Shown piece by piece: positions 1 to 64,000 of a stretch of 64,000 bases of DNA. Made by a program: the position numbers and the translations under genes. Position 1 is the stretch's first letter; each line of letters begins with the position of its first letter. Below the pieces are notes generated by a model. It saw only the letters and a list, made by a program, of their open reading frames with translations, ran no database searches and was not told the origin of the DNA. The DNA is from Actinacidiphila acidipaludis (GTDB lineage Bacteria; Actinomycetota; Actinomycetes; Streptomycetales; Streptomycetaceae), in NCBI RefSeq assembly GCF_019890725.1, contig NZ_JAINZZ010000012.1, forward strand, positions 62,001-126,000, given 5' to 3'.

Positions 1-3000
1 TTCGTCGACGAGGGTGCCCCCCGCGCCGTCTTCCTCGCCAGGAACGGTGAGGGCTGGGCGTCCCTGTGCCGGATGATCTCGGCCGCCCATCGCACGACAC
101 CGGGCGTCGGAGTCGCCGACCGCGCGGTCGCTCCCGCCCGGCCGGCCGGCGGCACGGGCCCCCGGCTGGGCTGGGACGACCTGACCGACCGTGGGCTGTA
201 CGTGCTGCTCGGGCCGGACTCCGAGGTGGGGCGTGCTCTCGCCGCGGGCCGCCCGGACCGGGCCGCCCGGCTGCTCGGGCCCTGGCGGGAGGTCTACGGC
301 TCCGCGCTGCGCCTGGAGGCCGTCTGCCACAACCGGCAGGGCACCGGGGCCGGATCGCTGCGGCTGGCGGCCCGGATCGTCGGCTTCGCCGCGGAACAGG
401 GCGTGACCGCGGTGCTCAGCAACGCGGTGCGCTACCCCGACCCGGACCAGAGCGAGGTCGCCGACATCCTCGACGCCGCCCGCCGGCTGGTGCCCATCGA
501 CACGCACCGGCCCGAGCGGCTGGACAGCGGCGAGCGCTGGCTCAAGGGCGCCGCCGACATGGGCCGCCTCGCCGAGCGGATCGCCGAGGCCGCCGGGCAG
601 GGGCGGACCGGCGCCCACCGGCTGCTGCAGGCGACCGAGGAAACCGCCGCGGGGTGTGTGGTGGATCCCCGGGACGACCTGGGCATCGGCCGGCCGCGCT
701 TCCCCGAGTCCGCGCTCCTGGACGCCAGCGACCGCACCGCCGACCGGATCCTGCACTCGCGCTGTGCCGCCGGCCTGGTCCGCAGGGGCTACGACCGCAA
801 GGCCCGCTACTGGGACCGGCTGGAGGAGGAGCTGCGGATCATCCGGCGGCTGAACTTCGCACCGTACTTCCTCACCGTCGGCCAGGTCGTCGAGGACGTG
901 AAAGAGATGCGGGTGCGGGTGGCCGCCCGTGGCTCGGGCGCCGGTTCGCTGGTCAACCACCTGCTGGGCATCGCGTCCGCGGACCCGCTCGAACACGGAC
1001 TGCTCATGGAGCGGTTCCTGTCGGTCCACCGCAAGGAGCTGCCCGACATCGACATCGACGTGGAGTCGGCCCGCCGGATCGACGTCTACCAGGCGATCTT
1101 CGACCGGTTCGGCGCGGAGCGGGTCGCCACCGTCGCCATGCCCGAGACCTACCGGGTCCGGCACGCGGTGCGGGACGTGGGGGCCGCGCTCGGCATGGAC
1201 TCGATGGTCGTCGACCGGCTCGCCAAGTCCTTCCCGCACATCCGGGCCAAGGACGCCCGCGCCGCGCTGGCCGAACTCCCCGAACTGCGCGCGGTGTCCG
1301 GCGAGGACCACGGGCGGCTGTGGGAGCTCGTCGAGGCGCTGGACGGACTGCCGCGCGGGATCGCCATGCACCCGTGCGGTGTCCTGCTGTCCGACGCGAC
1401 CCTGCTGGACCGCACCCCGGTGATGCCGACCAGCGGTGAGGGCTTCCCCATGTCGCAGTTCGACAAGGAGGACGTGGAGGACCTCAAGCTGCTCAAGCTC
1501 GACGTCCTGGGCGTCCGGATGCAGTCCGCGATGGCCTACGCGGTCGACGAGATCGAACGCGCCACCGGCGAGCGGATCGACCTCGACGATCCCCAGGACG
1601 TGCCGCAGGGCGACCAGGCCACCTACGACCTGATCCGGTCGGCGGAGACGCTCGGCTGCTTCCAGATCGAGTCCCCCGGGCAGCGCGACCTGGTCGGCCG
1701 GCTGCAGCCCGCGACCTTCCACGACCTGGTGGTCGACATCTCGCTCTTCCGGCCGGGGCCGGTCGCCGCCGACATGGTGCGGCCCTTCATCGAGGCCCGG
1801 CACGGCCGTGCGCCGATACGGGTGCCGCACCAGGACCTGGAGAAGGTGCTCCGGGAGACCTACGGAGTGGTGGTCTTCCACGAGCAGGTGATCAGGATCT
1901 TCGACGAGATGAGCGGTTGCGGCCTGGCGATCGCGGACGAGCAGCGCCGCGCCCTGTCGGATCCGGAGCGCCAGGGCCAGGTGATGGCCCGGTTCGGCGC
2001 GGCCGCGCGGGCCCGCGGTTACTCGTCCGAGGTGATCCGGCAGGCCTCGGAGATCCTGAGGGCGTTCGGCAGTTACGGCTTCTGCAAGGCGCACGCCGTC
2101 GCCTTCGCCGTGCCCACCTACCAGTCGGCCTGGCTCAAGGCCCATCGCCCGGCCGCCTTCTATGCCGGGGTGCTCACCCACGACCCCGGCATGTACCCCA
2201 AGCGGCTGCTGCTCGCCGACGCCCGGCGGCGCGGTGTGCCGGTGCTGCCGCTGGACGTGAACCGGTCCGACGCGGACTATCGGATCGAACTGGTGTCCGG
2301 TAAATGGGGGTTGCGGCTGGGGCTCGCGGACGTGCACGGCATCAGTGAGGCCGAGACCGCACGGCTGGTGGCCGGCCGGCCCTACTCCTCGCTGCAGGAC
2401 CTGTGGCAGCGGGCCCGGCCCGGGCGCCCGGTCGCCGAACGGCTGGCCCAGGTCGGCGCGCTCGACTCCTTCGGCTCCAACCGCCGCGACCTGCTGCTGC
2501 AGATCGCGGAACTCCACCGGCAGGGGCGGACCAAGGGTGCGCTCGAAGGGCAGCTCCCGCTGGCCGGGAACGAGGAGGCTGCCACGCCCGCCGGTCTGCC
2601 CGACATGGACGAGGCCGAGCGTCTCGGCGCCGAGCTGGGTGTCCTCGGCATGGACGCCTCCCGTCATCTGATGCACGATCACCACTCCTTCCTGGCCGAG
2701 CTGGGGGTTGTGCCCGCGAATTCCCTGCGCGGGGTGCGGCACGGGCAGACGGTGCTGGTCGCCGGGGCCAAGGGCGCCACGCAGACCCCGCCGATCCGCT
2801 CCGGCCGGCGCGTCATCTTCACCACGCTCGACGACGGCACCGGTCTGGTGGACTGCGCCTTCTTCGAGGACAGCCACGAAGCGTGCGCCCACACCGTCTT
2901 CCATTCCTTCCTGCTGCTGGTGCGGGGCGTGGTCCAGCGGCGCGGGCCGCAGAGCCTGAGCGTGGTCGGCGCGGCCGCGTGGAACCTCGCCGAACTCGCC

Positions 3001-3246
3001 GAACTCCGCCGCACCGGCGGCCTGGAGGCCGTCGCCGAGCGGCTGGCGGAGGGCTCCGGCGACGAGGGCGTGACCGGTGCCGGCGCCGACGGCGCCGAGG
3101 AGAACCCCCCGCATCCCGCGGACGATCGCAGGATCAGGCTGTCCACCGGCTACGAGCTGCATCCCTGGGCCGACCTGCGGCCCGCGGGCAACGGCGCCGC
3201 CACCGGTCGCAAGCTGTGGCACTCCAGCCCGGGAAGCGCGGGATGA
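1..3246 (+). CDS. dnaE2: Error-prone DNA polymerase III alpha subunit, DnaE2 type (5' truncated)
   Basis: The reading frame is open from the first base, so the start lies upstream; 1081 residues are visible. C-family polymerase signatures are clear: the nucleotide-binding stretch ARGSGAGSLV at about residue 310 and the acidic catalytic motif PDIDIDVES at about residue 350, followed by the fingers and HPCGVLL regions. A C-terminal OB-fold (VLVAGAKGATQTPP, about residue 915) precedes a short hydrophilic tail. The length and the short C-terminus fit DnaE2/ImuC rather than the replicative DnaE1. In actinobacteria DnaE2 performs SOS-induced translesion synthesis with ImuA' and ImuB; whether those partners lie upstream cannot be seen. 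The visible N-terminus is the later part of the PHP domain. Family assignment is confident; the SOS role is inferred from the family. Confidence 0.93.
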   Translation, partial: FVDEGAPRAVFLARNGEGWASLCRMISAAHRTTPGVGVADRAVAPARPAGGTGPRLGWDDLTDRGLYVLLGPDSEVGRALAAGRPDRAARLLGPWREVYGSALRLEAVCHNRQGTGAGSLRLAARIVGFAAEQGVTAVLSNAVRYPDPDQSEVADILDAARRLVPIDTHRPERLDSGERWLKGAADMGRLAERIAEAAGQGRTGAHRLLQATEETAAGCVVDPRDDLGIGRPRFPESALLDASDRTADRILHSRCAAGLVRRGYDRKARYWDRLEEELRIIRRLNFAPYFLTVGQVVEDVKEMRVRVAARGSGAGSLVNHLLGIASADPLEHGLLMERFLSVHRKELPDIDIDVESARRIDVYQAIFDRFGAERVATVAMPETYRVRHAVRDVGAALGMDSMVVDRLAKSFPHIRAKDARAALAELPELRAVSGEDHGRLWELVEALDGLPRGIAMHPCGVLLSDATLLDRTPVMPTSGEGFPMSQFDKEDVEDLKLLKLDVLGVRMQSAMAYAVDEIERATGERIDLDDPQDVPQGDQATYDLIRSAETLGCFQIESPGQRDLVGRLQPATFHDLVVDISLFRPGPVAADMVRPFIEARHGRAPIRVPHQDLEKVLRETYGVVVFHEQVIRIFDEMSGCGLAIADEQRRALSDPERQGQVMARFGAAARARGYSSEVIRQASEILRAFGSYGFCKAHAVAFAVPTYQSAWLKAHRPAAFYAGVLTHDPGMYPKRLLLADARRRGVPVLPLDVNRSDADYRIELVSGKWGLRLGLADVHGISEAETARLVAGRPYSSLQDLWQRARPGRPVAERLAQVGALDSFGSNRRDLLLQIAELHRQGRTKGALEGQLPLAGNEEAATPAGLPDMDEAERLGAELGVLGMDASRHLMHDHHSFLAELGVVPANSLRGVRHGQTVLVAGAKGATQTPPIRSGRRVIFTTLDDGTGLVDCAFFEDSHEACAHTVFHSFLLLVRGVVQRRGPQSLSVVGAAAWNLAELAELRRTGGLEAVAERLAEGSGDEGVTGAGADGAEENPPHPADDRRIRLSTGYELHPWADLRPAGNGAATGRKLWHSSPGSAG

Positions 3247-3345
3247 CCATCCGCGAGTGGCGCGAGTCGTCTTCGGCGTGACGGCGACCTGCTGGTTCCT
3301 TTGTCCGTCAACCGGCCGTCAACCGACCGGGCGCTCCGAGTTTTT

Positions 3346-3391
3346 ACTCACGCGTTACTAGTCATCTCCTTTCTACTCGTGCGTAACTTGT
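3346..3391 (+). promoter_or_regulatory. Pair of 17-nt imperfect direct repeats upstream of the lipase
   Basis: ACTCACGCGTTACTAGT (3346-3362) and ACTCGTGCGTAACTTGT (3375-3391) match at 13 of 17 positions with a 29-nt period. They sit in an unusually AT-rich 60-nt patch about 85-130 nt before the lipase start. Tandem direct repeats at this place resemble activator binding sites. That role is an inference. Confidence 0.4.
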
Positions 3392-3473
3392 CGTGTGCCC
3401 AGCGCGCGTGATCCGGATCACAGGGCGTGAGTGTGTCGTGTTGCGTCCACTTCCCGACCTGCGAGGAGATCAC

Positions 3474-4328
3474 ATGAGGCTGCCCTGGAGACGGCTCCTG
3501 GCCGCGCTCTTCCTGGCGACCGCGACAGCGGTCGTCCCCACCGCCGCCGCGTCGGCCAACTCCGCACCGTCCAGCGGCTGGAACGACTTCTCCTGCCGCC
3601 CTTCGGCCCAACACCCCCGTCCCGTTGTCCTCGTACACGGGACCTTCGCGAACGGCACCGACAACTGGCTCGTCCTCGCCCCCTATCTGGAGGCGCGCGG
3701 ATACTGCGTCTTCTCCTTCGACTACGGCATGCTGCCCGGGGAGTCGCTCATCGGCGGGCTCGGCCCGATCGCCGACTCCGCCCAGCAACTGTCGGCCTTC
3801 ACCGACCGGGTGCTCGCCGCGACGCATGCCGCCAAGGTCGACATCATCGGACACTCGCAGGGCGGCATGATGCCCCGCTACTACCTGAGGTTCCTCGGCG
3901 GCGCGGCCAAGGTGAACGCGCTGGTCGGCCTGGCCCCCGACAATCACGGGACGACCCTGGACGGGCTGACCGCACTGCTCCCGTACTTCCCGGGCGCGTC
4001 CGGCTTCTTCCAGTCCACGCTCCCCGGACTGGCCGACCAGATCGCCGGATCAGCGTTCCAGCGGCAGCTGAACGCGGGTGGCGACACGGTGCCGGGCGTG
4101 CACTACACCGTGATCTCGACGATCTACGACGAGGTCGTCACCCCGTACACCTCGCAGGCCCTGTCCGGACCCGACGTGCACAACGTCGTGCTGCAGAATC
4201 TGTGCCCGCTCGACGTCTCCGAGCACGTGACCATCGGGCTGACGGACCGCATCGCCTTCCACGAGGCGGCGAACGCCCTGGACCCCGCCCACGCCACCCC
4301 GACGACCTGCCTGTCGGCGTTCAGTTAG
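3474..4328 (+). CDS. Secreted triacylglycerol lipase / esterase (alpha/beta hydrolase)
   Basis: A 284-residue protein with a typical Sec signal peptide: Arg residues near the N-terminus, a hydrophobic Leu/Ala core and a likely cut near ASA-NS at about residue 30. The oxyanion region HGTFANG lies near residue 55 and the nucleophile elbow GHSQGG gives Ser128, as in Streptomyces class I lipases and esterases. Four or more Cys residues in the mature part suggest disulfides. The ATG at 3474 is chosen because GAGGAG stands just before it; an upstream in-frame ATG would put a hydrophilic stretch before the signal peptide. It should hydrolyse extracellular esters. Its 3' end overlaps the convergent cupin gene by 8 nt. 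Confidence 0.88.
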   Translation: MRLPWRRLLAALFLATATAVVPTAAASANSAPSSGWNDFSCRPSAQHPRPVVLVHGTFANGTDNWLVLAPYLEARGYCVFSFDYGMLPGESLIGGLGPIADSAQQLSAFTDRVLAATHAAKVDIIGHSQGGMMPRYYLRFLGGAAKVNALVGLAPDNHGTTLDGLTALLPYFPGASGFFQSTLPGLADQIAGSAFQRQLNAGGDTVPGVHYTVISTIYDEVVTPYTSQALSGPDVHNVVLQNLCPLDVSEHVTIGLTDRIAFHEAANALDPAHATPTTCLSAFS

Positions 4329-4695
4329 CCCACGGCGGGGCTATTCGCGAGCCGTCGGCGAGGGTCGCTTCGAGCCCTACGCTCGTGGAGACCCACATCG
4401 CGGCCGGCGCCTCCGTGCGATTGGCGACTTCCAAGGAGGAGCCGGCCGGTGCGATCGCGGCGTCCCCGGCGTGGAGTGTGCGCCTCTCGCCGTCGATGGC
4501 GAGCTCCAGCGAGCCGGACAGGACGAGAAAGACCTCTTCGCGTGAGATCCGATGGGCCGGCCCCGACGTGCCGGGCGGAACCTCGCCCCGCCAGGCGCAC
4601 AACTCCGCGCTGCCGAGTGCCGGCGCGGCGTACGAGACGAAGCGGACGCCCTGCAGTTCATGGACGACGGCGTCGTCCGCGGTGGTGAAAGGCAT
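4321..4695 (-). CDS. Cupin-domain protein
   Basis: A single-domain cupin of 124 residues. The first cupin motif is readable as PGTSGPAHRISREEVF with the expected His and Glu. In the second motif (APAGSSLEVANR) the usual metal-binding His is absent, so a canonical metal site is doubtful. The start at 4695 is preferred over 4722 because 4722 falls in the operator region. The gene is divergent from a MarR regulator with repeated operator-like sites between them, which makes it the probable target of that regulator. Function is unknown; a ligand-binding or isomerase-like role is possible. Confidence 0.8.
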   Translation of the reverse strand: MPFTTADDAVVHELQGVRFVSYAAPALGSAELCAWRGEVPPGTSGPAHRISREEVFLVLSGSLELAIDGERRTLHAGDAAIAPAGSSLEVANRTEAPAAMWVSTSVGLEATLADGSRIAPPWAN

Positions 4696-4710
4696 GACGG
4701 ACCCCCTGAG

Positions 4711-4781
4711 ATATATAGGCAAGCTGCTTACTCAAGCTGCTTGCCTATATATTCAAGCAGCTTGCGCATTGTGTCAAGCTG
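4711..4781. promoter_or_regulatory. Multi-copy MarR-type operator between the cupin and marR genes
   Basis: Three copies of the palindrome CAAGCWGCTTG (third site exact, first copy ending in A) lie at 4720-4730, 4733-4743 and 4754-4764, and a half copy CAAGCTG is at 4775-4781. The first two also form the arms of a larger inverted repeat (about 4711-4752, 19-nt arms, one mismatch). The array covers the whole divergent promoter region, as expected for a MarR dimer array repressing both genes. Confidence 0.75.
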
Positions 4782-4786
4782 TCCCT

Positions 4787-5233
4787 GTGAACCGATCCGA
4801 TGCCATGAGCCTGACAGCGTCCCTGCTGACCGCTGCCACCGTGCTCGTCGACGACATCCACAGCGGCGTGGTGGCCCGCGGCTTCACCGATCTGCGCCCC
4901 ACGCACGGCTTCGTCTTCTCCCGGCTGTCGCCGACCGGAGCCACGGTCACCGAAATCGCCGAGCACCTCGGCGTCACGCGCCAGGCGGCCAGTCAGATCG
5001 TCGACGAACTGGTGGCGAAGGGGTACGTCGAGCGCCGGCCGCATCCCGTCGACGCGCGTGCCCGCCTGGTCGTCCTCACCACGCGGGGCGTTCGCTGCAC
5101 ACGCGCCGCCGAGGAAGCCGCCGTCGAGGCGCTGGAGACCTGGGAGGACATCCTCGGCGAGCCGCGGCTGCTGGCGATGCGTGACCAACTGGTCCGGCTC
5201 GCTCCCGGAGGGCCGCTGCGGCCCACCCGGTGA
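4787..5233 (+). CDS. MarR-family transcriptional regulator
   Basis: A 148-residue winged-helix protein. The recognition region reads ATVTEIAEHLGVTRQAASQI followed by a wing with the basic/acidic pattern HPVDARARLVVLT, which is typical of MarR. There is no good ribosome binding site before either GTG 4787 or ATG 4805, so the start is uncertain and the mRNA may be leaderless. It is divergent from the cupin gene across the operator array at 4711-4781 and most likely represses both itself and the cupin. The ligand is unknown. Confidence 0.85.
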   Translation: MNRSDAMSLTASLLTAATVLVDDIHSGVVARGFTDLRPTHGFVFSRLSPTGATVTEIAEHLGVTRQAASQIVDELVAKGYVERRPHPVDARARLVVLTTRGVRCTRAAEEAAVEALETWEDILGEPRLLAMRDQLVRLAPGGPLRPTR

Positions 5234-5353
5234 AGGACGCCGGTGGGATCCGGCGGCCGCGGACGGGTTGTTCCGAGGCTGTGTCCCGAGCCGCCGCATG
5301 GCGGCTCCAGCCGTCCGGGCCGCGTTGTCAGAGGTGGGTGGCAGGCTTTGATC

Positions 5354-6490
5354 ATGACCACCGAGACCGGCAACGGCACCCCCGACGGCTCCGCCGACTC
5401 AGAAGACCGCCGATACTGGGACGACGCCGCCGAGCGGTTCGACGACGAGCCCGACCACGGCCTGCGCGACCCCCGGGTCCGCGACGCGTGGGCGATACGC
5501 CTGCGGTCGTGGCTGCCGGTGCGGCCGTCCGACGTGCTCGACCTCGGCTGCGGCACCGGCAGCCTCGCGCTGCTCGCCGCCGAGCAGGGGCATCGGGTGA
5601 CCGCGGTCGACCGGTCGGAACAGATGACCGAGCGCGCGCGGGAGAAACTGGCCGGGACCGGCGCGCGCGTGCTCGTCGGCGACGCCGCACAGCCCCCGGT
5701 CGCCGCCGCCTCCTTCGACGTGGTGCTGGTCCGCCACGTCCTGTGGACGCTGCCCGAACCGGAGGCGGTACTGCGCCGCTGGGCCGCGCTGCTGCGGCCG
5801 GGCGGCCGCCTGGTCCTGATCGAGGGGCGCTGGGGCACGCTCAGCCCGGTGGGGATCCCCGCCGAGGCGCTGGCCGACCTGGCCGCCCCGCTCGGCGGCG
5901 TCACCCGGATCGAACAGCTCTCCCATGCTGAGGAGTTGTGGGGGCGGGCGGTCGAGGACGAGCGGTACGCAGCGGTGATCCGCCCGGCCGCGACCGGGCG
6001 GCACAGAGAGATCGTGGACGTCCACCTGGTGCTGCTGCGCGGAGACGACGTCCTCCTCGCCCGCCGGGCCGGCACGGGATACGCCGACGGGTTGCTGCAC
6101 GCGCCCTCGGGGCACCTGGAGGACGGTGAGGACGTCCGGAGCGGCATGATCCGCGAGGCCCATGAGGAGATCGGCATCGAGTTGGACCCGGGCGACCTGG
6201 AGGCGGTGCTCGTCATGCAGCACCGGGCGCCGCAGGGCCAGGCCAGGATCGGCTGGTTCTTCGCCGCCCGCCTGCCCGACGGCGCGCCCGAACCGGTCAA
6301 CCGCGAACCCGCCAAGTGCTCGGGTATCGGCTGGTATCCGCTGCACGCGCTGCCCGACGACATGGTGGCGTACTGCAGGGCGGGCCTCGAGGCGTACCGG
6401 GCGGGGGAGCGGTTCGTGCTCCACCTCCACGAACCGGGTGACACGATCGCCCATGACCCCGCGGGGCCCGACCGGGTGATGCCCTTGTAG
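5354..6490 (+). CDS. Fused SAM-dependent methyltransferase and NUDIX hydrolase
   Basis: A 378-residue two-domain protein. The N-terminal half is a class I methyltransferase: motif I VLDLGCGTGSLAL near residue 60, an acidic motif TAVDRSEQM and a later LLRPGGRLVLIEGRWG. The C-terminal half is a NUDIX domain with a complete box starting near residue 252 (GHLEDGE, then seven residues, then REAHEEIGI). The junction lies around residue 215-225 and both halves look intact. The substrate is unknown; fusing nucleotide-pyrophosphatase and methyl-transfer activities suggests handling of a methylated or damaged nucleotide, but that is inference. The ATG at 5354 is the first start close to the methyltransferase domain. 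Confidence 0.88.
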   Translation: MTTETGNGTPDGSADSEDRRYWDDAAERFDDEPDHGLRDPRVRDAWAIRLRSWLPVRPSDVLDLGCGTGSLALLAAEQGHRVTAVDRSEQMTERAREKLAGTGARVLVGDAAQPPVAAASFDVVLVRHVLWTLPEPEAVLRRWAALLRPGGRLVLIEGRWGTLSPVGIPAEALADLAAPLGGVTRIEQLSHAEELWGRAVEDERYAAVIRPAATGRHREIVDVHLVLLRGDDVLLARRAGTGYADGLLHAPSGHLEDGEDVRSGMIREAHEEIGIELDPGDLEAVLVMQHRAPQGQARIGWFFAARLPDGAPEPVNREPAKCSGIGWYPLHALPDDMVAYCRAGLEAYRAGERFVLHLHEPGDTIAHDPAGPDRVMPL

Positions 6491-6515
6491 GCCCGGGCTG
6501 TGCCAGGATCCGGAC

Positions 6516-6896
6516 ATGAGTCTGAAGATCACCGTCGACCCGGACGCGGCCACGGCACCGTACGAGCAGTTGCGCGAGCAGATCGCGGAGGAGGCCCGCG
6601 CCGGCCGTCTCCCGGTCAACTACAAGCTGCCCACCGTGCGCGGCCTCGCCGAGCAACTCGGGCTCGCCGCCAACACCGTGGCCAAGGCGTACCGGGCACT
6701 GGAGGAGGACGGGGTGATCGAGACGCGGGGGCGGCACGGCACCTACATCGCGGCCGCCGACGCCCGCGCCCGCGAACTGGCGGCCGCGGCGAACGCCTAT
6801 GTCGAGCGGACCCGCCGCCTCGGCCTGGATCGGGAAGGCGCCCGCGCGGCAGTCGAGGAGGCGCTGCGCGCCGCTTATGGCGACGACCAGAGCTGA
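6516..6896 (+). CDS. Small GntR-family regulator, YtrA type
   Basis: A 126-residue protein with an N-terminal GntR winged helix (APYEQLREQIAEEARAGRL, then PTVRGLAEQLGLAANTVAKA) and only a short helical C-terminus, the pattern of the YtrA subfamily. YtrA regulators usually sit with ABC transporter genes, but none is adjacent here. It follows the methyltransferase-NUDIX gene by 25 nt on the same strand and may be co-transcribed with it. Target unknown. Confidence 0.87.
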   Translation: MSLKITVDPDAATAPYEQLREQIAEEARAGRLPVNYKLPTVRGLAEQLGLAANTVAKAYRALEEDGVIETRGRHGTYIAAADARARELAAAANAYVERTRRLGLDREGARAAVEEALRAAYGDDQS

Positions 6897-7036
6897 CCGG
6901 TCGGCTCAATCCGCTCGGACTCGGTTCTGACCGCGCACCGCGGTCGGCGTGGACTGCCGCCCTGGTACGTCCGGTGTGCTGCCGGCCCCGGTGCTCCTCC
7001 CCCTGGGCGCCCGCACGTCCAGCAGGCTGCCGTCGC

Positions 7037-8445
7037 TCACCAGCGAGCCGGATCCTCCCCCGGCCGGCCCGGCGGCCGTGCCCAGGTCGTGGGAGCGCCT
7101 TCGTACCGGACGGGGGGAAGGGCGTACCGCAGCCGGCCCATGGGGGAGTCGGTCTCGGCGAGGTGCGGGGCGGGGTCGAACACGCCGGGTGGCGCGGGCT
7201 CATGAGGCAGGCTCAGCAGGTGGGCCGCCGTGGTCGCGAGCGCGCACCGAACGAGTCGGCCGCCGCCGGCGGAAAGACGCGCGGTGAGGGCCCGCAGCAC
7301 CGCGGCGGCGACCAGATAACCGGTGCCGTGGTCGAGGAACTGTCCCGGCAGCGCGCCGGGACGCCCGTCCGGATCCGCCTGCAGCAGGGCGATGCCGGTC
7401 GCGGCCTGGACCAGGCTGTCGAAGCCGCGGCGTCGCGCCCACGGGCCGTCCCAGCCCCAGGCCGACAACTCCGCGACGACCAGGCCCGGATGGCGCTCCT
7501 GCAGAGCTGCCGCCGAGAGACCGAAGCGGTCCAGCGCGCCCGGCCGATAGCCGGTCACCACGACGTCGGCGGAGGCGAGAAGCTGGTCGAGGACGGTTTG
7601 GCCGCGCGGGTCGGCGAAGTCCAGGCTCGCCGAACGTTTGCCGAATCCGGTGTCGGCATGGGCGTCCCACGCTTCCGGCAGGCGGGGCGAGTCGATACGC
7701 AGCACGTCGGCGCCCAGATGCGCCAGCGTGCGGGTGGCGACCGGCCCGGCGATCACCCGGGTGATGTCCAGGACCCGCACTCCCGCAGCGGGCGGGCTGC
7801 CCGGTGGCAGCGGCGGCAGAGCCGACACCGGGCCCGGGAACGCGTGCTGCTCGATCAGCGGGCGGGCCGCAGCGGCAAGCCCCGGTGCGCTCGCCGTCCA
7901 GTCGTCGGTGGCGCGCACCGCGACCGCCAGGCCGCCGCCCGCGTACACCGTGTCCTCGAACGCGGCGGCCGGGCCCTGGGCCAGCGTCGCCGCCACCCGG
8001 GCCACGAGCCTGTCCTCGTCCCCGCTGTCGGGGATGCCCAGCGCGGACAGCAGCCGGGCGCGGTGGTGCGGGTAGTTGGCATGGGTGCGCAGCCAGCCGT
8101 CGGCCGTCGGCCAGAACCGGGACAGCGCGGCGAAGGTGGCGCCGGGCCGTCCGTCGATCAGCAGGTGCCGCTCGCTGGTGAAAGCGGTGGCCACGGCTCC
8201 GTCGTCCACCGGCACCGCGGGGACCTGACCACCGCCGCGAACCGCGAGGAGTTCGGCCGCGGCCAGTGCACAGCAGGCCGTGGCGGACCGCGCCAGCCGC
8301 ATGACGGGGACGGCGGCGGCGAGCCCGCCGGGCGTCCCGTACGTCACGCGATCCAGTAGCTCGGGCGCACCGCCGAGCTCCGTCCACAGCGCGGCCGCGA
8401 CCTCGGCCCCGGCCTGTCCACCGGCCACGGCCCCCGCAACTCCGT

Positions 8446-8449
<4 letters not shown>
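7037..8449 (-). CDS. CaiB/BaiF-family (class III) CoA transferase
   Basis: A 470-residue protein. The family core starts at VRVLDITRVIAGPVATRTLA and continues with LGADVLRIDSP. The segment LPGQFLDHGTGYLVAA carries the Asp expected to form the acyl-Asp intermediate. A divergent N-terminal segment of about 190 residues precedes this core. The enzyme should move CoA between carboxylic acids or act as a racemase-like homologue; the substrate is unknown. Its GTG start overlaps the stop of the upstream AAA ATPase (GTGA overlap at 8446-8449), so the two are probably translationally coupled. Confidence 0.85.
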
Positions 8450-9615
<1,166 letters not shown>

Positions 9616-9815
9616 GGGCCCATGATCCGCCACCCGGGAACGTTTCGCCCACCGCTTTTCCGTCCCCGGCGCGTCACCCCGGCCGCGCCGGTCACGCCGT
9701 CGTGGAGGCGGTGTCATGTCACCCTGCCGCACCTCGAATCCACCGTATGGGCGGATTCGGGGCACAGGTGTGCGGACAGGTACGCGGCATCACTGATCAG
9801 GCACCCGGAGGATCC

Positions 9816-10649
9816 ATGCCGACGCCCCCCTCGACGCCGTCCGCGCACTTCTCGTCCGTCCCCTTGTCCCGGCTTACGCTGCTGCTCGCGCTGGTCTTCT
9901 CGTCGCTGCTGACGGTGGCAGGGGCGAGCCCGGCCCAGGCGGCCGGACAGCGCTACGTCGCGCTCGGCGACTCCTACTCCAGCGGCCTGGGGGCGGGCGG
10001 TTACGCCTCCTCGTCCGGCGCCTGCAAGCGCAGCAGCAAGGCCTATCCGGCCCTGTGGGCCGCCGCGCACGCCCCCGCCTCGTTCGTGTCGAGCGCCTGC
10101 GCGGGCGCGCTCACCGGTGACATCGCCGCGCGCCAGCTCGGCCCGGTCAGCGCCTCCACCACTCTGATCAGCGTCAGCGTCGGCGGTCAGGACGCCGGTT
10201 TCAGTGACGTCATGACGACATGTGTCTTCTACTCCGAGGCCACCTGCCTCAACCGGGTCGCCCAAGCACGTCGCTTTGTCGACACCAGCATGCCCCGACT
10301 GCTCGACAGCACCTACGCGGCCATTCACGCCAAGGGACCGAACGCCCGCGTGGTCGTGCTCGGCTACCCGCACCTCTACCAGGTGCCGGGTGACTGTCTG
10401 CTGGGCCTCACCGACGCCTCGCGGAAGGCCATCGACGCGGCCGCCGACGACCTGGACACCGTGATCGCCAAGCGTGCCGCCGACCACGGGTTCGCCTTCG
10501 CGGACGTGCGCGGAAGGTTCAAGGGCCACGAACTTTGTTCGGGTGCACCCTGGTTGCACAGTGTCACGCTGCCGGTCGACGAGTCCTACCACCCGACGGC
10601 GGACGGCCAGTCCGGCGGCTACCTGCCGGCCTTCACCGCCGCTGTCTGA
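9816..10649 (+). CDS. Secreted SGNH/GDSL-family lipase or esterase
   Basis: A 277-residue protein with a signal peptide (hydrophobic core LTLLLALVFSSLLTVAG, probable cut after AQA at about residue 42). Block I is GDSYSSG with nucleophile Ser53, the Gly/Asn region is SVSVGGQDAGF, and the C-terminal His is in SYHPTADGQ. Several paired Cys residues fit the disulfide-stabilised Streptomyces esterases and lipases. A good ribosome binding site (GGAGGA) precedes the ATG. Substrate unknown; it should act outside the cell. Confidence 0.88.
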   Translation: MPTPPSTPSAHFSSVPLSRLTLLLALVFSSLLTVAGASPAQAAGQRYVALGDSYSSGLGAGGYASSSGACKRSSKAYPALWAAAHAPASFVSSACAGALTGDIAARQLGPVSASTTLISVSVGGQDAGFSDVMTTCVFYSEATCLNRVAQARRFVDTSMPRLLDSTYAAIHAKGPNARVVVLGYPHLYQVPGDCLLGLTDASRKAIDAAADDLDTVIAKRAADHGFAFADVRGRFKGHELCSGAPWLHSVTLPVDESYHPTADGQSGGYLPAFTAAV

Positions 10650-10854
10650 CCTGCGCCGCAGCGGCTGCCGGGCCACGTGGCGAGACCGCCGCAAGGCCCG
10701 GCGGCGGATGTGCGGATGTGCCACTGAGTTGTCAACGGCCTTGCACGAAAGGTGAATCCGGCGTGGGAGACGCCTGGGGATGCGCGCGTGACGTGACGGG
10801 GCGATAGGGTTACCCTGCCCGTGCCGGGGTGCCCTCGACAGGGTGGGGAGAGTC

Positions 10855-11121
10855 ATGGAACAGATAGCGATGCCGAGCAGGCCGCGAGTGCCTGCCATCA
10901 CCAACTTCGGTACCAGCGCGTCCAGTGCGCGTCTGGACCGGCACCTCGCCGTGCTCGCCGGGCCTGCCTTGCCGCAGCGCGAGACGGAAGAGGCGACCGT
11001 GCTGATGCGGGAACTGACCTCACGCAACACCCCGCACACCAAGGCCAACCGCGGAGCGCGCGTGTCCCTGTTCGCCCCGCTGCGCAGGCTGCGGCGCTCG
11101 CTGTTCGGCAACCGCGGCTGA
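10855..11121 (+). CDS. Small basic hypothetical protein (88 aa)
   Basis: The ATG at 10855 follows GGGGAGAGTC, a good ribosome binding site. An 11-nt palindrome AGGGTTACCCT stands about 45 nt upstream of the start in the promoter region. The protein has no recognised domain: a Ser/Arg-rich start, a helical middle, and a strongly basic amphipathic C-terminus (FAPLRRLRRSLFGNRG). There is no signal peptide or membrane segment. Codon use is normal for the window. The tail could bind membrane or nucleic acid, but this is speculation. Confidence 0.65.
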   Translation: MEQIAMPSRPRVPAITNFGTSASSARLDRHLAVLAGPALPQRETEEATVLMRELTSRNTPHTKANRGARVSLFAPLRRLRRSLFGNRG

Positions 11122-11394
11122 CCGCCCCGGCACTCCGAACCGCGGCGCCAGCCGCTCCCGCGTCCCGGCACTCCGCCCTGCCCGACCCCGGTCCAGGGCT
11201 CCCCGCTCCCGGCCTCCTCCCCGTCGGAACCTCTGACGGTGGCCCAGCGCTCCGCAAACGGGCTGCCCGGTCCCAGGCCCCGACCCTGCCTGTCCGCGCC
11301 TCCCGCGCCCCTCCAGGCCTCTCTGTCGCCTCTCCCCGGCAGTGGCCTGACGGCCGCGCGGGAGGACTCGGACTCGCAGCCCGGGCCGAAGTTC

Positions 11395-12645
11395 TCATAC
11401 CAGGGCGAACTGCCCGTCCGGGCCCTCCTCGTGGTGTTCCAGCACGGAGGCCGGCCGGCGCCGCGCCGCCGGCACGGGAAGCACCCCCGCACTCCGCAGC
11501 CCCGCCGAAGTCCGTGTGCCCGGCCGCCCGACGTCCGCCAACCGATCGGCGAAAAGCGCGAGTTCCTCCCGCAGCGCGGCGAGCAGCGTCAGGACGCTGA
11601 TCAGCTCCAGCAGGTCGGAGGTGACTTCGCGGGTCCAGGTGGCCGGCCGCAGCGCCTCCAGCGAGCCCGGGGTCCCCGGATCGGTACGGCGCTCGTACCA
11701 CTGCTCCAGCACCCGGACCCCGCCCGCTGTCAGCTCCCAGGCGCCGGCGGAGACGGGCGCGACGACGCCCTCGCCGATCCGCAGCGCCGCCTCCTCGGCC
11801 TCGTACTCCAGCTCGCCGGGCCGAGGTGCGGCCGGCAAGGGCGAGCGGACGTAGGGGCGGCTGCCGCCGGGCAGGCGCAGCCGGCCGTGTTCGCGGCCCG
11901 CGGCGGCGTCGACGGCCCTGGTGGCCCGCGTGTGCAGCCACAGCGACCGTGCGCCCAGGGAGAGCCCGAGGCGCCAGACCTCCGGGTCGACGGGCAGCGG
12001 CACGGCGCAGCCGGCCGGACCGGGGCGGGCGGCCGCGGCGATCCAGGCGAGGACGTCACCGGCGGTCACCGGCAGGCCGAGCCGGTCCGCGAGCCAGTCC
12101 GTGAGGCCCGGCGCGAGGTTGGGGTCGAGGCCGCCCGGTCGGCGGTACAGCGGGCGTATCAGCCCCGGCTTGCCCGCGGGGGAGCGGCCGTCGGGCAGCA
12201 ACGCGGAGAAGGACAGGGCCGGTTCGCGCGCGTCGGGGAGCTGTCCCTGCTCGAGCACGAAGATCTGGTGCTCGTCGGCGACCCGCCACAACTCGGGCCG
12301 TGCCACGTCGATCAGACGGTGGTCGGGGATCAGCCACTGCTGGTCGAACGCGCCGTGCTGCACCCGGACCGGTTCCGGGCACCGGCCGTCCTCCCGAGCC
12401 AGCGCGCTCGTGGGGGTGCGGTGCCCGGGCAACTGGGCGACGGGCGTGCGAAGGCCGCGGGCACGTGTGGTGTGCAGCAGGGATGCCCGGGTGGCGTCGT
12501 CGGGCCCGGCGGTGAGCAAGTTCCAACGCGCCCGCAGGCAGGCCGGCTCCGGGGCCATCGGCCAGCCGCGGCCGAGGCGCAGCGGGCGCACGGACCAGGG
12601 CATCAGGTCGTGCAGCAAGGGCGCGTCATCGCTCACTGCATGCAT
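11395..12645 (-). CDS. Type-ISP restriction/modification enzyme-like specificity protein (stand-alone)
   Basis: A 416-residue protein that resembles the C-terminal specificity part of single-chain type ISP restriction-modification enzymes, for example LPGHRTPTSALARE, FDQQWLIPDHRLIDVARPEL and GLIRPLYRRPGG. The helicase, nuclease and methyltransferase modules of a full enzyme (over 1500 residues) are absent and no partner is adjacent. The C-terminal third (from about residue 300) is helical and of low similarity to anything I know. The start at 12645 is chosen because the upstream extension is of low quality. The role in the host is unknown; it may be an orphan DNA-recognition protein. The family link is from recall of similar Streptomyces proteins. 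Confidence 0.65.
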   Translation of the reverse strand: MHAVSDDAPLLHDLMPWSVRPLRLGRGWPMAPEPACLRARWNLLTAGPDDATRASLLHTTRARGLRTPVAQLPGHRTPTSALAREDGRCPEPVRVQHGAFDQQWLIPDHRLIDVARPELWRVADEHQIFVLEQGQLPDAREPALSFSALLPDGRSPAGKPGLIRPLYRRPGGLDPNLAPGLTDWLADRLGLPVTAGDVLAWIAAAARPGPAGCAVPLPVDPEVWRLGLSLGARSLWLHTRATRAVDAAAGREHGRLRLPGGSRPYVRSPLPAAPRPGELEYEAEEAALRIGEGVVAPVSAGAWELTAGGVRVLEQWYERRTDPGTPGSLEALRPATWTREVTSDLLELISVLTLLAALREELALFADRLADVGRPGTRTSAGLRSAGVLPVPAARRRPASVLEHHEEGPDGQFALV

Positions 12646-12771
12646 GCTACTGACGGCTTCTCGCAGCCTCCACGGTTCGCCGTGGCTCCCCGCTCGGCGT
12701 CGGGGCAACGGCCTTGGGGCCCAAAGGGGTTGCCGCCGCCTTGCGTGGCTGGCGGGCGGTGGGGCGCTGGT

Positions 12772-13518
12772 TCAGGGCGCGTCCATGGTGACGGTGAAGG
12801 AGAAGCGGTCGCCCCGGTAGTGGATCCGCACCACGTCCACCGCTCGGCCGGTGTCGTCGTACGTCACCCCGGTGTAGTGCAGTATCGGGCTGAGCAGCGG
12901 GACCTGCAGCAGCCGGGCGGTCTCCGGCGCGGCCAGGCGGGCCTCCACCGTGTCGGTGATCCGGCTGATCCGCACGCCCAGCGCGTCCCGCAGCACCTTG
13001 GTCATCGGCCAGCGCTCCAGGTCGCCGAGGTCGATGCGGGCGGCGAGGTCCGGGCGCACGAAGTTCTCGGCCCAGTTGGTGGGCTCCCCCTTCTCGTCGC
13101 AGCGCAGCCGCCGGTACGCCACGGCCTCCTTGAGGTCGGGGAAGTGCTCGGCGGCCTCCGCGGGGAGCGGCTCGGTGCCGTGGCCGATCACCGACGTGCG
13201 GCCGCCCGACTGCTGGGCCACGATCGCGTCGACCGAACCGAGCAGCTTCACCGGAGCCCCCCGTTGCGCCGCCGGCTCTATGAAGGTGCCGCGCCGGCGG
13301 TGGCGGGAGATCAGACCCTCGTCCTCCAGTTCCTTGAGGGCCTGGCGCATGGTGAGCACGCTCACTCCGTAGTGCCCGGCGAGGTCGTCCTCGGTGGGCA
13401 GGCGCAGCGGGGCTTCCGGGCGCCGGCCCAGTATCGAGGCGCGCAGCGACTGCGAGACCTGGTACCACAGTGGCAGCTTGCGGTTCAGGACCAGCGAGTC
13501 GGGAGCGAAGGCGTTCAC
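12772..13518 (-). CDS. GntR/HutC-family regulator with UTRA domain, coupled to hmgA
   Basis: A 248-residue protein: an N-terminal winged helix ([20 protein letters not shown], then [17 protein letters not shown]) and a C-terminal UTRA effector domain ending in [14 protein letters not shown]. Its ATG overlaps the hmgA stop codon (13515-13518), so it is translated from the hmgA transcript. Such placement predicts feedback control of homogentisate breakdown, with homogentisate or a related acid as the ligand. The palindrome at 14835-14872 is the candidate operator. Ligand and site are inferences. Confidence 0.88.
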
Positions 13519-14810
13519 AGCCCGAAGTGTCTCTCAAGCCCCTCCCAGACCCGGTCGTACCCCTCCTGCCGGTGAGAGCCGCCCAGCGCGAACTCGGTCG
13601 GCACGACGGGCCAGCGCGTCTCGAACATGAAGGCCAGGCCGTCGTCGATCTTCTGCGGGACGAGCTCGGCGGTGCTCGCCCGGTCGAAGGTGGTCCGGTC
13701 CGGGCCGTGCGCGGACATCATGTTGTGCAGGGAGGCGCCGCCGGGGACGAACCCCTCGGCCTTCGCGTCGTAGGCGCCCTCGACCAGGCCCATGAACTCC
13801 GACATCACGTTGCGGTGGAAGTACGGGGGACGGAAGGTGTCCTCCCCGACCAGCCAGCGGGGAGCGAAGACCACGAAGTCCGCGTTCGCCAGGCCGGGAG
13901 TGTCGGACGGCGACGTGAGCACCGTGAAGATCGACGGGTCGGGGTGGTCGTAGCTGATCGACCCCAGCACGTTGAACGTGCGCAGGTCGTACAGGTACGG
14001 GACGTGGTTGCCGTGCCAGGCCACCACGTCCAGCGGGGAGTGGCCGTAGACCGCGGCCCACAGGTTGCCGCCGAACTTGTTGATCACCTCGGTCTCCTCG
14101 TCGCCGTCCTCGTAGGCGGCGACGGGGGCGAGGAAGTCACGGGCGTTGGCCAGGCCGTTGGCGCCGATCGGGCCGAGGTCGGGCAGCTGGAACGGCTGAC
14201 CGTAGTTCTCGCAGACGTAGCCGCGAGCCGTGCCCTCCGGGAGTTCGACCCGGAAGCGCACACCCCGCGGGATCAGGGCCACGTGGCCGGGCTCGGCCTG
14301 CAGCACGCCGAGTTCGGTCCTGATCAGCAGGATGCCGCGCTGCGGCACGATCAGGAACTCCCCGTCGGACGAGGAGAACACCCGGCGTTCCATCGAGCGG
14401 TTGGCGGCGTACCAGTGGATGCCGATGCCCTCGCGGCGCAGTACGTCCCCGTTGCCACCCACGGTCACCAGGCCCTGGACGAAGTCCGTGGGCTCGTCGG
14501 GCATCGGGAGCGGGCTCCAGCGCAGCCGGTTCGGGTCCGGCTCCACGTCACGGAACGGAGCGCCGCGCAACCAGCCGTTGTCCACCCGGCGGAACGGCGG
14601 ATGCGCCGCCGAGGGGCGGATGCGGTACAGCCAGCTGCGCCGGTTGCGCGCCCGCGGTTCGGTGAACGCGGTCCCGCTCAACTGCTCCGCGTAGAGCCCG
14701 AAGGGCGCGCGCTGCGGGGCGTTGCGCCCTACCGGGAGCGCTCCGGACACGGCCTCACTGCTGTGTTCGTTGCCGAAGCCCGGCGAATAGTCGAGGTCCT
14801 TGCCGCCCAT
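13515..14810 (-). CDS. hmgA: Homogentisate 1,2-dioxygenase
   Basis: A 431-residue protein of the normal length for the family. It begins [19 protein letters not shown], a signature of homogentisate dioxygenase, and carries the conserved later segments [20 protein letters not shown] and [15 protein letters not shown] with the iron-binding His and Glu region. It opens the ring of homogentisate to maleylacetoacetate in Phe/Tyr catabolism. The isomerase and fumarylacetoacetase genes are not next to it, which is common in Streptomyces. It is co-transcribed with the GntR regulator behind it. Confidence 0.97.
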
Positions 14811-14834
14811 GAGGTGCTCCCCGTCCTGTCCTGT

Positions 14835-14872
14835 CGTCCTGATTCCTATGCTGAGCCATAGGAATCAGGACG
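14835..14872. promoter_or_regulatory. Long perfect palindrome in the hmgA promoter (candidate GntR operator)
   Basis: Two 16-nt arms, CGTCCTGATTCCTATG at 14835-14850 and its exact complement at 14857-14872, are separated by CTGAGC. The palindrome starts 25 nt upstream of the hmgA ATG. Perfect symmetry over 32 nt at this position strongly suggests a regulator binding site; the linked UTRA-type GntR is the obvious candidate. A hairpin function in the 5' UTR is an alternative. Confidence 0.75.
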
Positions 14873-14951
14873 GCAAGCCCTCGATTGGGCCTGTGGACAA
14901 CCCCTGGCGCCGGGCTTGTGGACAACGCCGACGCAGGTCAGGCCCGCTCTG

Positions 14952-15668
14952 TCAGACTGGAGCGGCTCCTCCCGGCAACCGGGTGGCCAGGGCGCGGACC
15001 GTCGCCGCGGCGGCCACCGCGTGCCCGCGCGCCGAGAAGTGCACGAGGTCGGCGCTGTACAGGTCGCGGTCGCCGGCGGCCGGATGCCCGTCCATCCCGA
15101 CCACCAGCACGCCATGCCGGGCGGCGGCCGCGCCGGTCACGGAGTTCAGTACGCCGACGCCCTGCTCCAGCGGGCTGCCGCGCAGTTCGGGTACGGCCCG
15201 CGCCACGTCGGTCAGGGCGTAGGTGAAGACTGTTGTGCCGGGGTTCGCGAGCCCGGCGAACAGGAGGTCCAGTTCCCTGCCCACGCGGGCGGGGGAGAAG
15301 CCCGGCAGGAGCAGGTCGTTGCCGCCGCAGACCACGCACACCAGATCGGGCCCGAACCCCGCGGCTGCGGCCGCCTGCCCGGCCCGCACCTGGGCGGCGG
15401 TCCGGCCGCGCACGCCGAGGTTGGTGTAGGCCAGATCGGGCGTCGCGGTGCGCAGTACCTCGGCCACCCGGTCCGCCCAGGAGGCCGTCCGGTAGCCGGG
15501 CAGCGGGTCGCCCAGCCCCTCGGCGAGGCTGTCGCCGACCACGGCGAAGCGTTTCCAGGGTGCGTCGCGCAGAAGCAGGGCCCCTTCGCCCTCGGCCAGG
15601 CAGTGCGGGTCGGCGGCCTCGGCCGGGAACACGGCGGGGTCGTGCGCGTACGGTGTGGCGTTCGCCAT
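14952..15668 (-). CDS. Intracellular SGNH/GDSL hydrolase
   Basis: A 238-residue SGNH hydrolase without a signal peptide. Block I GDSLAEG gives Ser47, block III is CGGNDLLLP, and the catalytic Asp/His block is SADLVHFSARGH. It resembles cytoplasmic esterases of the TesA/GDSL_2 type. The ATG at 15668 lies 1 nt after the stop of the MFS exporter gene on the same strand, so the two form an operon. The substrate may be linked to what the exporter moves, but nothing in the sequence defines it. Confidence 0.86.
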   Translation of the reverse strand: MANATPYAHDPAVFPAEAADPHCLAEGEGALLLRDAPWKRFAVVGDSLAEGLGDPLPGYRTASWADRVAEVLRTATPDLAYTNLGVRGRTAAQVRAGQAAAAAGFGPDLVCVVCGGNDLLLPGFSPARVGRELDLLFAGLANPGTTVFTYALTDVARAVPELRGSPLEQGVGVLNSVTGAAAARHGVLVVGMDGHPAAGDRDLYSADLVHFSARGHAVAAAATVRALATRLPGGAAPV

Positions 15669-15669
15669 C

Positions 15670-17157
15670 TCAGGACTCCTTGGTGCGGGCCGTGGCCGGA
15701 GATGCGGGGGGGAAGCGGGCCATGAGGAGCCCGACGGCCGCGGCAAGGGCGCCCAGTACGCCGCAGGCCAGGTAGACGTCACGGAAGGCCTGCGGCCCGC
15801 TCAGGGAGTGGGCGGTGAAGATCGCGCCGGTGGCGGCGACGCCGAGGGCGCCGCCCAACTGCCGTGCCGTGGTGGTCATGCCGACGCCCGAGGCGAACTG
15901 CCGAGGCGGCAGGGAGGTCGCGGCCGCGGTGGAGAGCGCGGTCAGCGTGGCGCCGAAGGCCGCACCGCCGACCAGCCCCATCGGCAGCCACAGCGCCAGG
16001 AAGCGCGGTTCGGCCCCGAGGTGGGCGTACGTCCAGACGCTGACCAGCGCGTAAGCCGCCATCGAGACGGCCACGACCGCAGGCAGGTGGCGCGGTCGCG
16101 CGAGCCTGCCGACCGCCACCGCCGCGACCGCGGAGGTGAGAGCGCCCGGCGTGACCGCGAAGCCGGCCTTGAGCACCGAGTAGTGCCAGACCGTGGTGAG
16201 GAACAGCGGACTGCACAGGAGCCAGGCGAAGAGGGCCGCCCCGGTGCAGGCGGCCGCGACGGAGGCCACGGCGAAGGTGGGGTTGCGGAACAGACGCGTT
16301 TCGACGGCCGGCACCTCGTGCCGCGCGGACCGTCCCAGCGCGGCGGCGCTGAGCAGCAGTCCGCCGGCCGAACTGCCCAGCGTCGCGGCTGACGTCCAGC
16401 CCCAGTCGCTGCCCTTGGTCAGTCCGAGGACGAGCAGTGCGATGCCCGCCGAGAAGGCCACCGTCCCCACCGGATCGGGCAACCGCCGCCCACCGCCGCT
16501 GCGTTCGGGAAGCCCGCGCAGGCCGGCGACGATCAGCACGAGGCCCGCGGGCACGTTGATCAGGAAGACCGAGCGCCAGCCGAAGGCGTCGACCAGCACA
16601 CCGCCCAGCGCGGGCCCGGCCGCGGTGGCCAGCGACCCCGCCGCGCCCCAGGCGCCGATCGCCGCCGCGAGCCCGGCGGGTGGGGTGGTGGCGAGCAGCA
16701 GGCCGAGCGCGGCCGGGATCATCCCCGCTGCCGCGGCCCCCTGCACGGCCCGGGCCGCGACCAGCCAGGACAGGCCGGGTGCGGCGGCGCACAGCGCCGA
16801 GGCGCAGGTGAAGAGGGTGAGGGAGAACAGGAAGACGCGCCTGCGGCCGAAGGCGTCGGCCAGGCGGCCGACCGGGGTCAGCAGTGCGGCGAAGAGCACC
16901 GCGTAGCTGCTCACCACCCAGGACAGGTCCGAGAGGCGGTCACCGGGGAAGCTCCTCGCCAGGTCGGGGAAGGCCACGTTGACCACGGTGGTGTCGAGGA
17001 AGGCGATGAAGGTGGCGCCCGCTGTCAGCAGTAGCACCAGGCCGGGGCGGAGGCCGCCCGCCGGATCCCGGACGCCGGCGGCGGGAGCCCGGCCGGGTGG
17101 GGCGGTGGAGGAGGGCGGGGGAGCGGACGGAGAGGGCGGTGAAGACGATGACGACAT
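15670..17157 (-). CDS. MFS drug-efflux transporter, DHA2 (14-TM) type
   Basis: A 495-residue membrane protein. A hydrophilic Ser/Pro-rich start of about 35 residues is followed by FLDTTVVNVAFPDL, a motif D1 typical of EmrB/QacA proton antiporters, then motif A (GRLADAFGRRRVF) and WRSVFLINVPAG after TM5-6. The number of hydrophobic segments fits 14 TM. It probably exports a toxic or secreted small molecule. A TetR gene is divergent and an inverted repeat lies between them (17206-17222), predicting repression by that TetR. ATG 17157 is preferred; the frame upstream covers the operator. Confidence 0.9.
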   Translation of the reverse strand: MSSSSSPPSPSAPPPSSTAPPGRAPAAGVRDPAGGLRPGLVLLLTAGATFIAFLDTTVVNVAFPDLARSFPGDRLSDLSWVVSSYAVLFAALLTPVGRLADAFGRRRVFLFSLTLFTCASALCAAAPGLSWLVAARAVQGAAAAGMIPAALGLLLATTPPAGLAAAIGAWGAAGSLATAAGPALGGVLVDAFGWRSVFLINVPAGLVLIVAGLRGLPERSGGGRRLPDPVGTVAFSAGIALLVLGLTKGSDWGWTSAATLGSSAGGLLLSAAALGRSARHEVPAVETRLFRNPTFAVASVAAACTGAALFAWLLCSPLFLTTVWHYSVLKAGFAVTPGALTSAVAAVAVGRLARPRHLPAVVAVSMAAYALVSVWTYAHLGAEPRFLALWLPMGLVGGAAFGATLTALSTAAATSLPPRQFASGVGMTTTARQLGGALGVAATGAIFTAHSLSGPQAFRDVYLACGVLGALAAAVGLLMARFPPASPATARTKES

Positions 17158-17180
17158 GGCCGTCCTGCCTTGTGGGAGAC

Positions 17181-17222
17181 GGAACATACTGACGGTACGG
17201 AACATACATACCGTAGGTATGT
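17181..17222. promoter_or_regulatory. TetR-type operator between the MFS exporter and tetR
   Basis: ACATACC-GTA-GGTATGT (17206-17222) is a perfect 7+3+7 inverted repeat. The 9-mer GGAACATAC occurs twice just beside it (17181-17189 and 17199-17207). The patch is AT-rich against its surroundings and lies about 25-50 nt from the MFS start and 64 nt from the TetR start, so one bound dimer could block both promoters. Confidence 0.72.
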
Positions 17223-17285
17223 CTATGTCAAGGCTCGCCTGTTGGCTACGCTGGGAGCGCAGTCCGAACGACAGGAGAGTGGGCC

Positions 17286-17993
17286 GTGGCAGCACCGCGC
17301 ACAGCGACTGATGACGGCGCACGCCCGAGCGGCGGCCGCGCCGCGGCAACCGTCCGCGGAACCGCCGCCGCACCTTCGCGCGCCGCGACCGCGGGCGCCG
17401 CAGGACGCCGTCAGCGCGAACGCTCCGACGCCACGGTGGAGGACCTGCTCGCCGCGGCCCGCGCACTGTTCGCCGCCGACGGCTACGCGGCGACCTCGCT
17501 CGACGCCGTGTGCGACCGCGCCGGCGTCACCAAAGGCGCGCTCTACCACCACTTCTCCGGCAAGCAGCAGCTGTTCGCCGCCGTCTACGCGCGAGAGCAG
17601 GACCTGCTCAACGCCCGCATCTCCGCGGCCTACCGCGAGGTGGCCGACGATCCGTGGGAAGCGGTGTACGAGGGCAGCCGCGCCTACCTGGAAGCGTCGC
17701 TGGACCCCGGGGTCCAGCGCATCACCCTGCTCGACGCCCCCGGTGCGCTCGGCTGGGAGGCCATGCACGAACTGGGCGTCAACTGCCGTGAGCTGACCCT
17801 GCGTGGAGTGGAACGGGCCATCAGACGCGGGGCGATCGCGCCGCGCGCCGCCGAACCGCTGGCCTCCATGCTGTACGGCGGGCTCAGCGAGAGCGCCATG
17901 GCGGTCGTGCGCTCCGAGGACCCCGAGACTGCGCTGGCCGAGTCCCTGGCCGGACTCCGGCTGATGTTCGACGCCCTCGCAGGCAAGGACTGA
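17286..17993 (+). CDS. TetR-family regulator, likely repressor of the divergent MFS exporter
   Basis: A 235-residue protein with an unusually long Ala/Arg-rich leader of about 45 residues, then the TetR helix-turn-helix (LFAADGYAATSLDAVCDRAG, then VTKGALYHHFSGKQQLF). The C-terminal domain has the TetR_C_33-like pattern EAVYEGSRAYLEASLDPGVQR with RITLLDAPGALGW. The GTG start has GGAGAG at proper distance. It is divergent from the exporter and followed after 3 nt by a second TetR gene. Confidence 0.9.
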   Translation: MAAPRTATDDGARPSGGRAAATVRGTAAAPSRAATAGAAGRRQRERSDATVEDLLAAARALFAADGYAATSLDAVCDRAGVTKGALYHHFSGKQQLFAAVYAREQDLLNARISAAYREVADDPWEAVYEGSRAYLEASLDPGVQRITLLDAPGALGWEAMHELGVNCRELTLRGVERAIRRGAIAPRAAEPLASMLYGGLSESAMAVVRSEDPETALAESLAGLRLMFDALAGKD

Positions 17994-17996
17994 GGC

Positions 17997-18626
17997 ATGC
18001 CCGGCGCACCACGCCCGCACACGCCCCGGGCGATGCCGCCCGACGCAGCCCTGCGGCGCGCGCCGGTGCAACGGCGCAGCACCGAACGCCTGGCGCGGAT
18101 CCTCGACGCCTGCGCGGCGGAGCTGGACGAAGGGGGTTACGAGCGGTTGAGCACGCGGGCGGTGGCGGCCCGGGCGGGCGTTCCCATCGGGTCGGTGTAC
18201 CGGTTCTTCACCGACAAGCGGGCCATGACCGACGCGCTGGCGCACCGCAATCTCGACGAGTTCCTGGACCGGGCGGCCGCGCGTCTCGCCGAGCCCGGCA
18301 CCGGCCCCGACTGGCGCACCGCGGTCGATGTCCTCGTCGACGAGTACACCGCCATGAAACGCACAGCGCCGGGATTCGCCCTGGTCGACTTCGGAGTGCC
18401 GGGCGAGACCAACGAGGATCTGGCCGATCGCCTGCCGGCCCTGCTGGGGGACCGGCTCACCGCCGATCCGGGCGACCCGAGGCTGCGCCTCGCCCTGGTC
18501 GTCGCGGTGGAAACGGCGGACGCCGCACTGCAGTTGGCGTTCCGGACCGATCCCGCGGGCGACGCTCGGGTGGTCGCCGAGACGAAGGCGCTGCTGCGGG
18601 CGTATCTGGCCACGGTCCTGGGCTGA
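17997..18626 (+). CDS. TetR-family regulator (second of a tandem pair)
   Basis: A 209-residue protein. The DNA-binding part reads LDEGGYERLSTRAVAARAGV, then PIGSVYRFFTDKRAMTDALA; the ligand domain is distinct from that of the preceding TetR, so this is not a recent duplicate. The ATG starts 3 nt after the first tetR stop, so the two are translated together. Target genes are unknown; control of the exporter by two TetR proteins is one possibility. Confidence 0.87.
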   Translation: MPGAPRPHTPRAMPPDAALRRAPVQRRSTERLARILDACAAELDEGGYERLSTRAVAARAGVPIGSVYRFFTDKRAMTDALAHRNLDEFLDRAAARLAEPGTGPDWRTAVDVLVDEYTAMKRTAPGFALVDFGVPGETNEDLADRLPALLGDRLTADPGDPRLRLALVVAVETADAALQLAFRTDPAGDARVVAETKALLRAYLATVLG

Positions 18627-18799
18627 CGGCCGCGCACAGCGACGGAAAAGCCCGCGCAGGCCGTACCGGAACGCCGCCCGAGACGGTCTCAAGGAGTTAT
18701 CCACAGGCGCCGTGCACGGACCGTCGCCGTGCCGGTACCGGCGGGTAATGTCGGATCCGACACGCGATCCAACGCCGTCGCCGTCCAGGGGAGTCACCG

Positions 18800-21040
18800 A
18801 TGTCCCGTACCGCTCTGCGCATCTGCCCGCTCTGCGAGGCCACCTGCGGCCTCGAACTCACCATCGCCGAGAGCCGGGTCACCCATGCCCGCGGTGACGC
18901 CCTGGATGTCTTCAGCGCCGGGTTCATCTGTCCCAAGGGCGCCTCCTTCGGCCAGCTCGACGCGGATCCGGACCGCTTGCGGAAACCGCTGGTCCGGCGG
19001 GACGGACGGCTCGAAGAGGCCACCTGGGAGGAGGCGTTCGCCGCCGTCGCCGCCGGTATGGGCGCGGTCACCCAGGCGCACGGCGGTACGGCCGTGGGTG
19101 TCTTCCTCGGCAATCCCAATGTGCACACGGTCGCGGGCGGGCTCTACCCGGGACAGCTGATCGGCGCGCTGGGCACCCGCAGCGTGTTCACCGCCAGCAC
19201 GCTCGACCAGATGCCCAAGCACGTCTCCTCGGGCCTGCTCTTCGGCGACCCCAACGCGATCCCGGTACCGGACCTCGACCGCACCGACCATCTGCTGCTG
19301 ATCGGCGCCAACCCGTTGGTGTCCAACGGCAGTCTGGCGACCGCCGCCGACTTCCCGGGCAAGCTCAAGGCGCTGCGGCGGCGCGGCGGGCGGCTGGTGG
19401 TGGTCGACCCGCACCGCACCAGGACCGCTGCCGCCGCGGACCGGCATGTCGCCCCCCGGCCCGGTACCGACGCGGCGCTGCTCTTCGCACTGGTCCATGT
19501 CCTCTTCGCCGAGGGCCTGGCCGCCCCCGGCCCGGCCCTCACCTCACACCTCAGCGGAATGGCGGAGGTACGGGCGCTCGCGGCGGACTTCAGCCCGGAG
19601 ACGGTCGCCTCCTACTGCGACGTGCCGGCCGACGAGATCCGGGTCTTGGCCCGTGAACTGGCCGCCGCCGAGAGGGCGGTGGTGTACGGGCGGCTCGGCA
19701 GCACGGCGGTGGAGTTCGGTACCCTGGCCAGCTGGCTGGTCGACGTGCTCAACGCGCTCACGGGCAATCTGGACCGACCCGGCGGGGCGATGTTCCCGCT
19801 GTCGGCGACCGCCCGGGCGCCTCGCCCCGCCGCGCCGGGCAAGGGGTTCCGGACCGGCCGCTGGCACAGCAGGGTGTCGGGCCGGCCCGAGGTCAAGAGC
19901 GAGCTGCCCGCGGCCGTGCTCGCGGAGGAGATCGACACGCCGGGAGAAGGCCGGCTGCGTGCCCTGGTCGTCGTCGCGGGCAACCCCGTCCTGTCCGCGC
20001 CGGACGGTGACCGGCTCGACCGGGCCCTGGCCGGGCTGGACTTCATGGTCAGCGTCGACCCGTACCTGAACGAGACCTCGCGGCACGCGCACGTCGTGTT
20101 GCCGCCGCCTCCGCCCGCGCAGAGCGCGCACTACGACTTCGCGTTCTCCACGCTCGCCGTGCGCAACACCGTGCGGTACAGCCCGCCCGCGGTTCCGCCG
20201 GCCGAGGGAGTCCTCGACGAGCCGGAGATCATGGCCCGGCTGATCCTCGGGGTGCTCGGACAGGGCGGACCGGACGCGGATCCGGCGCTGGTGGACGCCC
20301 AGGCGATCCGGCACCGCCTGGACCGGGAGACCGCGGACCCGCACTCGCCGGTCCACGGCCGGGACGCGGCCGAGCTCGAGGCCGCGCTGACCGGCGCCAC
20401 GGGATACGAGCGCAGGCTGGACCTGATGCTGCGTCTCGGCCCGTACGGTGAGGGATTCGGGGCCGACCCGGACGGCCTCACTCTGGACGCGCTGCTGAGG
20501 CGTCCGCACGGGATCGACCTGGGCGCCCTGCGCTCGCGCATACCTGGTGTGCTGCGCACGCCCTCGGGCACCGTGGAGCTGGCGCCCGCGGCCGTCGCCG
20601 GGGATGTGCCGCGGCTGAGGGAGGCCGTCGCACGTGGTGGCGAGGGATCCGGGCTCGTTCTGATCGGGCGCCGCCACCTGCGCTCCAACAACAGCTGGAT
20701 GCACAACGTCCCCTCCCTGACCGGCGGCAGCAACCGCTGCACCGTGCAGATCCACCCGGAGGACGCAGCCCGGCTGGGGCTGACCGACGGAGCACAGGCC
20801 CGGATCAAGGGCGACGGCGGTGAGATCACGGCACCGGTGGAGATCACCGACGCGCTGCGGCCGGGCGTGGCCAGCCTGCCGCACGGGTGGGGCCACGATC
20901 GCGAGGGGACCCGGCTGACGGCGGCGGCACGGGAGCCTGGGGTCAACGTCAACCAGTTGCTGGACGGCAGCCGGATCGACCCGCTGTCGGGCACCGCGGT
21001 GCTCAACGGCTTCCCCGTCCAGGTGGAGGCAGCCGGGTGA
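18800..21040 (+). CDS. Molybdopterin-dependent oxidoreductase with an N-terminal 4Fe-4S motif
   Basis: A 746-residue protein of the DMSO reductase/formate dehydrogenase superfamily. Cys9, Cys12, Cys16 and Cys44 (CPLCEATC ... CPKG) form the 4Fe-4S site. The molybdopterin-binding core includes DHLLLIGANPLVSNGSLATA and the C-terminal domain has RSNNSWMHNVPSLTGG and LPHGWGH. At the position where NapA or FdhF carry a Cys or Sec ligand to Mo, the sequence reads TASTLDQMPK with no Cys, so Ser, Thr or Asp may be the ligand. No electron-transfer partner, chaperone or membrane subunit is nearby. It is probably soluble and cytoplasmic, with no Tat signal. Substrate unknown. Confidence 0.88.
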   Translation: MSRTALRICPLCEATCGLELTIAESRVTHARGDALDVFSAGFICPKGASFGQLDADPDRLRKPLVRRDGRLEEATWEEAFAAVAAGMGAVTQAHGGTAVGVFLGNPNVHTVAGGLYPGQLIGALGTRSVFTASTLDQMPKHVSSGLLFGDPNAIPVPDLDRTDHLLLIGANPLVSNGSLATAADFPGKLKALRRRGGRLVVVDPHRTRTAAAADRHVAPRPGTDAALLFALVHVLFAEGLAAPGPALTSHLSGMAEVRALAADFSPETVASYCDVPADEIRVLARELAAAERAVVYGRLGSTAVEFGTLASWLVDVLNALTGNLDRPGGAMFPLSATARAPRPAAPGKGFRTGRWHSRVSGRPEVKSELPAAVLAEEIDTPGEGRLRALVVVAGNPVLSAPDGDRLDRALAGLDFMVSVDPYLNETSRHAHVVLPPPPPAQSAHYDFAFSTLAVRNTVRYSPPAVPPAEGVLDEPEIMARLILGVLGQGGPDADPALVDAQAIRHRLDRETADPHSPVHGRDAAELEAALTGATGYERRLDLMLRLGPYGEGFGADPDGLTLDALLRRPHGIDLGALRSRIPGVLRTPSGTVELAPAAVAGDVPRLREAVARGGEGSGLVLIGRRHLRSNNSWMHNVPSLTGGSNRCTVQIHPEDAARLGLTDGAQARIKGDGGEITAPVEITDALRPGVASLPHGWGHDREGTRLTAAAREPGVNVNQLLDGSRIDPLSGTAVLNGFPVQVEAAG

Positions 21041-21071
21041 CCAGCGCGCGGCGGTGGCCCCTGGTCACATA

Positions 21072-21090
21072 AAACTAACAGCGTTAGTTT
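21072..21090. promoter_or_regulatory. TetR-type operator upstream of the aldehyde dehydrogenase gene
   Basis: AAACTAACAGCGTTAGTTT is a 19-nt inverted repeat (8-nt arms, 3-nt centre). The outer frame AAACTA-N7-TAGTTT recurs with identical spacing at 25105-25123 in the tetR/acyl-CoA dehydrogenase divergent promoter. The TetR encoded at 24432-25076 is the likely binder of both. Confidence 0.75.
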
Positions 21091-21132
21091 GGGCTCGTGA
21101 CGCAGAGCGGCGACGGTTCGGAGGGCAGCACG

Positions 21133-22581
21133 GTGGCGGACGGCACGGACAAGCAGCAGGTGGACGGCGCGCCCAGCGTCCACCAGGGCCGCGACGAGGT
21201 CTTCATCGGCGGCCGGTGGCGGCCGGCCGTGAGCGGGCAGCGGATCGACGTGGTCGACCCGGCGACCGAGCTGGTCATCGGCCAGGTGCCGGCCGGCGGC
21301 CCGCAGGACGTGGACGAGGCCGTCGCCGCGGCCCGGGCGGCGCTGCCCGCATGGGCAGCCACTCCGCCCGAGCGGCGTGCCGCGGTGCTGAGCGCCGCGC
21401 GTGACCTGATGGCCGCACGCCGGGAGGACGTCGCCGCCACGGTGGGGGCGGAGCTCGGCGCGCCGCCCCCGTTCGCCGCCGCCGTCCACACCGACCTGCC
21501 CACCGCGGTCATGGGCTCCTACGCGGCACTCGCCGCCGACCGCCCCTTCGAGGAGCGGATCGGCAACTCGCGGGTACTGCACGAACCGGTCGGCGTCGTC
21601 GGGGCCATCACGCCCTGGAACTACCCGCTGCACCAGATCGTCGCCAAGGTGGCCCCGGCGCTGGCGGCCGGTTGCACGGTGGTCCTCAAGCCCGCCGAGG
21701 ACACCCCGCTGGTCGCCCAGCTCTTCGCCGGGATCCTGGACGAGGCGGGACTGCCGGCCGGGGTGTTCAACCTGGTCACCGGACTGGGACCGGTGGCCGG
21801 ACAGGCGCTCGCCGAGCACCCGGGGGTGGACCTGGTGTCGTTCACCGGCTCCACGGCCGTGGGACGGCAGATAGGCGCGGCCGCCGGCGGCGCGGTCAAG
21901 CGGGTGGCCCTCGAACTGGGCGGAAAGTCCGCCAACGTGATCCTGCCGGGGGCGGACCTCGCCAAGGCCGTCAATGTGGGCGTGGCCAACGTCTTCGCCA
22001 ATTCCGGCCAGACGTGCAGCGCCTGGACGCGGATGCTGGTCGACGACGCCCGTTACGACGAGGCCGTGGAGCTCGCCACGGCGGCGGCCGCCAAGTACCG
22101 GCCGGGCGACCGGATCGGGCCGCTGGTCAACGCCAAGCAGCGTGAACGGGTGCGCGGGTACATCCGCTCGGGGATCGAGGAGGGCGCCCGGGTCGCGGCC
22201 GGCGGGCCCGAGGAGCCCGAGGGCATACCGACCGGCTACTACGTGCGGCCCACCGTCTTCGCCGACGTGCGGCCGGAGATGACCATCGCGCAGGAGGAGA
22301 TCTTCGGCCCGGTCGTCGTCCTCATCCGCTACCGGGACGAGGAGGACGCGCTGCGGATCGCCAACGGCACGGTCTACGGGCTGGCCGGGGCGGTGTGGGC
22401 GGCCGACGAGGACACCGCGGTCGCCTTCGCCCGGCGGATGGACACCGGCCAGGTGGACATCAACGGCGGACGGTTCAACCCCCTGGCGCCGTTCGGCGGC
22501 TACAAGCAGTCCGGAGTCGGCCGCGAGCTGGGTCCGCACGGCCTGTCCGAGTATCTGCAGACCAAGTCGCTGCAGTTCTGA
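21133..22581 (+). CDS. NAD(P)-dependent aldehyde dehydrogenase
   Basis: A 482-residue ALDH superfamily enzyme. [12 protein letters not shown] starts the N-terminal domain; [20 protein letters not shown] and [10 protein letters not shown] form the cofactor region; [10 protein letters not shown] has the catalytic Glu and [10 protein letters not shown] the catalytic Cys. The GTG at 21133 is preferred because GGAGGG stands 8 nt upstream; an in-frame GTG at 21097 would start 6 nt after the operator. It oxidises an aldehyde to the acid, probably the product of the alcohol dehydrogenase encoded 103 nt downstream. The operator at 21072-21090 suggests TetR repression. Confidence 0.92.
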
Positions 22582-22684
22582 GCCGGCCGCCGGTGTACCA
22601 GGGTTCGAACGGCCGACCCACCGCTCACGTCCCCGTCCCGTCGACCAGCCGATATGTCACCCGATACCGAGTCCAGGAGAGCCC

Positions 22685-23767
22685 GTGGTCCGCGCCGCCG
22701 TCCTGCCCGCCGTGAACGCCCCGCTGGCCGTCGCCGAGATCGAGTTGCCGGATCCCGGCCCCGGCCAGGTGCGGGTGCGTCTGGCCGCCGCCGGTGTCTG
22801 CCACTCCGACCTGTCGCTGTCCAACGGCACGCTGCGCCAGCCCGTGCCCGCGGTGCTGGGGCACGAGGGCGCCGGGACGGTGGTGGCGGTCGGCGAGGAG
22901 GTCGGTCATGTCGCGCCCGGCGACCGCGTGGTGCTGAACTGGGCGCCGGCGTGCGGCGAGTGCCACTTCTGCGGCCTGGGCGAGCCGTGGCTGTGCGCCA
23001 ACTCGGGAGCCGCGGCCGCGGCCCCCTACGCCACGCTGGCGGGCGACGGATCGGCCCTCTACCCGGGCCTCGGGTCCGCCGTTTTCGCGGAGGAGACCGT
23101 GGTGCCGGCGCGGGCCGTGCTCCCGCTGCCCGACGGGGTGCCGCTGACCGACGCGGCCCTGCTCGGCTGCGCAGTCCTCACCGGATACGGCGCGGTTCAC
23201 CACTCGGCGGCGGTGCGCCCCGGCGAGTCGGTGGCGGTCTACGGCGTCGGCGGGGTGGGGCTCGCGGTCCTGCAGTCCGCGCGCATCGCGGGTGCGGGGC
23301 GGATCGTCGCCGTCGATGTCTCTCCCGGCAAGGAGGAACTGGCGCTGGCGGCCGGCGCCACCGACTTCGTGGTGGCGGGCGACGACACGGCCAAGCAGGT
23401 CCGCAAGCTCACCGGAGGGCACGGCGCCGACGCCGCGATCGAGTGCGTGGGCCGGGCGGACACCATCAGGACAGCCTGGTCGTCCACCCGGCGCGGCGGC
23501 CGGACGACGGTGGTCGGCATCGGCGGCCAGGACCAGCAGGTGACTTTCACGGCGCTGGAACTCTTCTACTTCGGCCGGACGTTGTCGGGGTGCGTGTACG
23601 GCAACTGCGACCCAGCCCAGGACCTCCCCGTCCTTGCCGAACACGTACGTGCGGGCCGCCTCGATCTGTCCGCCATGGTCACCGACCGGATCGGCCTGGA
23701 CGGCATTCCGGACGCGTTCGCGGCCATGTCGGCGGGACGGGGCGGCCGCGCGCTGGTCGTCTTCTGA
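22685..23767 (+). CDS. Zinc-dependent alcohol dehydrogenase (MDR superfamily)
   Basis: A 360-residue medium-chain dehydrogenase. GVCHSDL holds the catalytic-zinc Cys, GHEGAGTV is the conserved His-Glu region, and CGECHFC with a later Cys forms the structural-zinc lobe. The Rossmann motif is VYGVGGVGLAVLQSA. Close relatives include class III-like and NDMA-type dehydrogenases acting on primary alcohols. With the aldehyde dehydrogenase in front it forms a two-step alcohol-to-acid route. The GTG start has GGAGAG just before it. Confidence 0.92.
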   Translation: MVRAAVLPAVNAPLAVAEIELPDPGPGQVRVRLAAAGVCHSDLSLSNGTLRQPVPAVLGHEGAGTVVAVGEEVGHVAPGDRVVLNWAPACGECHFCGLGEPWLCANSGAAAAAPYATLAGDGSALYPGLGSAVFAEETVVPARAVLPLPDGVPLTDAALLGCAVLTGYGAVHHSAAVRPGESVAVYGVGGVGLAVLQSARIAGAGRIVAVDVSPGKEELALAAGATDFVVAGDDTAKQVRKLTGGHGADAAIECVGRADTIRTAWSSTRRGGRTTVVGIGGQDQQVTFTALELFYFGRTLSGCVYGNCDPAQDLPVLAEHVRAGRLDLSAMVTDRIGLDGIPDAFAAMSAGRGGRALVVF

Positions 23768-23819
23768 CCGGCGCCCGCTGACAGGCGGCCGCCGGGTCAG
23801 CCCGTCCCGGTGACTCCCG

Positions 23820-24419
23820 TCAGTCCCCGTCGACCATCGCCAGCCACCGGGCGTGCGCCCCGCCGAAGGGGCCGGTGCCCCCGGCCACGGCGGCCATCAG
23901 CCAGGCGGCGGAGTCCTGCGCGGACGTGATGACGTCCGCCGGGTAGCCGTAGCGCACCTGGTGCTCGGCGAACTCGTCCTCGTCGACGAGCAGCGGCTCC
24001 GCGGAACCGCGCTTGCGCAGCACGTCCAGATCGAGGTCGATCATGGAGACCGTCTCGCGCGAGGTCCAGTCCGGCGGCGTGGTGATGTCGCAGTAGATCT
24101 CGGTGGTGCGCGGCGCGGCGTTGAAGCACGCGGTCCACCAGGCGTCGCGCGGGATGAGGATGACATGCGCCTCGGGCAGCGGGACGTCGGGGCCGTGGCC
24201 CTTGCGCATCACGCTGTTGGCCGGCAGTCCCAGCCAGACGCCGTGCTCGTCCTCGCCGAGCCGCCGCATCCGCAGGTTCCAGTGCAGGCTGCCGTCGTAC
24301 TTGTGGTAATCGACCTGGACGAGTCGGTCCGACCCGGCTTCCGCCCGTGACACCGGACGTCCGGCAGCGTCCGGGCTCTCCCGTTCGGCGGCCGCTTCCT
24401 TCTCCTGTTCGGTCGTCAT
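23820..24419 (-). CDS. DUF402 domain protein (predicted nucleotide phosphatase)
   Basis: A 199-residue protein. The first 30 residues are charged and disordered; the DUF402 fold follows, with YCDITTPPDW and the acidic metal-binding motif MIDLDLDVL, then DEDEFAEHQ. Characterised DUF402 proteins such as the FomD and SA1684-like families hydrolyse nucleotide diphosphates or related esters using divalent metal. It is separated from the TetR gene upstream by 12 nt on the same strand and is likely co-transcribed. The exact substrate is unknown. Confidence 0.85.
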   Translation of the reverse strand: MTTEQEKEAAAERESPDAAGRPVSRAEAGSDRLVQVDYHKYDGSLHWNLRMRRLGEDEHGVWLGLPANSVMRKGHGPDVPLPEAHVILIPRDAWWTACFNAAPRTTEIYCDITTPPDWTSRETVSMIDLDLDVLRKRGSAEPLLVDEDEFAEHQVRYGYPADVITSAQDSAAWLMAAVAGGTGPFGGAHARWLAMVDGD

Positions 24420-24431
24420 GCGGCCATGGTG

Positions 24432-25076
24432 TCAGTCCCGGGCGGCCGCGAGCTTCCGATAATGCAGTTCCAGCCCGTCCACCAGGGCCCGCAGGCCGGT
24501 CTCGAACGCGGCGTTGTCCACGCGTTCCGGGTGGCGGGACAGCAGATGCGCCTGCCCGAGGTGCGGGTAGTCGGCCGGATCGTACGCCTCGGCGTCGCCG
24601 ACGAAGCCGCCGGCGAAGGATCCCAGCGCGGACCCGGTGACGAAGAACCGCATCAGGGCGCCGATCCGGGTCGCCTGCGCCGCCGGCCAGCCGGCGCCGA
24701 CCATGCCGCCGAAGACGGCGTCGGCCATCCGCAGACCGGCCGGCCGCAGGCCGGGCCCGACCGCGAGGAACGGCACGATGTGCGGGTGCGCGGCCAGGGC
24801 GGCCCGGTAGGAGCGGCCCCAGTCCAGCAGGGCGGTCCGCCAGTCCCGACCGTCGCTGAACATCGACAGGTCGACCTGCCGCACCACCAGGTCCGCCGCC
24901 GCGTCGAGGATCGCCTCCTTGGTGGCGAAGTGGTTGTAGAGCGAGGGGCCGCTGACCCCGAGCTCCGCGGCCAGCCGCCGGGTCGACAGCGCGTCCAGCC
25001 CCTCGGTGTCGATGAGCGCGAGCGCGGCCGTCACGATGCGGTCGCGGCTGAGCAGGGGCTTGCGGGGGCGGGCCAT
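24432..25076 (-). CDS. TetR-family regulator, divergent from an acyl-CoA dehydrogenase
   Basis: A 214-residue regulator: HTH ALSTRRLAAELGVSGPSLYN, then HFATKEAILDAAADLV, followed by a TetR_C_11-like ligand domain (GRSYRAALAAHPHIVPFLAV). The start at 25076 (MARPRKPLLS) is the common one for this subgroup. The 19-nt inverted repeat at 25105-25123 lies between it and the acyl-CoA dehydrogenase, and a related copy lies before the aldehyde dehydrogenase gene, so it probably controls an alcohol/aldehyde/acyl-CoA regulon. The ligand may be an acyl-CoA; this is inference. Confidence 0.88.
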   Translation of the reverse strand: MARPRKPLLSRDRIVTAALALIDTEGLDALSTRRLAAELGVSGPSLYNHFATKEAILDAAADLVVRQVDLSMFSDGRDWRTALLDWGRSYRAALAAHPHIVPFLAVGPGLRPAGLRMADAVFGGMVGAGWPAAQATRIGALMRFFVTGSALGSFAGGFVGDAEAYDPADYPHLGQAHLLSRHPERVDNAAFETGLRALVDGLELHYRKLAAARD

Positions 25077-25104
25077 GCGGCACATAGTAGAGGCTGCCAC
25101 CAGA

Positions 25105-25123
25105 AAACTAGCGGTGGTAGTTT
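25105..25123. promoter_or_regulatory. TetR-type operator in the tetR/acyl-CoA dehydrogenase divergent promoter
   Basis: AAACTAGCGGTGGTAGTTT is a 19-nt inverted repeat centred between the starts at 25076 and 25153. The AAACTA-N7-TAGTTT frame is identical to the site at 21072-21090. Confidence 0.75.
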
Positions 25124-25152
25124 CGAAGTCGTGGAAAGGCCCGGGTACCGCC

Positions 25153-26301
25153 GTGAACCTTGAGCTGTCCGAGGAACAGGCCGCCGTCAAGGCGCTCGCG
25201 CGGGACTTCACCGACCGCGAGATCGTCCCGAACGCCGTCGCCTGGGATCGCGCCGAGAGCGTCGACCGGGCGATCGTGAAGAAGCTCGGCGCACTCGGCT
25301 TCCTCGGCCTGACCATCGCCGAGGAGTACGGCGGCTCCGGAGGCGACCACCTGGCCTACTGCCTGGTCACCGAGGAACTCGGCCGCGGCGACTCGTCGGT
25401 GCGCGGGATCGTGTCCGTCTCGCTGGGACTTGTCGCCAAGTCGATAGCGCACTGGGGGAGCGAGGAGCAGAAGCGGGCCTGGCTGCCGCGGCTCACCTCC
25501 GGCGAAGCGGTCGGCTGCTTCGGGCTGACCGAGCCCGGCACCGGCTCGGACGCCGCCAACCTCACCACCCGCGCGGTCCGGGACGACGACGCGTACGTCC
25601 TCTCCGGCAGCAAGATGTTCATCACCAACGGGACCTGGGCCGACGTGGTCCTGCTCTTCGCCCGCACCGGCGGCCCCGGCCACCGCGGCGTCAGCGCCTT
25701 CCTCGTGCCCACGGACACGCCCGGCCTGACCCGGCGCGAGATCCACGGCAAGCTCGGACTGCGCGGCCAGGCCACGGCCGAACTCGTCCTCGACCAGGTC
25801 CGGGTGCCGGCGGGGACCATGGTCGGACCCGAGGGCAAGGGCTTCTCGGTCGCGATGTCCGCGCTCGCCAAGGGGCGGATGTCGGTCGCCGCGGGCTGCG
25901 TCGGGATCGCCCAGGCGTGCCTGGACGCGGCCGTGGAGTACGCGGGCCAGCGCGAGCAGTTCGGCACCCCGATCGCCGGCCGCCAGCTCGTCCAGGAACT
26001 GCTCGCCGACATCGCCGTGGACGTCGACGCCGCCCGGCTGCTCACCTGGCGGGTGGCCGACCTCATCGACCGCGGGCTGCCCTTCGCCACCGAATCCTCG
26101 GTCGCCAAGCTGTACGCGAGCGAGGCCGCGGTGCGCTGCGCCAACAACGCGCTGCAGGTCTTCGGCGGCTACGGCTACATCGATGAGTACCCGGCCGGCA
26201 AACTGCTGCGCGACGCACGGGTGATGACCCTGTACGAGGGCACCAGCCAGATCCACAAGCTGCTCATCGGCCGGGCGCTGACGGGGGTCTCGGCCTTCTG
26301 A
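25153..26301 (+). CDS. Acyl-CoA dehydrogenase
   Basis: A 382-residue enzyme of normal length. Signatures: FGLTEPGTGSDAANLTTRA (FAD-binding signature 1), KMFITNGTWADV, and near the C-terminus GGYGYIDEYPAGKLLRDARV with LYEGTSQIHKLLIGR, where the Glu is the expected catalytic base. It introduces a trans-2,3 double bond into a short or branched acyl-CoA. The GTG at 25153 is chosen since upstream in-frame starts overlap the operator and the divergent tetR gene. It is likely repressed by that TetR. Confidence 0.92.
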   Translation: MNLELSEEQAAVKALARDFTDREIVPNAVAWDRAESVDRAIVKKLGALGFLGLTIAEEYGGSGGDHLAYCLVTEELGRGDSSVRGIVSVSLGLVAKSIAHWGSEEQKRAWLPRLTSGEAVGCFGLTEPGTGSDAANLTTRAVRDDDAYVLSGSKMFITNGTWADVVLLFARTGGPGHRGVSAFLVPTDTPGLTRREIHGKLGLRGQATAELVLDQVRVPAGTMVGPEGKGFSVAMSALAKGRMSVAAGCVGIAQACLDAAVEYAGQREQFGTPIAGRQLVQELLADIAVDVDAARLLTWRVADLIDRGLPFATESSVAKLYASEAAVRCANNALQVFGGYGYIDEYPAGKLLRDARVMTLYEGTSQIHKLLIGRALTGVSAF

Positions 26302-26477
26302 CGTTCCGGGCGGCCATCGATGGGCAGCCGCTCGACCCGATGCGCATGGGGCCCTGTGCGGGGGCCCTGCCCCGGCGAAAGCCACGAGATCCCGCAGCCC
26401 CGCAGCCCCGCAGCCCCGCGCCCCCGCGGCTCCGCCCGCGCTCGACGTGGCCCCGGCGTGAGCCCGCACCCCACTCG

Positions 26478-26630
26478 TCAGCCCACCGGCAACGGATGCC
26501 CGGGCGCCGGCGCCGCGGCGATGCGTGAGTCGACCTCCTGCGCGGTGTCGCCGTCCGGAGTGGCGGGCGTCTTGGTCATGGAGAGAGCGATCGACGGCCC
26601 GGTCGCGGGCAGGTACGCCTGCAGGTGCCG
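26478..26630 (-). pseudogene. Possible C-terminal remnant of a degraded gene
   Basis: About 50 codons on the minus strand read HLQAYLPATGPSIALSMTKT and onward to a TGA at 26478. Almost every codon ends in G or C and the amino acid mix is ordinary, which is how real genes in this window look, while the frame upstream of it turns Arg-rich and unlike protein. No start or ribosome binding site is apparent. It could be the tail of a gene whose front was deleted. I do not recognise the family. Confidence 0.3.
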
Positions 26631-26983
26631 CGCGCGGTGGCCGCAGTGGGCGCGGCGGGGGAGGCTGTCGCGGGAAGGACGGCGGCGCGGCCGGGCGGAC
26701 CGTGCCGAGGAGGGTCGCGGCGCACAACGGCGCCGCACGAGAACGCGTCACGCTGCACTGTGTGCGGACGGATCGGATGACGACGGACGCGAGGCCCTGC
26801 GTGCCCGGGAGCTGTCCGCCGGAGGGAGGAGCGCCCTCCCGGTCATCCCGTCCTGGCCCGCTGGGCCCGCGCGCCCCGCTCGTGTGCGACCGGGCCGTCC
26901 GCGCCCACTCCTCCGCGGCCACGCTGCCCGGGCCGCCCCGCCCAGGCCGGCCGCAGCGCGCCCTAAGCGACCACTCGGTATCT

Positions 26984-26997
26984 AAGCGCTTGCTCAG
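26984..26997. promoter_or_regulatory. Operator-like motif before the tetR gene at 27049
   Basis: The 14-mer AAGCGCTTGCTCAG stands 52 nt before the tetR start and recurs exactly at 28305-28318 before the divergent MaoC gene. It contains the self-complementary core AAGCGCTT. Two exact 14-mers in the promoters of neighbouring genes point to a shared TetR site. Confidence 0.68.
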
Positions 26998-27048
26998 GTT
27001 CCCGGGTAGGGTGTGACCCTGTCAACCGAACGGTGGGAGGAGCACGCG

Positions 27049-27663
27049 ATGACTGCGGAGGCGGCACCAGGCGAAGCCTGGGGCGACATCACCCCCGACG
27101 CCGCGAGGCGGCTGGTGACCGCCGCGGTGCAGGCGTTCGCCGAGCGCGGCTACCACGCCACCACCACGCGCGACATCGCGGGCCGGGCCGGTATGAGCCC
27201 CGCCGCGCTCTACATCCACTACAAGACCAAGGAAGAGCTGCTCTACCAGATCAGCAAGGTCGGCCACCAGCGCTCGCTGGCCATGCTCACCGAGGCGCGG
27301 GAGGCGGAGGGCACCGCCGCGGAACGGCTGGCCACCGCGGTGCGGGTGTTCGTCCGGTGGCACGCCGAGCACCACACCACCGGACGCGTGGTGCAGTACG
27401 AGCTGGGCGCGCTGGCGCCCGAGCACTACACCGAGATCGTGGACCTGCGGCGGCAGAGCGAGGACGCCATCCGGTCGATCATCGGGGACGGGGTGGCCGA
27501 CGGCGAGTTCGACGTGCCGGACGTCTCCGGGACGACCCTGGCTGTGCTGTCGCTCTGCATCGACGTGGCCCGCTGGTTCAACCCGAACGGCCGCAGGACG
27601 CCCGACGAGGTCGGCGCGCTCTACGCCGACCTCGTGCTGCGGATGGTGCGGCAGACCGCGTGA
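27049..27663 (+). CDS. TetR-family regulator
   Basis: A 204-residue protein: HTH AERGYHATTTRDIAGRAGMS, then PAALYIHYKTKEELLYQIS, and a TetR_C_17-like domain (VFVRWHAEHHTTGRVVQYEL). This subgroup often controls acyl-CoA metabolism. ATG 27049 is chosen because GGGAGGAG precedes it; GTG 27013 lacks a ribosome binding site. The matching motifs at 26984 and 28305 suggest control of itself and of the MaoC hydratase. Confidence 0.9.
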   Translation: MTAEAAPGEAWGDITPDAARRLVTAAVQAFAERGYHATTTRDIAGRAGMSPAALYIHYKTKEELLYQISKVGHQRSLAMLTEAREAEGTAAERLATAVRVFVRWHAEHHTTGRVVQYELGALAPEHYTEIVDLRRQSEDAIRSIIGDGVADGEFDVPDVSGTTLAVLSLCIDVARWFNPNGRRTPDEVGALYADLVLRMVRQTA

Positions 27664-27702
27664 CCCGCGTAACCCGCGTGACCGACGTGACCCGCGTGAA
27701 CC
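27658..27702 (+). repeat. Five copies of a 9-nt tandem repeat across the tetR stop codon
   Basis: Units of the form GTGACCCGC (variants GTAACCCGC, GTGACCGAC) follow each other from the tetR stop codon region into the intergenic space. No hairpin or protein role is visible; slippage-prone DNA is the simplest reading. Confidence 0.55.
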
Positions 27703-27799
27703 GTCGGACCGCCTGCCCCCTCGGAAGGCTCGACCCGTTTGAAGGCTCGACCCGGCTGGAGCGCCAGGCCCCGGCGCCCGGCCCCCCGGCCCGCGCCGC

Positions 27800-28276
27800 T
27801 CAGAGGTAGAAGCGGGCCACCGTCTCCGCGACGCACACCGGCTTGTCGCCGCCCTCGCGCTCGATCGTCACCCGGGTCACGAGCTGCACGCCGCCGCCAG
27901 CCTCGGTCAGCTCGGCGACCACGGCGGTCGCCCGGAGCCGCGAGCCCACCGGCACCGGCGCCGGGAAACGCACCTTGTTGACGCCGTAGTTGACGCCCAT
28001 CCGGATGCCTTCGACGCGGAAGAGCTGCGGGGTCAGTGACGGGATCAGCGACAGCGTGAGGTAGCCGTGCGCGATGGTGGTGCCGAACGGACCCTGCGCC
28101 GCACGCTCGGGGTCGACGTGGATCCACTGGTGGTCACCGGTGGCCTCGGCGAACTGGTCGATCCGCTTCTGGTCGATCTCCAGCCAGTCGGTCCAGCCCA
28201 GCTGCTCGCCGACGGCGGCACGCAGCTCGTCGATCGAGGCGAAGACGCGGGGCTGGTGCGGCACGGCCTGCGGCAT
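27800..28276 (-). CDS. MaoC-like (R)-specific enoyl-CoA hydratase
   Basis: A 158-residue hot-dog protein. The hydratase-2 motif is complete: FAEATGDHQWIHVDPERA contains the Asp-His pair, followed by FGTTIAHGYLTLSLIP. It is expected to hydrate trans-2-enoyl-CoA to (R)-3-hydroxyacyl-CoA. Length and motif match stand-alone NodN/MaoC proteins of actinobacteria. The promoter carries the same 14-mer motif as the nearby tetR gene, so regulation by that TetR is likely. Confidence 0.93.
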   Translation of the reverse strand: MPQAVPHQPRVFASIDELRAAVGEQLGWTDWLEIDQKRIDQFAEATGDHQWIHVDPERAAQGPFGTTIAHGYLTLSLIPSLTPQLFRVEGIRMGVNYGVNKVRFPAPVPVGSRLRATAVVAELTEAGGGVQLVTRVTIEREGGDKPVCVAETVARFYL

Positions 28277-28304
28277 GGGGGCTCCTCCGGGTCAAAGGCT
28301 TTCC

Positions 28305-28318
28305 AAGCGCTTGCTCAG
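28305..28318. promoter_or_regulatory. Operator-like motif in the MaoC gene promoter
   Basis: AAGCGCTTGCTCAG is identical to the motif at 26984-26997. It lies 29 nt upstream of the MaoC start and includes the palindromic core CAAGCGCTTG. Confidence 0.68.
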
Positions 28319-28403
28319 CGCGCGTGCCCAGCATGGTTTCCGGTGGCCTGGCGTGTCAACGCACGACCGCGGTGAAGCCCCCCACCGCACTAGCCGCGCC
28401 GCA

Positions 28404-29846
28404 CTACCCCCACATCGCCGGATGCCGGTCCGCCCACGGCCGGGCCCGCTCCAGCTGGGCCGACAGCGAGATCAGTGTCGCCTCGTCGCCGTAGCGGCCG
28501 CCGAGCATGACCCCGATCGGCAAGCCCTCCGCGTTCCAGTGCAGCGGCACACTGACGGCGGGCTGGCCGGTCGCGTTGTACAGCGGTGTGAACGGCGTGA
28601 ACTGCGCCAGGCCGTCGAACTCCGCCTCCGGGTCGGCGTCGTCGCGCAGGCCGCCGATCAGGGACGGGGGCTGCGCGAGCGTCGGGGAGAGGATCACGTC
28701 GTAGGTGCTGAGCAGCGCGTCGGCGACGAGCTGGCCGAGGGCGCGGAACCCGTAGAGCGCGTTCGCGAAACCGGGCCCGGTGACCCGGCCGCCCAGCCCG
28801 CGCAGGTGGCGGGTCAGCGGCATCAGCCGCTCCTCGTCCTGCGGGGCGACGGGCCACACCGTGGCCATCACCGCCCACACGGTGCTGAACGCGTCCCGCA
28901 CCGAGTCGTCCACGGGCAGGGCGAGTTCGTCGACCTGGTGGCCGAGGTCACGCAGCAGCGCGGCCGCGCCGTCGTGTGCCGCCCGGCAGTCGGGGTGCAG
29001 CCGCACGCCCGGCACCGGTGGCTCGGGCAGCGCCACGACCTTCAGCGGGCCCGGCTCGCGCTCCGCGTACGCGGCGAAGGTCTCGCCGGGCGGCAGCGAG
29101 GGCGCGCCGTAGGGGCTGCCGGGCATCGGGCCGGCGAGCACGTCGAGCAGGGCCGCCGCGTCCGCGACCGTGCGGGCGATCGGGCCCGCGGTGCTCAGCC
29201 CGCTCACGTCGTGCTGCACCGGTCCCGAACTGACGCGGCCACGGCTGGGCTTGATGCCGAACAGCCCGCACACCGAGGAGGGGATGCGGATCGAGCCGCC
29301 GCCGTCGCTGCCCTGGGCCAGGGGTGCGAGGCCCGCCGCCACCGCGGCTCCCGCGCCGCCGCTCGACCCGCCCGCGGAGCGCTCCAGGTCCCAGGGGGTG
29401 CGGGCGGGCGGGGCCACCTGGTTCTCGGTGTAGGCGGGCAGGCCGAACTCGGGGGTGTTGGTCTTGCCCAGCAGTACCGTGCCGGCGGCCCGCATCCGGG
29501 TCACCACGTGGTCGTCGGTGTCCGGCACGTGGTCGGCGAAGGCCGCCGAGCCCAGGGTGCAGCGCACACCCGCCACGAAGTTGAGGTCCTTCACCGGGAC
29601 CGGCACGCCGTGCAGCGGGGACAGCTCCCGCGCCCGGCCGTCGCGGCGGGCGGCGAGGGCCTGCGCCTCGGCCTCGGCGGCCTGCTTGCGCGCGATCTCC
29701 GGCGTGACGGTGACGAACGCGCCCAGCGACGCGTCGAGCCTGTCGATCCGCGCCAGGTAGTGCTCGGTGAGTTCGACCGGCGAGAGCGAGCCGTCCCTGA
29801 TCGCCGCGCCCTGCTCCACCGCCGTCAGATCGTGCAACTCGCCCAT
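28404..29846 (-). CDS. Amidase (amidase signature family)
   Basis: A 480-residue protein. The Ser-cisSer-Lys triad can be placed: Lys86 in PVPVKDLNF, Ser161 in SAGGSSGGAGA, and Ser185 in GSDGGGSIRIPSS with the usual 24-residue spacing between the two Ser. The C-terminal part contains YNATGQPAVSVPL, common in this family. It hydrolyses a carboxamide to an acid and ammonia; the family is too broad to name a substrate. ATG 29846 has GAAGGGACG before it. It is divergent from the penicillin-acylase-like gene. Confidence 0.92.
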   Translation of the reverse strand: MGELHDLTAVEQGAAIRDGSLSPVELTEHYLARIDRLDASLGAFVTVTPEIARKQAAEAEAQALAARRDGRARELSPLHGVPVPVKDLNFVAGVRCTLGSAAFADHVPDTDDHVVTRMRAAGTVLLGKTNTPEFGLPAYTENQVAPPARTPWDLERSAGGSSGGAGAAVAAGLAPLAQGSDGGGSIRIPSSVCGLFGIKPSRGRVSSGPVQHDVSGLSTAGPIARTVADAAALLDVLAGPMPGSPYGAPSLPPGETFAAYAEREPGPLKVVALPEPPVPGVRLHPDCRAAHDGAAALLRDLGHQVDELALPVDDSVRDAFSTVWAVMATVWPVAPQDEERLMPLTRHLRGLGGRVTGPGFANALYGFRALGQLVADALLSTYDVILSPTLAQPPSLIGGLRDDADPEAEFDGLAQFTPFTPLYNATGQPAVSVPLHWNAEGLPIGVMLGGRYGDEATLISLSAQLERARPWADRHPAMWG

Positions 29847-30115
29847 GGTCGTCCCTTCGCCGCAGCACGCCCTCGCGTTGGGCGCGATCCTCGCACTACC
29901 CACGGGTAACCGCCAGCCCCCGGGGCGCGGCCGCCGCCCGGGCGTCGATCCGCGGGCGCAGCCCTGCCGGGCGGCCCACCTGGTCGAGTTTCGGCCCTTC
30001 CTCTCCGCCGGCCGCGCCACCGACCGGGCGCTGGGGAAAAGTTGACGTATGTTCATCTTCCGGGGTGGGTGTACCGGCGGTAACCTCCGCGCACCGGCAT
30101 CCGGAAGGAGCAGAC

Positions 30116-32866
30116 ATGCCGCGACGGACCCCACGACGGATCGGCACGCTGAGAACGGTGACCGCCTCCGCCCTCCTGGCACTCGGCGCCACCCTGGTGG
30201 CCCCGATGCCACTGGCGGCCCACGCCGCCGACCCCACCACCGACTACTGCGCGAACCAGTGCGCGGACATCCTGCCCCCCGGTGAGAACGGGAACGCCAC
30301 CCTCGCCGACATCCTGGCCAACAAGGTGCTGGGCACCCGCCCCGCGCACACCATGGACCAGCTCGGGCCCTACTCCTCGCTCGCCTCGGGCTACCCGAAC
30401 CTCACCGACGCGACGATCACGAACTTCTTCAACAACTCCTCGTTCGGCGTGCCCGCCGCCCAGGTGGCCTCGGTGACCAGCCCGCGCTCGGACGTGACCA
30501 TCACCCGGGACAAGGCCACCGGAGTCCCCCACATCAAGGGCACCACCCGCTCCGGGACCGAGTTCGGCGCGGGCTACGCGGCCGCGCAGGACCGGCTGTG
30601 GCTGATGGACCTGTTCCGGCACGTCGGCCGCGGCGAGCTGTCCTCGTTCGCGGGCGGCGCGGCCGCCAACCGCGGCCTGGAGCAGGAGTTCTGGCGGCAG
30701 GCCCCGTACACCGAGGCCGATCTGCAGTCGCAGGTCGACTGGCTGGCCACCCAGGGCGGCGCGCGCGGGCAGCAGGCGCTGGCCGACGCGCAGTCGTACA
30801 TCGACGGCATCAACGCGTACATCACCGCGGCGAAGAACGGCCGCTACTTCCCGGGCGAGTACGTGCTCACCGGGCACGTCGACGCCATCACCAACGCCGG
30901 GACGATCGAGCCGTTCCAGCTCACCGACCTCATCGCGCTCGCGTCGGTGATCGGCGCGCTCTTCGGCACCGGCGGCGGGGGAGAGGTGGAGTCCGCGCTG
31001 TCGCTGCTGGCCTCCCAGCAGAAGTACGGGGTCGACCAGGGCACCCAGGTCTGGGAGTCCTTCCGGGAGCGCGACGACCCCGAGGCGATGCTGACCGTCC
31101 ACGACGGCAGTTCCTTCCCGTACGCGGGCAAGCCGGCGAACCCCCAGGGCGAGGCGCTGCCCGACCCCGGCTCGGTGGTGCCGGAACCGCTGGTCTACGA
31201 CGCGACCGGCGGCGCCACCCAGGCCACCACCAAGAGCCCGGGCGTGCTGCCGTCGAACCTGTTCTCCTCGCCGCGCAAGGGGATGTCCAACGCGCTGCTG
31301 GTCAGCGGCGCGCACACCGCCAGCGGCCACCCGATCGCCGTGTTCGGCCCGCAGACCGGCTACTTCGCGCCGCAGCTGCTGATGCTCCAGGAGCTGCAGG
31401 GCCCCGGGATCAGCGCCCGCGGCGCCTCGTTCGCCGGACTCGGCATGTACGTGGAACTCGGCCGGGGCCAGGACTACGCCTGGAGCGCCACCTCCGCCTC
31501 GCAGGACGTCACGGACACCTACGCGGTCGAGCTCTGCCAGGACTCCACGCACTACCTGTACCACGGCAGTTGCGTGCCCATGGAGAAGCTGGAGCGGACC
31601 AACTCCTGGTCGCCGACCACCGCGGACTCCACGCCCGCCGGCTCGTACCGGATGCAGGTGTGGCGGACCGCGTACGGACCGGTCGAGTACCGGGCCACGG
31701 TCGGCGGCAAGCCCGTCGCCTACACGCAGTTGCGCAGCTCCTACCGGCACGAGGCCGACTCCATCCTGGGCTTCCAGGAGCTGAACGACCCCGGCTTCGT
31801 CCATGACGCCGCCTCGTTCCAGCAGGCCGCGCAGAACATCAACTACACCTTCAACTGGTTCTACGCCGACTCCCGGCAGACCGCCTACTACAACAGCGGC
31901 ACCAACCCGGTGCGGGCGCCGGGCGTCGACCCGTCGTTCCCGGTGTGGGCGCAGGCGGCCTATGACTGGCGCGGCTGGGACCCGGCCTACAACACCGCGG
32001 ACTACACGCCGCCTTCGCAGCACCCCCAGTCGGTGAACCAGGACTACTACGTGAGCTGGAACAACAGGCAGGCCCGCGGCTACACCGCGGCCGGCTTCGG
32101 GGACGGCTCGGTGCACCGCGGCAACCTGCTCGACGCCCGGGTCAAGGCCCTTGTCCAGCAAGGGGCGGTGACCAGGTCCGCCCTGGTCAAGGCGATGGAG
32201 GACGCGGCGCTGACCGACCTGCGCGGCGAGGACGTGCTGCCCGACCTGCTCCAGGTCGTCAACAGCGCGCCCGTCACCGATCCCCAGGAGGCCACCGCCG
32301 TCCAGCAGTTGACGCAGTGGGCCCAGGACGGCACCAAGCGCCGCGAGACCTCGGCCGGTTCGCACACCTACGCCGACGCGACCGCGGTGCGGCTGATGGA
32401 CGCCTGGTGGCCGCTGCTGATCCAGGGCGAGTTCGAGCCCGGGCTCGGCAGCGACCTGTACAGCGCGCTCACCGCCGACCTGACCGTCGACGAGTCGCCC
32501 TCCGCCGGGCACGGGCCGACCGGGTCGCACGCGGGCAGCTCGTTCCAGTACGGCTGGTGGTCCTACGCGGACAAGGACCTGCGCGCGGTGCTCGGCAAGC
32601 CCGTGCAGGGCGGCCTCGCCCGGACCTACTGCGGCGGCGGGCAGCTCTCCGCCTGCCGCGACATGCTGCTGTCCACCCTGAAGCAGGCCGCCGCGGTCCC
32701 CGCGAACACCGTGTACCCCGGTGACGACGGCGGCTGCTCGGCCGGCGACCAGTGGTGCGCCGACTCGATCGTCCAGCGGCCACTCGGCGGCGTCACCGAC
32801 GACCGGATCAGCTGGCAGAACCGGCCCACCTTCCAGCAGGTCGTGGAGTTCCCCGCCCACCGCTGA
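30116..32866 (+). CDS. Secreted penicillin acylase-family Ntn hydrolase
   Basis: A 916-residue precursor. An N-terminal signal peptide (Arg-rich start, hydrophobic core ALLALGATLVAPMPL, cut near AHA-AD) is followed by the alpha chain with GAGYAAAQDRLWLMDLFRH, a hallmark of this family. Autocatalytic cleavage is expected before Ser391 in KGMSNALLVSG, which becomes the N-terminal nucleophile of the beta chain. Homologues deacylate penicillins, N-acyl-homoserine lactones or lipopeptides such as echinocandin. The ATG has GGAAGGAG upstream. It acts outside the cell; the natural substrate is unknown. Confidence 0.93.
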   Translation: MPRRTPRRIGTLRTVTASALLALGATLVAPMPLAAHAADPTTDYCANQCADILPPGENGNATLADILANKVLGTRPAHTMDQLGPYSSLASGYPNLTDATITNFFNNSSFGVPAAQVASVTSPRSDVTITRDKATGVPHIKGTTRSGTEFGAGYAAAQDRLWLMDLFRHVGRGELSSFAGGAAANRGLEQEFWRQAPYTEADLQSQVDWLATQGGARGQQALADAQSYIDGINAYITAAKNGRYFPGEYVLTGHVDAITNAGTIEPFQLTDLIALASVIGALFGTGGGGEVESALSLLASQQKYGVDQGTQVWESFRERDDPEAMLTVHDGSSFPYAGKPANPQGEALPDPGSVVPEPLVYDATGGATQATTKSPGVLPSNLFSSPRKGMSNALLVSGAHTASGHPIAVFGPQTGYFAPQLLMLQELQGPGISARGASFAGLGMYVELGRGQDYAWSATSASQDVTDTYAVELCQDSTHYLYHGSCVPMEKLERTNSWSPTTADSTPAGSYRMQVWRTAYGPVEYRATVGGKPVAYTQLRSSYRHEADSILGFQELNDPGFVHDAASFQQAAQNINYTFNWFYADSRQTAYYNSGTNPVRAPGVDPSFPVWAQAAYDWRGWDPAYNTADYTPPSQHPQSVNQDYYVSWNNRQARGYTAAGFGDGSVHRGNLLDARVKALVQQGAVTRSALVKAMEDAALTDLRGEDVLPDLLQVVNSAPVTDPQEATAVQQLTQWAQDGTKRRETSAGSHTYADATAVRLMDAWWPLLIQGEFEPGLGSDLYSALTADLTVDESPSAGHGPTGSHAGSSFQYGWWSYADKDLRAVLGKPVQGGLARTYCGGGQLSACRDMLLSTLKQAAAVPANTVYPGDDGGCSAGDQWCADSIVQRPLGGVTDDRISWQNRPTFQQVVEFPAHR

Positions 32867-32895
32867 CCGGTCTCAGCGGCGGCGGGGCGCGCGGA

Positions 32896-32941
32896 CCGGG
32901 TGCCCCGGACCTGCTCCGGCAGGATTCCTCCGGGCACCCGG
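32896..32941. terminator. Hairpin between convergent genes (probable terminator)
   Basis: CCGGGTGCCC (32896-32905) and its complement GGGCACCCGG (32932-32941) enclose a smaller CCGGA-CCTGC-TCCGG hairpin. The structure lies 30 nt after the acylase stop and in front of the end of the convergent hydrolase gene. There is no U-run, as usual in Streptomyces. Confidence 0.5.
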
Positions 32942-33034
32942 GCCGTTGCGCGGTTGCTGTGCGGACCGAGGCGCCCGGCCCGCCGCCTCCGCGTCCGGCC
33001 CGGCACCCGGCCGGCCAGAGCGGCGGCCCGCGCG

Positions 33035-34516
33035 TCAGACCTTGGTCGCGCGCAGCACCAGCCGGGCCAGCTCCTCGTGGCAGATGTCGCTGTGGGCGCC
33101 GGACGGCGGTCCGCCTGCGCAGACCACGGCCGAGGCGTCGACGCTCACACAGCCGCCCCCGGGGAACGGGCCGGCCAGCGCGGCCGCCAGCGTCAGCACG
33201 GGCGTGCCGTCCAGCGACTGGAAGCCGTCGTGGCCCATGGCGCCCCAGCGGTCGCCGAAGCCCAGCAGCGACTCGTCCTCCCCGGCGATCCGCGAGGCCA
33301 GCGGATAGAAGACCGACAGGGCCTGGTCGTGGCTGGAGTGGCACGCCACGACGGGCCCGGTGACGCGCTGCTGCATGCCGTGCAGCGCGCCGCCCTTGGC
33401 GTCGAAGGGCAGCGGCCCGCTGAAGGTGTAGTGCGAGAACGCGCCCTGCAGCAGGGTCACCGAGGCCACCCGTACCCCCGGCGGCAGGCCGCGCAGCGCG
33501 AAGGACACCAGCCGGGCCCCGAAGCTGTGCCCGACCAGGTGCACCCGCACGCCTGGCGCGGCGGCGGCGAGCCCGCCCAGGAGAGGCCCGAGCCCCTGCT
33601 CGCCGACGGTCCCCGCCCGGCGCTTCATCGCGTAGTACGTCGCCTGCCGCAGCAGCTCCTTGGCGCCGTCCCACACCCGCCCGCCCAGACCGCCGAGGAT
33701 CGTCTCGCCCTGGGCGGGCGCGACCGGGCAGCCCACCTGCGCGAGGGCGTCGGCGAGCACGTCGCACATCGCGGCCGGATCGCCGGCCAGCAACTGCGGC
33801 TCGATGCCCGCGGCGGCGGACGCCATGTCCTCGGCGAGGACGGAGGCCACCGCCGCCTGCGGTGCCACGCCGGTGAGCCGGCGGACCAGCCCGGCGAACT
33901 CCGCCAGCCGCTCGGGTTCTTCGGGCTGCTGGGCGAGCAGGTCCGCGATGCGGGCCACCACGTCCTCACTGCCGGGGAAGACGGCCGCCAGATCCGCCCG
34001 GGTGCGCGCGTCCAGGGCGGAGCCGCCGGCGGCGGGAGCGGCGGAAGGGGTGCCGCCGACGGCCGGGGCGGCGAGGGCGGGACCGCCGGCGGCCGGCGCG
34101 GCGAGGGCGGCGGCGTGCGGGAAGTCCGGGATCGGCTCGTCGCTGAACCGCATCGACGGCCAGTGCACGCCCACGTAGCCGAACCGGGCCTTCGGGGCGG
34201 CGGCCACCAGCCCGGGGAAGGGGGCGTAGAACCGGTCGTACAGCGCGTTGGCCGTGGACAGGTCGTTGTTCCAGCCGTGCGAGAAGACCACCAGGTCGGT
34301 CAGCCCGCGGGCGCCGGACAGCAGCGCGTCGCGCTGATGCGGGTCCGGATCGCCGCCGGCGTCGAAGGTCAGGTCCCAGTACGGCTGCACGCTCGTCACT
34401 TGTGTCACGCTGGTCGCGCTCACCCCGGCGTCCACGGCCACGGCTTCCCCCTCGAAACGTGCGGCGTTCCGCCCGGGAGCGCCGCTATTGTCCGCTGTGC
34501 GCCGCATCATCCTCAT
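33035..34516 (-). CDS. Alpha/beta hydrolase-fold protein
   Basis: A 493-residue protein. The N-terminal part has DLVVFSHGWNNDLSTANALY, an oxyanion-type HGW motif. The nucleophile elbow VHLVGHSFGARLVS gives a Ser near residue 330, and an acidic/His-rich C-terminal part follows (CHSSHDQALSVFYPL). Between them lie an Ala/Pro/Gly linker with 10-residue repeats (about residues 137-165) and a long helical insert. No signal peptide is evident. It resembles large Streptomyces hydrolases of unknown substrate that are often misnamed. The family is clear; the function is not. Confidence 0.8.
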   Translation of the reverse strand: MRMMRRTADNSGAPGRNAARFEGEAVAVDAGVSATSVTQVTSVQPYWDLTFDAGGDPDPHQRDALLSGARGLTDLVVFSHGWNNDLSTANALYDRFYAPFPGLVAAAPKARFGYVGVHWPSMRFSDEPIPDFPHAAALAAPAAGGPALAAPAVGGTPSAAPAAGGSALDARTRADLAAVFPGSEDVVARIADLLAQQPEEPERLAEFAGLVRRLTGVAPQAAVASVLAEDMASAAAGIEPQLLAGDPAAMCDVLADALAQVGCPVAPAQGETILGGLGGRVWDGAKELLRQATYYAMKRRAGTVGEQGLGPLLGGLAAAAPGVRVHLVGHSFGARLVSFALRGLPPGVRVASVTLLQGAFSHYTFSGPLPFDAKGGALHGMQQRVTGPVVACHSSHDQALSVFYPLASRIAGEDESLLGFGDRWGAMGHDGFQSLDGTPVLTLAAALAGPFPGGGCVSVDASAVVCAGGPPSGAHSDICHEELARLVLRATKV

Positions 34517-34665
34517 CGCACGGGAAACCGTCCATCCCTCGGGCGGGTGAATACGCAGCAGTTACGCACGGACGGCAGGGGCGTGCGGGCCGCGAGCCGC
34601 CGCCGGGGGCGCACCACGCGTCCCGGATGTGGCGCGGCGCAGCTTCCGGCCCTTCCGTGGATGTG

Positions 34666-34682
34666 ACCGACCGCTTAGTATG
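34666..34682. promoter_or_regulatory. TetR-type operator-like site before the SDR operon
   Basis: ACCGACCGCTTAGTATG shares its outer halves (ACCGAC and GTATG) and its exact 17-nt length with ACCGACTGGTCGGTATG at 43374-43390; 12 of 17 positions are identical. It is about 85 nt upstream of the SDR start. Confidence 0.62.
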
Positions 34683-34766
34683 CGAGCGTGGGCGGATCGG
34701 CCCGCGCATGCCGGAGCCGCATGCGGGGCCACGTCCGACCGGACACCGAGTCGAAGGAGACACGTC

Positions 34767-35609
34767 GTGGTCGTGGAAGCCCTGCGCGACGCCCGGGTGG
34801 TCGTCACCGGTGCGGGCGGCGGCATCGGAGCCGCGCTCGCCCGCCGCTTCGCCGCCGAGGGCGCCCGGGTCGTCGTCAACGACCTCGACGCCGACGCCGC
34901 CCGCAAGGTGGCCGACGAGATCGGCGCGGCGGTCGTCCCCGGTGACGCCTCCGGCATCGTGCCCGCGGCCCGCACCGCGCTCGGCGGCGGCATCGACGTC
35001 TTCTGCGCGAACGCCGGCGTCGGCACCGGCGGGGGTCCCGAGGCCGACGACGCCGCCTGGGAACTCGCCTGGGACGTCAATGTCATGGCCCACGTCCGCG
35101 CCGCCCGCGCCCTGCTGCCGGAATGGCTCGAGCGCGGTGAGGGCCGGTTCGTCTCGACCGTGTCCGCCGCGGGCCTGCTCACCATGATCGGCGCCGCGCC
35201 CTACTCCGTGACCAAGCACGGCGCCCTGGCCTTCGCCGAGTGGCTGTCCCTGACCTACCGGCACCGCGGTGTGCGGGTGCACGCGGTGTGCCCGCAGGGC
35301 GTGCGCACCGCGATGCTGCGGTCGGCGGGCGCGGCCGGCGAACTCGTGCTCGCCCCGGGCGCGATCGAACCGGAGGACGTGGCGCAGGCGGTGATGGACG
35401 GCATCGCCGAGGAGCGGTTCCTGATCCTCCCGCACCCCGAGGTCGCGGAGTACTACGCAGCCCGCGCCGCCGAGCCGGAGCGCTGGCTCGGCGGCATGAA
35501 CAAGCTGCAGCGCGGCTTCGAAGCGCTGCAGACACGAGAGGGCGGGGCCGGCGCCGGGGCCGCCCCCGCGGCAGAGACCCAGGCGGCCCCCGAAGGAGGC
35601 CGGGCATGA
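34767..35609 (+). CDS. Short-chain dehydrogenase/reductase
   Basis: A 280-residue SDR. The cofactor motif is TGAGGGIG, the NAG motif is CANAGVG, and the catalytic Ser and Tyr-x-x-x-Lys are in STVSAAG and YSVTK. The Asp in VVNDLD after strand 2 favours NAD(H). The GTG at 34767 has AAGGAGA before it. It is the first gene of an operon (SDR, acyl-CoA ligase, TetR, quinone reductase) and its stop overlaps the ligase start. It likely acts on a hydroxyacyl-CoA or related alcohol. Confidence 0.92.
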   Translation: MVVEALRDARVVVTGAGGGIGAALARRFAAEGARVVVNDLDADAARKVADEIGAAVVPGDASGIVPAARTALGGGIDVFCANAGVGTGGGPEADDAAWELAWDVNVMAHVRAARALLPEWLERGEGRFVSTVSAAGLLTMIGAAPYSVTKHGALAFAEWLSLTYRHRGVRVHAVCPQGVRTAMLRSAGAAGELVLAPGAIEPEDVAQAVMDGIAEERFLILPHPEVAEYYAARAAEPERWLGGMNKLQRGFEALQTREGGAGAGAAPAAETQAAPEGGRA

Positions 35610-37327
35610 CCACGTACGCCGACCGGCCCTGGCTCAAGCACTTCACCGAGGAGCAGCAGCAGGACGTCGAGCATCCGCCGTCCGTGCTGCACGCCTTCCT
35701 CGCCGCCGCCGAGCGCATCCCGGACCACCCGGCGCTGCGCTACTTCGACGGGGTCCTCGGCTACGGCGAACTCGACGCCCTGTCCGACGGCCTGGCCCGG
35801 CACCTCGTCGCGCGCGGCTTCGCGCCCGGCGACCGGCTCGCGGTGATGCTGCAGAACGTGCCGCAGTTCGTCGTCGCGCTGCTCGCCGCCTGGCGGGCCG
35901 GGGGCGCCGTGATCCCGGTCAACCCCATGTACAAGCGGGGGGAGCTGGCGCACATCCTGCAGGACGCCGGGGCCGCGGCCATCGTGTGCTCGCGGGCCGC
36001 CTGGGAGGAGTACGTCCGGGAGACCGCGGCCGGCTCGCCGGTGCGGATCGCGCTGACGGCCTGCGAGTTCGACCTGCAGACCCGCGACGACCCGCGGGTG
36101 CTGACCGGCGCGCGCCGGCCGGCGAATGACGCGGCAGGTGGCGCGGCGGATGGCGCGGCGAAGGACGCGGCGGATGGCGCGGCCGACCGCGGCGGCGGTG
36201 CCGAGGACCTGCTGGCCGCCGCCCGGGCCGGCGGCCCGGCGTACGCCGCCGTGCTCCCCGCGGCGGACGACACCGCCCTGATCAGCTACACCTCGGGAAC
36301 CAGCGGCCGGCCCAAGGGCGCGCTCAACACGCACGGCAACATCTCCTTCAACGCCCACCGCCAGGTGCGCGTCCAGGGCCTGGACGACGACGCGGTGGTC
36401 TTCGCGCTCGCGCCGCTCTTCCACATCACCGGCATGGTCTGCCAGCTCTCCGCGGCGCTGGCCGGGGGCCACACGCTGGCGCTGGCGTACCGCTTCGAGC
36501 CCGGTGTGGTGCTGGACGCGTTCCGCGAGCACCGCCCGGCCTACACCGTCGGCCCCTCCACCGCCTTCATGGCGCTGCTGGCCCGGCCGGACGCGGACGC
36601 CGCGGACTTCGCGTCGTTCCGGCTGATCTCCTCGGGCGGCGCGCCGCTGCCGCCGGCCGTCGTCGAGGCGTTCCGGGCCCGCACCGGCGGGCTGTACCTG
36701 GCCAACGGCTACGGACTCACCGAGTGCACCGCGCCGTGCGCGAGCGTCCCGCCGGGCAGCGAGGCCCCGGTCGATCCGGCCTCGGGCACCCTCGCGGTGG
36801 GCGTGCCCGGCCCGGGCACGATGGTCCGCATCCTGGACGACACCGGCGCCGAGGTGCCCTTCGGCACGGCGGGGGAGATCGCGGTCAGCGGGCCGATGGT
36901 CGTCCCCGGCTACTGGAACCGGCCCGAGGAGTCGCAGGCCGCGCTGCCGGGCGGTGAACTGCTCACCGGAGACGTCGGGTTCATGGACGAGGACGGCTGG
37001 CTGTACGTCGTCGACCGCAAGAAGGACATGATCAACGCGTCCGGCTTCAAGGTGTGGCCGCGCGAGGTCGAGGACGTGCTCTACACCCACCCCGGCGTCC
37101 GCGAGGCGGCGGTCGTCGGCGTCCCCGACGCCTACCGCGGCGAGACGGTCAAGGCGTACGTGAGCCTGCGGCCCGGCGCGAGCGCCGATCCGGCCGAGAT
37201 CGTGGCGTACTGCAAGGAACGGCTGGCCGCGTACAAGTACCCGCGCGAGGTGGAGGTGCTCGGCGAACTGCCGAAGACCGCCACCGGCAAGATCCTGCGG
37301 CGGGAACTGAGGGCCACGGCCGGATAG
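35606..37327 (+). CDS. Acyl-CoA synthetase (AMP-forming)
   Basis: A 573-residue ANL-superfamily enzyme. The P-loop-like motif is YTSGTSGRPKGAL, the adenylate motif is NGYGLTEC, and the C-terminal motifs are GELLTGDVGFMDEDGWLYVV, DRKKDMINASGFKV and LPKTATGKILRR with the catalytic Lys. It activates a fatty or aromatic acid to its CoA thioester. Just before the first core motif there is an unusual Ala/Asp/Gly-rich insert (about residues 172-197) coded by 12-nt repeats. The ATG overlaps the SDR stop (ATGA), indicating coupling. Confidence 0.93.
   Translation: MTTYADRPWLKHFTEEQQQDVEHPPSVLHAFLAAAERIPDHPALRYFDGVLGYGELDALSDGLARHLVARGFAPGDRLAVMLQNVPQFVVALLAAWRAGGAVIPVNPMYKRGELAHILQDAGAAAIVCSRAAWEEYVRETAAGSPVRIALTACEFDLQTRDDPRVLTGARRPANDAAGGAADGAAKDAADGAADRGGGAEDLLAAARAGGPAYAAVLPAADDTALISYTSGTSGRPKGALNTHGNISFNAHRQVRVQGLDDDAVVFALAPLFHITGMVCQLSAALAGGHTLALAYRFEPGVVLDAFREHRPAYTVGPSTAFMALLARPDADAADFASFRLISSGGAPLPPAVVEAFRARTGGLYLANGYGLTECTAPCASVPPGSEAPVDPASGTLAVGVPGPGTMVRILDDTGAEVPFGTAGEIAVSGPMVVPGYWNRPEESQAALPGGELLTGDVGFMDEDGWLYVVDRKKDMINASGFKVWPREVEDVLYTHPGVREAAVVGVPDAYRGETVKAYVSLRPGASADPAEIVAYCKERLAAYKYPREVEVLGELPKTATGKILRRELRATAG
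36127..36188 (+). repeat. 12-nt tandem repeats inside the acyl-CoA synthetase gene
   Basis: Degenerate copies of GGCGCGGCGGAT follow one another in frame and code for an AADGA-like, Ala/Asp/Gly/Lys-rich segment. It lies between the N-terminal subdomain and the ATP-binding motif, probably as a surface loop. Confidence 0.7.
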
Positions 37328-37389
37328 GGTCCATACCGGTCGGAACGCCGGCGGGTACCGAGCCGGCGGGCGGGAAGAGAGGGCAGGTC

Positions 37390-38010
37390 ATGGCACGCAA
37401 CGCGACGAGTGCGGGCGGCGGCACGGGAACGGGCGCGGGCGCCGCGGTCCCCGAGCGGCTGCTCGCCGAGGCCACCCGGCTCTTCGCCGAACGCGGGTAC
37501 GACCGCACCTCCGTCCAGGAGATCGTCGAGGCGGCGGGCGTCACCAAGGGCGCGCTCTACCACTACTTCGGCTCCAAGGACGATCTGCTCCACGAGATCT
37601 ACGGACGGGTGCTGCGGCTGCAGACCGAGCGCCTGGACGCGATCGTCGCGCGGGACACCGACGTCCGGGGGCGGCTCGCCGAGGCCGCCGCGGACGTGGT
37701 GGTCACCAGCATCCAGAACCTGGACGACACCAAGATCTTCTTCCGTTCCATGCACCAGCTCAGCCCGGAGAAGCAGAAGGCGGTGCGGGCCGAACGCCGC
37801 CGCTACCACGAGACGTTCCGCTCGCTGATCGAGGAGGGCCAGCGCGACGGCCACTTCCGGCCGGAGCTGCGGCCCGATCTCGTCGTGGACTTCTTCTTCG
37901 GTTCGGTGCACCACCTCGGCACCTGGTACCGGGCGGACGGTCCGCTGTCGGCGGACCAGGTCGCCACCGAGTTCTCCGACCTGCTGCTGCACTCGGTGCA
38001 GCGGCCCTGA
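37390..38010 (+). CDS. TetR-family regulator within the SDR operon
   Basis: A 206-residue protein: HTH AERGYDRTSVQEIVEAAGVT, then KGALYHYFGSKDDLLHEIYG, with a C-terminal domain (VVVTSIQNLDDTKIFFRSMH) of the TetR_C_17/KstR2-like type, a group that often senses acyl-CoA. Its place inside the operon and the ACCGAC...GTATG sites at 34666 and 43374 make it a candidate repressor of both this operon and the acyl-CoA dehydrogenase/phosphotransferase unit. This link is inferred. Confidence 0.9.
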   Translation: MARNATSAGGGTGTGAGAAVPERLLAEATRLFAERGYDRTSVQEIVEAAGVTKGALYHYFGSKDDLLHEIYGRVLRLQTERLDAIVARDTDVRGRLAEAAADVVVTSIQNLDDTKIFFRSMHQLSPEKQKAVRAERRRYHETFRSLIEEGQRDGHFRPELRPDLVVDFFFGSVHHLGTWYRADGPLSADQVATEFSDLLLHSVQRP

Positions 38011-38029
38011 CCCACCTGGGAGTCCCGAC

Positions 38030-39013
38030 GTGAAGGCATGGCGCGTGCACGAGAACGGGGAGCCGCGCGAGGTGATGCGCCTCGACGAGATCCCCACCCC
38101 CGAGCCCGGCCCCGGCGAGGTGCTGCTGCGGGTCCGCGCCGCCAATGTGAACTTCCCCGACGCCATGCTGTGCCGCGGCGAGTACCAGGTCCGGCCGCCG
38201 CTGCCGTTCACGCCCGGTGTCGAGCTGTGCGGGGAGGTCGTCGCCCTGGGCGAGGGCGTCACCGGACCGGAGCCCGGGACCCGGGTGCTCGGGCCGGCGG
38301 CGCTGCCCGGCGGGGCGTTCGCCGAGTTCGCGGTCGTACCGGCCGCGGGCGTGTTCCCGGCGCCGGGGGCCCTGGACGACGCGGAGGCCGCGGCCCTGCA
38401 CATCGGGTACCAGACGGGCTGGTTCGGGCTGCACCGCAGGGCCGCACTGCGCCCCGGCGAGACGCTGCTGGTGCACGCGGCGGCGGGCGGTGTGGGCAGT
38501 GCGGCCGTCCAGCTCGGCAAGGCCGCGGGGGCGACGGTGATCGGCGTCGTCGGCGGGTCCGAGAAGGTGAAGGCCGCGCAGGACCTCGGCGCGGACCTGG
38601 TGGTCGACCGGCACCGCGAGGACTTCGTGGCGATCGTGAAGGAGGCGACCTCCGGGCGCGGCGCGAACGTCGTGTACGACCCGGTGGGCGGCGACTCCTA
38701 CACCCGGTCCACCAAGTGCATCGCCTTCGAGGGCCGGATCGTGGTGGTGGGCTTCACCAGCGGCACGATTCCCGCGCCCGGCCTCAACCACGCGCTGGTG
38801 AAGAACTACTCGGTCCTCGGGCTGCACTGGGGGCTGTACAACCGCCACGACCCGGTGGCCGTACACGCCGCCCACGAGGAGCTGAGCCGGCTGGCGGCGG
38901 AGGGGGTCGTGAAGCCGTTCGTCAGCGAGAGGTTGCCGCTATCCGGGGCGGGGGACGCCGTCCAGCGCGTCGCCGACGGCACGACCATGGGCCGCCTCAC
39001 CATCACCCCCTGA
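38030..39013 (+). CDS. NADPH:quinone oxidoreductase-family (MDR) protein
   Basis: A 327-residue zinc-independent MDR enzyme. ANVNFPDAMLCRGEYQ and the PGVELCGEV region fit the quinone-reductase/enoyl-reductase family; the Rossmann motif is VHAAAGGVGSAAVQLGKAAG. The structural-zinc Cys lobe is missing, as expected. The GTG start lies 19 nt after the tetR stop with GGGAG upstream. In this operon it may reduce an enoyl-CoA or quinone formed during acid catabolism. Confidence 0.92.
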   Translation: MKAWRVHENGEPREVMRLDEIPTPEPGPGEVLLRVRAANVNFPDAMLCRGEYQVRPPLPFTPGVELCGEVVALGEGVTGPEPGTRVLGPAALPGGAFAEFAVVPAAGVFPAPGALDDAEAAALHIGYQTGWFGLHRRAALRPGETLLVHAAAGGVGSAAVQLGKAAGATVIGVVGGSEKVKAAQDLGADLVVDRHREDFVAIVKEATSGRGANVVYDPVGGDSYTRSTKCIAFEGRIVVVGFTSGTIPAPGLNHALVKNYSVLGLHWGLYNRHDPVAVHAAHEELSRLAAEGVVKPFVSERLPLSGAGDAVQRVADGTTMGRLTITP

Positions 39014-39396
39014 CCCCTCGCCAGGGTCCGCCCTACCCGGGCAGCGTTTCGCCCTGCTCGGGCAGCGGTTCGCTCTGTTCGGGCAGAGGGCAACCCTTCG
39101 GGGGCGCGGGGTCCCCCAGGCTTCGCCCGGGAGGTGCCCCCAACGCGAGCAACCGGTCACCGGCCGGTGGTTGGAGAACCGACGAAATGAGACTCCTGGG
39201 GTGACGGAACGCGAGGGCCGGCGCGGGCGCTCTGAGGTCAACACCTGCCGTCGGTTGGTCGTCGCCACAGGGGACTGATCCTCCGTGAGTGACGTGGGTC
39301 ACATTCTGTGGGGTCGTGCAGTCGATCGTGGTGGCCGATCGTCAGTAGGGCGAGCACACACCAGGAGGAACGTATGAGTGCGTCGGCGGCCCGCAG
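39014..39396 (+). other. Intergenic region with short tandem repeats and a 20-nt boundary repeat
   Basis: Three copies of a 20-21 nt unit containing CGGGCAG (about 39030-39090) are followed by a G/C-rich patch around 39095-39140 that resembles dispersed Streptomyces repeats. At 39235-39254 lies one copy of a 20-nt sequence that recurs at 40795-40814. The sigma factor promoter and an 8-residue leader ORF (39374-39400) are at the right end. There is no other gene-like frame. Confidence 0.55.
39235..39254 (+). repeat. Left copy of a 20-nt direct repeat flanking the sigma/PASTA pair
   Basis: AGGTCAACACCTGCCGTCGG matches AGGTCAACACGTTCCGTCGG at 40795-40814 at 18 of 20 positions, in the same orientation, 1560 nt apart. 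It contains the small inverted repeat AGGT-CAAC-ACCT. Confidence 0.6.
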
Positions 39397-39400
39397 GTGA
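39374..39400 (+). CDS. Possible 8-residue leader peptide before the sigma factor gene
   Basis: The ATG at 39374 follows a near-perfect ribosome binding site (AGGAGGAA). It encodes MSASAARR and stops at TGA 39398-39400, overlapping the sigma factor's GTG start as GTGA. The strong site therefore serves the mini-ORF, and the sigma factor would be read by re-initiation. A frameshift that separated a former start from the gene is the alternative. Confidence 0.42.
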   Translation: MSASAARR

Positions 39401-39957
39401 TACCTCGCTGGCGGGAGCGTGACCAGGTTGAGCGGATCGACTTCGGTGAGTTCGTGGCGTTGAGGTCGGGCGCGTTGTTCCGTACGGCTTTCTTGTTGAC
39501 CGGTAGCCGGGAGGTGGCGGAGGACCTCGTCCAGGAGTCGCTGGAGAAGGCTTATCGGCGCTGGCAGCGGGTGTGTGCCACAGACTCGCCGGAGGCCTAT
39601 TTGCGTCGGATGGTGGTGAACGCCGCCAACGACCGATGGCGTCGGCAGCGCCGCATCGGCGAGCGGATCGAGTTCGTCGATCAGGCCGCATCCGGCGACC
39701 CGTACGCGCTAATCGACCTGCGTGAGGACCTGGTCCGGGCCCTGCAGCTCCTGCCCATCGGTATGCGCACCGTGGTGGTCCTGCGCTACCTCCACGACAT
39801 GGACGACCGACAGGTCGCCGAAATGCTGGGCGTCTCGCCGGGCACCGTGCAGTCACAGCTGTGCCGCGCGCTCGCCAAACTGCGCACCGCACAGGAGAGC
39901 CCAAGTCCGCCGAAGGACAGGCGGGGCGCACAACCCTCCGCCTCCTTCCACTCCTAA
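39397..39957 (+). CDS. ECF sigma factor, SigE-family (SACE type)
   Basis: A 186-residue sigma factor. Region 2 reads LFRTAFLLTGSREVAEDLVQ with SLEKAYRRW; region 4 contains VVVLRYLHDMDDRQVAEMLG followed by SPGTVQSQLCRALAKL. The short form without extra domains and its pairing with a membrane protein match the SigE-family ECFs of actinobacteria. Codon use here is visibly less GC-rich in third positions than in neighbouring genes (several TTG, GCT and CGT). The GTG start overlaps a mini-ORF. The adjacent PASTA membrane protein is the likely regulator. Confidence 0.92.
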   Translation: MIPRWRERDQVERIDFGEFVALRSGALFRTAFLLTGSREVAEDLVQESLEKAYRRWQRVCATDSPEAYLRRMVVNAANDRWRRQRRIGERIEFVDQAASGDPYALIDLREDLVRALQLLPIGMRTVVVLRYLHDMDDRQVAEMLGVSPGTVQSQLCRALAKLRTAQESPSPPKDRRGAQPSASFHS

Positions 39958-39962
39958 GGCAC

Positions 39963-40595
39963 GTGACGACCGTGAACTTCCCCAGCCACCCCGACCACCG
40001 CGCAGGGCGCCGTGGCCCCCTGCCGGACACCGAAATCGAAAGGACACTGATCCAGGCGATGGACCACTACGGCCGCTCCACACCAGCACCATCCTTTGAC
40101 TCCGGCGCCATACGACGCCGCACTCGCCGCCGCCGGGTCACCCTCGCACTCACCGCCTCCGCTGCGGTACTGGCCGCCGCCGCGGGGCTGGTCGCCACCC
40201 TCGACTCGTCGCCCTCGAAGCCGGCTGACGTAGCTGCAGCACCGATCTCCCACCAGGGATCACTGGCCCCCTCCGCCTCCCCGACCTCCGGATTCGCCCA
40301 GCCCGGGGCGTCTGCATCCGACGACCCCCGCAAGACCGTCACCGTGCCCGACCTGATCGGCATGAACCAGACGACAGCCACCCACGCGCTCGCCGCTGCC
40401 GGCCTGAACGTCTCCGTCGGCGCCATCACCGAGCCGTATTCCCCTGAGGCTTTCCGCTCCGAGCATCCAACCCACGCGGACCTGGTCGGCAAGAACGGAC
40501 TGATCGCTCCGGGGACGATCACCCGAACCTCCCCAGTTGCAGGCACCCGTGCCGCGCCAGGCGACTACGTCACCATCCTCATCGTCCACGAATGA
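39963..40595 (+). CDS. Single-pass membrane protein with a C-terminal PASTA domain (putative anti-sigma partner)
   Basis: A 210-residue protein that starts 5 nt after the sigma factor. Residues 1-55 are cytoplasmic and basic (AIRRRTRRRR), residues about 59-80 form one membrane segment (LALTASAAVLAAAAGLVATL), a Ser/Pro linker follows, and residues about 125-210 form an extracellular PASTA domain (VTVPDLIGMNQTTATHALAA ... SPVAGTRAAPGDYV). PASTA domains bind peptidoglycan or beta-lactams in PknB-type kinases. A membrane-anchored N-terminus plus an external wall sensor next to an ECF sigma factor suggests an anti-sigma role, though no zinc-type anti-sigma motif is seen. Confidence 0.82.
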   Translation: MTTVNFPSHPDHRAGRRGPLPDTEIERTLIQAMDHYGRSTPAPSFDSGAIRRRTRRRRVTLALTASAAVLAAAAGLVATLDSSPSKPADVAAAPISHQGSLAPSASPTSGFAQPGASASDDPRKTVTVPDLIGMNQTTATHALAAAGLNVSVGAITEPYSPEAFRSEHPTHADLVGKNGLIAPGTITRTSPVAGTRAAPGDYVTILIVHE

Positions 40596-41091
40596 GGGCA
40601 CCGGCCCACGTACGAGCCTCAACCGCCCACGGCCACTCTTGAACTCCCGGCCTTCGGACCGCCACCGCACCTCCGCCAAGGGCGTGACCGAACGCATCTA
40701 CGCGGCCTGACCGGCCGAGAACCCAGTCAGCTCATCGAGGGAAACACGGCATTCCCTCCCGGGACCACACGTCCGCCAAGACCCACGTTTCGGCAGGTCA
40801 ACACGTTCCGTCGGCAGCCCTGGTTCGGAACGGACCGAACAGCCCCTTTGGGGCGGCAGACGGAGTGCGACGCCGTCGTGGCTGGTCGCGCAGTTCCCCG
40901 CGCCCCTGATGGTGACCGTCGCCCGCACAGGGCGAACCCTCCGCCGGCAGAGGTGAACGCCCGCCCGGGGGAGGCGGACCGCCCGCCGGTAGAGGTGAAC
41001 CGCCCCGGCCCCGGGCAGGGCGCATCCCCCCGCCCGGGAGGGCGAACCCCTGCCCGGGTGGAGGGCAACGTCGGAGGGTGCGGGCCGGCCG
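40596..41091 (+). other. Repeat-rich intergenic region
   Basis: There is no gene. It holds the right 20-nt boundary repeat (40795-40814), a small hairpin GCCCC-TTT-GGGGC (about 40844-40856), a stretch around 40876-40912 with TGGTCGCGCAGTTCCCCGCG that is a widespread Streptomyces intergenic repeat, and a run of degenerate repeats containing CCCGGG and GAGGTGAAC (about 40925-41065) before the end of the convergent acyl-CoA dehydrogenase gene. Confidence 0.6.
40795..40814 (+). repeat. Right copy of the 20-nt direct repeat flanking the sigma/PASTA pair
   Basis: AGGTCAACACGTTCCGTCGG repeats the sequence at 39235-39254 with two mismatches, in the same orientation. Confidence 0.6.
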
Positions 41092-42306
<1,215 letters not shown>

Positions 42307-42311
42307 ACGGG

Positions 42312-43361
42312 TCAGCCCTCCTGCGGGTGCGGCGGCCGGACGCCCTGGAGCCGGTCGAGGCCGCGCTCGATGAACACGGGGACGACGGCGCCGATCCGGT
42401 CGAAGCCGGCTCCGAGCGTCTGGCCGAGGGTCCACCGGTAGTGGATGCCCTCGAGGATCACGGCGAGCTTGAAGTACGCGAAAGCGGTGTACCAGTCGAC
42501 GGCGGAGACGTCGCGGCCCGAGCGCCGGGCGTACCGTTCCACGACCTCCTCGGGCGTCGGGTGACCCGGCGCGCCGCCGGGCGTGGGCACCGGGAAGTCC
42601 GGGATGTCGTGCTGCTCGCCGTACATGACCAGCAGGCCGATGTCGGTGAGCGGGTCGCCGAGGGTGGACATCTCCCAGTCCAGGACGGCGGTCAGCCGGT
42701 CGGAGCCGTCGAACAGGACGTTGTCCAGGCGGTAGTCGCCGTGGACGACGGCCGGTGCGGGGGATACCGGGAGCTTGCGCCCGAGTGCGGCGTGCAGCTC
42801 GTCGATGCCCGGCAGATCGCGGCTGCGGGACGCGTCGAGCTGCTTGGCGAACCGCCGGAGCTGCCGGTCGAGGAAGCCCTCGGGCCGCCCGAAGCCGGCG
42901 AGGCCGACCTCGGCGGGGTCCACCGCGTGCAGGTCGACGAGGGTGTCGACCAGGGTGAGGGCGACGGCGCGAGTGCGGTCGGGACCGAGCGCCGCGAGCT
43001 GCGGCTCGGTGCGGTAGGGCGTCCCGGGCACGCACTCCATGACGTAGAAGGGAGCGCCGATCACCTCGGTGTCCTCGCACAGCAGGACGGTCTCCGGCAC
43101 GGGCACCGGCGTGGGCGCCAGGGCGCTGATCACCCGGTGCTCGCGGGCCATGTCGTGCGCGGTGGCCAGCACATGGCCGAGCGGCGGACGCCGCACCACC
43201 CATTCCGTGGTGCCGTCGGTGACGCGGTAGGTGAGGTTGGACCGGCCCCCCTCGATGCGCTGGGCGCTCAGCTCACCGGACACCAGGCCGGGCCTTTCGA
43301 GGTCGAGGTGCTGCCGCAGCCGGCCCAGGTCCAGACCCCGCGGGGCGTCGGTATCACTCAT
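42312..43361 (-). CDS. APH-family phosphotransferase (ACAD11 N-terminal-like)
   Basis: A 349-residue kinase-like protein. The APH catalytic loop is [14 protein letters not shown] and the metal-binding motif is [16 protein letters not shown]; the N-terminal lobe has [10 protein letters not shown]. It resembles the kinase part of ACAD11, which phosphorylates 4-hydroxyacyl-CoAs for later elimination. Pairing with the downstream acyl-CoA dehydrogenase strongly supports hydroxy-fatty-acid catabolism rather than antibiotic resistance. The start at 43361 is just downstream of the inverted repeat at 43374-43390. Confidence 0.92.
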
Positions 43362-43373
43362 GCGGGCAATCGT

Positions 43374-43390
43374 ACCGACTGGTCGGTATG
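43374..43390. promoter_or_regulatory. TetR-type palindrome upstream of the phosphotransferase/acyl-CoA dehydrogenase operon
   Basis: ACCGACTGGTCGGTATG contains the perfect inverted repeat TACCGAC-TG-GTCGGTA (with the preceding T). It lies 13 nt upstream of the phosphotransferase ATG and resembles the site at 34666-34682. Confidence 0.72.
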
Positions 43391-43555
43391 CCGTCCAGTT
43401 CCCCCGCGCCGGGCGCGCCCGGTCCGATGTGCGGGCGGTGGGGCCGGGTGGCCGGTGGGCCGGTCGCCCGAGGGGCCGGGCGGAGCCGGCCGGGTGACCT
43501 CGGGGAAGGCCGCGTTGACGGCCGCGGGCGGTCCCGCCTACCCTCAGTTTTATGG

Positions 43556-43570
43556 GTGAACAGTATTCAC
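43556..43570. promoter_or_regulatory. Inverted repeat at the gudD start region
   Basis: GTGAA-CAGTA-TTCAC is a 5+5+5 inverted repeat between two candidate ATG codons (43552 and 43573). TGAA-N5-TTCA resembles IclR- or GntR-type operators. Its location favours the downstream ATG as the true gudD start. Confidence 0.5.
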
Positions 43571-43572
43571 AT

Positions 43573-44910
43573 ATGCAGACGGCGCCGACGGATTCCGCGG
43601 TTCCGGGGACGGAAGCCGCCGCAGGGCCGCTCGCCGTCGCCGAGGTACGGCTCACTCCCATCCTGATCGCCGACCCGCCGCTGCTCAACACCCAGGGGGT
43701 CCACCAGCCCTACACCCCCCGGCTCATCATCGAGGTCGTCACCGCCGACGGGACCACCGGGGTCGGTGAGACCTACGGTGACACGCGGTACCTCGACCTG
43801 GCCGCACCGCTGGCCAAGGCCCTTCCCGGGCACGCGGTCAGCGACCTGAACGGCCTGTTCACCCTCGCCGAGCAGGTGTGCGGCGATCCCGCCGAGGTGT
43901 CGGACTCCGTCGACGTCGGCGGGCTGCGCGGCGTGCAGACCGCCGACAAGCTCCGGCTGTCGGTCATCTCCGGCTTCGAGGTGGCCTGCCTGGACGCCCT
44001 CGGCAAGGCGACCGGCCTGCCGGTGCACGCGCTGCTCGGCGGCAAGGTCCGCGACACCGTGGACTACAGCGCCTACCTCTTCTACCGCTACGCCGAGCAC
44101 CCCCAGGGACAGGGCGAGGCCGACGACTGGGGGGCCGCCCTCGACCCCGCGGGCGTGGTCGCCCAGGCGCGCCGCTTCGCCGACCAGTACGGCTTCGGCT
44201 CGTTCAAGCTCAAGGGCGGGGTGTTCCCGCCCGAGCAGGAGATCGAGGCGATCCGCGCACTGGCCGCCGCGTTCCCCGGCCGCCCGCTGCGCCTGGACCC
44301 CAACGGCGCCTGGTCGGTGGAGACCTCGCTGACCGTCGCCCGTGAACTGGCCGACGTGCTGGAGTACCTGGAGGACCCGGCCAGCTCCACCGAGCGGATG
44401 GCCCAGGTCGCGGCCGGCACCGAGGTGCCGCTGGCCACCAACATGTGCGTGACCACCGTGCGGGAGATCGAGGAGGCCTTCCGCCGGGGCGCGGTGCAGG
44501 TTGTGCTCTCCGACCATCACTACTGGGGCGGTCTGCGCAGGACCCAGCAGCTCGCGGCGATCTGCCAGGCGTTCGGCGTGGGGCTGTCGATGCACTCCAA
44601 CACCCACCTGGGCATCAGCCTCGCCGCCATGACGCACGTCGCGGCGACCGTGCCGAACCTCGACTACGCCTGCGACTCGCACTACCCGTGGCAGACCGAG
44701 GACGTCATCACCGAGCGGCATGTGTTCACCGGTGGCGCGCTCACCGTCTCCGACCGCCCCGGCCTCGGCGTCGAGCTGGACCGCGCCGCCCTCCACACGC
44801 TGCACCGGCGCTGGCTGGACGACGACGGCGCCATGCGCGACCGCGACGACGCGGCCGCCATGCGCAAGGCCGACCCGGACTGGCGGACCCCGGCGGTTCC
44901 GCGCTGGTGA
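43573..44910 (+). CDS. gudD: Glucarate dehydratase (enolase superfamily)
   Basis: A 445-residue protein matching the usual length of GudD. PRLIIEVVTADGTTGVGETY lies in the capping domain; FGSFKLKGG carries the Lys pair, LDPNGAW a metal-binding Asp, VVLSDHHYWGG a further acidic metal ligand, and MHSNTHLGISLAA the catalytic His. It dehydrates D-glucarate (or L-idarate) to 5-keto-4-deoxyglucarate. ATG 43573 is preferred since an inverted repeat covers 43556-43570; ATG 43552 remains possible. The next steps (kdgD or garL) are not in the window. Confidence 0.93.
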   Translation: MQTAPTDSAVPGTEAAAGPLAVAEVRLTPILIADPPLLNTQGVHQPYTPRLIIEVVTADGTTGVGETYGDTRYLDLAAPLAKALPGHAVSDLNGLFTLAEQVCGDPAEVSDSVDVGGLRGVQTADKLRLSVISGFEVACLDALGKATGLPVHALLGGKVRDTVDYSAYLFYRYAEHPQGQGEADDWGAALDPAGVVAQARRFADQYGFGSFKLKGGVFPPEQEIEAIRALAAAFPGRPLRLDPNGAWSVETSLTVARELADVLEYLEDPASSTERMAQVAAGTEVPLATNMCVTTVREIEEAFRRGAVQVVLSDHHYWGGLRRTQQLAAICQAFGVGLSMHSNTHLGISLAAMTHVAATVPNLDYACDSHYPWQTEDVITERHVFTGGALTVSDRPGLGVELDRAALHTLHRRWLDDDGAMRDRDDAAAMRKADPDWRTPAVPRW

Positions 44911-44926
44911 CGCCGTCCCGCGACCG

Positions 44927-44975
44927 CGAAGGGCGGGGCGCGACCGTACCTGACACGGTCGCGCCCCGCCCTTCG
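44927..44975. terminator. Bidirectional rho-independent-type terminator
   Basis: A perfect 21-nt inverted repeat (44927-44947 and 44955-44975) with a 7-nt loop lies between the convergent ends of gudD and the gluconate permease gene. The key strand is CGAAGGGCGGGGCGCGACC. It is the strongest hairpin I found in the window. Confidence 0.88.
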
Positions 44976-45024
44976 TGTATGCCCCGGGCCGCGCCCGGCG
45001 GCCCGGCGGCGTCACCCGGACGGT

Positions 45025-46422
45025 TCACATGATCAGCGACAGCAGCATCACGAAGCCGAGCGCCACCACGGAGATCACCGTCTCCATGACCGACCAGGTC
45101 TTCAGCGTCTGCGGGATGTCCATCCCGAAGTACTCCTTGACCAGCCAGAAGCCCGCATCGTTGACGTGCGAGAAGAACAGCGACCCGGCGCCGACGGCGA
45201 GCACCAGCAGCGCCGTGTGGGTGCTGGACAGGTGTGCGGCGAGCGGGGCGACCAGGCCGGAGGCCGAGATGATGGCCACCGTCGCCGAACCGGTGGCCAC
45301 CCGGATCAGCACCGCGATCAGCCAGCCGAGCAGCAGCGCGGAGATGTGCCAGCCGTTCGACCAGTCCAGGATCATCTTGCCGACGCCGCAGTCGATCAGG
45401 GTCTGCTTGAAGCCGCCGCCGGCGCCGACGATCAGCAGGATGCCCGCGATCGGCATCAGCGAGGAGTCGACGGTCGCCGAGATGCGCTCCTTGCTGAAGC
45501 CGGCCGCCCGGCCCAGGGTGAACATGCCGACCACGACAGCCGCGAGGAGCGCGATCAGCGGGGTGCCGATCACGTCGAACACCCGGTAGGTCAGGGACGA
45601 CTTGTCGTCCATGATGACGTCGACGAGCGCCTTGGAGAGCATCAGCACGACGGGCAGCAGCATCGTGGACACCGTGGCGACGAAGCTGGGTCGCCGCTCC
45701 AGCTCGTCCGAGGCCCGGGCCGGTGTCATGCGTTCCGGCGGGGCGACGTCCACCCAGCGGGAGGCGACCCGGCCGAACAGCGGGCCGGCGATCGCCAGCG
45801 TCGGCAGCGCGACGAGGACGCCGAGCGCCAGCGTGATGCCCAGATCGGCGTGGATCGCGTCGATCGCGGCCAGCGGTCCCGGGTGCGGCGGCACCAGGCC
45901 GTGCATCACCGACAGGCCGGCCAGGGCGGGTATGCCGATCCGGATCAGCGACTGGCCGCTGCGCTTGGCCACCAGCAGCACCACCGGGATCAGCAGCACG
46001 ATGCCGACCTCGAAGAACAGCGGCAGGCCGATCAGGCCGGCGATCAGCGCCATCGCCCAGGGCAGCCGCTTCTCGCTGGTCCTGGCCAGGATGGTGTCCA
46101 CGATCTGGTCGGCACCGCCCGAGTCCGCGAGCAGCTTGCCGAGGATGGCGCCGAGCGCGATCAGCGTGCCGACGCTCGCGACGGTCGCGCCCAGCCCGGT
46201 CGTGAAGCTGGTGACGGTGTCGGCGAGCGACGCGCCGGCCACCACGCCGAGCACCCCGGACCCGATGGTCAGGGCGAGAAAGGCGTGCATCTTCCAGCGC
46301 GTGATGAGCAGCACGATGACGGCGAAGCCGGCCAGTGCGGCGAGCGCGAGACGGGTGTTGCCCGCGTCGGCGATGGGGGGTGGGGTGGCGGCGGCCAGCA
46401 GCTCGACGCTGAGTGCGGACAC
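45025..46422 (-). CDS. Gluconate permease (GntP family)
   Basis: A 465-residue membrane protein with about 12-14 hydrophobic segments. GntP signatures are evident: GLPLFFEVGIVLLIPVVLLV, HGLVPPHPGPLAAIDAI, and near the C-terminus VGAGSLFFSHVNDAGFWLVK. It imports gluconate or a similar aldonate by proton symport. A TTG at 46434 is in frame, but GGAG followed by GTG at 46422 gives a proper ribosome binding site, so 46422 is chosen. It follows the gluconokinase gene after 80 nt. Confidence 0.94.
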   Translation of the reverse strand: MSALSVELLAAATPPPIADAGNTRLALAALAGFAVIVLLITRWKMHAFLALTIGSGVLGVVAGASLADTVTSFTTGLGATVASVGTLIALGAILGKLLADSGGADQIVDTILARTSEKRLPWAMALIAGLIGLPLFFEVGIVLLIPVVLLVAKRSGQSLIRIGIPALAGLSVMHGLVPPHPGPLAAIDAIHADLGITLALGVLVALPTLAIAGPLFGRVASRWVDVAPPERMTPARASDELERRPSFVATVSTMLLPVVLMLSKALVDVIMDDKSSLTYRVFDVIGTPLIALLAAVVVGMFTLGRAAGFSKERISATVDSSLMPIAGILLIVGAGGGFKQTLIDCGVGKMILDWSNGWHISALLLGWLIAVLIRVATGSATVAIISASGLVAPLAAHLSSTHTALLVLAVGAGSLFFSHVNDAGFWLVKEYFGMDIPQTLKTWSVMETVISVVALGFVMLLSLIM

Positions 46423-46502
46423 GGTGTGCTCCAAGGGGACGGGGGCAGAGGGATGGGGGTGGGGGATGGGGGAACGAAGGGGTCGAAGGGGCTGAGCGGA
46501 TG

Positions 46503-47039
46503 TCAGTCGGAGCCGGAACCCGAGCGGCAGGGCAGGGCGGCGAGCGCCCGTTCGGTGATCTGCTGCGGGCCGCCGGTGATGGGGATCACCGCGCCGGCCT
46601 CGTCGGCCTCGAGCGGTTCCAGCGCCTCGAACTGCGAGGCGAGCAGTCCCGACGGCATGAAGTGCTGCATACGGGCGGCCAGCCGGGAGGCGATCAGCTC
46701 CGGCGAGCCGTCCAGGTGGAGGAAGAACAGCCCGGGGGCGTCCGCGCGCAACCGGTCCCGGTAGCGGCGGCGCAGGGCCGAGCAGCTCACCACGCCGCCG
46801 CGGTCGCCGCGTTCGGCGATCCAGGCGGCGATGGCGTCGAGCCAGGGCGCCCGGTCGGTGTCGTCCAGCGGGTGACCGGCCGCCATCTTGGCGATGTTGG
46901 CGGCCGGGTGGAAGTCGTCGGCCTCGGCGTAGGGGACGCCGAGCCGCTCCGCCAGCAGGCCGCCGACGGTGGACTTGCCGGAACCGGAGACGCCCATGAC
47001 CACGATCACGGGGAGCGGCGCGGGTGCGGCGGCCGTCAT
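46503..47039 (-). CDS. gntK: Gluconokinase
   Basis: A 178-residue small-type gluconokinase. The P-loop is MGVSGSGKST; YAEADDFHPAANIAKMAAGH with PLDDTDRAPWL is the substrate-binding hallmark, and VSCSALRRRYRD follows. It makes 6-phosphogluconate for the pentose phosphate pathway. It is the first gene of a gntK-gntP operon, divergent from an FCD-type GntR gene. The ATG at 47039 is the only one next to the conserved N-terminus. Confidence 0.95.
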   Translation of the reverse strand: MTAAAPAPLPVIVVMGVSGSGKSTVGGLLAERLGVPYAEADDFHPAANIAKMAAGHPLDDTDRAPWLDAIAAWIAERGDRGGVVSCSALRRRYRDRLRADAPGLFFLHLDGSPELIASRLAARMQHFMPSGLLASQFEALEPLEADEAGAVIPITGGPQQITERALAALPCRSGSGSD

Positions 47040-47087
47040 GCTTCCTACCTCTGCTGTCTGGATTGTCCTGTGTGCCCGATCTGGCGC

Positions 47088-47125
47088 ATCCGGCGGATCC
47101 GGTAGATCTGCCGGATATGCCGGAT
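47088..47125. repeat. Cluster of CCGGAT-type short repeats upstream of gntK
   Basis: The sequence from 47088 contains repeated ATCCGG / GCCGGAT units in near 9-nt periodicity, including ATCCGGCGGATCCGG. The cluster lies about 50 nt upstream of gntK in its leader. It could form alternative hairpins; no function can be assigned. Confidence 0.45.
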
Positions 47126-47212
47126 TCAGGCTCGGGTTGAGCTCGTCAAGGAACCGCCGGCCGGAGGTCAGGTGGTCCCGTCCGGCGGTGTGGCGACCAC
47201 TGAACACCCATA

Positions 47213-47256
47213 GGTACTACTTATTCAAGATGCTGTGACGCAAAAGTCATATGACT
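47213..47256. promoter_or_regulatory. Candidate GntR operators in the gntK/gntR divergent region
   Basis: GGTACTAC (47213-47220) fits the GT-N3-AC core common for FCD-type GntR proteins, and AGTCATATGACT (47245-47256) is a perfect 12-nt palindrome. Both lie in an AT-rich patch before the regulator's start. Which one is bound cannot be decided from sequence alone. Confidence 0.5.
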
Positions 47257-47309
47257 GTGCCGAGCCGATCGTCCGGCGGCGGCGCTCGGCCGGGCTCTAC
47301 GCTTGGTCC

Positions 47310-48044
47310 ATGCCTCAGCAGGAATCCCCGCGCGACCAGCGGGAGCGCGGTGAGGGCGGCGGTCTGCACTCCCGCGTGCTGGCCGAACTCGGCCCGGCCA
47401 TCGCCTCGGGCGAGCACCCGCCCGGCACGGTGCTGCGCATCGACGATCTGGAGTCCCGCTACGGGGTCTCGCGCACGGTGGTCCGCGAGGCGGTGCGGGT
47501 GCTGGAGGCGATGCACCTGGTGGAGTCGCGCCGCAGGGTGGGCGTCACCGTGCTGCGCACCGAGGAGTGGAACGTCTTCGATCCGGCGGTCATCCGCTGG
47601 CGGCTGGCCGGCGCCGACCGCTCCCGTCAGCTCAAGTCGCTGACCACCCTGCGCACGGCGGTGGAACCCGTCGCGGCCGGGCTCGCCGCGGACGCGGCCA
47701 CCCCCGGGCAGTGCCGTGAACTCACCGTGCTGGCCGCGGAGATGGCCGCCGCCGGGCGTGCGGCCGATCTGGACGCCTATCTGGTGCACGACATCGCGTT
47801 CCACCGGGTGGTGCTGGAGGCCTCCGGCAACGAGATGTTCGCCCGGCTCGGCGACGTGGTGGCCGAGGTGCTCACCGGCCGTACCGAGCACCATGTGATG
47901 TTCACCGCGCCGGACCCTGAGGCCGTCACCCTGCACGTGCGGGTCGCCGAGGCCGTCCGGGCCCGTGACGCGGTCGCCGCGGAGTCCCTGATGCGGGAGA
48001 TCTGCGTCGGCGCCCTGCGGGAACTGGACATCCTGGCACCGTAG
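47310..48044 (+). CDS. GntR-family regulator with FCD domain, probable gluconate regulator
   Basis: A 244-residue protein. The winged helix includes DDLESRYGVSRTVVREAVRV and ESRRRVGVTVL; the all-helical FCD effector domain contains the metal-type motif DIAFHRVVLEASGN with later His residues. It is divergent from gntK-gntP, the arrangement of known gluconate repressors of Streptomyces, so gluconate or 6-phosphogluconate is the likely ligand. The ATG at 47310 lies very near a possible -10, so the transcript may be leaderless. Confidence 0.92.
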   Translation: MPQQESPRDQRERGEGGGLHSRVLAELGPAIASGEHPPGTVLRIDDLESRYGVSRTVVREAVRVLEAMHLVESRRRVGVTVLRTEEWNVFDPAVIRWRLAGADRSRQLKSLTTLRTAVEPVAAGLAADAATPGQCRELTVLAAEMAAAGRAADLDAYLVHDIAFHRVVLEASGNEMFARLGDVVAEVLTGRTEHHVMFTAPDPEAVTLHVRVAEAVRARDAVAAESLMREICVGALRELDILAP

Positions 48045-48101
48045 CCGCCGTAGCCGCCGTACGGCTCGTCGCCCCGTGCGCCGCGATGCGGCGGCCGCGC
48101 G

Positions 48102-48545
48102 TCAGCTCTCCAGCGTCGGCCGCATCTTCTCCACGAGGGCGTAGAGCGCGGTGCGTTCGGCCGGGTCGAGGGCGTCCAGCGCGCGGTGGATCGCGTGCAT
48201 GCGGGCGCGGACGCGGCGGACCGTCTCCTGCCCCTCCGGGGTGGCGATCACGCGCTTGACGCGGCGGTCGTGCGGGTCGGCCTCGCGGCGGGCCAGGCCC
48301 TGGGCCTCCAGGCGGTCCACGATGCCGGTGACGTTCGACGCGTCACATCCCAGCAGTGCCGCCAACTCGCGCATGGGCAGCGGCCGGACGAGCTGGCCCA
48401 GCAGCTTGGCCTGCATCGAGGTGAGGCCCTCGTGGGCGGCGGCGGCCTGGAAGTCCCGCCACTGGGCGCCCGCGAGCACCGCCAGGGACTGCAGCAGGTC
48501 CTGTGTGGCGGGGGCGGAGGGCGTGGTCTCGGCCGCGGCGGTCAT
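48102..48545 (-). CDS. MarR-family transcriptional regulator
   Basis: A 147-residue protein: the HTH region reads PMRELAALLGCDASNVTGIV with DRLEAQGLARREADPHDRRV, the typical MarR wing. It is divergent from an MFS exporter, and an inverted repeat overlaps that promoter. It probably represses the exporter until a toxic ligand binds. The ATG at 48545 is preferred over 48584. Confidence 0.92.
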   Translation of the reverse strand: MTAAAETTPSAPATQDLLQSLAVLAGAQWRDFQAAAAHEGLTSMQAKLLGQLVRPLPMRELAALLGCDASNVTGIVDRLEAQGLARREADPHDRRVKRVIATPEGQETVRRVRARMHAIHRALDALDPAERTALYALVEKMRPTLES

Positions 48546-48588
48546 GGGTCCAGCGTACCCAGGAAGCTTCAGGCCATCAATCATTCGC

Positions 48589-48650
48589 TTGACGTCCTTA
48601 ACTATTGAGGTCTACCGTCAGTCCGGTCATTTACTTGGCAACCTCAAGTA
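48589..48650 (+). promoter_or_regulatory. Promoter and MarR-type operator of the MFS exporter
   Basis: A -35-like TTGACG (48589-48594) and a -10-like TACCGT (48613-48618) are 18 nt apart. TACTTG-N7-CAAGTA (48632-48650) is an inverted repeat just downstream of the expected start of transcription, where a bound MarR would block elongation or initiation. All three elements point toward the MFS gene at 48685. Confidence 0.65.
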
Positions 48651-48684
48651 TCCAGGACATGAAAGACCGAAGGACGTCGTCACC

Positions 48685-50280
48685 ATGAGCTCCGCACCGC
48701 CGCCCGGCCCGGCATCCCCGGCCCCCACGCCACCGACCGCACCCGCGGCCTCCGGCGGACCGGGCGCCCGCGGCACGACGGCGACCGTCTTCGCCCTGAG
48801 CCTCGCCGCCATGGTCGTGTCGATGATGCAGACGATCGTCGTGCCGATCCTCGGCCTGATCCAGACGAGCCTGCACACCACGGCGGCCAACGCCAGCTGG
48901 GTCACCACCGCCACCCTGCTGTCCGCCGCCGTCTTCACCCCGCTGCTCGGCCGCTTCGGCGACCAGCACGGCAAGAAGCCCACCCTCATCGGCGTGCTCG
49001 TGGTGCTGATCGCCGGCACCGTGCTGGCCGCCACCACCCACTCGCTGCTCTGGCTGATCGTGGGCCGCGTCCTGCAGGGCGCCGCCACCGCGATCTTCCC
49101 GCTCGCCCTGTCGATCCTGCGCGAGGAGGTGGAGCCGCGGAAGCTGCCCGGCGCGATGGCCGTCGCCAGCGGCGCCTTCGCCTTCGGCAGCGGCATCGCC
49201 CTGGTCGCCACCGGCCTGCTCACCTCCGGCGCCCACCCCGACTACCGCAGTGCGTTCTGGCTGGCCACCGGTATGGCCGTGCTTGTGCTCGTCGCCGTGG
49301 TCACGCTGGTGCCCGCCACCCGGCACAAGACCGGCGGGCGCACCGACGTGCTGGGCACGCTCACCCTGGCCGCCACACTGGTGCTGCTCCTGCTGCCCAT
49401 CACCCAGGGCCACGAGTGGGGCTGGTCGTCCGGCCGCACCATCGGCACCTTCGCCGGATCCGTGGTCATGGCCGCGGTGTGGGTGCTCGTCGAGCGCAAG
49501 GTCCGCGAACCGCTCGTGGACATGCGGATGTTCGTCCACCGGCCGGTGCTCTTCGCCAACCTGGCCGGCCTGCTCGTCGGCTTCGGCGCGTTCGTCCTGT
49601 TCATCGGCGTCTCCTACCTCGCGCAGATGCCGTCGGCGATCGTCGGCTACGGCTTCGACGCGAGCGTGCTGCGGGCCTCCGTGGAGTACCTGCTGCCCAG
49701 CACGCTGGTGTCGCTGATCGCCGCGCCCGTCGGCGGGCAGCTCGTCCGGCGGCACGGGCCCCGCGCGGTCCTGGTGCTGGCGGCGCTCGCGGGCGCGGCG
49801 GGCTTCGGCTGGCTGGTGGCCGACCACGGCCACAGCTTCTCGGTGATCGGCTCCGGCGCCCTGGTCGGCGTCGCCATCGCCTTCGGCTACGCCGCGATGC
49901 CCGCGATCATCGTCGGCAGCGTCCCGCACCACCAGACCGGCATCGCGAACGGCATCAACTCGATCTCCCGGTCCACCGGCAGCGCGATCGGCAGCGCTGT
50001 GGTCACCACCGTGCTCGCCTCGAAGACCGTCCCGCAGCTGCCGCCGGGCGTGCCGGCACTGCCCGCGCAGTCGCAGTACACGCTGAGCTTCGCCATCGCC
50101 GGGGTCGCGCTCGCGCTGGTCGCCGTGGTGGCCTGGCTGGGGCTGCGGCACATCCACGTGGCGCCGCACCACGCGCAGTCGGCGGCCGGCTCCGCGACGG
50201 GTTCCGCGGCCGGCGCGGACGCCGAGGCGACGGGCGAGGGCGCTTCCGCGAATCCGGGCGCGGCACCGGTCAGCCGCTGA
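48685..50280 (+). CDS. MFS efflux transporter, DHA2 type
   Basis: A 531-residue transporter. After a Pro/Ala-rich cytoplasmic start, MMQTIVVPILGLIQTSL and motif A (LLGRFGDQHGKKPTLI) open the first bundle; GRVLQGAATAIFPLALSIL is motif C-like. About 14 hydrophobic segments are readable. The C-terminal 40 residues are Ala/Gly/Ser-rich and disordered. It likely exports a drug or metabolite and is controlled by the divergent MarR. Confidence 0.93.
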   Translation: MSSAPPPGPASPAPTPPTAPAASGGPGARGTTATVFALSLAAMVVSMMQTIVVPILGLIQTSLHTTAANASWVTTATLLSAAVFTPLLGRFGDQHGKKPTLIGVLVVLIAGTVLAATTHSLLWLIVGRVLQGAATAIFPLALSILREEVEPRKLPGAMAVASGAFAFGSGIALVATGLLTSGAHPDYRSAFWLATGMAVLVLVAVVTLVPATRHKTGGRTDVLGTLTLAATLVLLLLPITQGHEWGWSSGRTIGTFAGSVVMAAVWVLVERKVREPLVDMRMFVHRPVLFANLAGLLVGFGAFVLFIGVSYLAQMPSAIVGYGFDASVLRASVEYLLPSTLVSLIAAPVGGQLVRRHGPRAVLVLAALAGAAGFGWLVADHGHSFSVIGSGALVGVAIAFGYAAMPAIIVGSVPHHQTGIANGINSISRSTGSAIGSAVVTTVLASKTVPQLPPGVPALPAQSQYTLSFAIAGVALALVAVVAWLGLRHIHVAPHHAQSAAGSATGSAAGADAEATGEGASANPGAAPVSR

Positions 50281-50343
50281 ACCGGCGGTGACCCGCGGGC
50301 GGGGCGGCGACCGGACGCCGGGCGGCGGCGCCCGCCCGGCGGG

Positions 50344-50676
50344 TCACCACACCACGGCCGCGCCGAACACCGCCAGCGCGACCATGCAGCCCGCCACCCC
50401 CACGGCCACCCGCGACGACAGCACGGGTGGCCGCGGCGCGCCCAGCCGCTGGATCCGCAGATGGGCCAGCACCAGGAAGGCCAGGAACGACAGCGCCGCC
50501 AGGCCCACCGCGGCCACCGAGAGGGCGGAGCCCCCGGAGCGCACGACCTGGCGCATCGCGATCACCGTGGTGACCGCACAGGTCAGCGTGGTGCGCCGCC
50601 ATGCCAGACGGGTCCGTTCCGGCTGCAGCCCCGGATCGCGGTCCGTCTCGACCGGGTAGCGGCCGGCCGGCGCCAC
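50344..50676 (-). CDS. DUF202-family small membrane protein
   Basis: A 110-residue protein with the DUF202 pattern: LQPERTRLAWRRTTLTCAVT, then two or three membrane segments (VAAVGLAALSFLAFLVLAHL and VAVGVAGCMVALAVFGAAVV). The start is the GTG at 50676, two bases after the stop of the preceding DUF202 gene. The function of DUF202 is unknown. Tandem DUF202 pairs suggest a hetero-oligomer. Confidence 0.85.
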   Translation of the reverse strand: MAPAGRYPVETDRDPGLQPERTRLAWRRTTLTCAVTTVIAMRQVVRSGGSALSVAAVGLAALSFLAFLVLAHLRIQRLGAPRPPVLSSRVAVGVAGCMVALAVFGAAVVW

Positions 50677-50678
50677 CG

Positions 50679-51092
50679 TCAGCCCGCCCAGCCGAAGAAC
50701 ACCACGGCCACCATGGCGATGGCGATGACGGCCACCAGCAGGGCGAGCGAGGCCGGGAAGCGGGACACCGGGAGGTTCGCGCCGCGGCGCATCGCCCGCT
50801 CGCAGCGCATCCAGTGGTTGACCGCCCGGAGGGTGCAGGCCACACCCGCCGCGAGCAGCGCGAGGGACAGCACGACCCGCACCCAGTGGGTGAGGTGATT
50901 GGTCAGGAACTGGTCGACCGCGAAGCCGCCGCCGATCAGCGCGAGCGCGGTCCGGATCCAGGCCAGGAACGTCCGCTCGTTGGCGAGCGAGAAACGGTAG
51001 TCCGGGGTGGTCCCCTCGTTCTGCACCCTGGCCGGTGCGAACCACAGCAGCACCGCGTCCCGGGCGCCGCGCAGCCTGCCGATATCGCTCAC
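50679..51092 (-). CDS. DUF202/YidH-family membrane protein
   Basis: A 137-residue protein with YRFSLANERTFLAWIRTALA, the DUF202 signature, and three membrane segments (LIGGGFAVDQFL, VVLSLALLAAGVACTL and LALLVAVIAIAMVAVVFF). The GTG start at 51092 is followed by a cytoplasmic leader of about 30 residues. It forms a two-gene operon with the smaller DUF202 gene. It is homologous to E. coli YidH, whose function is unknown. Confidence 0.92.
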   Translation of the reverse strand: MSDIGRLRGARDAVLLWFAPARVQNEGTTPDYRFSLANERTFLAWIRTALALIGGGFAVDQFLTNHLTHWVRVVLSLALLAAGVACTLRAVNHWMRCERAMRRGANLPVSRFPASLALLVAVIAIAMVAVVFFGWAG

Positions 51093-51139
51093 CCGACCAC
51101 CCTAACCAGCGCCGGGACGGACCACGCGGCGGGCCGCCC

Positions 51140-51406
51140 CTACCGGTCGTAAGGGCGACTCGGGGGCCGGCGGCGCCGGTCAAGTACGGAGGGGAGATCA
51201 CCGGCGGCAGGGGTGGGGCCCGGGGCCCGGGACGAGTATGAGCATGAGGGCCGGAACTCCAGGTATGCGTGGCAGCTCGCCGGCGCCGCGTGCCGGGCCG
51301 CGTACGGAGAGATGCCCTGCTGGTGGTCACGGACGATCAGCACCGCGAGCGTCGCCGCGCCGCCGAGGCCGAGCCCCCACGCCCAGGCGGCGGTCAGCCC
51401 CGGCAC
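51140..51406 (-). CDS. Possible small membrane protein (88 aa), uncertain
   Basis: This frame starts with a GTG and has one plausible membrane segment (AAWAWGLGLGGAATLAVLIV), then a His/Arg/Pro-rich tail. Ribosome binding is weak and the C-terminal third looks like translated non-coding DNA. It could be a real short protein, a C-terminally frame-shifted relic, or a chance frame between the MFS gene at 51465 and the DUF202 gene. Confidence 0.28.
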   Translation of the reverse strand: MPGLTAAWAWGLGLGGAATLAVLIVRDHQQGISPYAARHAAPASCHAYLEFRPSCSYSSRAPGPTPAAGDLPSVLDRRRRPPSRPYDR

Positions 51407-51464
51407 CCGCCGCTCGAACGCCTCGGTCCCTTCTTTCGGCGGCCGCGGCCGGTCACCGCGCCGG

Positions 51465-52847
51465 TCAGGCGGTTCGCCGTGCGAGGGCCGGGCGGATCAG
51501 CAGGGCGCCCGCGGCGCCGGTGAGACCGACCGCGGTCACCGACCACCACAGCGTGCCGGGACCGGCCGCCGCGTACAGGGCGGGACCCACGCCGAGGGCG
51601 AGGAAACGCGCCACCCCGCGCGCCCAGTTGAGGGCGGCCTGGTAGCGGGCGCGGGCGTCGTCCGGCGCCAGGTCGGCGACGACCGAGGTCGCGATGCCGC
51701 CCGCGCACACCTCTCCCGCGCTCCACACCAGGACCGTGAGCACGTACCCGCCAGTGGTGCGGGCGGTGCCGGTGAGACCGACGCCCGCGGCCACCAGCAC
51801 CGAGGCCGCCGCCCAGACCCTCATCCGGTCGAAACGCAGCACCCAGGCATTGGTGACCGGCTGCAGCACCACGACGAGAGCCGCGTTGACGACCGCCACC
51901 AGGCCGTAGACGGTGGCCGGCAGGCCGTGGTCGCGGATGGCCAGCGGGACGGTGAACTCCGTCTGCGCGTACACGCATTCACCCGCCACCGACACCGTCA
52001 CGAACGCCAGCAGCAGCCGGTCGCGCACGACCACGCCATAACCCCCGCCACCCGGCGCTCCCTTGACCCGGGCCGCCGGCGCCGTGCGCGGGAGCGCCAC
52101 CGCCGCGACCACGGCGAAGCCCAGGCACGTCACCGCGTCCACCACGAACAGCAGCCAGAAGCCACGGTCGACGAGGAAGCCGCCGACGGCGCCCGCGGTG
52201 GCGGCGCCCAGGTTGATCGCCCAGTGGTAGAGGCCGAACGCCGCCTGGCGGCGCGCCGGGCCGGCCGAGTCGACGATGACGGCGGCGACGCCCGGCGCGT
52301 GCAGGGAGCCGGCCGCGCCCACCAGTGCGGCGGCCAGCGAGAGCGTGACCGGACCCGGCGAGCAGAACAGCAGGGCCTGGCTCGCCGGGGTGGCGACCAT
52401 CCCGGCGAGGATCGCCTGCCGGCGGCCGAACCGGTCGGCGAACCACCCGCCGGCCACCGGCCCCACGAGACCGCCCGCTCCCAACGCGCCCAGCACGTAC
52501 GGCGTCTGGCCGGGAGTGATGCCCCGGGAGCCCAGGTAGAACGCGAGGAACGGCACCACCATGGTGCCGACCCGGCTGATCACCGTGCCGGCGAACACCA
52601 CCCAGAACGGCCCGGGCAGCCCGCCGAAGTGCCGGGCCGCGGCGGTGCGAAGCCGGCCGCGCGGGGGGGGGAGAGAGAGACCGGCATGCGGCGCGCCGGA
52701 CCGGTCGAGGTCGGCGGTGGCCGGCTCGTGCGCGGCGGCGGCCGGCTCGTCAACGGCGGTGGCCGGCGGGATCGCGGGCAGGGCGGCGGAGACGGCCGGG
52801 GAGGGGCCGTCGGACGCGTCGCGGGAGGGCAGGACGGGTGCGCTCAT
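51465..52847 (-). CDS. MFS transporter, YdeE/DHA1-like
   Basis: A 460-residue protein. A long Ala/Pro-rich N-terminus of about 70 residues precedes the first membrane segment (FWVVFAGTVISRVGTMVVPF). Motif A reads GGWFADRFGRRQAILAG; GAAGSLHAPGVAAVI and a 12-TM pattern follow. It resembles exporters of the MdtH/YdeE type. It is divergent from an ArsR-like regulator, which probably controls it. Confidence 0.9.
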   Translation of the reverse strand: MSAPVLPSRDASDGPSPAVSAALPAIPPATAVDEPAAAAHEPATADLDRSGAPHAGLSLPPPRGRLRTAAARHFGGLPGPFWVVFAGTVISRVGTMVVPFLAFYLGSRGITPGQTPYVLGALGAGGLVGPVAGGWFADRFGRRQAILAGMVATPASQALLFCSPGPVTLSLAAALVGAAGSLHAPGVAAVIVDSAGPARRQAAFGLYHWAINLGAATAGAVGGFLVDRGFWLLFVVDAVTCLGFAVVAAVALPRTAPAARVKGAPGGGGYGVVVRDRLLLAFVTVSVAGECVYAQTEFTVPLAIRDHGLPATVYGLVAVVNAALVVVLQPVTNAWVLRFDRMRVWAAASVLVAAGVGLTGTARTTGGYVLTVLVWSAGEVCAGGIATSVVADLAPDDARARYQAALNWARGVARFLALGVGPALYAAAGPGTLWWSVTAVGLTGAAGALLIRPALARRTA

Positions 52848-52956
52848 GCGGGAATCGTGCGGCGGCCTTACCGGTTGACGGCATTGATTAAGGTACGGCT
52901 GAATCCGGGCGCCGCCCGGGACGCCCGCACGGGGTGCGGAGGGACGGGGGAGCGTC

Positions 52957-53934
52957 ATGGCCGGAGACGTGCGGTTCGCCTTCTCGGCGACCGACATGGC
53001 ACGCACCAGATTCGCGGTCTCCCCGCTGTGGGAGGTCGTGGCCAGCGTCCGCACCTTCCGGACGGCCGGCCGCCACTCCGTGCACCGCCATTGGCGTGAG
53101 CGGGTCGCACCGCGGCTGGCCGCCGCCGGGCTCGACGGCGGGCTGCTCACCGACCTCGTGCCGCCCGCGGGGTACACCCCCGACTTCATCACCCCGCCGC
53201 CGCTGCCCGGCGGCGGAGGTCTCGACGCCGAACTGCGGGAGCTGGCCGCCACCCCCGTCGAGGACGTCCGCCGCGAGCTGGAGGAGTACGGGCTGCGCGG
53301 CGAACGCGTCCGGCAGCTCTACGACGACCCCGTCGCCGGACTCGCCCGGCTGACCGCGGAGATCGCCGCGTACTGGGAGCTGGCGCTCGCGCCGTACTGG
53401 CCGCGGGTGCAGGCCGTGCTGGAGGCGGACGTCTTCCACCAGGCCCGGCGGCTGGCCACGGACGGCGCCGAGGCGGTCCTCGGGAGTCTGCACCCGAGTG
53501 TGCGGTGGAGCGCCGGGACGCTGACGGTGTCGCACACGTTCTGCGCGGCGGAGGCGAGACTGGCCGGCAAGGGGCTGGTGCTGGTGCCGTCGGTCTTCGC
53601 GTGGTCGTCGGTGGCCACGACGCTGGCGACGCCGGACACCAAGCAGCTGATCTACCCCAGCCGGGGATGGGGCTCGGTGTGGGAGGAGTCCCGGGCGGCC
53701 GTGCCCGAGGCGGTGGCGGCGGTGCTGGGGCGCACCCGGGCGCTGCTGCTGGCCGAGCTGCACGTGCCCGCGTCCACGAGTGAACTGGCCGGGCGGACCG
53801 GGCTGTCCGCCGGCGGGGTCAACCAGCACCTCACCGCGCTGCGCGATGCCGGGATCGTCTCGGCGCACCGGGTCGGGAGGTCGGTCCTCTACATGCGGAC
53901 GGCGGTCGCGGAGTCGCTCCTGGCGGGTGCCTAG
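52957..53934 (+). CDS. ArsR-like regulator with an N-terminal DUF5937-type domain
   Basis: A 325-residue protein. The first 230 residues form a domain found in front of ArsR-type helix-turn-helix regions (RFAFSATDMARTRFAVSPLW at the N-terminus). The winged helix is at the C-terminus: VPASTSELAGRTGLSAGGVN, then QHLTALRDAGIVSAHRVGRS. No ArsR-type metal Cys motif is seen, so the ligand is probably organic. It is divergent from the MFS gene at 51465-52847. Confidence 0.9.
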   Translation: MAGDVRFAFSATDMARTRFAVSPLWEVVASVRTFRTAGRHSVHRHWRERVAPRLAAAGLDGGLLTDLVPPAGYTPDFITPPPLPGGGGLDAELRELAATPVEDVRRELEEYGLRGERVRQLYDDPVAGLARLTAEIAAYWELALAPYWPRVQAVLEADVFHQARRLATDGAEAVLGSLHPSVRWSAGTLTVSHTFCAAEARLAGKGLVLVPSVFAWSSVATTLATPDTKQLIYPSRGWGSVWEESRAAVPEAVAAVLGRTRALLLAELHVPASTSELAGRTGLSAGGVNQHLTALRDAGIVSAHRVGRSVLYMRTAVAESLLAGA

Positions 53935-53997
53935 CCCGGGCCTGCCCGGAGGTGAGGGTTCGCGCCCCTCCCCCGGACCGACCGCTGAGGCCGTGTG

Positions 53998-54546
53998 TCA
54001 GCCACGGCGGTGGGCGAGCAGACGGTGGTAGGCCTCCAGTCCGTCGGGGACCCAGTCCCAGACGGGCAGCCGGGCGGCCAGTTCCTCGTCGGAGAGGAAC
54101 GTGTGCCAGGCGACCTCCTCGGCCTGCGGCCGGACCGGCAGGTCACAGCGGACCTGGTACACCGCGGACCACCACCGCCCGAACTCCGCGTGCTCGAAGG
54201 CGAAGGCGAACAGCCGCTCGGGCTGCGGCAGTCCGCGCACGCCCAGCTCCTCCTCCGCCTCCCGCAGCGCCGCCGCGTCGTAGGACTCGCCGGCCCCCAC
54301 CACCCCGCCGACGAACATGTCGTACAACGACGGGAAGACCAGCTTGCGCGCGGTGCGGCGGTGCACGAAGATCCGGTCCTCGGCGTCCCGCACCAGCACG
54401 AACGCGCAGCGGTGCCGCAGCCCGCGGGCGTACGCGTCGGCGCGCCGCGCCTGGCCCACCACGTTGTCGTCCTCGTCGACGATGTCGATGATCTCGTCAG
54501 CGGACAGGGGGGCGGAGGAGCCGTCGGCGCCGCTGGAGTCGCTCAT
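53998..54546 (-). CDS. NUDIX hydrolase (YfcD/Idi-like)
   Basis: A 182-residue protein. The start IIDIVDEDDNVVGQARRADA and LRHRCAFVLVRD fit the YfcD/isopentenyl-diphosphate-isomerase-like NUDIX branch. The box is complete: GGVVGAGESYDAAALREAEE and then ELGV. It hydrolyses a nucleoside-diphosphate-linked compound; the branch is not well defined. It is divergent from the AtuA-like gene. Confidence 0.92.
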   Translation of the reverse strand: MSDSSGADGSSAPLSADEIIDIVDEDDNVVGQARRADAYARGLRHRCAFVLVRDAEDRIFVHRRTARKLVFPSLYDMFVGGVVGAGESYDAAALREAEEELGVRGLPQPERLFAFAFEHAEFGRWWSAVYQVRCDLPVRPQAEEVAWHTFLSDEELAARLPVWDWVPDGLEAYHRLLAHRRG

Positions 54547-54692
54547 GGGGCCATTGAAGCACCCGCCGAACACTTGCCGATCACCTGCCGACCGGCCGTT
54601 CCGGCCGCCCCGAGGGGGTCTTGCGCGCGGGCAGCACCGGCAAGATGATCGTCCAGGCCGGTGACCCGGAGGAGAAGTGACGGGAGAGTACG

Positions 54693-56540
54693 GTGACCGC
54701 ACGCGCGACGTCCCGCCAGGCACCCCTGCGGGTCGCCAACTGCTCGGGCTACTACGGCGATCGCCTCTCCGCGGCCCGCGAGATGGTCGAGGGCGGCCCG
54801 ATCGACGTGCTCACCGGCGACTATCTGGCCGAACTGACGATGCTGCTGCTGTGGAAGGCACGGCAGCGCGATCCGGAGAGCGGCTACGCGCTGTCCTTCC
54901 TCGCACAGATGCAGGACGTGCTCGGCACCTGCCTGGAACGCGGCATCAAGGTCGTGGTCAACGCGGGCGGCCTCAATCCGGCCGGGCTCGCCGCGAAGCT
55001 CCGTGAACTCGCCGCGCTCGGTGGCCTGCACCCGTCGGTCGCCCATGTCGAGGGCGACGACCTGCTCGCCCGGCTGCCCGAACTCCAGGCGCGCGGGCAC
55101 GACTTCGCCCACCTGGCGACCGGCCTGCCGCTCGCCGGGTCCGGCGTGGAACCGCTCACCGCCAACGCCTACCTCGGCGGCTGGGGCATCGCCCAGGCCC
55201 TGCGGGCCGGCGCGGACGTGGTCGTCTGCGGCCGCGTCACCGACGCCTCGCTCGTCGTCGGCCCGGCCGCCTGGGCCTTCGACTGGGCCCAGGACGACTG
55301 GGACGCGCTCGCCGGAGCGGTCACCGCCGGCCACATCATCGAGTGCGGCACCCAGGCCACCGGCGGCAACTACTGCTTCTTCACCGAGATTCCCGACCCG
55401 GTGCACCCCGGCTTCCCCATCGCGGAGATCAACCCCGACGGGTCGAGCGTCATCACCAAGCACCCCGGCACCGGCGGCGCGGTCACCGTCGGCACGGTCA
55501 CCGCCCAACTGCTGTACGAGATCGGCCACCCCGCCTATCTCAACGCCGACGTGGTGGCCCGGTTCGACACCGTGCGGCTCACCCAGCAGGGGCCCGACCG
55601 GGTGGCCGTGGGGCCGGTCACCGGCGAGCCCGCGCCCCTGGACCTCAAGGTGTGCGTCAACCACCGCGGCGGCCACCGCAACGCGGCGACGTTCGTCCTC
55701 ACCGGCCTCGACCTGGACGCCAAGGCGGACTTCGCCGAGGCCGCGCTGCTGGACGCCACGGGCGGCCCCGCCGCGTTCGCCACCTACGACCTGCGGCGCG
55801 AGCACGGCGGCGAGGCCGACCGGCTCACCCTCACCGTCAAGGACCCGGACCCGCAGGTCGTCGGCCGGTCCTTCTTCGCCGCGGTCGCCGGCACCGCCCT
55901 CGCCGGCTATCCGGGCCTCTACCTGGAGCACGCCGCGCCCCGGCCCACCGAGTACGGCGTGTACTGGCCCGCGCTGATACCCGCCGCCGAGGTCCCGGCG
56001 GTGACCGTGCTGGAGGACGGCACCCGGCTGCCGGTGCCGCCCGCGCCCGCCGCGAGGCCGGCCCGCCCGCAGCAGGCCGACGCCGTGCCGCCGGTGCCGG
56101 TGCCGCCCGCCGGGCTGCGGCCGCAGTCCGCGCGCCCCGGCCGGGTCGACGGGTACGGCGCGGCGGGCCGCACCGTCCGGCTGCCGCTGGGCACCCTGAT
56201 CGGGGCGCGCTCCGGCGACAAGGGCGGCGACGCCAACGTGGGTCTGTGGGCGCGCGACGACGACACCTGGCGCTGGCTGCGCGACCACCTCGACGTGGAG
56301 CGGCTGCGCACGCTGCTGCCGGAGACCGCGAAGCTGCCGGTCAGCCGGTACGAGCTGCCGCGCCTGCGGGCCGTCAACTTCGTGGTGCACGGCCTGCTCG
56401 GCGAGGGCGTCGCGGCGTCGACCCGGGCCGATCCGCAGGCCAAGGCGCTCGGTGAGCGGCTGCGCGGCTGCCTCGCCGACATCCCGGAGGACCTCATCGA
56501 CCTCAGCGCGGCCGAGTTCACACGGGTGCCGGAGGGATGA
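54693..56540 (+). CDS. AtuA-family (DUF1446) protein with C-terminal AtuA-like domain
   Basis: A 615-residue protein. The N-terminal domain has VANCSGYYGDRLSAAREMV, LTGDYLAELTM and GRVTDASLVVGPAAW, typical of AtuA/DUF1446. The C-terminal part from about residue 497 (RLPLGTLIGARSGDKGGDAN) is the small AtuA-like ferredoxin-fold domain, fused here as in many actinobacteria. AtuA is required for acyclic terpene (citronellol/geraniol) catabolism in Pseudomonas, but its biochemical role is not settled. No atuC/atuF carboxylase genes are nearby. The GTG start has GGGAGAG upstream. Confidence 0.9.
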   Translation: MTARATSRQAPLRVANCSGYYGDRLSAAREMVEGGPIDVLTGDYLAELTMLLLWKARQRDPESGYALSFLAQMQDVLGTCLERGIKVVVNAGGLNPAGLAAKLRELAALGGLHPSVAHVEGDDLLARLPELQARGHDFAHLATGLPLAGSGVEPLTANAYLGGWGIAQALRAGADVVVCGRVTDASLVVGPAAWAFDWAQDDWDALAGAVTAGHIIECGTQATGGNYCFFTEIPDPVHPGFPIAEINPDGSSVITKHPGTGGAVTVGTVTAQLLYEIGHPAYLNADVVARFDTVRLTQQGPDRVAVGPVTGEPAPLDLKVCVNHRGGHRNAATFVLTGLDLDAKADFAEAALLDATGGPAAFATYDLRREHGGEADRLTLTVKDPDPQVVGRSFFAAVAGTALAGYPGLYLEHAAPRPTEYGVYWPALIPAAEVPAVTVLEDGTRLPVPPAPAARPARPQQADAVPPVPVPPAGLRPQSARPGRVDGYGAAGRTVRLPLGTLIGARSGDKGGDANVGLWARDDDTWRWLRDHLDVERLRTLLPETAKLPVSRYELPRLRAVNFVVHGLLGEGVAASTRADPQAKALGERLRGCLADIPEDLIDLSAAEFTRVPEG

Positions 56541-56607
56541 GCCCGCCACGCCCGGACGGCGGCCGGGTGGACCCTCCGGCCGCGCCCGGCGGGGGCATCA
56601 TCGGGGC

Positions 56608-57576
56608 ATGAGCAATCTCGATGTGAAACCGTCGGCCACGGTGAGCGGCGGCCGCGGCGACGTCTCCGCAGCCCCCGTCCGCGAACTGCTCACCGCCCGC
56701 ACCGTGCCCCTCGGCGAGAGCACGGTCGTCCGCCGCCTGCTGCCCAACCTGGGCCGGCGCATGGTCGGCGCCTGGTGTTTCGTCGACCACTACGGTCCCG
56801 ACGACATCGCCCAGGAACCCGGGATGCAGGTGCCGCCGCACCCGCACATGGGCCTGCAGACCGTGAGCTGGCTGCACGAGGGCGAAGTGCTGCACCGCGA
56901 CAGCCTCGGCAGCAAGCAGACCGTCCGCCCGCGCGAGCTGGGCCTGATGACCTCCGGCCGGGCCATCTCGCACTCCGAGGAGTCGCCCCGCGACCACGCC
57001 CGCTACCTGCACGGCGCACAGCTCTGGGTGGCGCTGCCGGACGCCCACCGGCAGACCGGGCCGGCCTTCGAGCACCACGCCCAGCTCCCCGAGGTCACCG
57101 GCGGGGGAGGCCTGCACGGCACCGTCATCCTCGGCGAACTCGACGGCGCGGCCTCGCCCGGCACCACCTACACCCCGATCGTCGGCGCCGACATCACCCT
57201 CGCCGAAGGCACCGCCGCCCGACTGCCGTTGCAGCGCGACTTCGAGTACGCGGTGCTGACCATGGCGGGCGAGCCGGAGGTCGACGGCGTGCGGCTGGCC
57301 CCCGGCTCGATGCTCTACCTCGGCTGCGGACGCAGTGCGCTGCCCCTCGACGCCACGGTCGAGAGCTCCCTGGTCCTGCTCGGCGGTGAGCCGTTCGAGG
57401 AGGAGATCATCATGTGGTGGAACTTCATCGGCCGTACCACCGAGGAGATCGCCGAGGCGCGCGCCGCCTGGCAGGCCGGTGAGCGCTTCGGCGAGGTGCA
57501 CGGCTACGCGGGCAAGCGCCTGGACGCACCGGCCCTCCCCGCGACCCCGCTCAAGCCGCGCGGCCGCGTCCGCTGA
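56608..57576 (+). CDS. Pirin-family protein
   Basis: A 322-residue bicupin. The N-terminal cupin has PPHPHMGLQTVSWLHEGEVL with the metal-binding His-x-His, then GRAISHSEE with the further His and Glu; the C-terminal pirin domain includes SMLYLGCGRSALPL. Metal-bound pirins have quercetinase activity or act as redox-dependent partners of other proteins. It follows the AtuA-like gene by 67 nt on the same strand and may be co-transcribed with it. Confidence 0.93.
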   Translation: MSNLDVKPSATVSGGRGDVSAAPVRELLTARTVPLGESTVVRRLLPNLGRRMVGAWCFVDHYGPDDIAQEPGMQVPPHPHMGLQTVSWLHEGEVLHRDSLGSKQTVRPRELGLMTSGRAISHSEESPRDHARYLHGAQLWVALPDAHRQTGPAFEHHAQLPEVTGGGGLHGTVILGELDGAASPGTTYTPIVGADITLAEGTAARLPLQRDFEYAVLTMAGEPEVDGVRLAPGSMLYLGCGRSALPLDATVESSLVLLGGEPFEEEIIMWWNFIGRTTEEIAEARAAWQAGERFGEVHGYAGKRLDAPALPATPLKPRGRVR

Positions 57577-57752
57577 CCCGGCGCCGGCCGGTCACCTCCG
57601 ACGCGGACAGCCGCCCGGCCGTGAGGTCCCGGTCAGGGCGTCGCCGTCGACCGTGACGGCGAAGGCGGGATTTCAGCCGCAGGGGCCTGGTGACGGACCG
57701 CCGCCAGGTCAGGCGGTTTCCGGCGGGGACGACGTCGCCGAGCGGCACGCAC

Positions 57753-57929
57753 TCACCCGCCCCTCCGCGCCCCGGTGAAGACGCCGCGCCCGAACCCGGC
57801 CACGGCCTTGATCCTGCCGATCGGTGTGGAGACGGCCGGATCCCACGTGCCCGCCACGCACACGGTGGTGGCCTCCCCGGCGGGGTGCTCGGTGTCGGTG
57901 TGCTGCACGGTCTGGTGTTCGTCGGACAT
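57753..57929 (-). CDS. Small hypothetical protein (58 aa)
   Basis: The frame starts with ATG after AGGAAGAAG, a good ribosome binding site. It encodes an acidic His/Thr-rich N-terminus (MSDEHQTVQHTDTEHPAGEA) followed by TVCVAGTWDPAVSTPIGRIK and a Gly/Arg-rich end. Third positions are mostly G or C. It has no membrane segment and no recognised domain. Its location opposite the phosphatase gene upstream region leaves it plausible but unproven. Confidence 0.5.
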   Translation of the reverse strand: MSDEHQTVQHTDTEHPAGEATTVCVAGTWDPAVSTPIGRIKAVAGFGRGVFTGARRGG

Positions 57930-57974
57930 GGGCTTCTTCCTCGCGGGGCGAGGCACCCCGCCGCGGCGCGGTCA

Positions 57975-58022
57975 GGGGCCGGGGGTCGGGGGTCGGGGGT
58001 CGGGGGTCGGGGGGTCGGGGTC
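57975..58022 (+). repeat. GGGGTCG tandem repeat (G-rich tract)
   Basis: Six to seven units of GGGGTCG with one variant (GGGGGGTCG) run in succession. Four or more G-runs of at least four allow a G-quadruplex on the plus strand. The tract is about 195 nt upstream of the phosphatase start and just upstream of the start of the small minus-strand gene. Confidence 0.75.
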
Positions 58023-58214
58023 AGCTTGCGACGGGAAAACGCCAGGTCGCTCGGACGGCGGGACGGGCGCCGCCTGCTCTGTTCGGGCGAGCGGTGGGCC
58101 GCGTACCGCGCCGCCGGGGCCGCGGCCGGGTTTGCTGGAGGGGTGGCCGCCGCGGCGCGGCCACCCGCACGGGCCGCGCCCCGTGCGCGCGGCACGGAGA
58201 AGGGGTGGCCGGCG

Positions 58215-59804
58215 GTGAGTGAGGGAGGAAGCGGCGGAGCCCGGCGCGCCCGCGGCGGCACGGCCGGTTCCCGGGGTACGCACGCCCGCGGACGGGCGGC
58301 CGACCCCGCGGAGCGGGACGCCGCGCAGCGGGCCGGCGGCGCCGAGGACGCCGACGCAGGCGCCGCCCCCACCGGACCGCCTGCAGACCGCGGCGACGCC
58401 CCTGGCGATGCGGACGCCACCCACACGGCCGATTCCACGGCAGGCGGTGACGGCACCGACCCCCCGGCCGCCGGCGAGCCCCCGGGCGCCGACCCCCCGG
58501 CCGCCGACCCCCCGGCCGCCGCAGACCCCCCGGGTACCACCGACCCTCCGGGCGCCACCGGCTCCCCGGGCTCCGGCGACCCGATCGACTACGCCGCCCT
58601 CTTCGCGGCGGTCCCGGTCGCCTGCCTGGTCCTGGACCGACGGCTGCGGATCGTCGCCGTCAACGAGGCCTATCTCGCGGTCACCGGACGCGACCGTGAG
58701 GAACTGATCGGCCGCGCCTTCTTCGACGCCTACCCGTCCGACCCGGACGACCTGAGCGCGAACGGCGCCCACACGCAGCGCCGTTCGCTGGAGGCGGCCT
58801 TCGCCTCGGGCGAGCCGAGCCTGCTGATGCTGCACCGTTTCGCCATCCCGCGGGCCGACGCGTCCGGCCAGTTCGAGTCGCGCTGGTGGAACGTGGTGAA
58901 CCAGCCGGTCACCGGACGCAGCGGCCGGGTGGAGCTGGTCATCCACAAGGTGGAGGACGTCACCGCCTTCGTGGACTCGGTGCGGCGCACCGAGCCCGCG
59001 GAGACGACGGCGGCCGAAGTGCCGCAGGTCGACGTGTTCAACCAGGCCAAGGAGCTGCAGCGGGCCAACGCCCGTCTGCTGGAGTCCACCGCCGCCATCA
59101 ACGACACCGCCCTGGTCCTCCAGCAGGCGATGCTCGCCACGCCCGACCTGTCAGGGCACCCGGAGATCGCCGTGCGCTACCGGCCGGCGATGCAGGGCCT
59201 GAACGCCTGCGGCGACTGGTACGACGTGGTCGATCTGCCCGAGGGACGGCTGGTGCTGACGGTCGGTGACGTCGTGGGCCACGGTGTCGGCGCCGCCAGC
59301 GTCATGGGCATGCTGCGCAGCGCGCTGAACGCCGCCGTCCGCGTCGCCGACGGCCCCAGCGGCGCCCTGGAGGCCCTCGGGCTCTACTCCCGGGCCCACG
59401 ACGGCGCGCTCGCCACGACCACCTTCGCCTGCCAGGTGTTTCCCGCCAGCCGGCTGCTGACCTACAGCAACGCGGGCCACCCGCCGCCCGTCCTGGTGCA
59501 CGAGGACGGCTCGTACGAGTTCCTGGACCGGGCCACCGACCCGCCGCTGGGCGTGCGGGTCGAACACGTGCCGCGCCCGCAGGCCACCCTGGAGTACGCC
59601 TGCGGGGACCTGCTGGTGCTGTACACCGACGGCCTGGTCGAACGGCGCGGCGAGGACATCGACGTCGGCATCGGGCGGCTCACCGACGTGCTCTGCGAAC
59701 TGCGCGCCGACCCGGTCCAGGAACTGGCCGACGCCCTGCTGGCGCGGCTGGCGGACCCGAGCGGCCAGCACGACGACATCTCCGTCCTGGCGGCCCGGTT
59801 GTGA
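58215..59804 (+). CDS. PAS-PP2C (RsbU/SpoIIE-type) protein phosphatase
   Basis: A 529-residue protein. Residues 1-115 are a disordered Ala/Pro/Asp-rich leader with PPGADPP-like repeats; residues about 125-250 form a PAS fold (PVACLVLDRRLRIVAVNEAY); a short coiled segment with KELQRANARLLESTAAI follows; the PP2C domain starts at about residue 310 (ACGDWYDVV, GDVVGHGVGAASVMGML, SNAGHPPPVL, VLYTDGLVERRG). It should dephosphorylate an anti-sigma-factor antagonist in a partner-switching cascade with the PAS domain as sensor. The GTG at 58215 has GGAGAAGGGG upstream. No kinase or antagonist gene is adjacent. Confidence 0.92.
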   Translation: MSEGGSGGARRARGGTAGSRGTHARGRAADPAERDAAQRAGGAEDADAGAAPTGPPADRGDAPGDADATHTADSTAGGDGTDPPAAGEPPGADPPAADPPAAADPPGTTDPPGATGSPGSGDPIDYAALFAAVPVACLVLDRRLRIVAVNEAYLAVTGRDREELIGRAFFDAYPSDPDDLSANGAHTQRRSLEAAFASGEPSLLMLHRFAIPRADASGQFESRWWNVVNQPVTGRSGRVELVIHKVEDVTAFVDSVRRTEPAETTAAEVPQVDVFNQAKELQRANARLLESTAAINDTALVLQQAMLATPDLSGHPEIAVRYRPAMQGLNACGDWYDVVDLPEGRLVLTVGDVVGHGVGAASVMGMLRSALNAAVRVADGPSGALEALGLYSRAHDGALATTTFACQVFPASRLLTYSNAGHPPPVLVHEDGSYEFLDRATDPPLGVRVEHVPRPQATLEYACGDLLVLYTDGLVERRGEDIDVGIGRLTDVLCELRADPVQELADALLARLADPSGQHDDISVLAARL

Positions 59805-59820
59805 GGAGGCGATCGACCAG

Positions 59821-61416
59821 GTGAGGGTGCACCGGAGGCCGGCGGGCGACGGGCCGGAGCGGCACCGCCGGCGCCGGCTGAGGCGCGACCGTCCGCAGGA
59901 GAAGCGGTCGGGGGAGCGGGTCGACCAGCTCTACCGCACCCTGCTGCGGCGTCGCAAGAATCCCCTCGGCCCGGAGGACGTGGCGGTCGCGGACCTCCCG
60001 AAGGTCCGGCTCGCGGTGGGCGCGGCGGCGCTCGGCAACACCATGGAGTGGTTCGACTTCGGCGTCTACGCCTACCTGGCCGGGACCCTCGGCAAGGTGT
60101 TCTTCCCGTCCGGCTCGTCCGGGACCCAGGTGGTGTCGACGTTCGCCACCTTCGCCGCCGCGTTCCTGGTCCGCCCGCTGGGCGGCCTGGTGTTCGGGCC
60201 GCTGGGCGACCGCATCGGGCGGCAGAAGGTGCTCGCGGTCACCATGATCATGATGGCGGCGAGCACCTTCGCGGTGGGCGTGCTCCCCTCGTACGCCGCG
60301 GTGGGGCTGCTCGCGCCGCTCCTGCTGCTGCTCTGCCGGCTGGTGCAGGGCTTCTCCACCGGTGGCGAGTACGCCGGCGCCACCACGTACATCGCCGAGT
60401 ACGCGCCCGACCGGCGGCGCGGTTTCCTCGGGAGCTGGCTCGACTTCGGGACGTTCGTGGGCTATTCGCTCGGCTCCGGCCTGGTCACGGTGCTGACCGC
60501 GCTGGTGGGCGCCGACGGCCTGGAGCACTGGGCGTGGCGGATCCCGTTCCTCGTCGCCGGGCCGCTGGGCGTGGTCGGCCTCTACATGCGGCTGAAGCTG
60601 GAGGACACCCCCGCCTTCAAGGACGAGGTGGAGCAGGCCGCCCGCTCGTCGCCGGACGGCACCGCGGTGGAGGAGGCACGGCAGTCCGGTCGCGGCCGGC
60701 TGCGGGAGATCTTCACCGGCCACTGGGAGGCCATCCTCATCTGCATGGGCCTGGTGCTGCTCTACAACGTCACCAACTACATGGTGACCTCGTACCTCCC
60801 CACGTACATGACCTCGACCATCGGCATGGGGGACACCACGGCGCAGCTCCTGGTGCTGGCCACGATGCTGCTGGTGGTGCTGACCATCACGCTCGTCGGC
60901 CGCACCTCCGACCGCTGGGGGCGGCGCCCGGTCTTCATGACCGGCAGCATCGCCCTGATCGTGCTGGCGCTGCCGGCGTTCCTGCTGATCCGGCAGGGCG
61001 GGATCGCGCTGCCCGCGGCCGGCTGCGCCATCCTCGGACTGCTGCTGGTCACCTACGCGGGGACCTCCGCGGCGACGCTGCCGGCGCTCTTCCCGACGCC
61101 GATCCGCTACGGCGCGCTCTCCATCGCCTTCAACATCTCCGTCTCGCTCTTCGGCGGCACCACCCCGCTGGTCGCCTCCGCGCTGGTGGCGTCGACCGGC
61201 GACGACCTGGTCCCGGCGTACTACCTGATGGTGGCGGGTGTGGTCGGGTTCGTCTCGACGGTCTTCCTCTACGAGACGGCGGGGAAGCCGCTGGCCGGCT
61301 CGCGGGCGATGGTGGAGACGCCGGGACAGGCCCGGCGGCTGGTCGCCCGCAGCCGCACCGCGGCCGGGCGCCAGGCCCGCGACCTGTGGATCAAACTGCG
61401 TCACCGTCAGCAGTGA
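59821..61416 (+). CDS. MHS-family MFS transporter (ProP/ShiA-like)
   Basis: A 531-residue transporter of the metabolite:H+ symporter family. ALGNTMEWFDFGVYAYLAGT is the family hallmark, motif A is FGPLGDRIGRQKVLAV, and LVQGFSTGGEYAGATTYIAE is the next. Substrates in the family include proline/betaine, alpha-ketoglutarate and shikimate. An unusually long basic leader of about 55 residues precedes TM1; the true start may be further in. The gene starts 16 nt after the PP2C phosphatase stop, so a joint transcript is likely. Confidence 0.9.
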   Translation: MRVHRRPAGDGPERHRRRRLRRDRPQEKRSGERVDQLYRTLLRRRKNPLGPEDVAVADLPKVRLAVGAAALGNTMEWFDFGVYAYLAGTLGKVFFPSGSSGTQVVSTFATFAAAFLVRPLGGLVFGPLGDRIGRQKVLAVTMIMMAASTFAVGVLPSYAAVGLLAPLLLLLCRLVQGFSTGGEYAGATTYIAEYAPDRRRGFLGSWLDFGTFVGYSLGSGLVTVLTALVGADGLEHWAWRIPFLVAGPLGVVGLYMRLKLEDTPAFKDEVEQAARSSPDGTAVEEARQSGRGRLREIFTGHWEAILICMGLVLLYNVTNYMVTSYLPTYMTSTIGMGDTTAQLLVLATMLLVVLTITLVGRTSDRWGRRPVFMTGSIALIVLALPAFLLIRQGGIALPAAGCAILGLLLVTYAGTSAATLPALFPTPIRYGALSIAFNISVSLFGGTTPLVASALVASTGDDLVPAYYLMVAGVVGFVSTVFLYETAGKPLAGSRAMVETPGQARRLVARSRTAAGRQARDLWIKLRHRQQ

Positions 61417-61437
61417 GCGGCCCGCCGCCGGGGCCGC
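61417..61437. terminator. Small hairpin between convergent genes
   Basis: GCGGCCC-GCCGCCG-GGGCCGC forms a 7-bp stem with a 7-nt loop right after the transporter stop codon, in front of the end of the convergent quinone-reductase gene. It is weak but well placed. Confidence 0.45.
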
Positions 61438-61473
61438 CCGGACCGCCCGTGCGGCCGCGCGGCTCAGGCCGGC

Positions 61474-62505
61474 TCACGGGGTGAGGACGACCTTGCCGGC
61501 GACGGTGCCGGACTCGGCCAGGCGCAGGGCCTCGGCGGCCCGGGCGAGCGGAAGACGGGCGGCGATCTGCGCGGTCACGTCACCGCGCGACAGGGCCGCG
61601 AAGACCTGCGTCAGGTCGGCGCGCAGCCGCGCCCGGAAGCGGTCCCTGGCCAGCGCGCGCCCGGCCCACACGTTGAAGAAGTACGCGTGGCGGCCGTTGG
61701 GCAGCGCGTTCCACAGCCACACCCGGCCGAGCAGCTTGAGCACCGGCCACTGCTTCGAGCCCTGGTCGTCCCGGGTGGAGGCGGTGCCGTAGGACACGAG
61801 CGTCCCGCCCGGTGCCAGCAGGCGCCAGGAGTCGGCGATGCCGCGGCCGCCGATGTGGTCGAAGACGGCGTCCACGCCGCCGGGTGCGAGCGCGCGGACC
61901 CGGGCCGGGACGTCCTCGGTGCGGTAGTCGACGGGCACGGCCCCCTGGGCGCGCAGGGCGTCGTGGTGCCGGGCCGAGGCGGTGCCGATCACCTGCACGC
62001 CCGCGGAGCGGGCGAGCTGGACCAGGACCGAGCCGACGCCGCCGTTGGCGCCGTGCACCAGGACGGTCTGCCCGGCGCGGACACGGGCCTTGCGGTGCAG
62101 CATCTGCCAGGCGGTGACGCCGTTGAGGACCAGCGTCTCCGCCTCGGCCGCCGAGACCCCGTCGGGGACCTCGACGACGTCCGCCGCGTCCACCACCACA
62201 TGCGTCGCCCAGCCGCCGACCTTGACCAGCGCGGCCACGCGGGTGCCGGCCAGACCCGGATCGGCGCCCGCACCCGTCGCCGCCACCGTGCCGACCAGGT
62301 CGTAGCCGGGCACGAACGGGAACGGCGGCTGGTCGTAGTAGCGGCCGCGGCGCATCTGCTGCTCGGCGAAGGAGACGCCGGTCGCCTCCATCCGGAGCAG
62401 GACCTGGCCGGATCCCGGCGCGGGGACGGATCCGTGCCGGATCCGCAGACCCTCCGGCTCCACCGTGCCCGGCAGGACGACCTCGACAAGTGCCTCGGTG
62501 CTCAT
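61474..62505 (-). CDS. NADPH:quinone oxidoreductase-like MDR protein
   Basis: A 343-residue zinc-independent MDR enzyme. GVSFAEQQMRRGRYYDQPPF and VPGYDLVGTV lie in the catalytic domain; VHGANGGVGSVLVQLARSAG is the Rossmann motif. Catalytic-zinc and structural-zinc Cys residues are missing. It reduces a quinone or an activated double bond with NADPH. It is divergent from a TetR gene, which likely controls it. Confidence 0.92.
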   Translation of the reverse strand: MSTEALVEVVLPGTVEPEGLRIRHGSVPAPGSGQVLLRMEATGVSFAEQQMRRGRYYDQPPFPFVPGYDLVGTVAATGAGADPGLAGTRVAALVKVGGWATHVVVDAADVVEVPDGVSAAEAETLVLNGVTAWQMLHRKARVRAGQTVLVHGANGGVGSVLVQLARSAGVQVIGTASARHHDALRAQGAVPVDYRTEDVPARVRALAPGGVDAVFDHIGGRGIADSWRLLAPGGTLVSYGTASTRDDQGSKQWPVLKLLGRVWLWNALPNGRHAYFFNVWAGRALARDRFRARLRADLTQVFAALSRGDVTAQIAARLPLARAAEALRLAESGTVAGKVVLTP

Positions 62506-62664
62506 GACGACCTCCGCTGTTCCGCGACCCGTTGGTTACTGACTATCGCCTTCGTTATGAGGTGTAACTCACATGGCGACGGGGAGTCAAGGCATTCAGT
62601 GATAGCCTCTCACTCACGCTTGATGCTGTAGCCGACGAGGTTCCGGGAAGGCGGTGACGGGCCC

Positions 62665-63312
62665 ATGGCGGACAGCCCGCGCGAGCGGTACCGCACACAG
62701 GTGCGGGCCGAGATCAAGGAGCGCGCGTGGGAGCAGATCGCCACGGCGGGGGCGTCCGCGCTCTCCCTGAACGCGATCGCCAAGGCGATGGGCATGAGTG
62801 GGCCGGCGCTCTACCGGTACTTCGCCGGCCGCGACGAGCTCATCACCGAACTGATCGGTGACGCCTATCGCAGCCTGGCGGACGCCTTCCGCGCGACGGC
62901 CGACGAGTCAGGCGGTGCCGAGGAACGCGCGGCGGCACTGGCGCACACCCTGCGGCGCTGGTCCCTGAAGGACCCCCAGCGCTACCTGCTGATCTACGGC
63001 ACGCCGGTCCCCGGCTACCACGCGCCGGACGACATCACCGCGATCGCCGCCGAGATCATGGCCGTGCTCCTGGAGGTCTGCGCCGGACTGCCCTACCCCG
63101 CACCGGCGGGACCGTTCGACGAGCACCTGGAGACCCACCGGCCCTGGGCGGAGGACCACCCGGCGCCCGCACCGGTCCTGCACCGGGCCCTGACCTTCTG
63201 GACCCGCCTGCACGGCCTGCTCTCCCTGGAGGTGGCCGGACACTTCACCGGCATGGGCTTCGACCCCGGCCTGCTGTTCGCCGCCGAGGTCGACGCCCTG
63301 CTGGCCGGCTGA
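62665..63312 (+). CDS. TetR-family regulator with WHG-type C-terminal domain
   Basis: A 215-residue protein. The HTH is ASALSLNAIAKAMGMSGPAL followed by YRYFAGRDELITELIGDAYR; the C-terminal domain contains FWTRLHGLLSLEVAGHFTGM, the TetR_C_13/WHG signature. It is divergent from the quinone-reductase-like gene over a 159-nt AT-richer region, and probably responds to electrophilic or aromatic compounds. I could not define a convincing operator there. Confidence 0.92.
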   Translation: MADSPRERYRTQVRAEIKERAWEQIATAGASALSLNAIAKAMGMSGPALYRYFAGRDELITELIGDAYRSLADAFRATADESGGAEERAAALAHTLRRWSLKDPQRYLLIYGTPVPGYHAPDDITAIAAEIMAVLLEVCAGLPYPAPAGPFDEHLETHRPWAEDHPAPAPVLHRALTFWTRLHGLLSLEVAGHFTGMGFDPGLLFAAEVDALLAG

Positions 63313-63327
63313 CGCGCGGCGCCGGCG

Positions 63328-64000
63328 TCACGCCCCGAGCAGGGCCAGGTCGAGACGGCGCAGGCGCTCCCGGTCGGCGATCACGTCGACGGCGCTGATC
63401 AGGCCGTCATTACCGAAGGTGAACGTCAGCACGACCGCCGCCCGGCCGTCGCGTGCCATGACCAGCCCGGCCCTGCCGTCGACCAGCGCGGCCTCGGTGG
63501 CGTGGGCGCGGACCGCCGAGGCGAACGCGCCCCGGGCCACGGTCGCGGCGCCGCGCAGGAACACCGGCGCCGGGGTGGGGCCGACGGCCGCGTCGGCGCG
63601 GAGCACCACCTCCGGATCGAGCAGGGTGAGCAGCGCGTCGAAGTCCCCGCGGCGGGCCGCCGCCAGATACGCCTCGACGGCCCGCCGCTGCCGGGCCAGG
63701 TCCTCGCCCGGAACCGCCGGCACGCCCCGCACCCGGCGCCGTGCCCGGCTGGCCAGCTGGCGGGCCGCGGCGGGCGAGCGGTCCAGCAGCGGGCCGATCT
63801 CGTCGAACGGCACGGCGAACATGTCGTGCAGGACGAACGCGACGCGCTCGGCCGGCGGGAGGGTGTCCAGCACCACCAACATCGCCAGGCCGACCGAGTC
63901 GGCGAGTTCGGCCTCGCGCTCCGGGTCGCCGCCGTCCTCCGCGGCGGCGACCGGATCGGCCGGACCGGCGTCCAGCGGGTCCTCGCGGCGCCGTTCGCGG
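63328..64000 (-). CDS. ECF sigma factor with SnoaL-like C-terminal domain (ECF41/SigJ type, 5' truncated)
   Basis: The frame remains open to the window end, so the start is outside; about 223 residues are visible. Region 4 begins at MLVVLDTLPPAERVAFVLHD and contains FAVPFDEIGPLL with SPAAARQLASRARRRVRG. From about AVEAYLAAARRGDFDALLTL a SnoaL/NTF2-like domain follows, as in ECF41 and SigJ factors, where this domain acts as a built-in regulator in place of an anti-sigma factor. It is convergent with the TetR gene with a 15-nt gap. Confidence 0.93.
   Translation of the reverse strand, partial: RERRREDPLDAGPADPVAAAEDGGDPEREAELADSVGLAMLVVLDTLPPAERVAFVLHDMFAVPFDEIGPLLDRSPAAARQLASRARRRVRGVPAVPGEDLARQRRAVEAYLAAARRGDFDALLTLLDPEVVLRADAAVGPTPAPVFLRGAATVARGAFASAVRAHATEAALVDGRAGLVMARDGRAAVVLTFTFGNDGLISAVDVIADRERLRRLDLALLGA

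Follow-up and report, generated by a model that had tools for sequence, protein, structure and literature searches.

Two tet-operator-like palindromes and a TetR-type regulator predicted to control alcohol, aldehyde and acyl-CoA genes in Actinacidiphila acidipaludis

The window analysed here, a stretch of 64,000 nucleotides from the soil actinomycete Actinacidiphila acidipaludis, carries genes for an aldehyde dehydrogenase (ALDH), an alcohol dehydrogenase (ADH), a DUF402 protein, a TetR-type regulator and an acyl-CoA dehydrogenase (ACAD), together with two exact copies of the palindrome AAACTA-N7-TAGTTT (Table 1). The positions which a sequence-only reading had given for tetR and for both palindromes were confirmed, and its statement that no acyl-CoA ligase is encoded between the two sites is correct as well, the genes found there being those for ALDH, ADH, the DUF402 protein and TetR.

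Table 1. Genes, operator sites and predicted promoters of the locus (positions in the window)
Feature	Position	Strand	Basis or remark
Predicted ALDH-ADH promoter	21061..21090	+	-35-like CTGGTC 21061-21066, 18 nt, -10-like TAGTTT 21085-21090
Operator 1	21072..21090	+	8-bp inverted repeat, 3-bp centre; exact match
ALDH, 482 aa	21133..22581	+	Pfam Aldedh, 4e-158 on the reading from 21097
Zinc-dependent ADH	22685..23767	+	Pfam ADH_N, ADH_zinc_N; behind ALDH
DUF402 protein	23820..24419	-	Pfam DUF402; 12 nt behind tetR
TetR-type regulator	24432..25076	-	Pfam TetR_N and TetR_C_1; TetR fold
Predicted ACAD promoter	25094..25123	+	CTGCCA 25094-25099, 18 nt, TAGTTT 25118-25123
Operator 2	25105..25123	+	exact match; site with up to 2 mismatches in 96/98 tetR loci
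ACAD, short-chain type, 382 aa	25153..26301	+	Pfam ACAD domains

The ALDH matches PDB entry 3b4w (7e-123). For the ADH the PDB matches are class I/III ADHs, and the protein stays below the NCBIfam cut-offs for S-(hydroxymethyl)mycothiol dehydrogenase (297 vs 513 bits) and for NDMA-dependent ADH (292 vs 440 bits). The ACAD is matched by 5lnx (2e-101), by the mitochondrial short-chain ACAD 8sgs (3e-99) and by butyryl-CoA dehydrogenase 1buc (5e-89). The DUF402 gene adjoins tetR in 29 of the 34 genus loci and in none of 40 loci of genus g9; it probably sits in the tetR unit, and it is possibly a member of the regulon. Other tetR genes of the window are found at 17286, 17997 and 27013, the last being a conserved neighbour (more than 50% identity in 117/180 loci, some genomes counted twice). 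In Streptomyces coelicolor the locus may correspond to the tags SCO1701-1706. SCO1705 is named in lists of two published papers.

Operator 1 reads AAACTAACAGCGTTAGTTT and operator 2, which lies between tetR and the ACAD gene, reads AAACTAGCGGTGGTAGTTT. No further AAACTA-N7-TAGTTT site is present in the window, even with two mismatches allowed, and no match appeared in 100 shuffles of it. In the whole genome (8,480,215 bases in 170 contigs) the two sites of the window are the only exact matches and the reversed control gave none, so that a frequent chance occurrence of the motif, which would have spoken against the sequence-only reading, was not found. With up to two mismatches this loose motif has six sites in the genome vs six for the control, and therefore it is informative only if exact or nearly exact. 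The refined operator, AAACTANC-NNN-GNTAGTTT, is a variant of the tet operator, and searching with the refined motif AAACTWNCNNNGNWAGTTT at up to two mismatches gave seven genomic sites vs none for the control. Three two-mismatch sites of this genome were excluded as members because no acyl-CoA metabolism gene was recognised beside them in a simple ORF list. Look-alikes whose centre differs were likewise set apart, namely AAACTAACTAAGTAAGTTT, which adjoins a permease gene, and AAACTACTGGCTCTAGTTT; as the TetR paralogues adjoining them are only 39-41% identical, these sites probably belong to other regulators.

The small TetR switch is deeply conserved: Actinacidiphila, Streptomyces and their relatives keep this tetR, and Nocardia and Micromonosporaceae have counterparts of it. 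A palindromic site at the own promoter, a trait of the TetR family, was found with up to two mismatches in 96 of the 98 tetR loci, no more than 250 nt upstream of the gene, and 74 of the 77 ALDH loci of the family carry the site at the same tolerance, the ALDH start lying 3.2-7.7 kb away from tetR. Two tetR loci and three ALDH loci are without it, as are 11 loci near tetR in a broader set of 71. Elsewhere in the 1.318 Mb of family DNA that was fetched, only three stray copies occur. All 170 sites share C at -2 and G at +2, two bases which played no part in picking them. In genus g9 the exact motif is present in 55 of 57 genomes with a close tetR vs none of six without (p 4e-7, kinship ignored), and the two tetR-positive genomes missing it retain a copy with one mismatch. 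Among tetR-less genomes which keep the ALDH, none of five upstream regions has the site; two of the six g9 genomes without tetR also yielded no close ALDH and are therefore uninformative about the site. AAACTA-N7-TAGTTT thus behaves like a true operator, to which the regulator is predicted to bind.

Both operators seem to overlap a -10 box. At the ALDH gene the -10-like TAGTTT is the right half of operator 1, and of 74 ALDH promoters, 67 have CTGG at a distance of 11 nt upstream of the site and three more at 12 nt. The predicted ACAD promoter has the same geometry, and offsets -11 to -8 are C, T, G and C in 32, 30, 31 and 30 of the 34 genus loci, a conservation absent in g9 and g14. The tetR gene is predicted to be leaderless, with TACTAT (25089-25084) 7 nt from the ATG at 25076 and each of its columns kept in 32/34 genus loci. 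A generic sigma-70 promoter and terminator scan of 20900-26500, uninformative for this organism, returned no promoter and no terminator. For the ALDH the more likely start is GTG 21133, which lies 42 nt after operator 1 and is preceded by GGAGGG at 21120-21125, rather than GTG 21097: an in-frame start at least 20 nt after the site exists in all 74 ALDH loci with a site vs one 4-9 nt after it in only five, and a leaderless ALDH transcript from GTG 21097 was set aside for this reason.

The regulator itself is a clear member of its family (TetR_N 7e-14, TetR_C_1 2.7e-13), and its predicted model (pLDDT 93) is matched by TetR-family structures at Z 17-20, among them 1qpi (Z 17.1, 2.5 A over 186 residues). 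In the tetracycline repressor Arg28 and Gln38 are described as forming hydrogen bonds to the bases at +2 and +3, respectively (PMC7102968). Equivalents of Arg28, Gly38, Pro39, Tyr42 and His44 are present in all 98 proteins of the tetR loci set, and base +3 is C in 96/96 tetR sites and in 71/74 ALDH sites. In the broader set 50 of 51 cases with Gly38 have C at +3 in one half-site or both, and Ala38 is paired with T in 9/9 and with C in 0/9. In these pairings residue 38 (Gly or Ala; Gly43 when this protein is numbered by itself) co-varies with the base at +3, a covariation which clusters by clade.

Outside the window, a thiolase gene is preceded by a third site that matches the refined motif exactly; counting this gene, 16 of 17 close orthologues retain the site, and none of 13 more distant thiolases has it. 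A fourth, weaker site lies before a glutaryl-CoA dehydrogenase (GCDH) gene; it has decayed in many relatives, and of 30 it shows up to three mismatches in nine, four in nine, and five or more in twelve. Thiolase, ALDH and GCDH genes bear the site again in other genera. The regulon would thus take in the thiolase and, more weakly, the GCDH, which suggests a role in the catabolism of alcohols and short-chain acyl-CoAs. The sequence-only reading had proposed a small alcohol/aldehyde/acyl-CoA regulon under one repressor. Its core, the predicted joint control of ALDH-ADH and ACAD by one TetR through two operators, is supported by conservation over genera and by the joint absence of tetR and site, but the regulon is not confined to two sites. 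Its further suggestion that the missing ligase indicates an unusual alcohol is not supported, because the regulon is dispersed and an acyl-CoA ligase gene lies beside the tetR orthologue in 4 of 12 Nocardia loci. The switch appears to control oxidation genes for small alcohols, aldehydes and short-chain fatty acids.

Taken as a whole, we regard it as highly probable that this TetR represses short-chain alcohol, aldehyde and acyl-CoA breakdown via tet-operator-like sites; binding, repression, promoter positions, inducer and substrate are what we infer here. The regulator, a relative of the tetracycline repressor, would bind AAACTANC-NNN-GNTAGTTT as a dimer. At the ALDH-ADH and ACAD promoters the operator would lie over the spacer and the -10 box, and at the tetR promoter over the -35 region, so that the bound protein should shut off all three. 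Release would be caused by a pathway metabolite, most likely a short aldehyde or a short-chain acyl-CoA, and the presence of thiolase and GCDH in the regulon suggests that its job is to degrade alcohols, aldehydes and acyl-CoAs of short chain length (about C4-C5).

A narrow two-site regulon for one unusual alcohol, restricted to genes of the window, would agree with the only two exact genomic matches of the loose motif and with the lack of a ligase between them, but the thiolase site, the weaker GCDH site and the ligase of the Nocardia loci make it improbable. That the sites are real operators of another regulator, for instance one of the three further TetRs of the window with the conserved neighbour at 27013 among them, is very unlikely: in 78/96 loci 24-29 nt separate the end of the site from the start of this tetR, the site is gone where this tetR is gone (in genomes scored for that gene), and it is residue 38 of this protein which co-varies with base +3.

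Equally small is the chance that the protein binds the sites and activates, or chiefly controls itself. Some TetR-family proteins are described as sparing distant divergent neighbours, and AtrA as an activator (PMC3511530). However, at ALDH and ACAD the site overlaps the predicted -10 box, which indicates a repressing position, and the gap between tetR and ACAD is 76 bp, in a range (below 200 bp) where five of five tested Streptomyces TetRs repressed (PMC3511530). Because TAGTTT, one half of the site, is compatible with a -10 box too, conservation of the right half may in part reflect the promoter. Yet chance palindromes or merely conserved promoter sequence are hardly credible as the whole explanation, given the empty shuffles, the few strays, and the conservation of the left half and of C-2/G+2, which are no promoter elements.

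If repression by this TetR is accepted, two short palindromes become a defined, testable regulon with named targets (ALDH, ADH, short-chain ACAD, thiolase and GCDH), and the operator bases as well as the protein residue to mutate are now named. Naturally occurring TetR/tetO variants whose residue 38 and base +3 apparently change in step would help in working out the TetR recognition code and in building orthogonal repressors for actinomycetes. A more far-reaching combination, which we put forward only as a doubtful proposal, is that this lineage represents a natural, never drug-related variant of the operator code in which residue 38 (Gly, Ala or, in resistance TetRs, Gln) sets base +3, and that in its dispersed regulon the butyryl-type, glutaryl and alcohol/aldehyde routes converge at crotonyl-/acetoacetyl-CoA. 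If this were true, the TetR/tetO pair of tetracycline resistance would have arisen later, as a drug-adapted offshoot of actinobacterial metabolic switches of this sort. Among the titles and abstract openings retrieved from the open-access literature, none gave an account of this regulator or operator.

Among the closest known systems is the tetracycline repressor TetR (Tn10), which shares the domains TetR_N and TetR_C_1, the fold and the divergent layout. Arg28, Pro39, Tyr42 and His44 have their equivalents here, and the G at +2 read by Arg28 is present in every site, but Gln38 is replaced by Gly, or by Ala in some families, and the A at +3 read by Gln38 by mostly C, or T. Asn82 belongs to the tetracycline-contact residues of TetR, and in an alignment to class A TetR this position is Trp here; the protein also falls short of the curated model of tetracycline-resistance TetRs, PRK13756 (90.3 bits vs a cut-off of 265). 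The divergent gene encodes an acyl-CoA dehydrogenase and not the efflux protein TetA, and the predicted targets are catabolic enzymes instead of an efflux pump. The operator tetO2, given as TCCCTATCAGTGATAGAGA (PMC11686294), is likewise 19 bp long with the same register and the core CTAnC...GnTAG, but its outer bases are TCC/AGA and not AAA/TTT.

KstR, AtuR and ActR are also among the closest known systems. KstR is Rv3574, and its NCBIfam model did not match our regulator at E 0.001; AtuR of Pseudomonas aeruginosa, from another bacterial group, serves a terpenol pathway. Rv3574 is also described as a TetR-type repressor of an actinobacterial (mycobacterial) lipid-degradation regulon, although of a large one (PMC1995591), and AtuR as a TetR-like repressor of its divergent neighbour (PMC3511530). 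ActR of Streptomyces coelicolor ranks near the top of the structural comparison (2opt at Z 20.2, level with 2g7g at 20.4), but it is reported to repress actAB, a putative export pump, and not catabolic enzymes (PMC3511530).

The regulon at this locus is well supported and of an ordinary type, and its operator is instructive. By motif search AAACTA-N7-TAGTTT was found exactly before the aldehyde dehydrogenase (ALDH) gene and between tetR and the acyl-CoA dehydrogenase (ACAD) gene, as the sequence-only reading had claimed, and the whole-genome search which that reading had proposed returned these two window copies as the sole exact matches in the 8.48-Mb draft genome. Among 100 shuffles the motif was matched in 0.

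Features of the locus in the window (ADH, alcohol dehydrogenase)
Feature	Position	Strand	Remarks
Molybdopterin oxidoreductase gene	18800-21040		ends 31 nt before operator 1
Predicted ALDH promoter	CTGGTC 21061-21066, TAGTTT 21085-21090		
Operator 1	21072-21090		before ALDH
ALDH gene, then zinc ADH gene	3' of operator 1	both same strand	family searches
DUF402 gene	behind tetR		
tetR	24432-25076	minus	family searches
Predicted ACAD promoter	CTGCCA 25094-25099, TAGTTT 25118-25123		same geometry across own genus
Operator 2	25105-25123		within 76-bp gap tetR/ACAD
ACAD gene, short-chain type	25153-26301	plus	family searches
Second TetR gene (TetR_C_24) and MaoC-type hydratase gene	27013-28276 (hydratase 27800-28276)		after ACAD; no operator copy found in this interval

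Of the 34 tetR loci fetched from the own genus, 26 have a relative of the molybdopterin oxidoreductase. The TetR_C_24 gene is a conserved neighbour with more than 50% identity in 117 of 180 loci, and the hydratase gene is kept near ACAD at the same threshold in 121 of 180, some genomes being counted twice in both cases.

The exact motif occurs in 110 of 200 family genomes (own included), with 5 matched by the reversed control; this number overstates the regulon, because every listed exact match in genus g14 has another centre and the two examined (L353, L354) adjoin other TetRs. All 35 genomes of the own genus carry one or two exact motifs, with 0 control matches. For conservation we used 100 stretches from 98 genomes, a sample drawn for the most part from the highest-ranking tetR matches and therefore biased toward genomes possessing tetR. 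A site with at most two mismatches lies within 250 nt upstream of tetR in 96 of 98 tetR loci and before ALDH in 74 of the 77 loci with enough upstream DNA, and only 3 other such sites exist in the 1,318,102 bases fetched. In the 76 loci holding both genes ALDH starts 3.2-7.7 kb from tetR, and the site still accompanies it.

Look-alike sites were seen at TetR paralogues: L353 and L354 (G176, G196; about 41% identity) have AAACTACTGGCTCTAGTTT, and L347 and L355 (G020, G001; 39-41% identity) have AAACTAACTAAGTAAGTTT upstream. The latter two may form a sister switch with a different centre; the gene divergent from the paralogue in L347 codes for a member of the amino-acid permease family.

Genus g9 (63 genomes) links the site to the regulator, as the exact motif is found in 55 of 57 genomes with a close tetR versus 0 of 6 without (best tetR match E 2e-15 to 1e-28; Fisher p 4e-7, kinship ignored). 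The two exceptions, G133 and G161, have a copy with one mismatch before ALDH. An ALDH orthologue (71-73% identity) is kept in four of the six tetR-less genomes and in one g7 genome, and in all five the site is absent upstream (best match 4-6 mismatches of 12); G098 and G151 lack a close ALDH and hence say nothing on the site. In genomes without a close tetR the site is likewise missing before three remoter ALDH relatives (61%) and before two relatives of ACAD (63-64%). The absence of the site where tetR is absent though ALDH is kept ties it to tetR and not to ALDH expression as such.

Of 74 ALDH loci, 67 have CTGG at 11 nt and 3 more at 12 nt ahead of the site; at the 11-nt distance a CTGGNN hexamer and TAGTTT, the right operator half, are 18 nt apart. 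The Streptomyces -10 pattern is TANNNT, which TAGTTT before ALDH fits by its sequence. The geometry of the predicted ACAD promoter was not kept in g9 and g14. Since a separate TACTAT precedes the ATG of tetR by 7 nt, the operator would span the predicted tetR -35 region. A bound repressor would thus block all three predicted promoters. A generic promoter scan found no sigma-70 site.

Seven sites with at most two mismatches to the refined motif AAACTWNCNNNGNWAGTTT were found in the own genome (control 0). Three are exact: both window copies, plus a copy before a thiolase gene (C45:65412). Searching 31 genomes, 14 of which lack a close thiolase orthologue, showed the thiolase site kept in 16 of 17 close orthologues of the own genus (own included; one miss), at -22 to -174, 13 with at most one mismatch and 3 with two; 13 more distant thiolases have it in 0 cases. 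In locus L003 a MarR-type regulator gene (1518-2000) ends at the thiolase operator, reading in the same direction, and the two may interact. Another site, with two mismatches, lies 20 nt before a glutaryl-CoA dehydrogenase (GCDH) gene (PDB 3sf6, E 8e-182); its 30 genus copies have at most three mismatches in 9, four in 9 and at least five in 12. For the remaining three of the seven no link was recognised.

In other genomes the refined motif was matched in 31 of 34 (control 0 in all 34), and the 12 fetched sites away from the tetR locus lie before thiolase (4), GCDH (3) or ALDH (3) or beside other TetRs (2). In four genomes of two genera the site is followed by a single ACAD-thiolase unit, with a short-chain dehydrogenase next in the three that were resolved, and one genome of another genus has thiolase in ACAD's place. 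In six Micromonosporaceae loci (five Dactylosporangium, one MAG) one site precedes ACAD, ALDH and ADH; in five others ALDH-ADH lie behind tetR, in four with a second site of one mismatch there. An acyl-CoA ligase adjoins this tetR in 4 of 12 Nocardia loci, one being a partial match. One relative has a further exact site, AAACTAACTTTGTTAGTTT (G130:C165:30065-30083), away from known targets.

The TetR most likely keeps ALDH-ADH, ACAD, thiolase and its own gene shut off as long as no pathway compound binds it. The enzyme set fits oxidation of a short alcohol to the acid plus short-chain beta-oxidation, inducer and substrate being guesses. By general pathway chemistry, crotonyl-CoA would be the product of GCDH and of a butyryl-type ACAD alike in this organism, and the thiolase would split acetoacetyl-CoA; the MaoC-type hydratase, which has no site, is a plausible partner. 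No description of this regulon was found in the open-access literature.

According to PMC7102968, Arg28 and Gln38 are the sole side chains of TetR which hydrogen-bond to bases, at operator positions +2 and +3. All 98 proteins have Arg and Gly at the aligned positions (residue 38 being Gly43 here). C at -2 and G at +2 are invariant over 170 sites, positions that played no part in site selection; the outer bases are almost fixed, partly since selection used them, and in the tetR site position -6 is C or T and position +4 is A or T. Covariation was examined at 71 named loci (L065-L135), part of them in genomes that had been counted before; 60 have a site within 260 nt of tetR, and near tetR none was found in 11. 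Of 51 Gly38 loci, 50 have C at +3 in one or both halves; all 9 Ala38 loci have T there and none has C (Fisher p 7e-10, kinship ignored), the Ala38 group being clustered in eight Micromonosporaceae and one Saccharopolyspora, so that few independent changes are involved. Identity as a tetracycline repressor is ruled out for this TetR, since the curated score was not reached. The structural match to the TetR/operator complex 1qpi gives the same five-residue offset as the alignment, and the regulon operator stands in the same register as tetO2, TCCCTATCAGTGATAGAGA, as given in PMC11686294.
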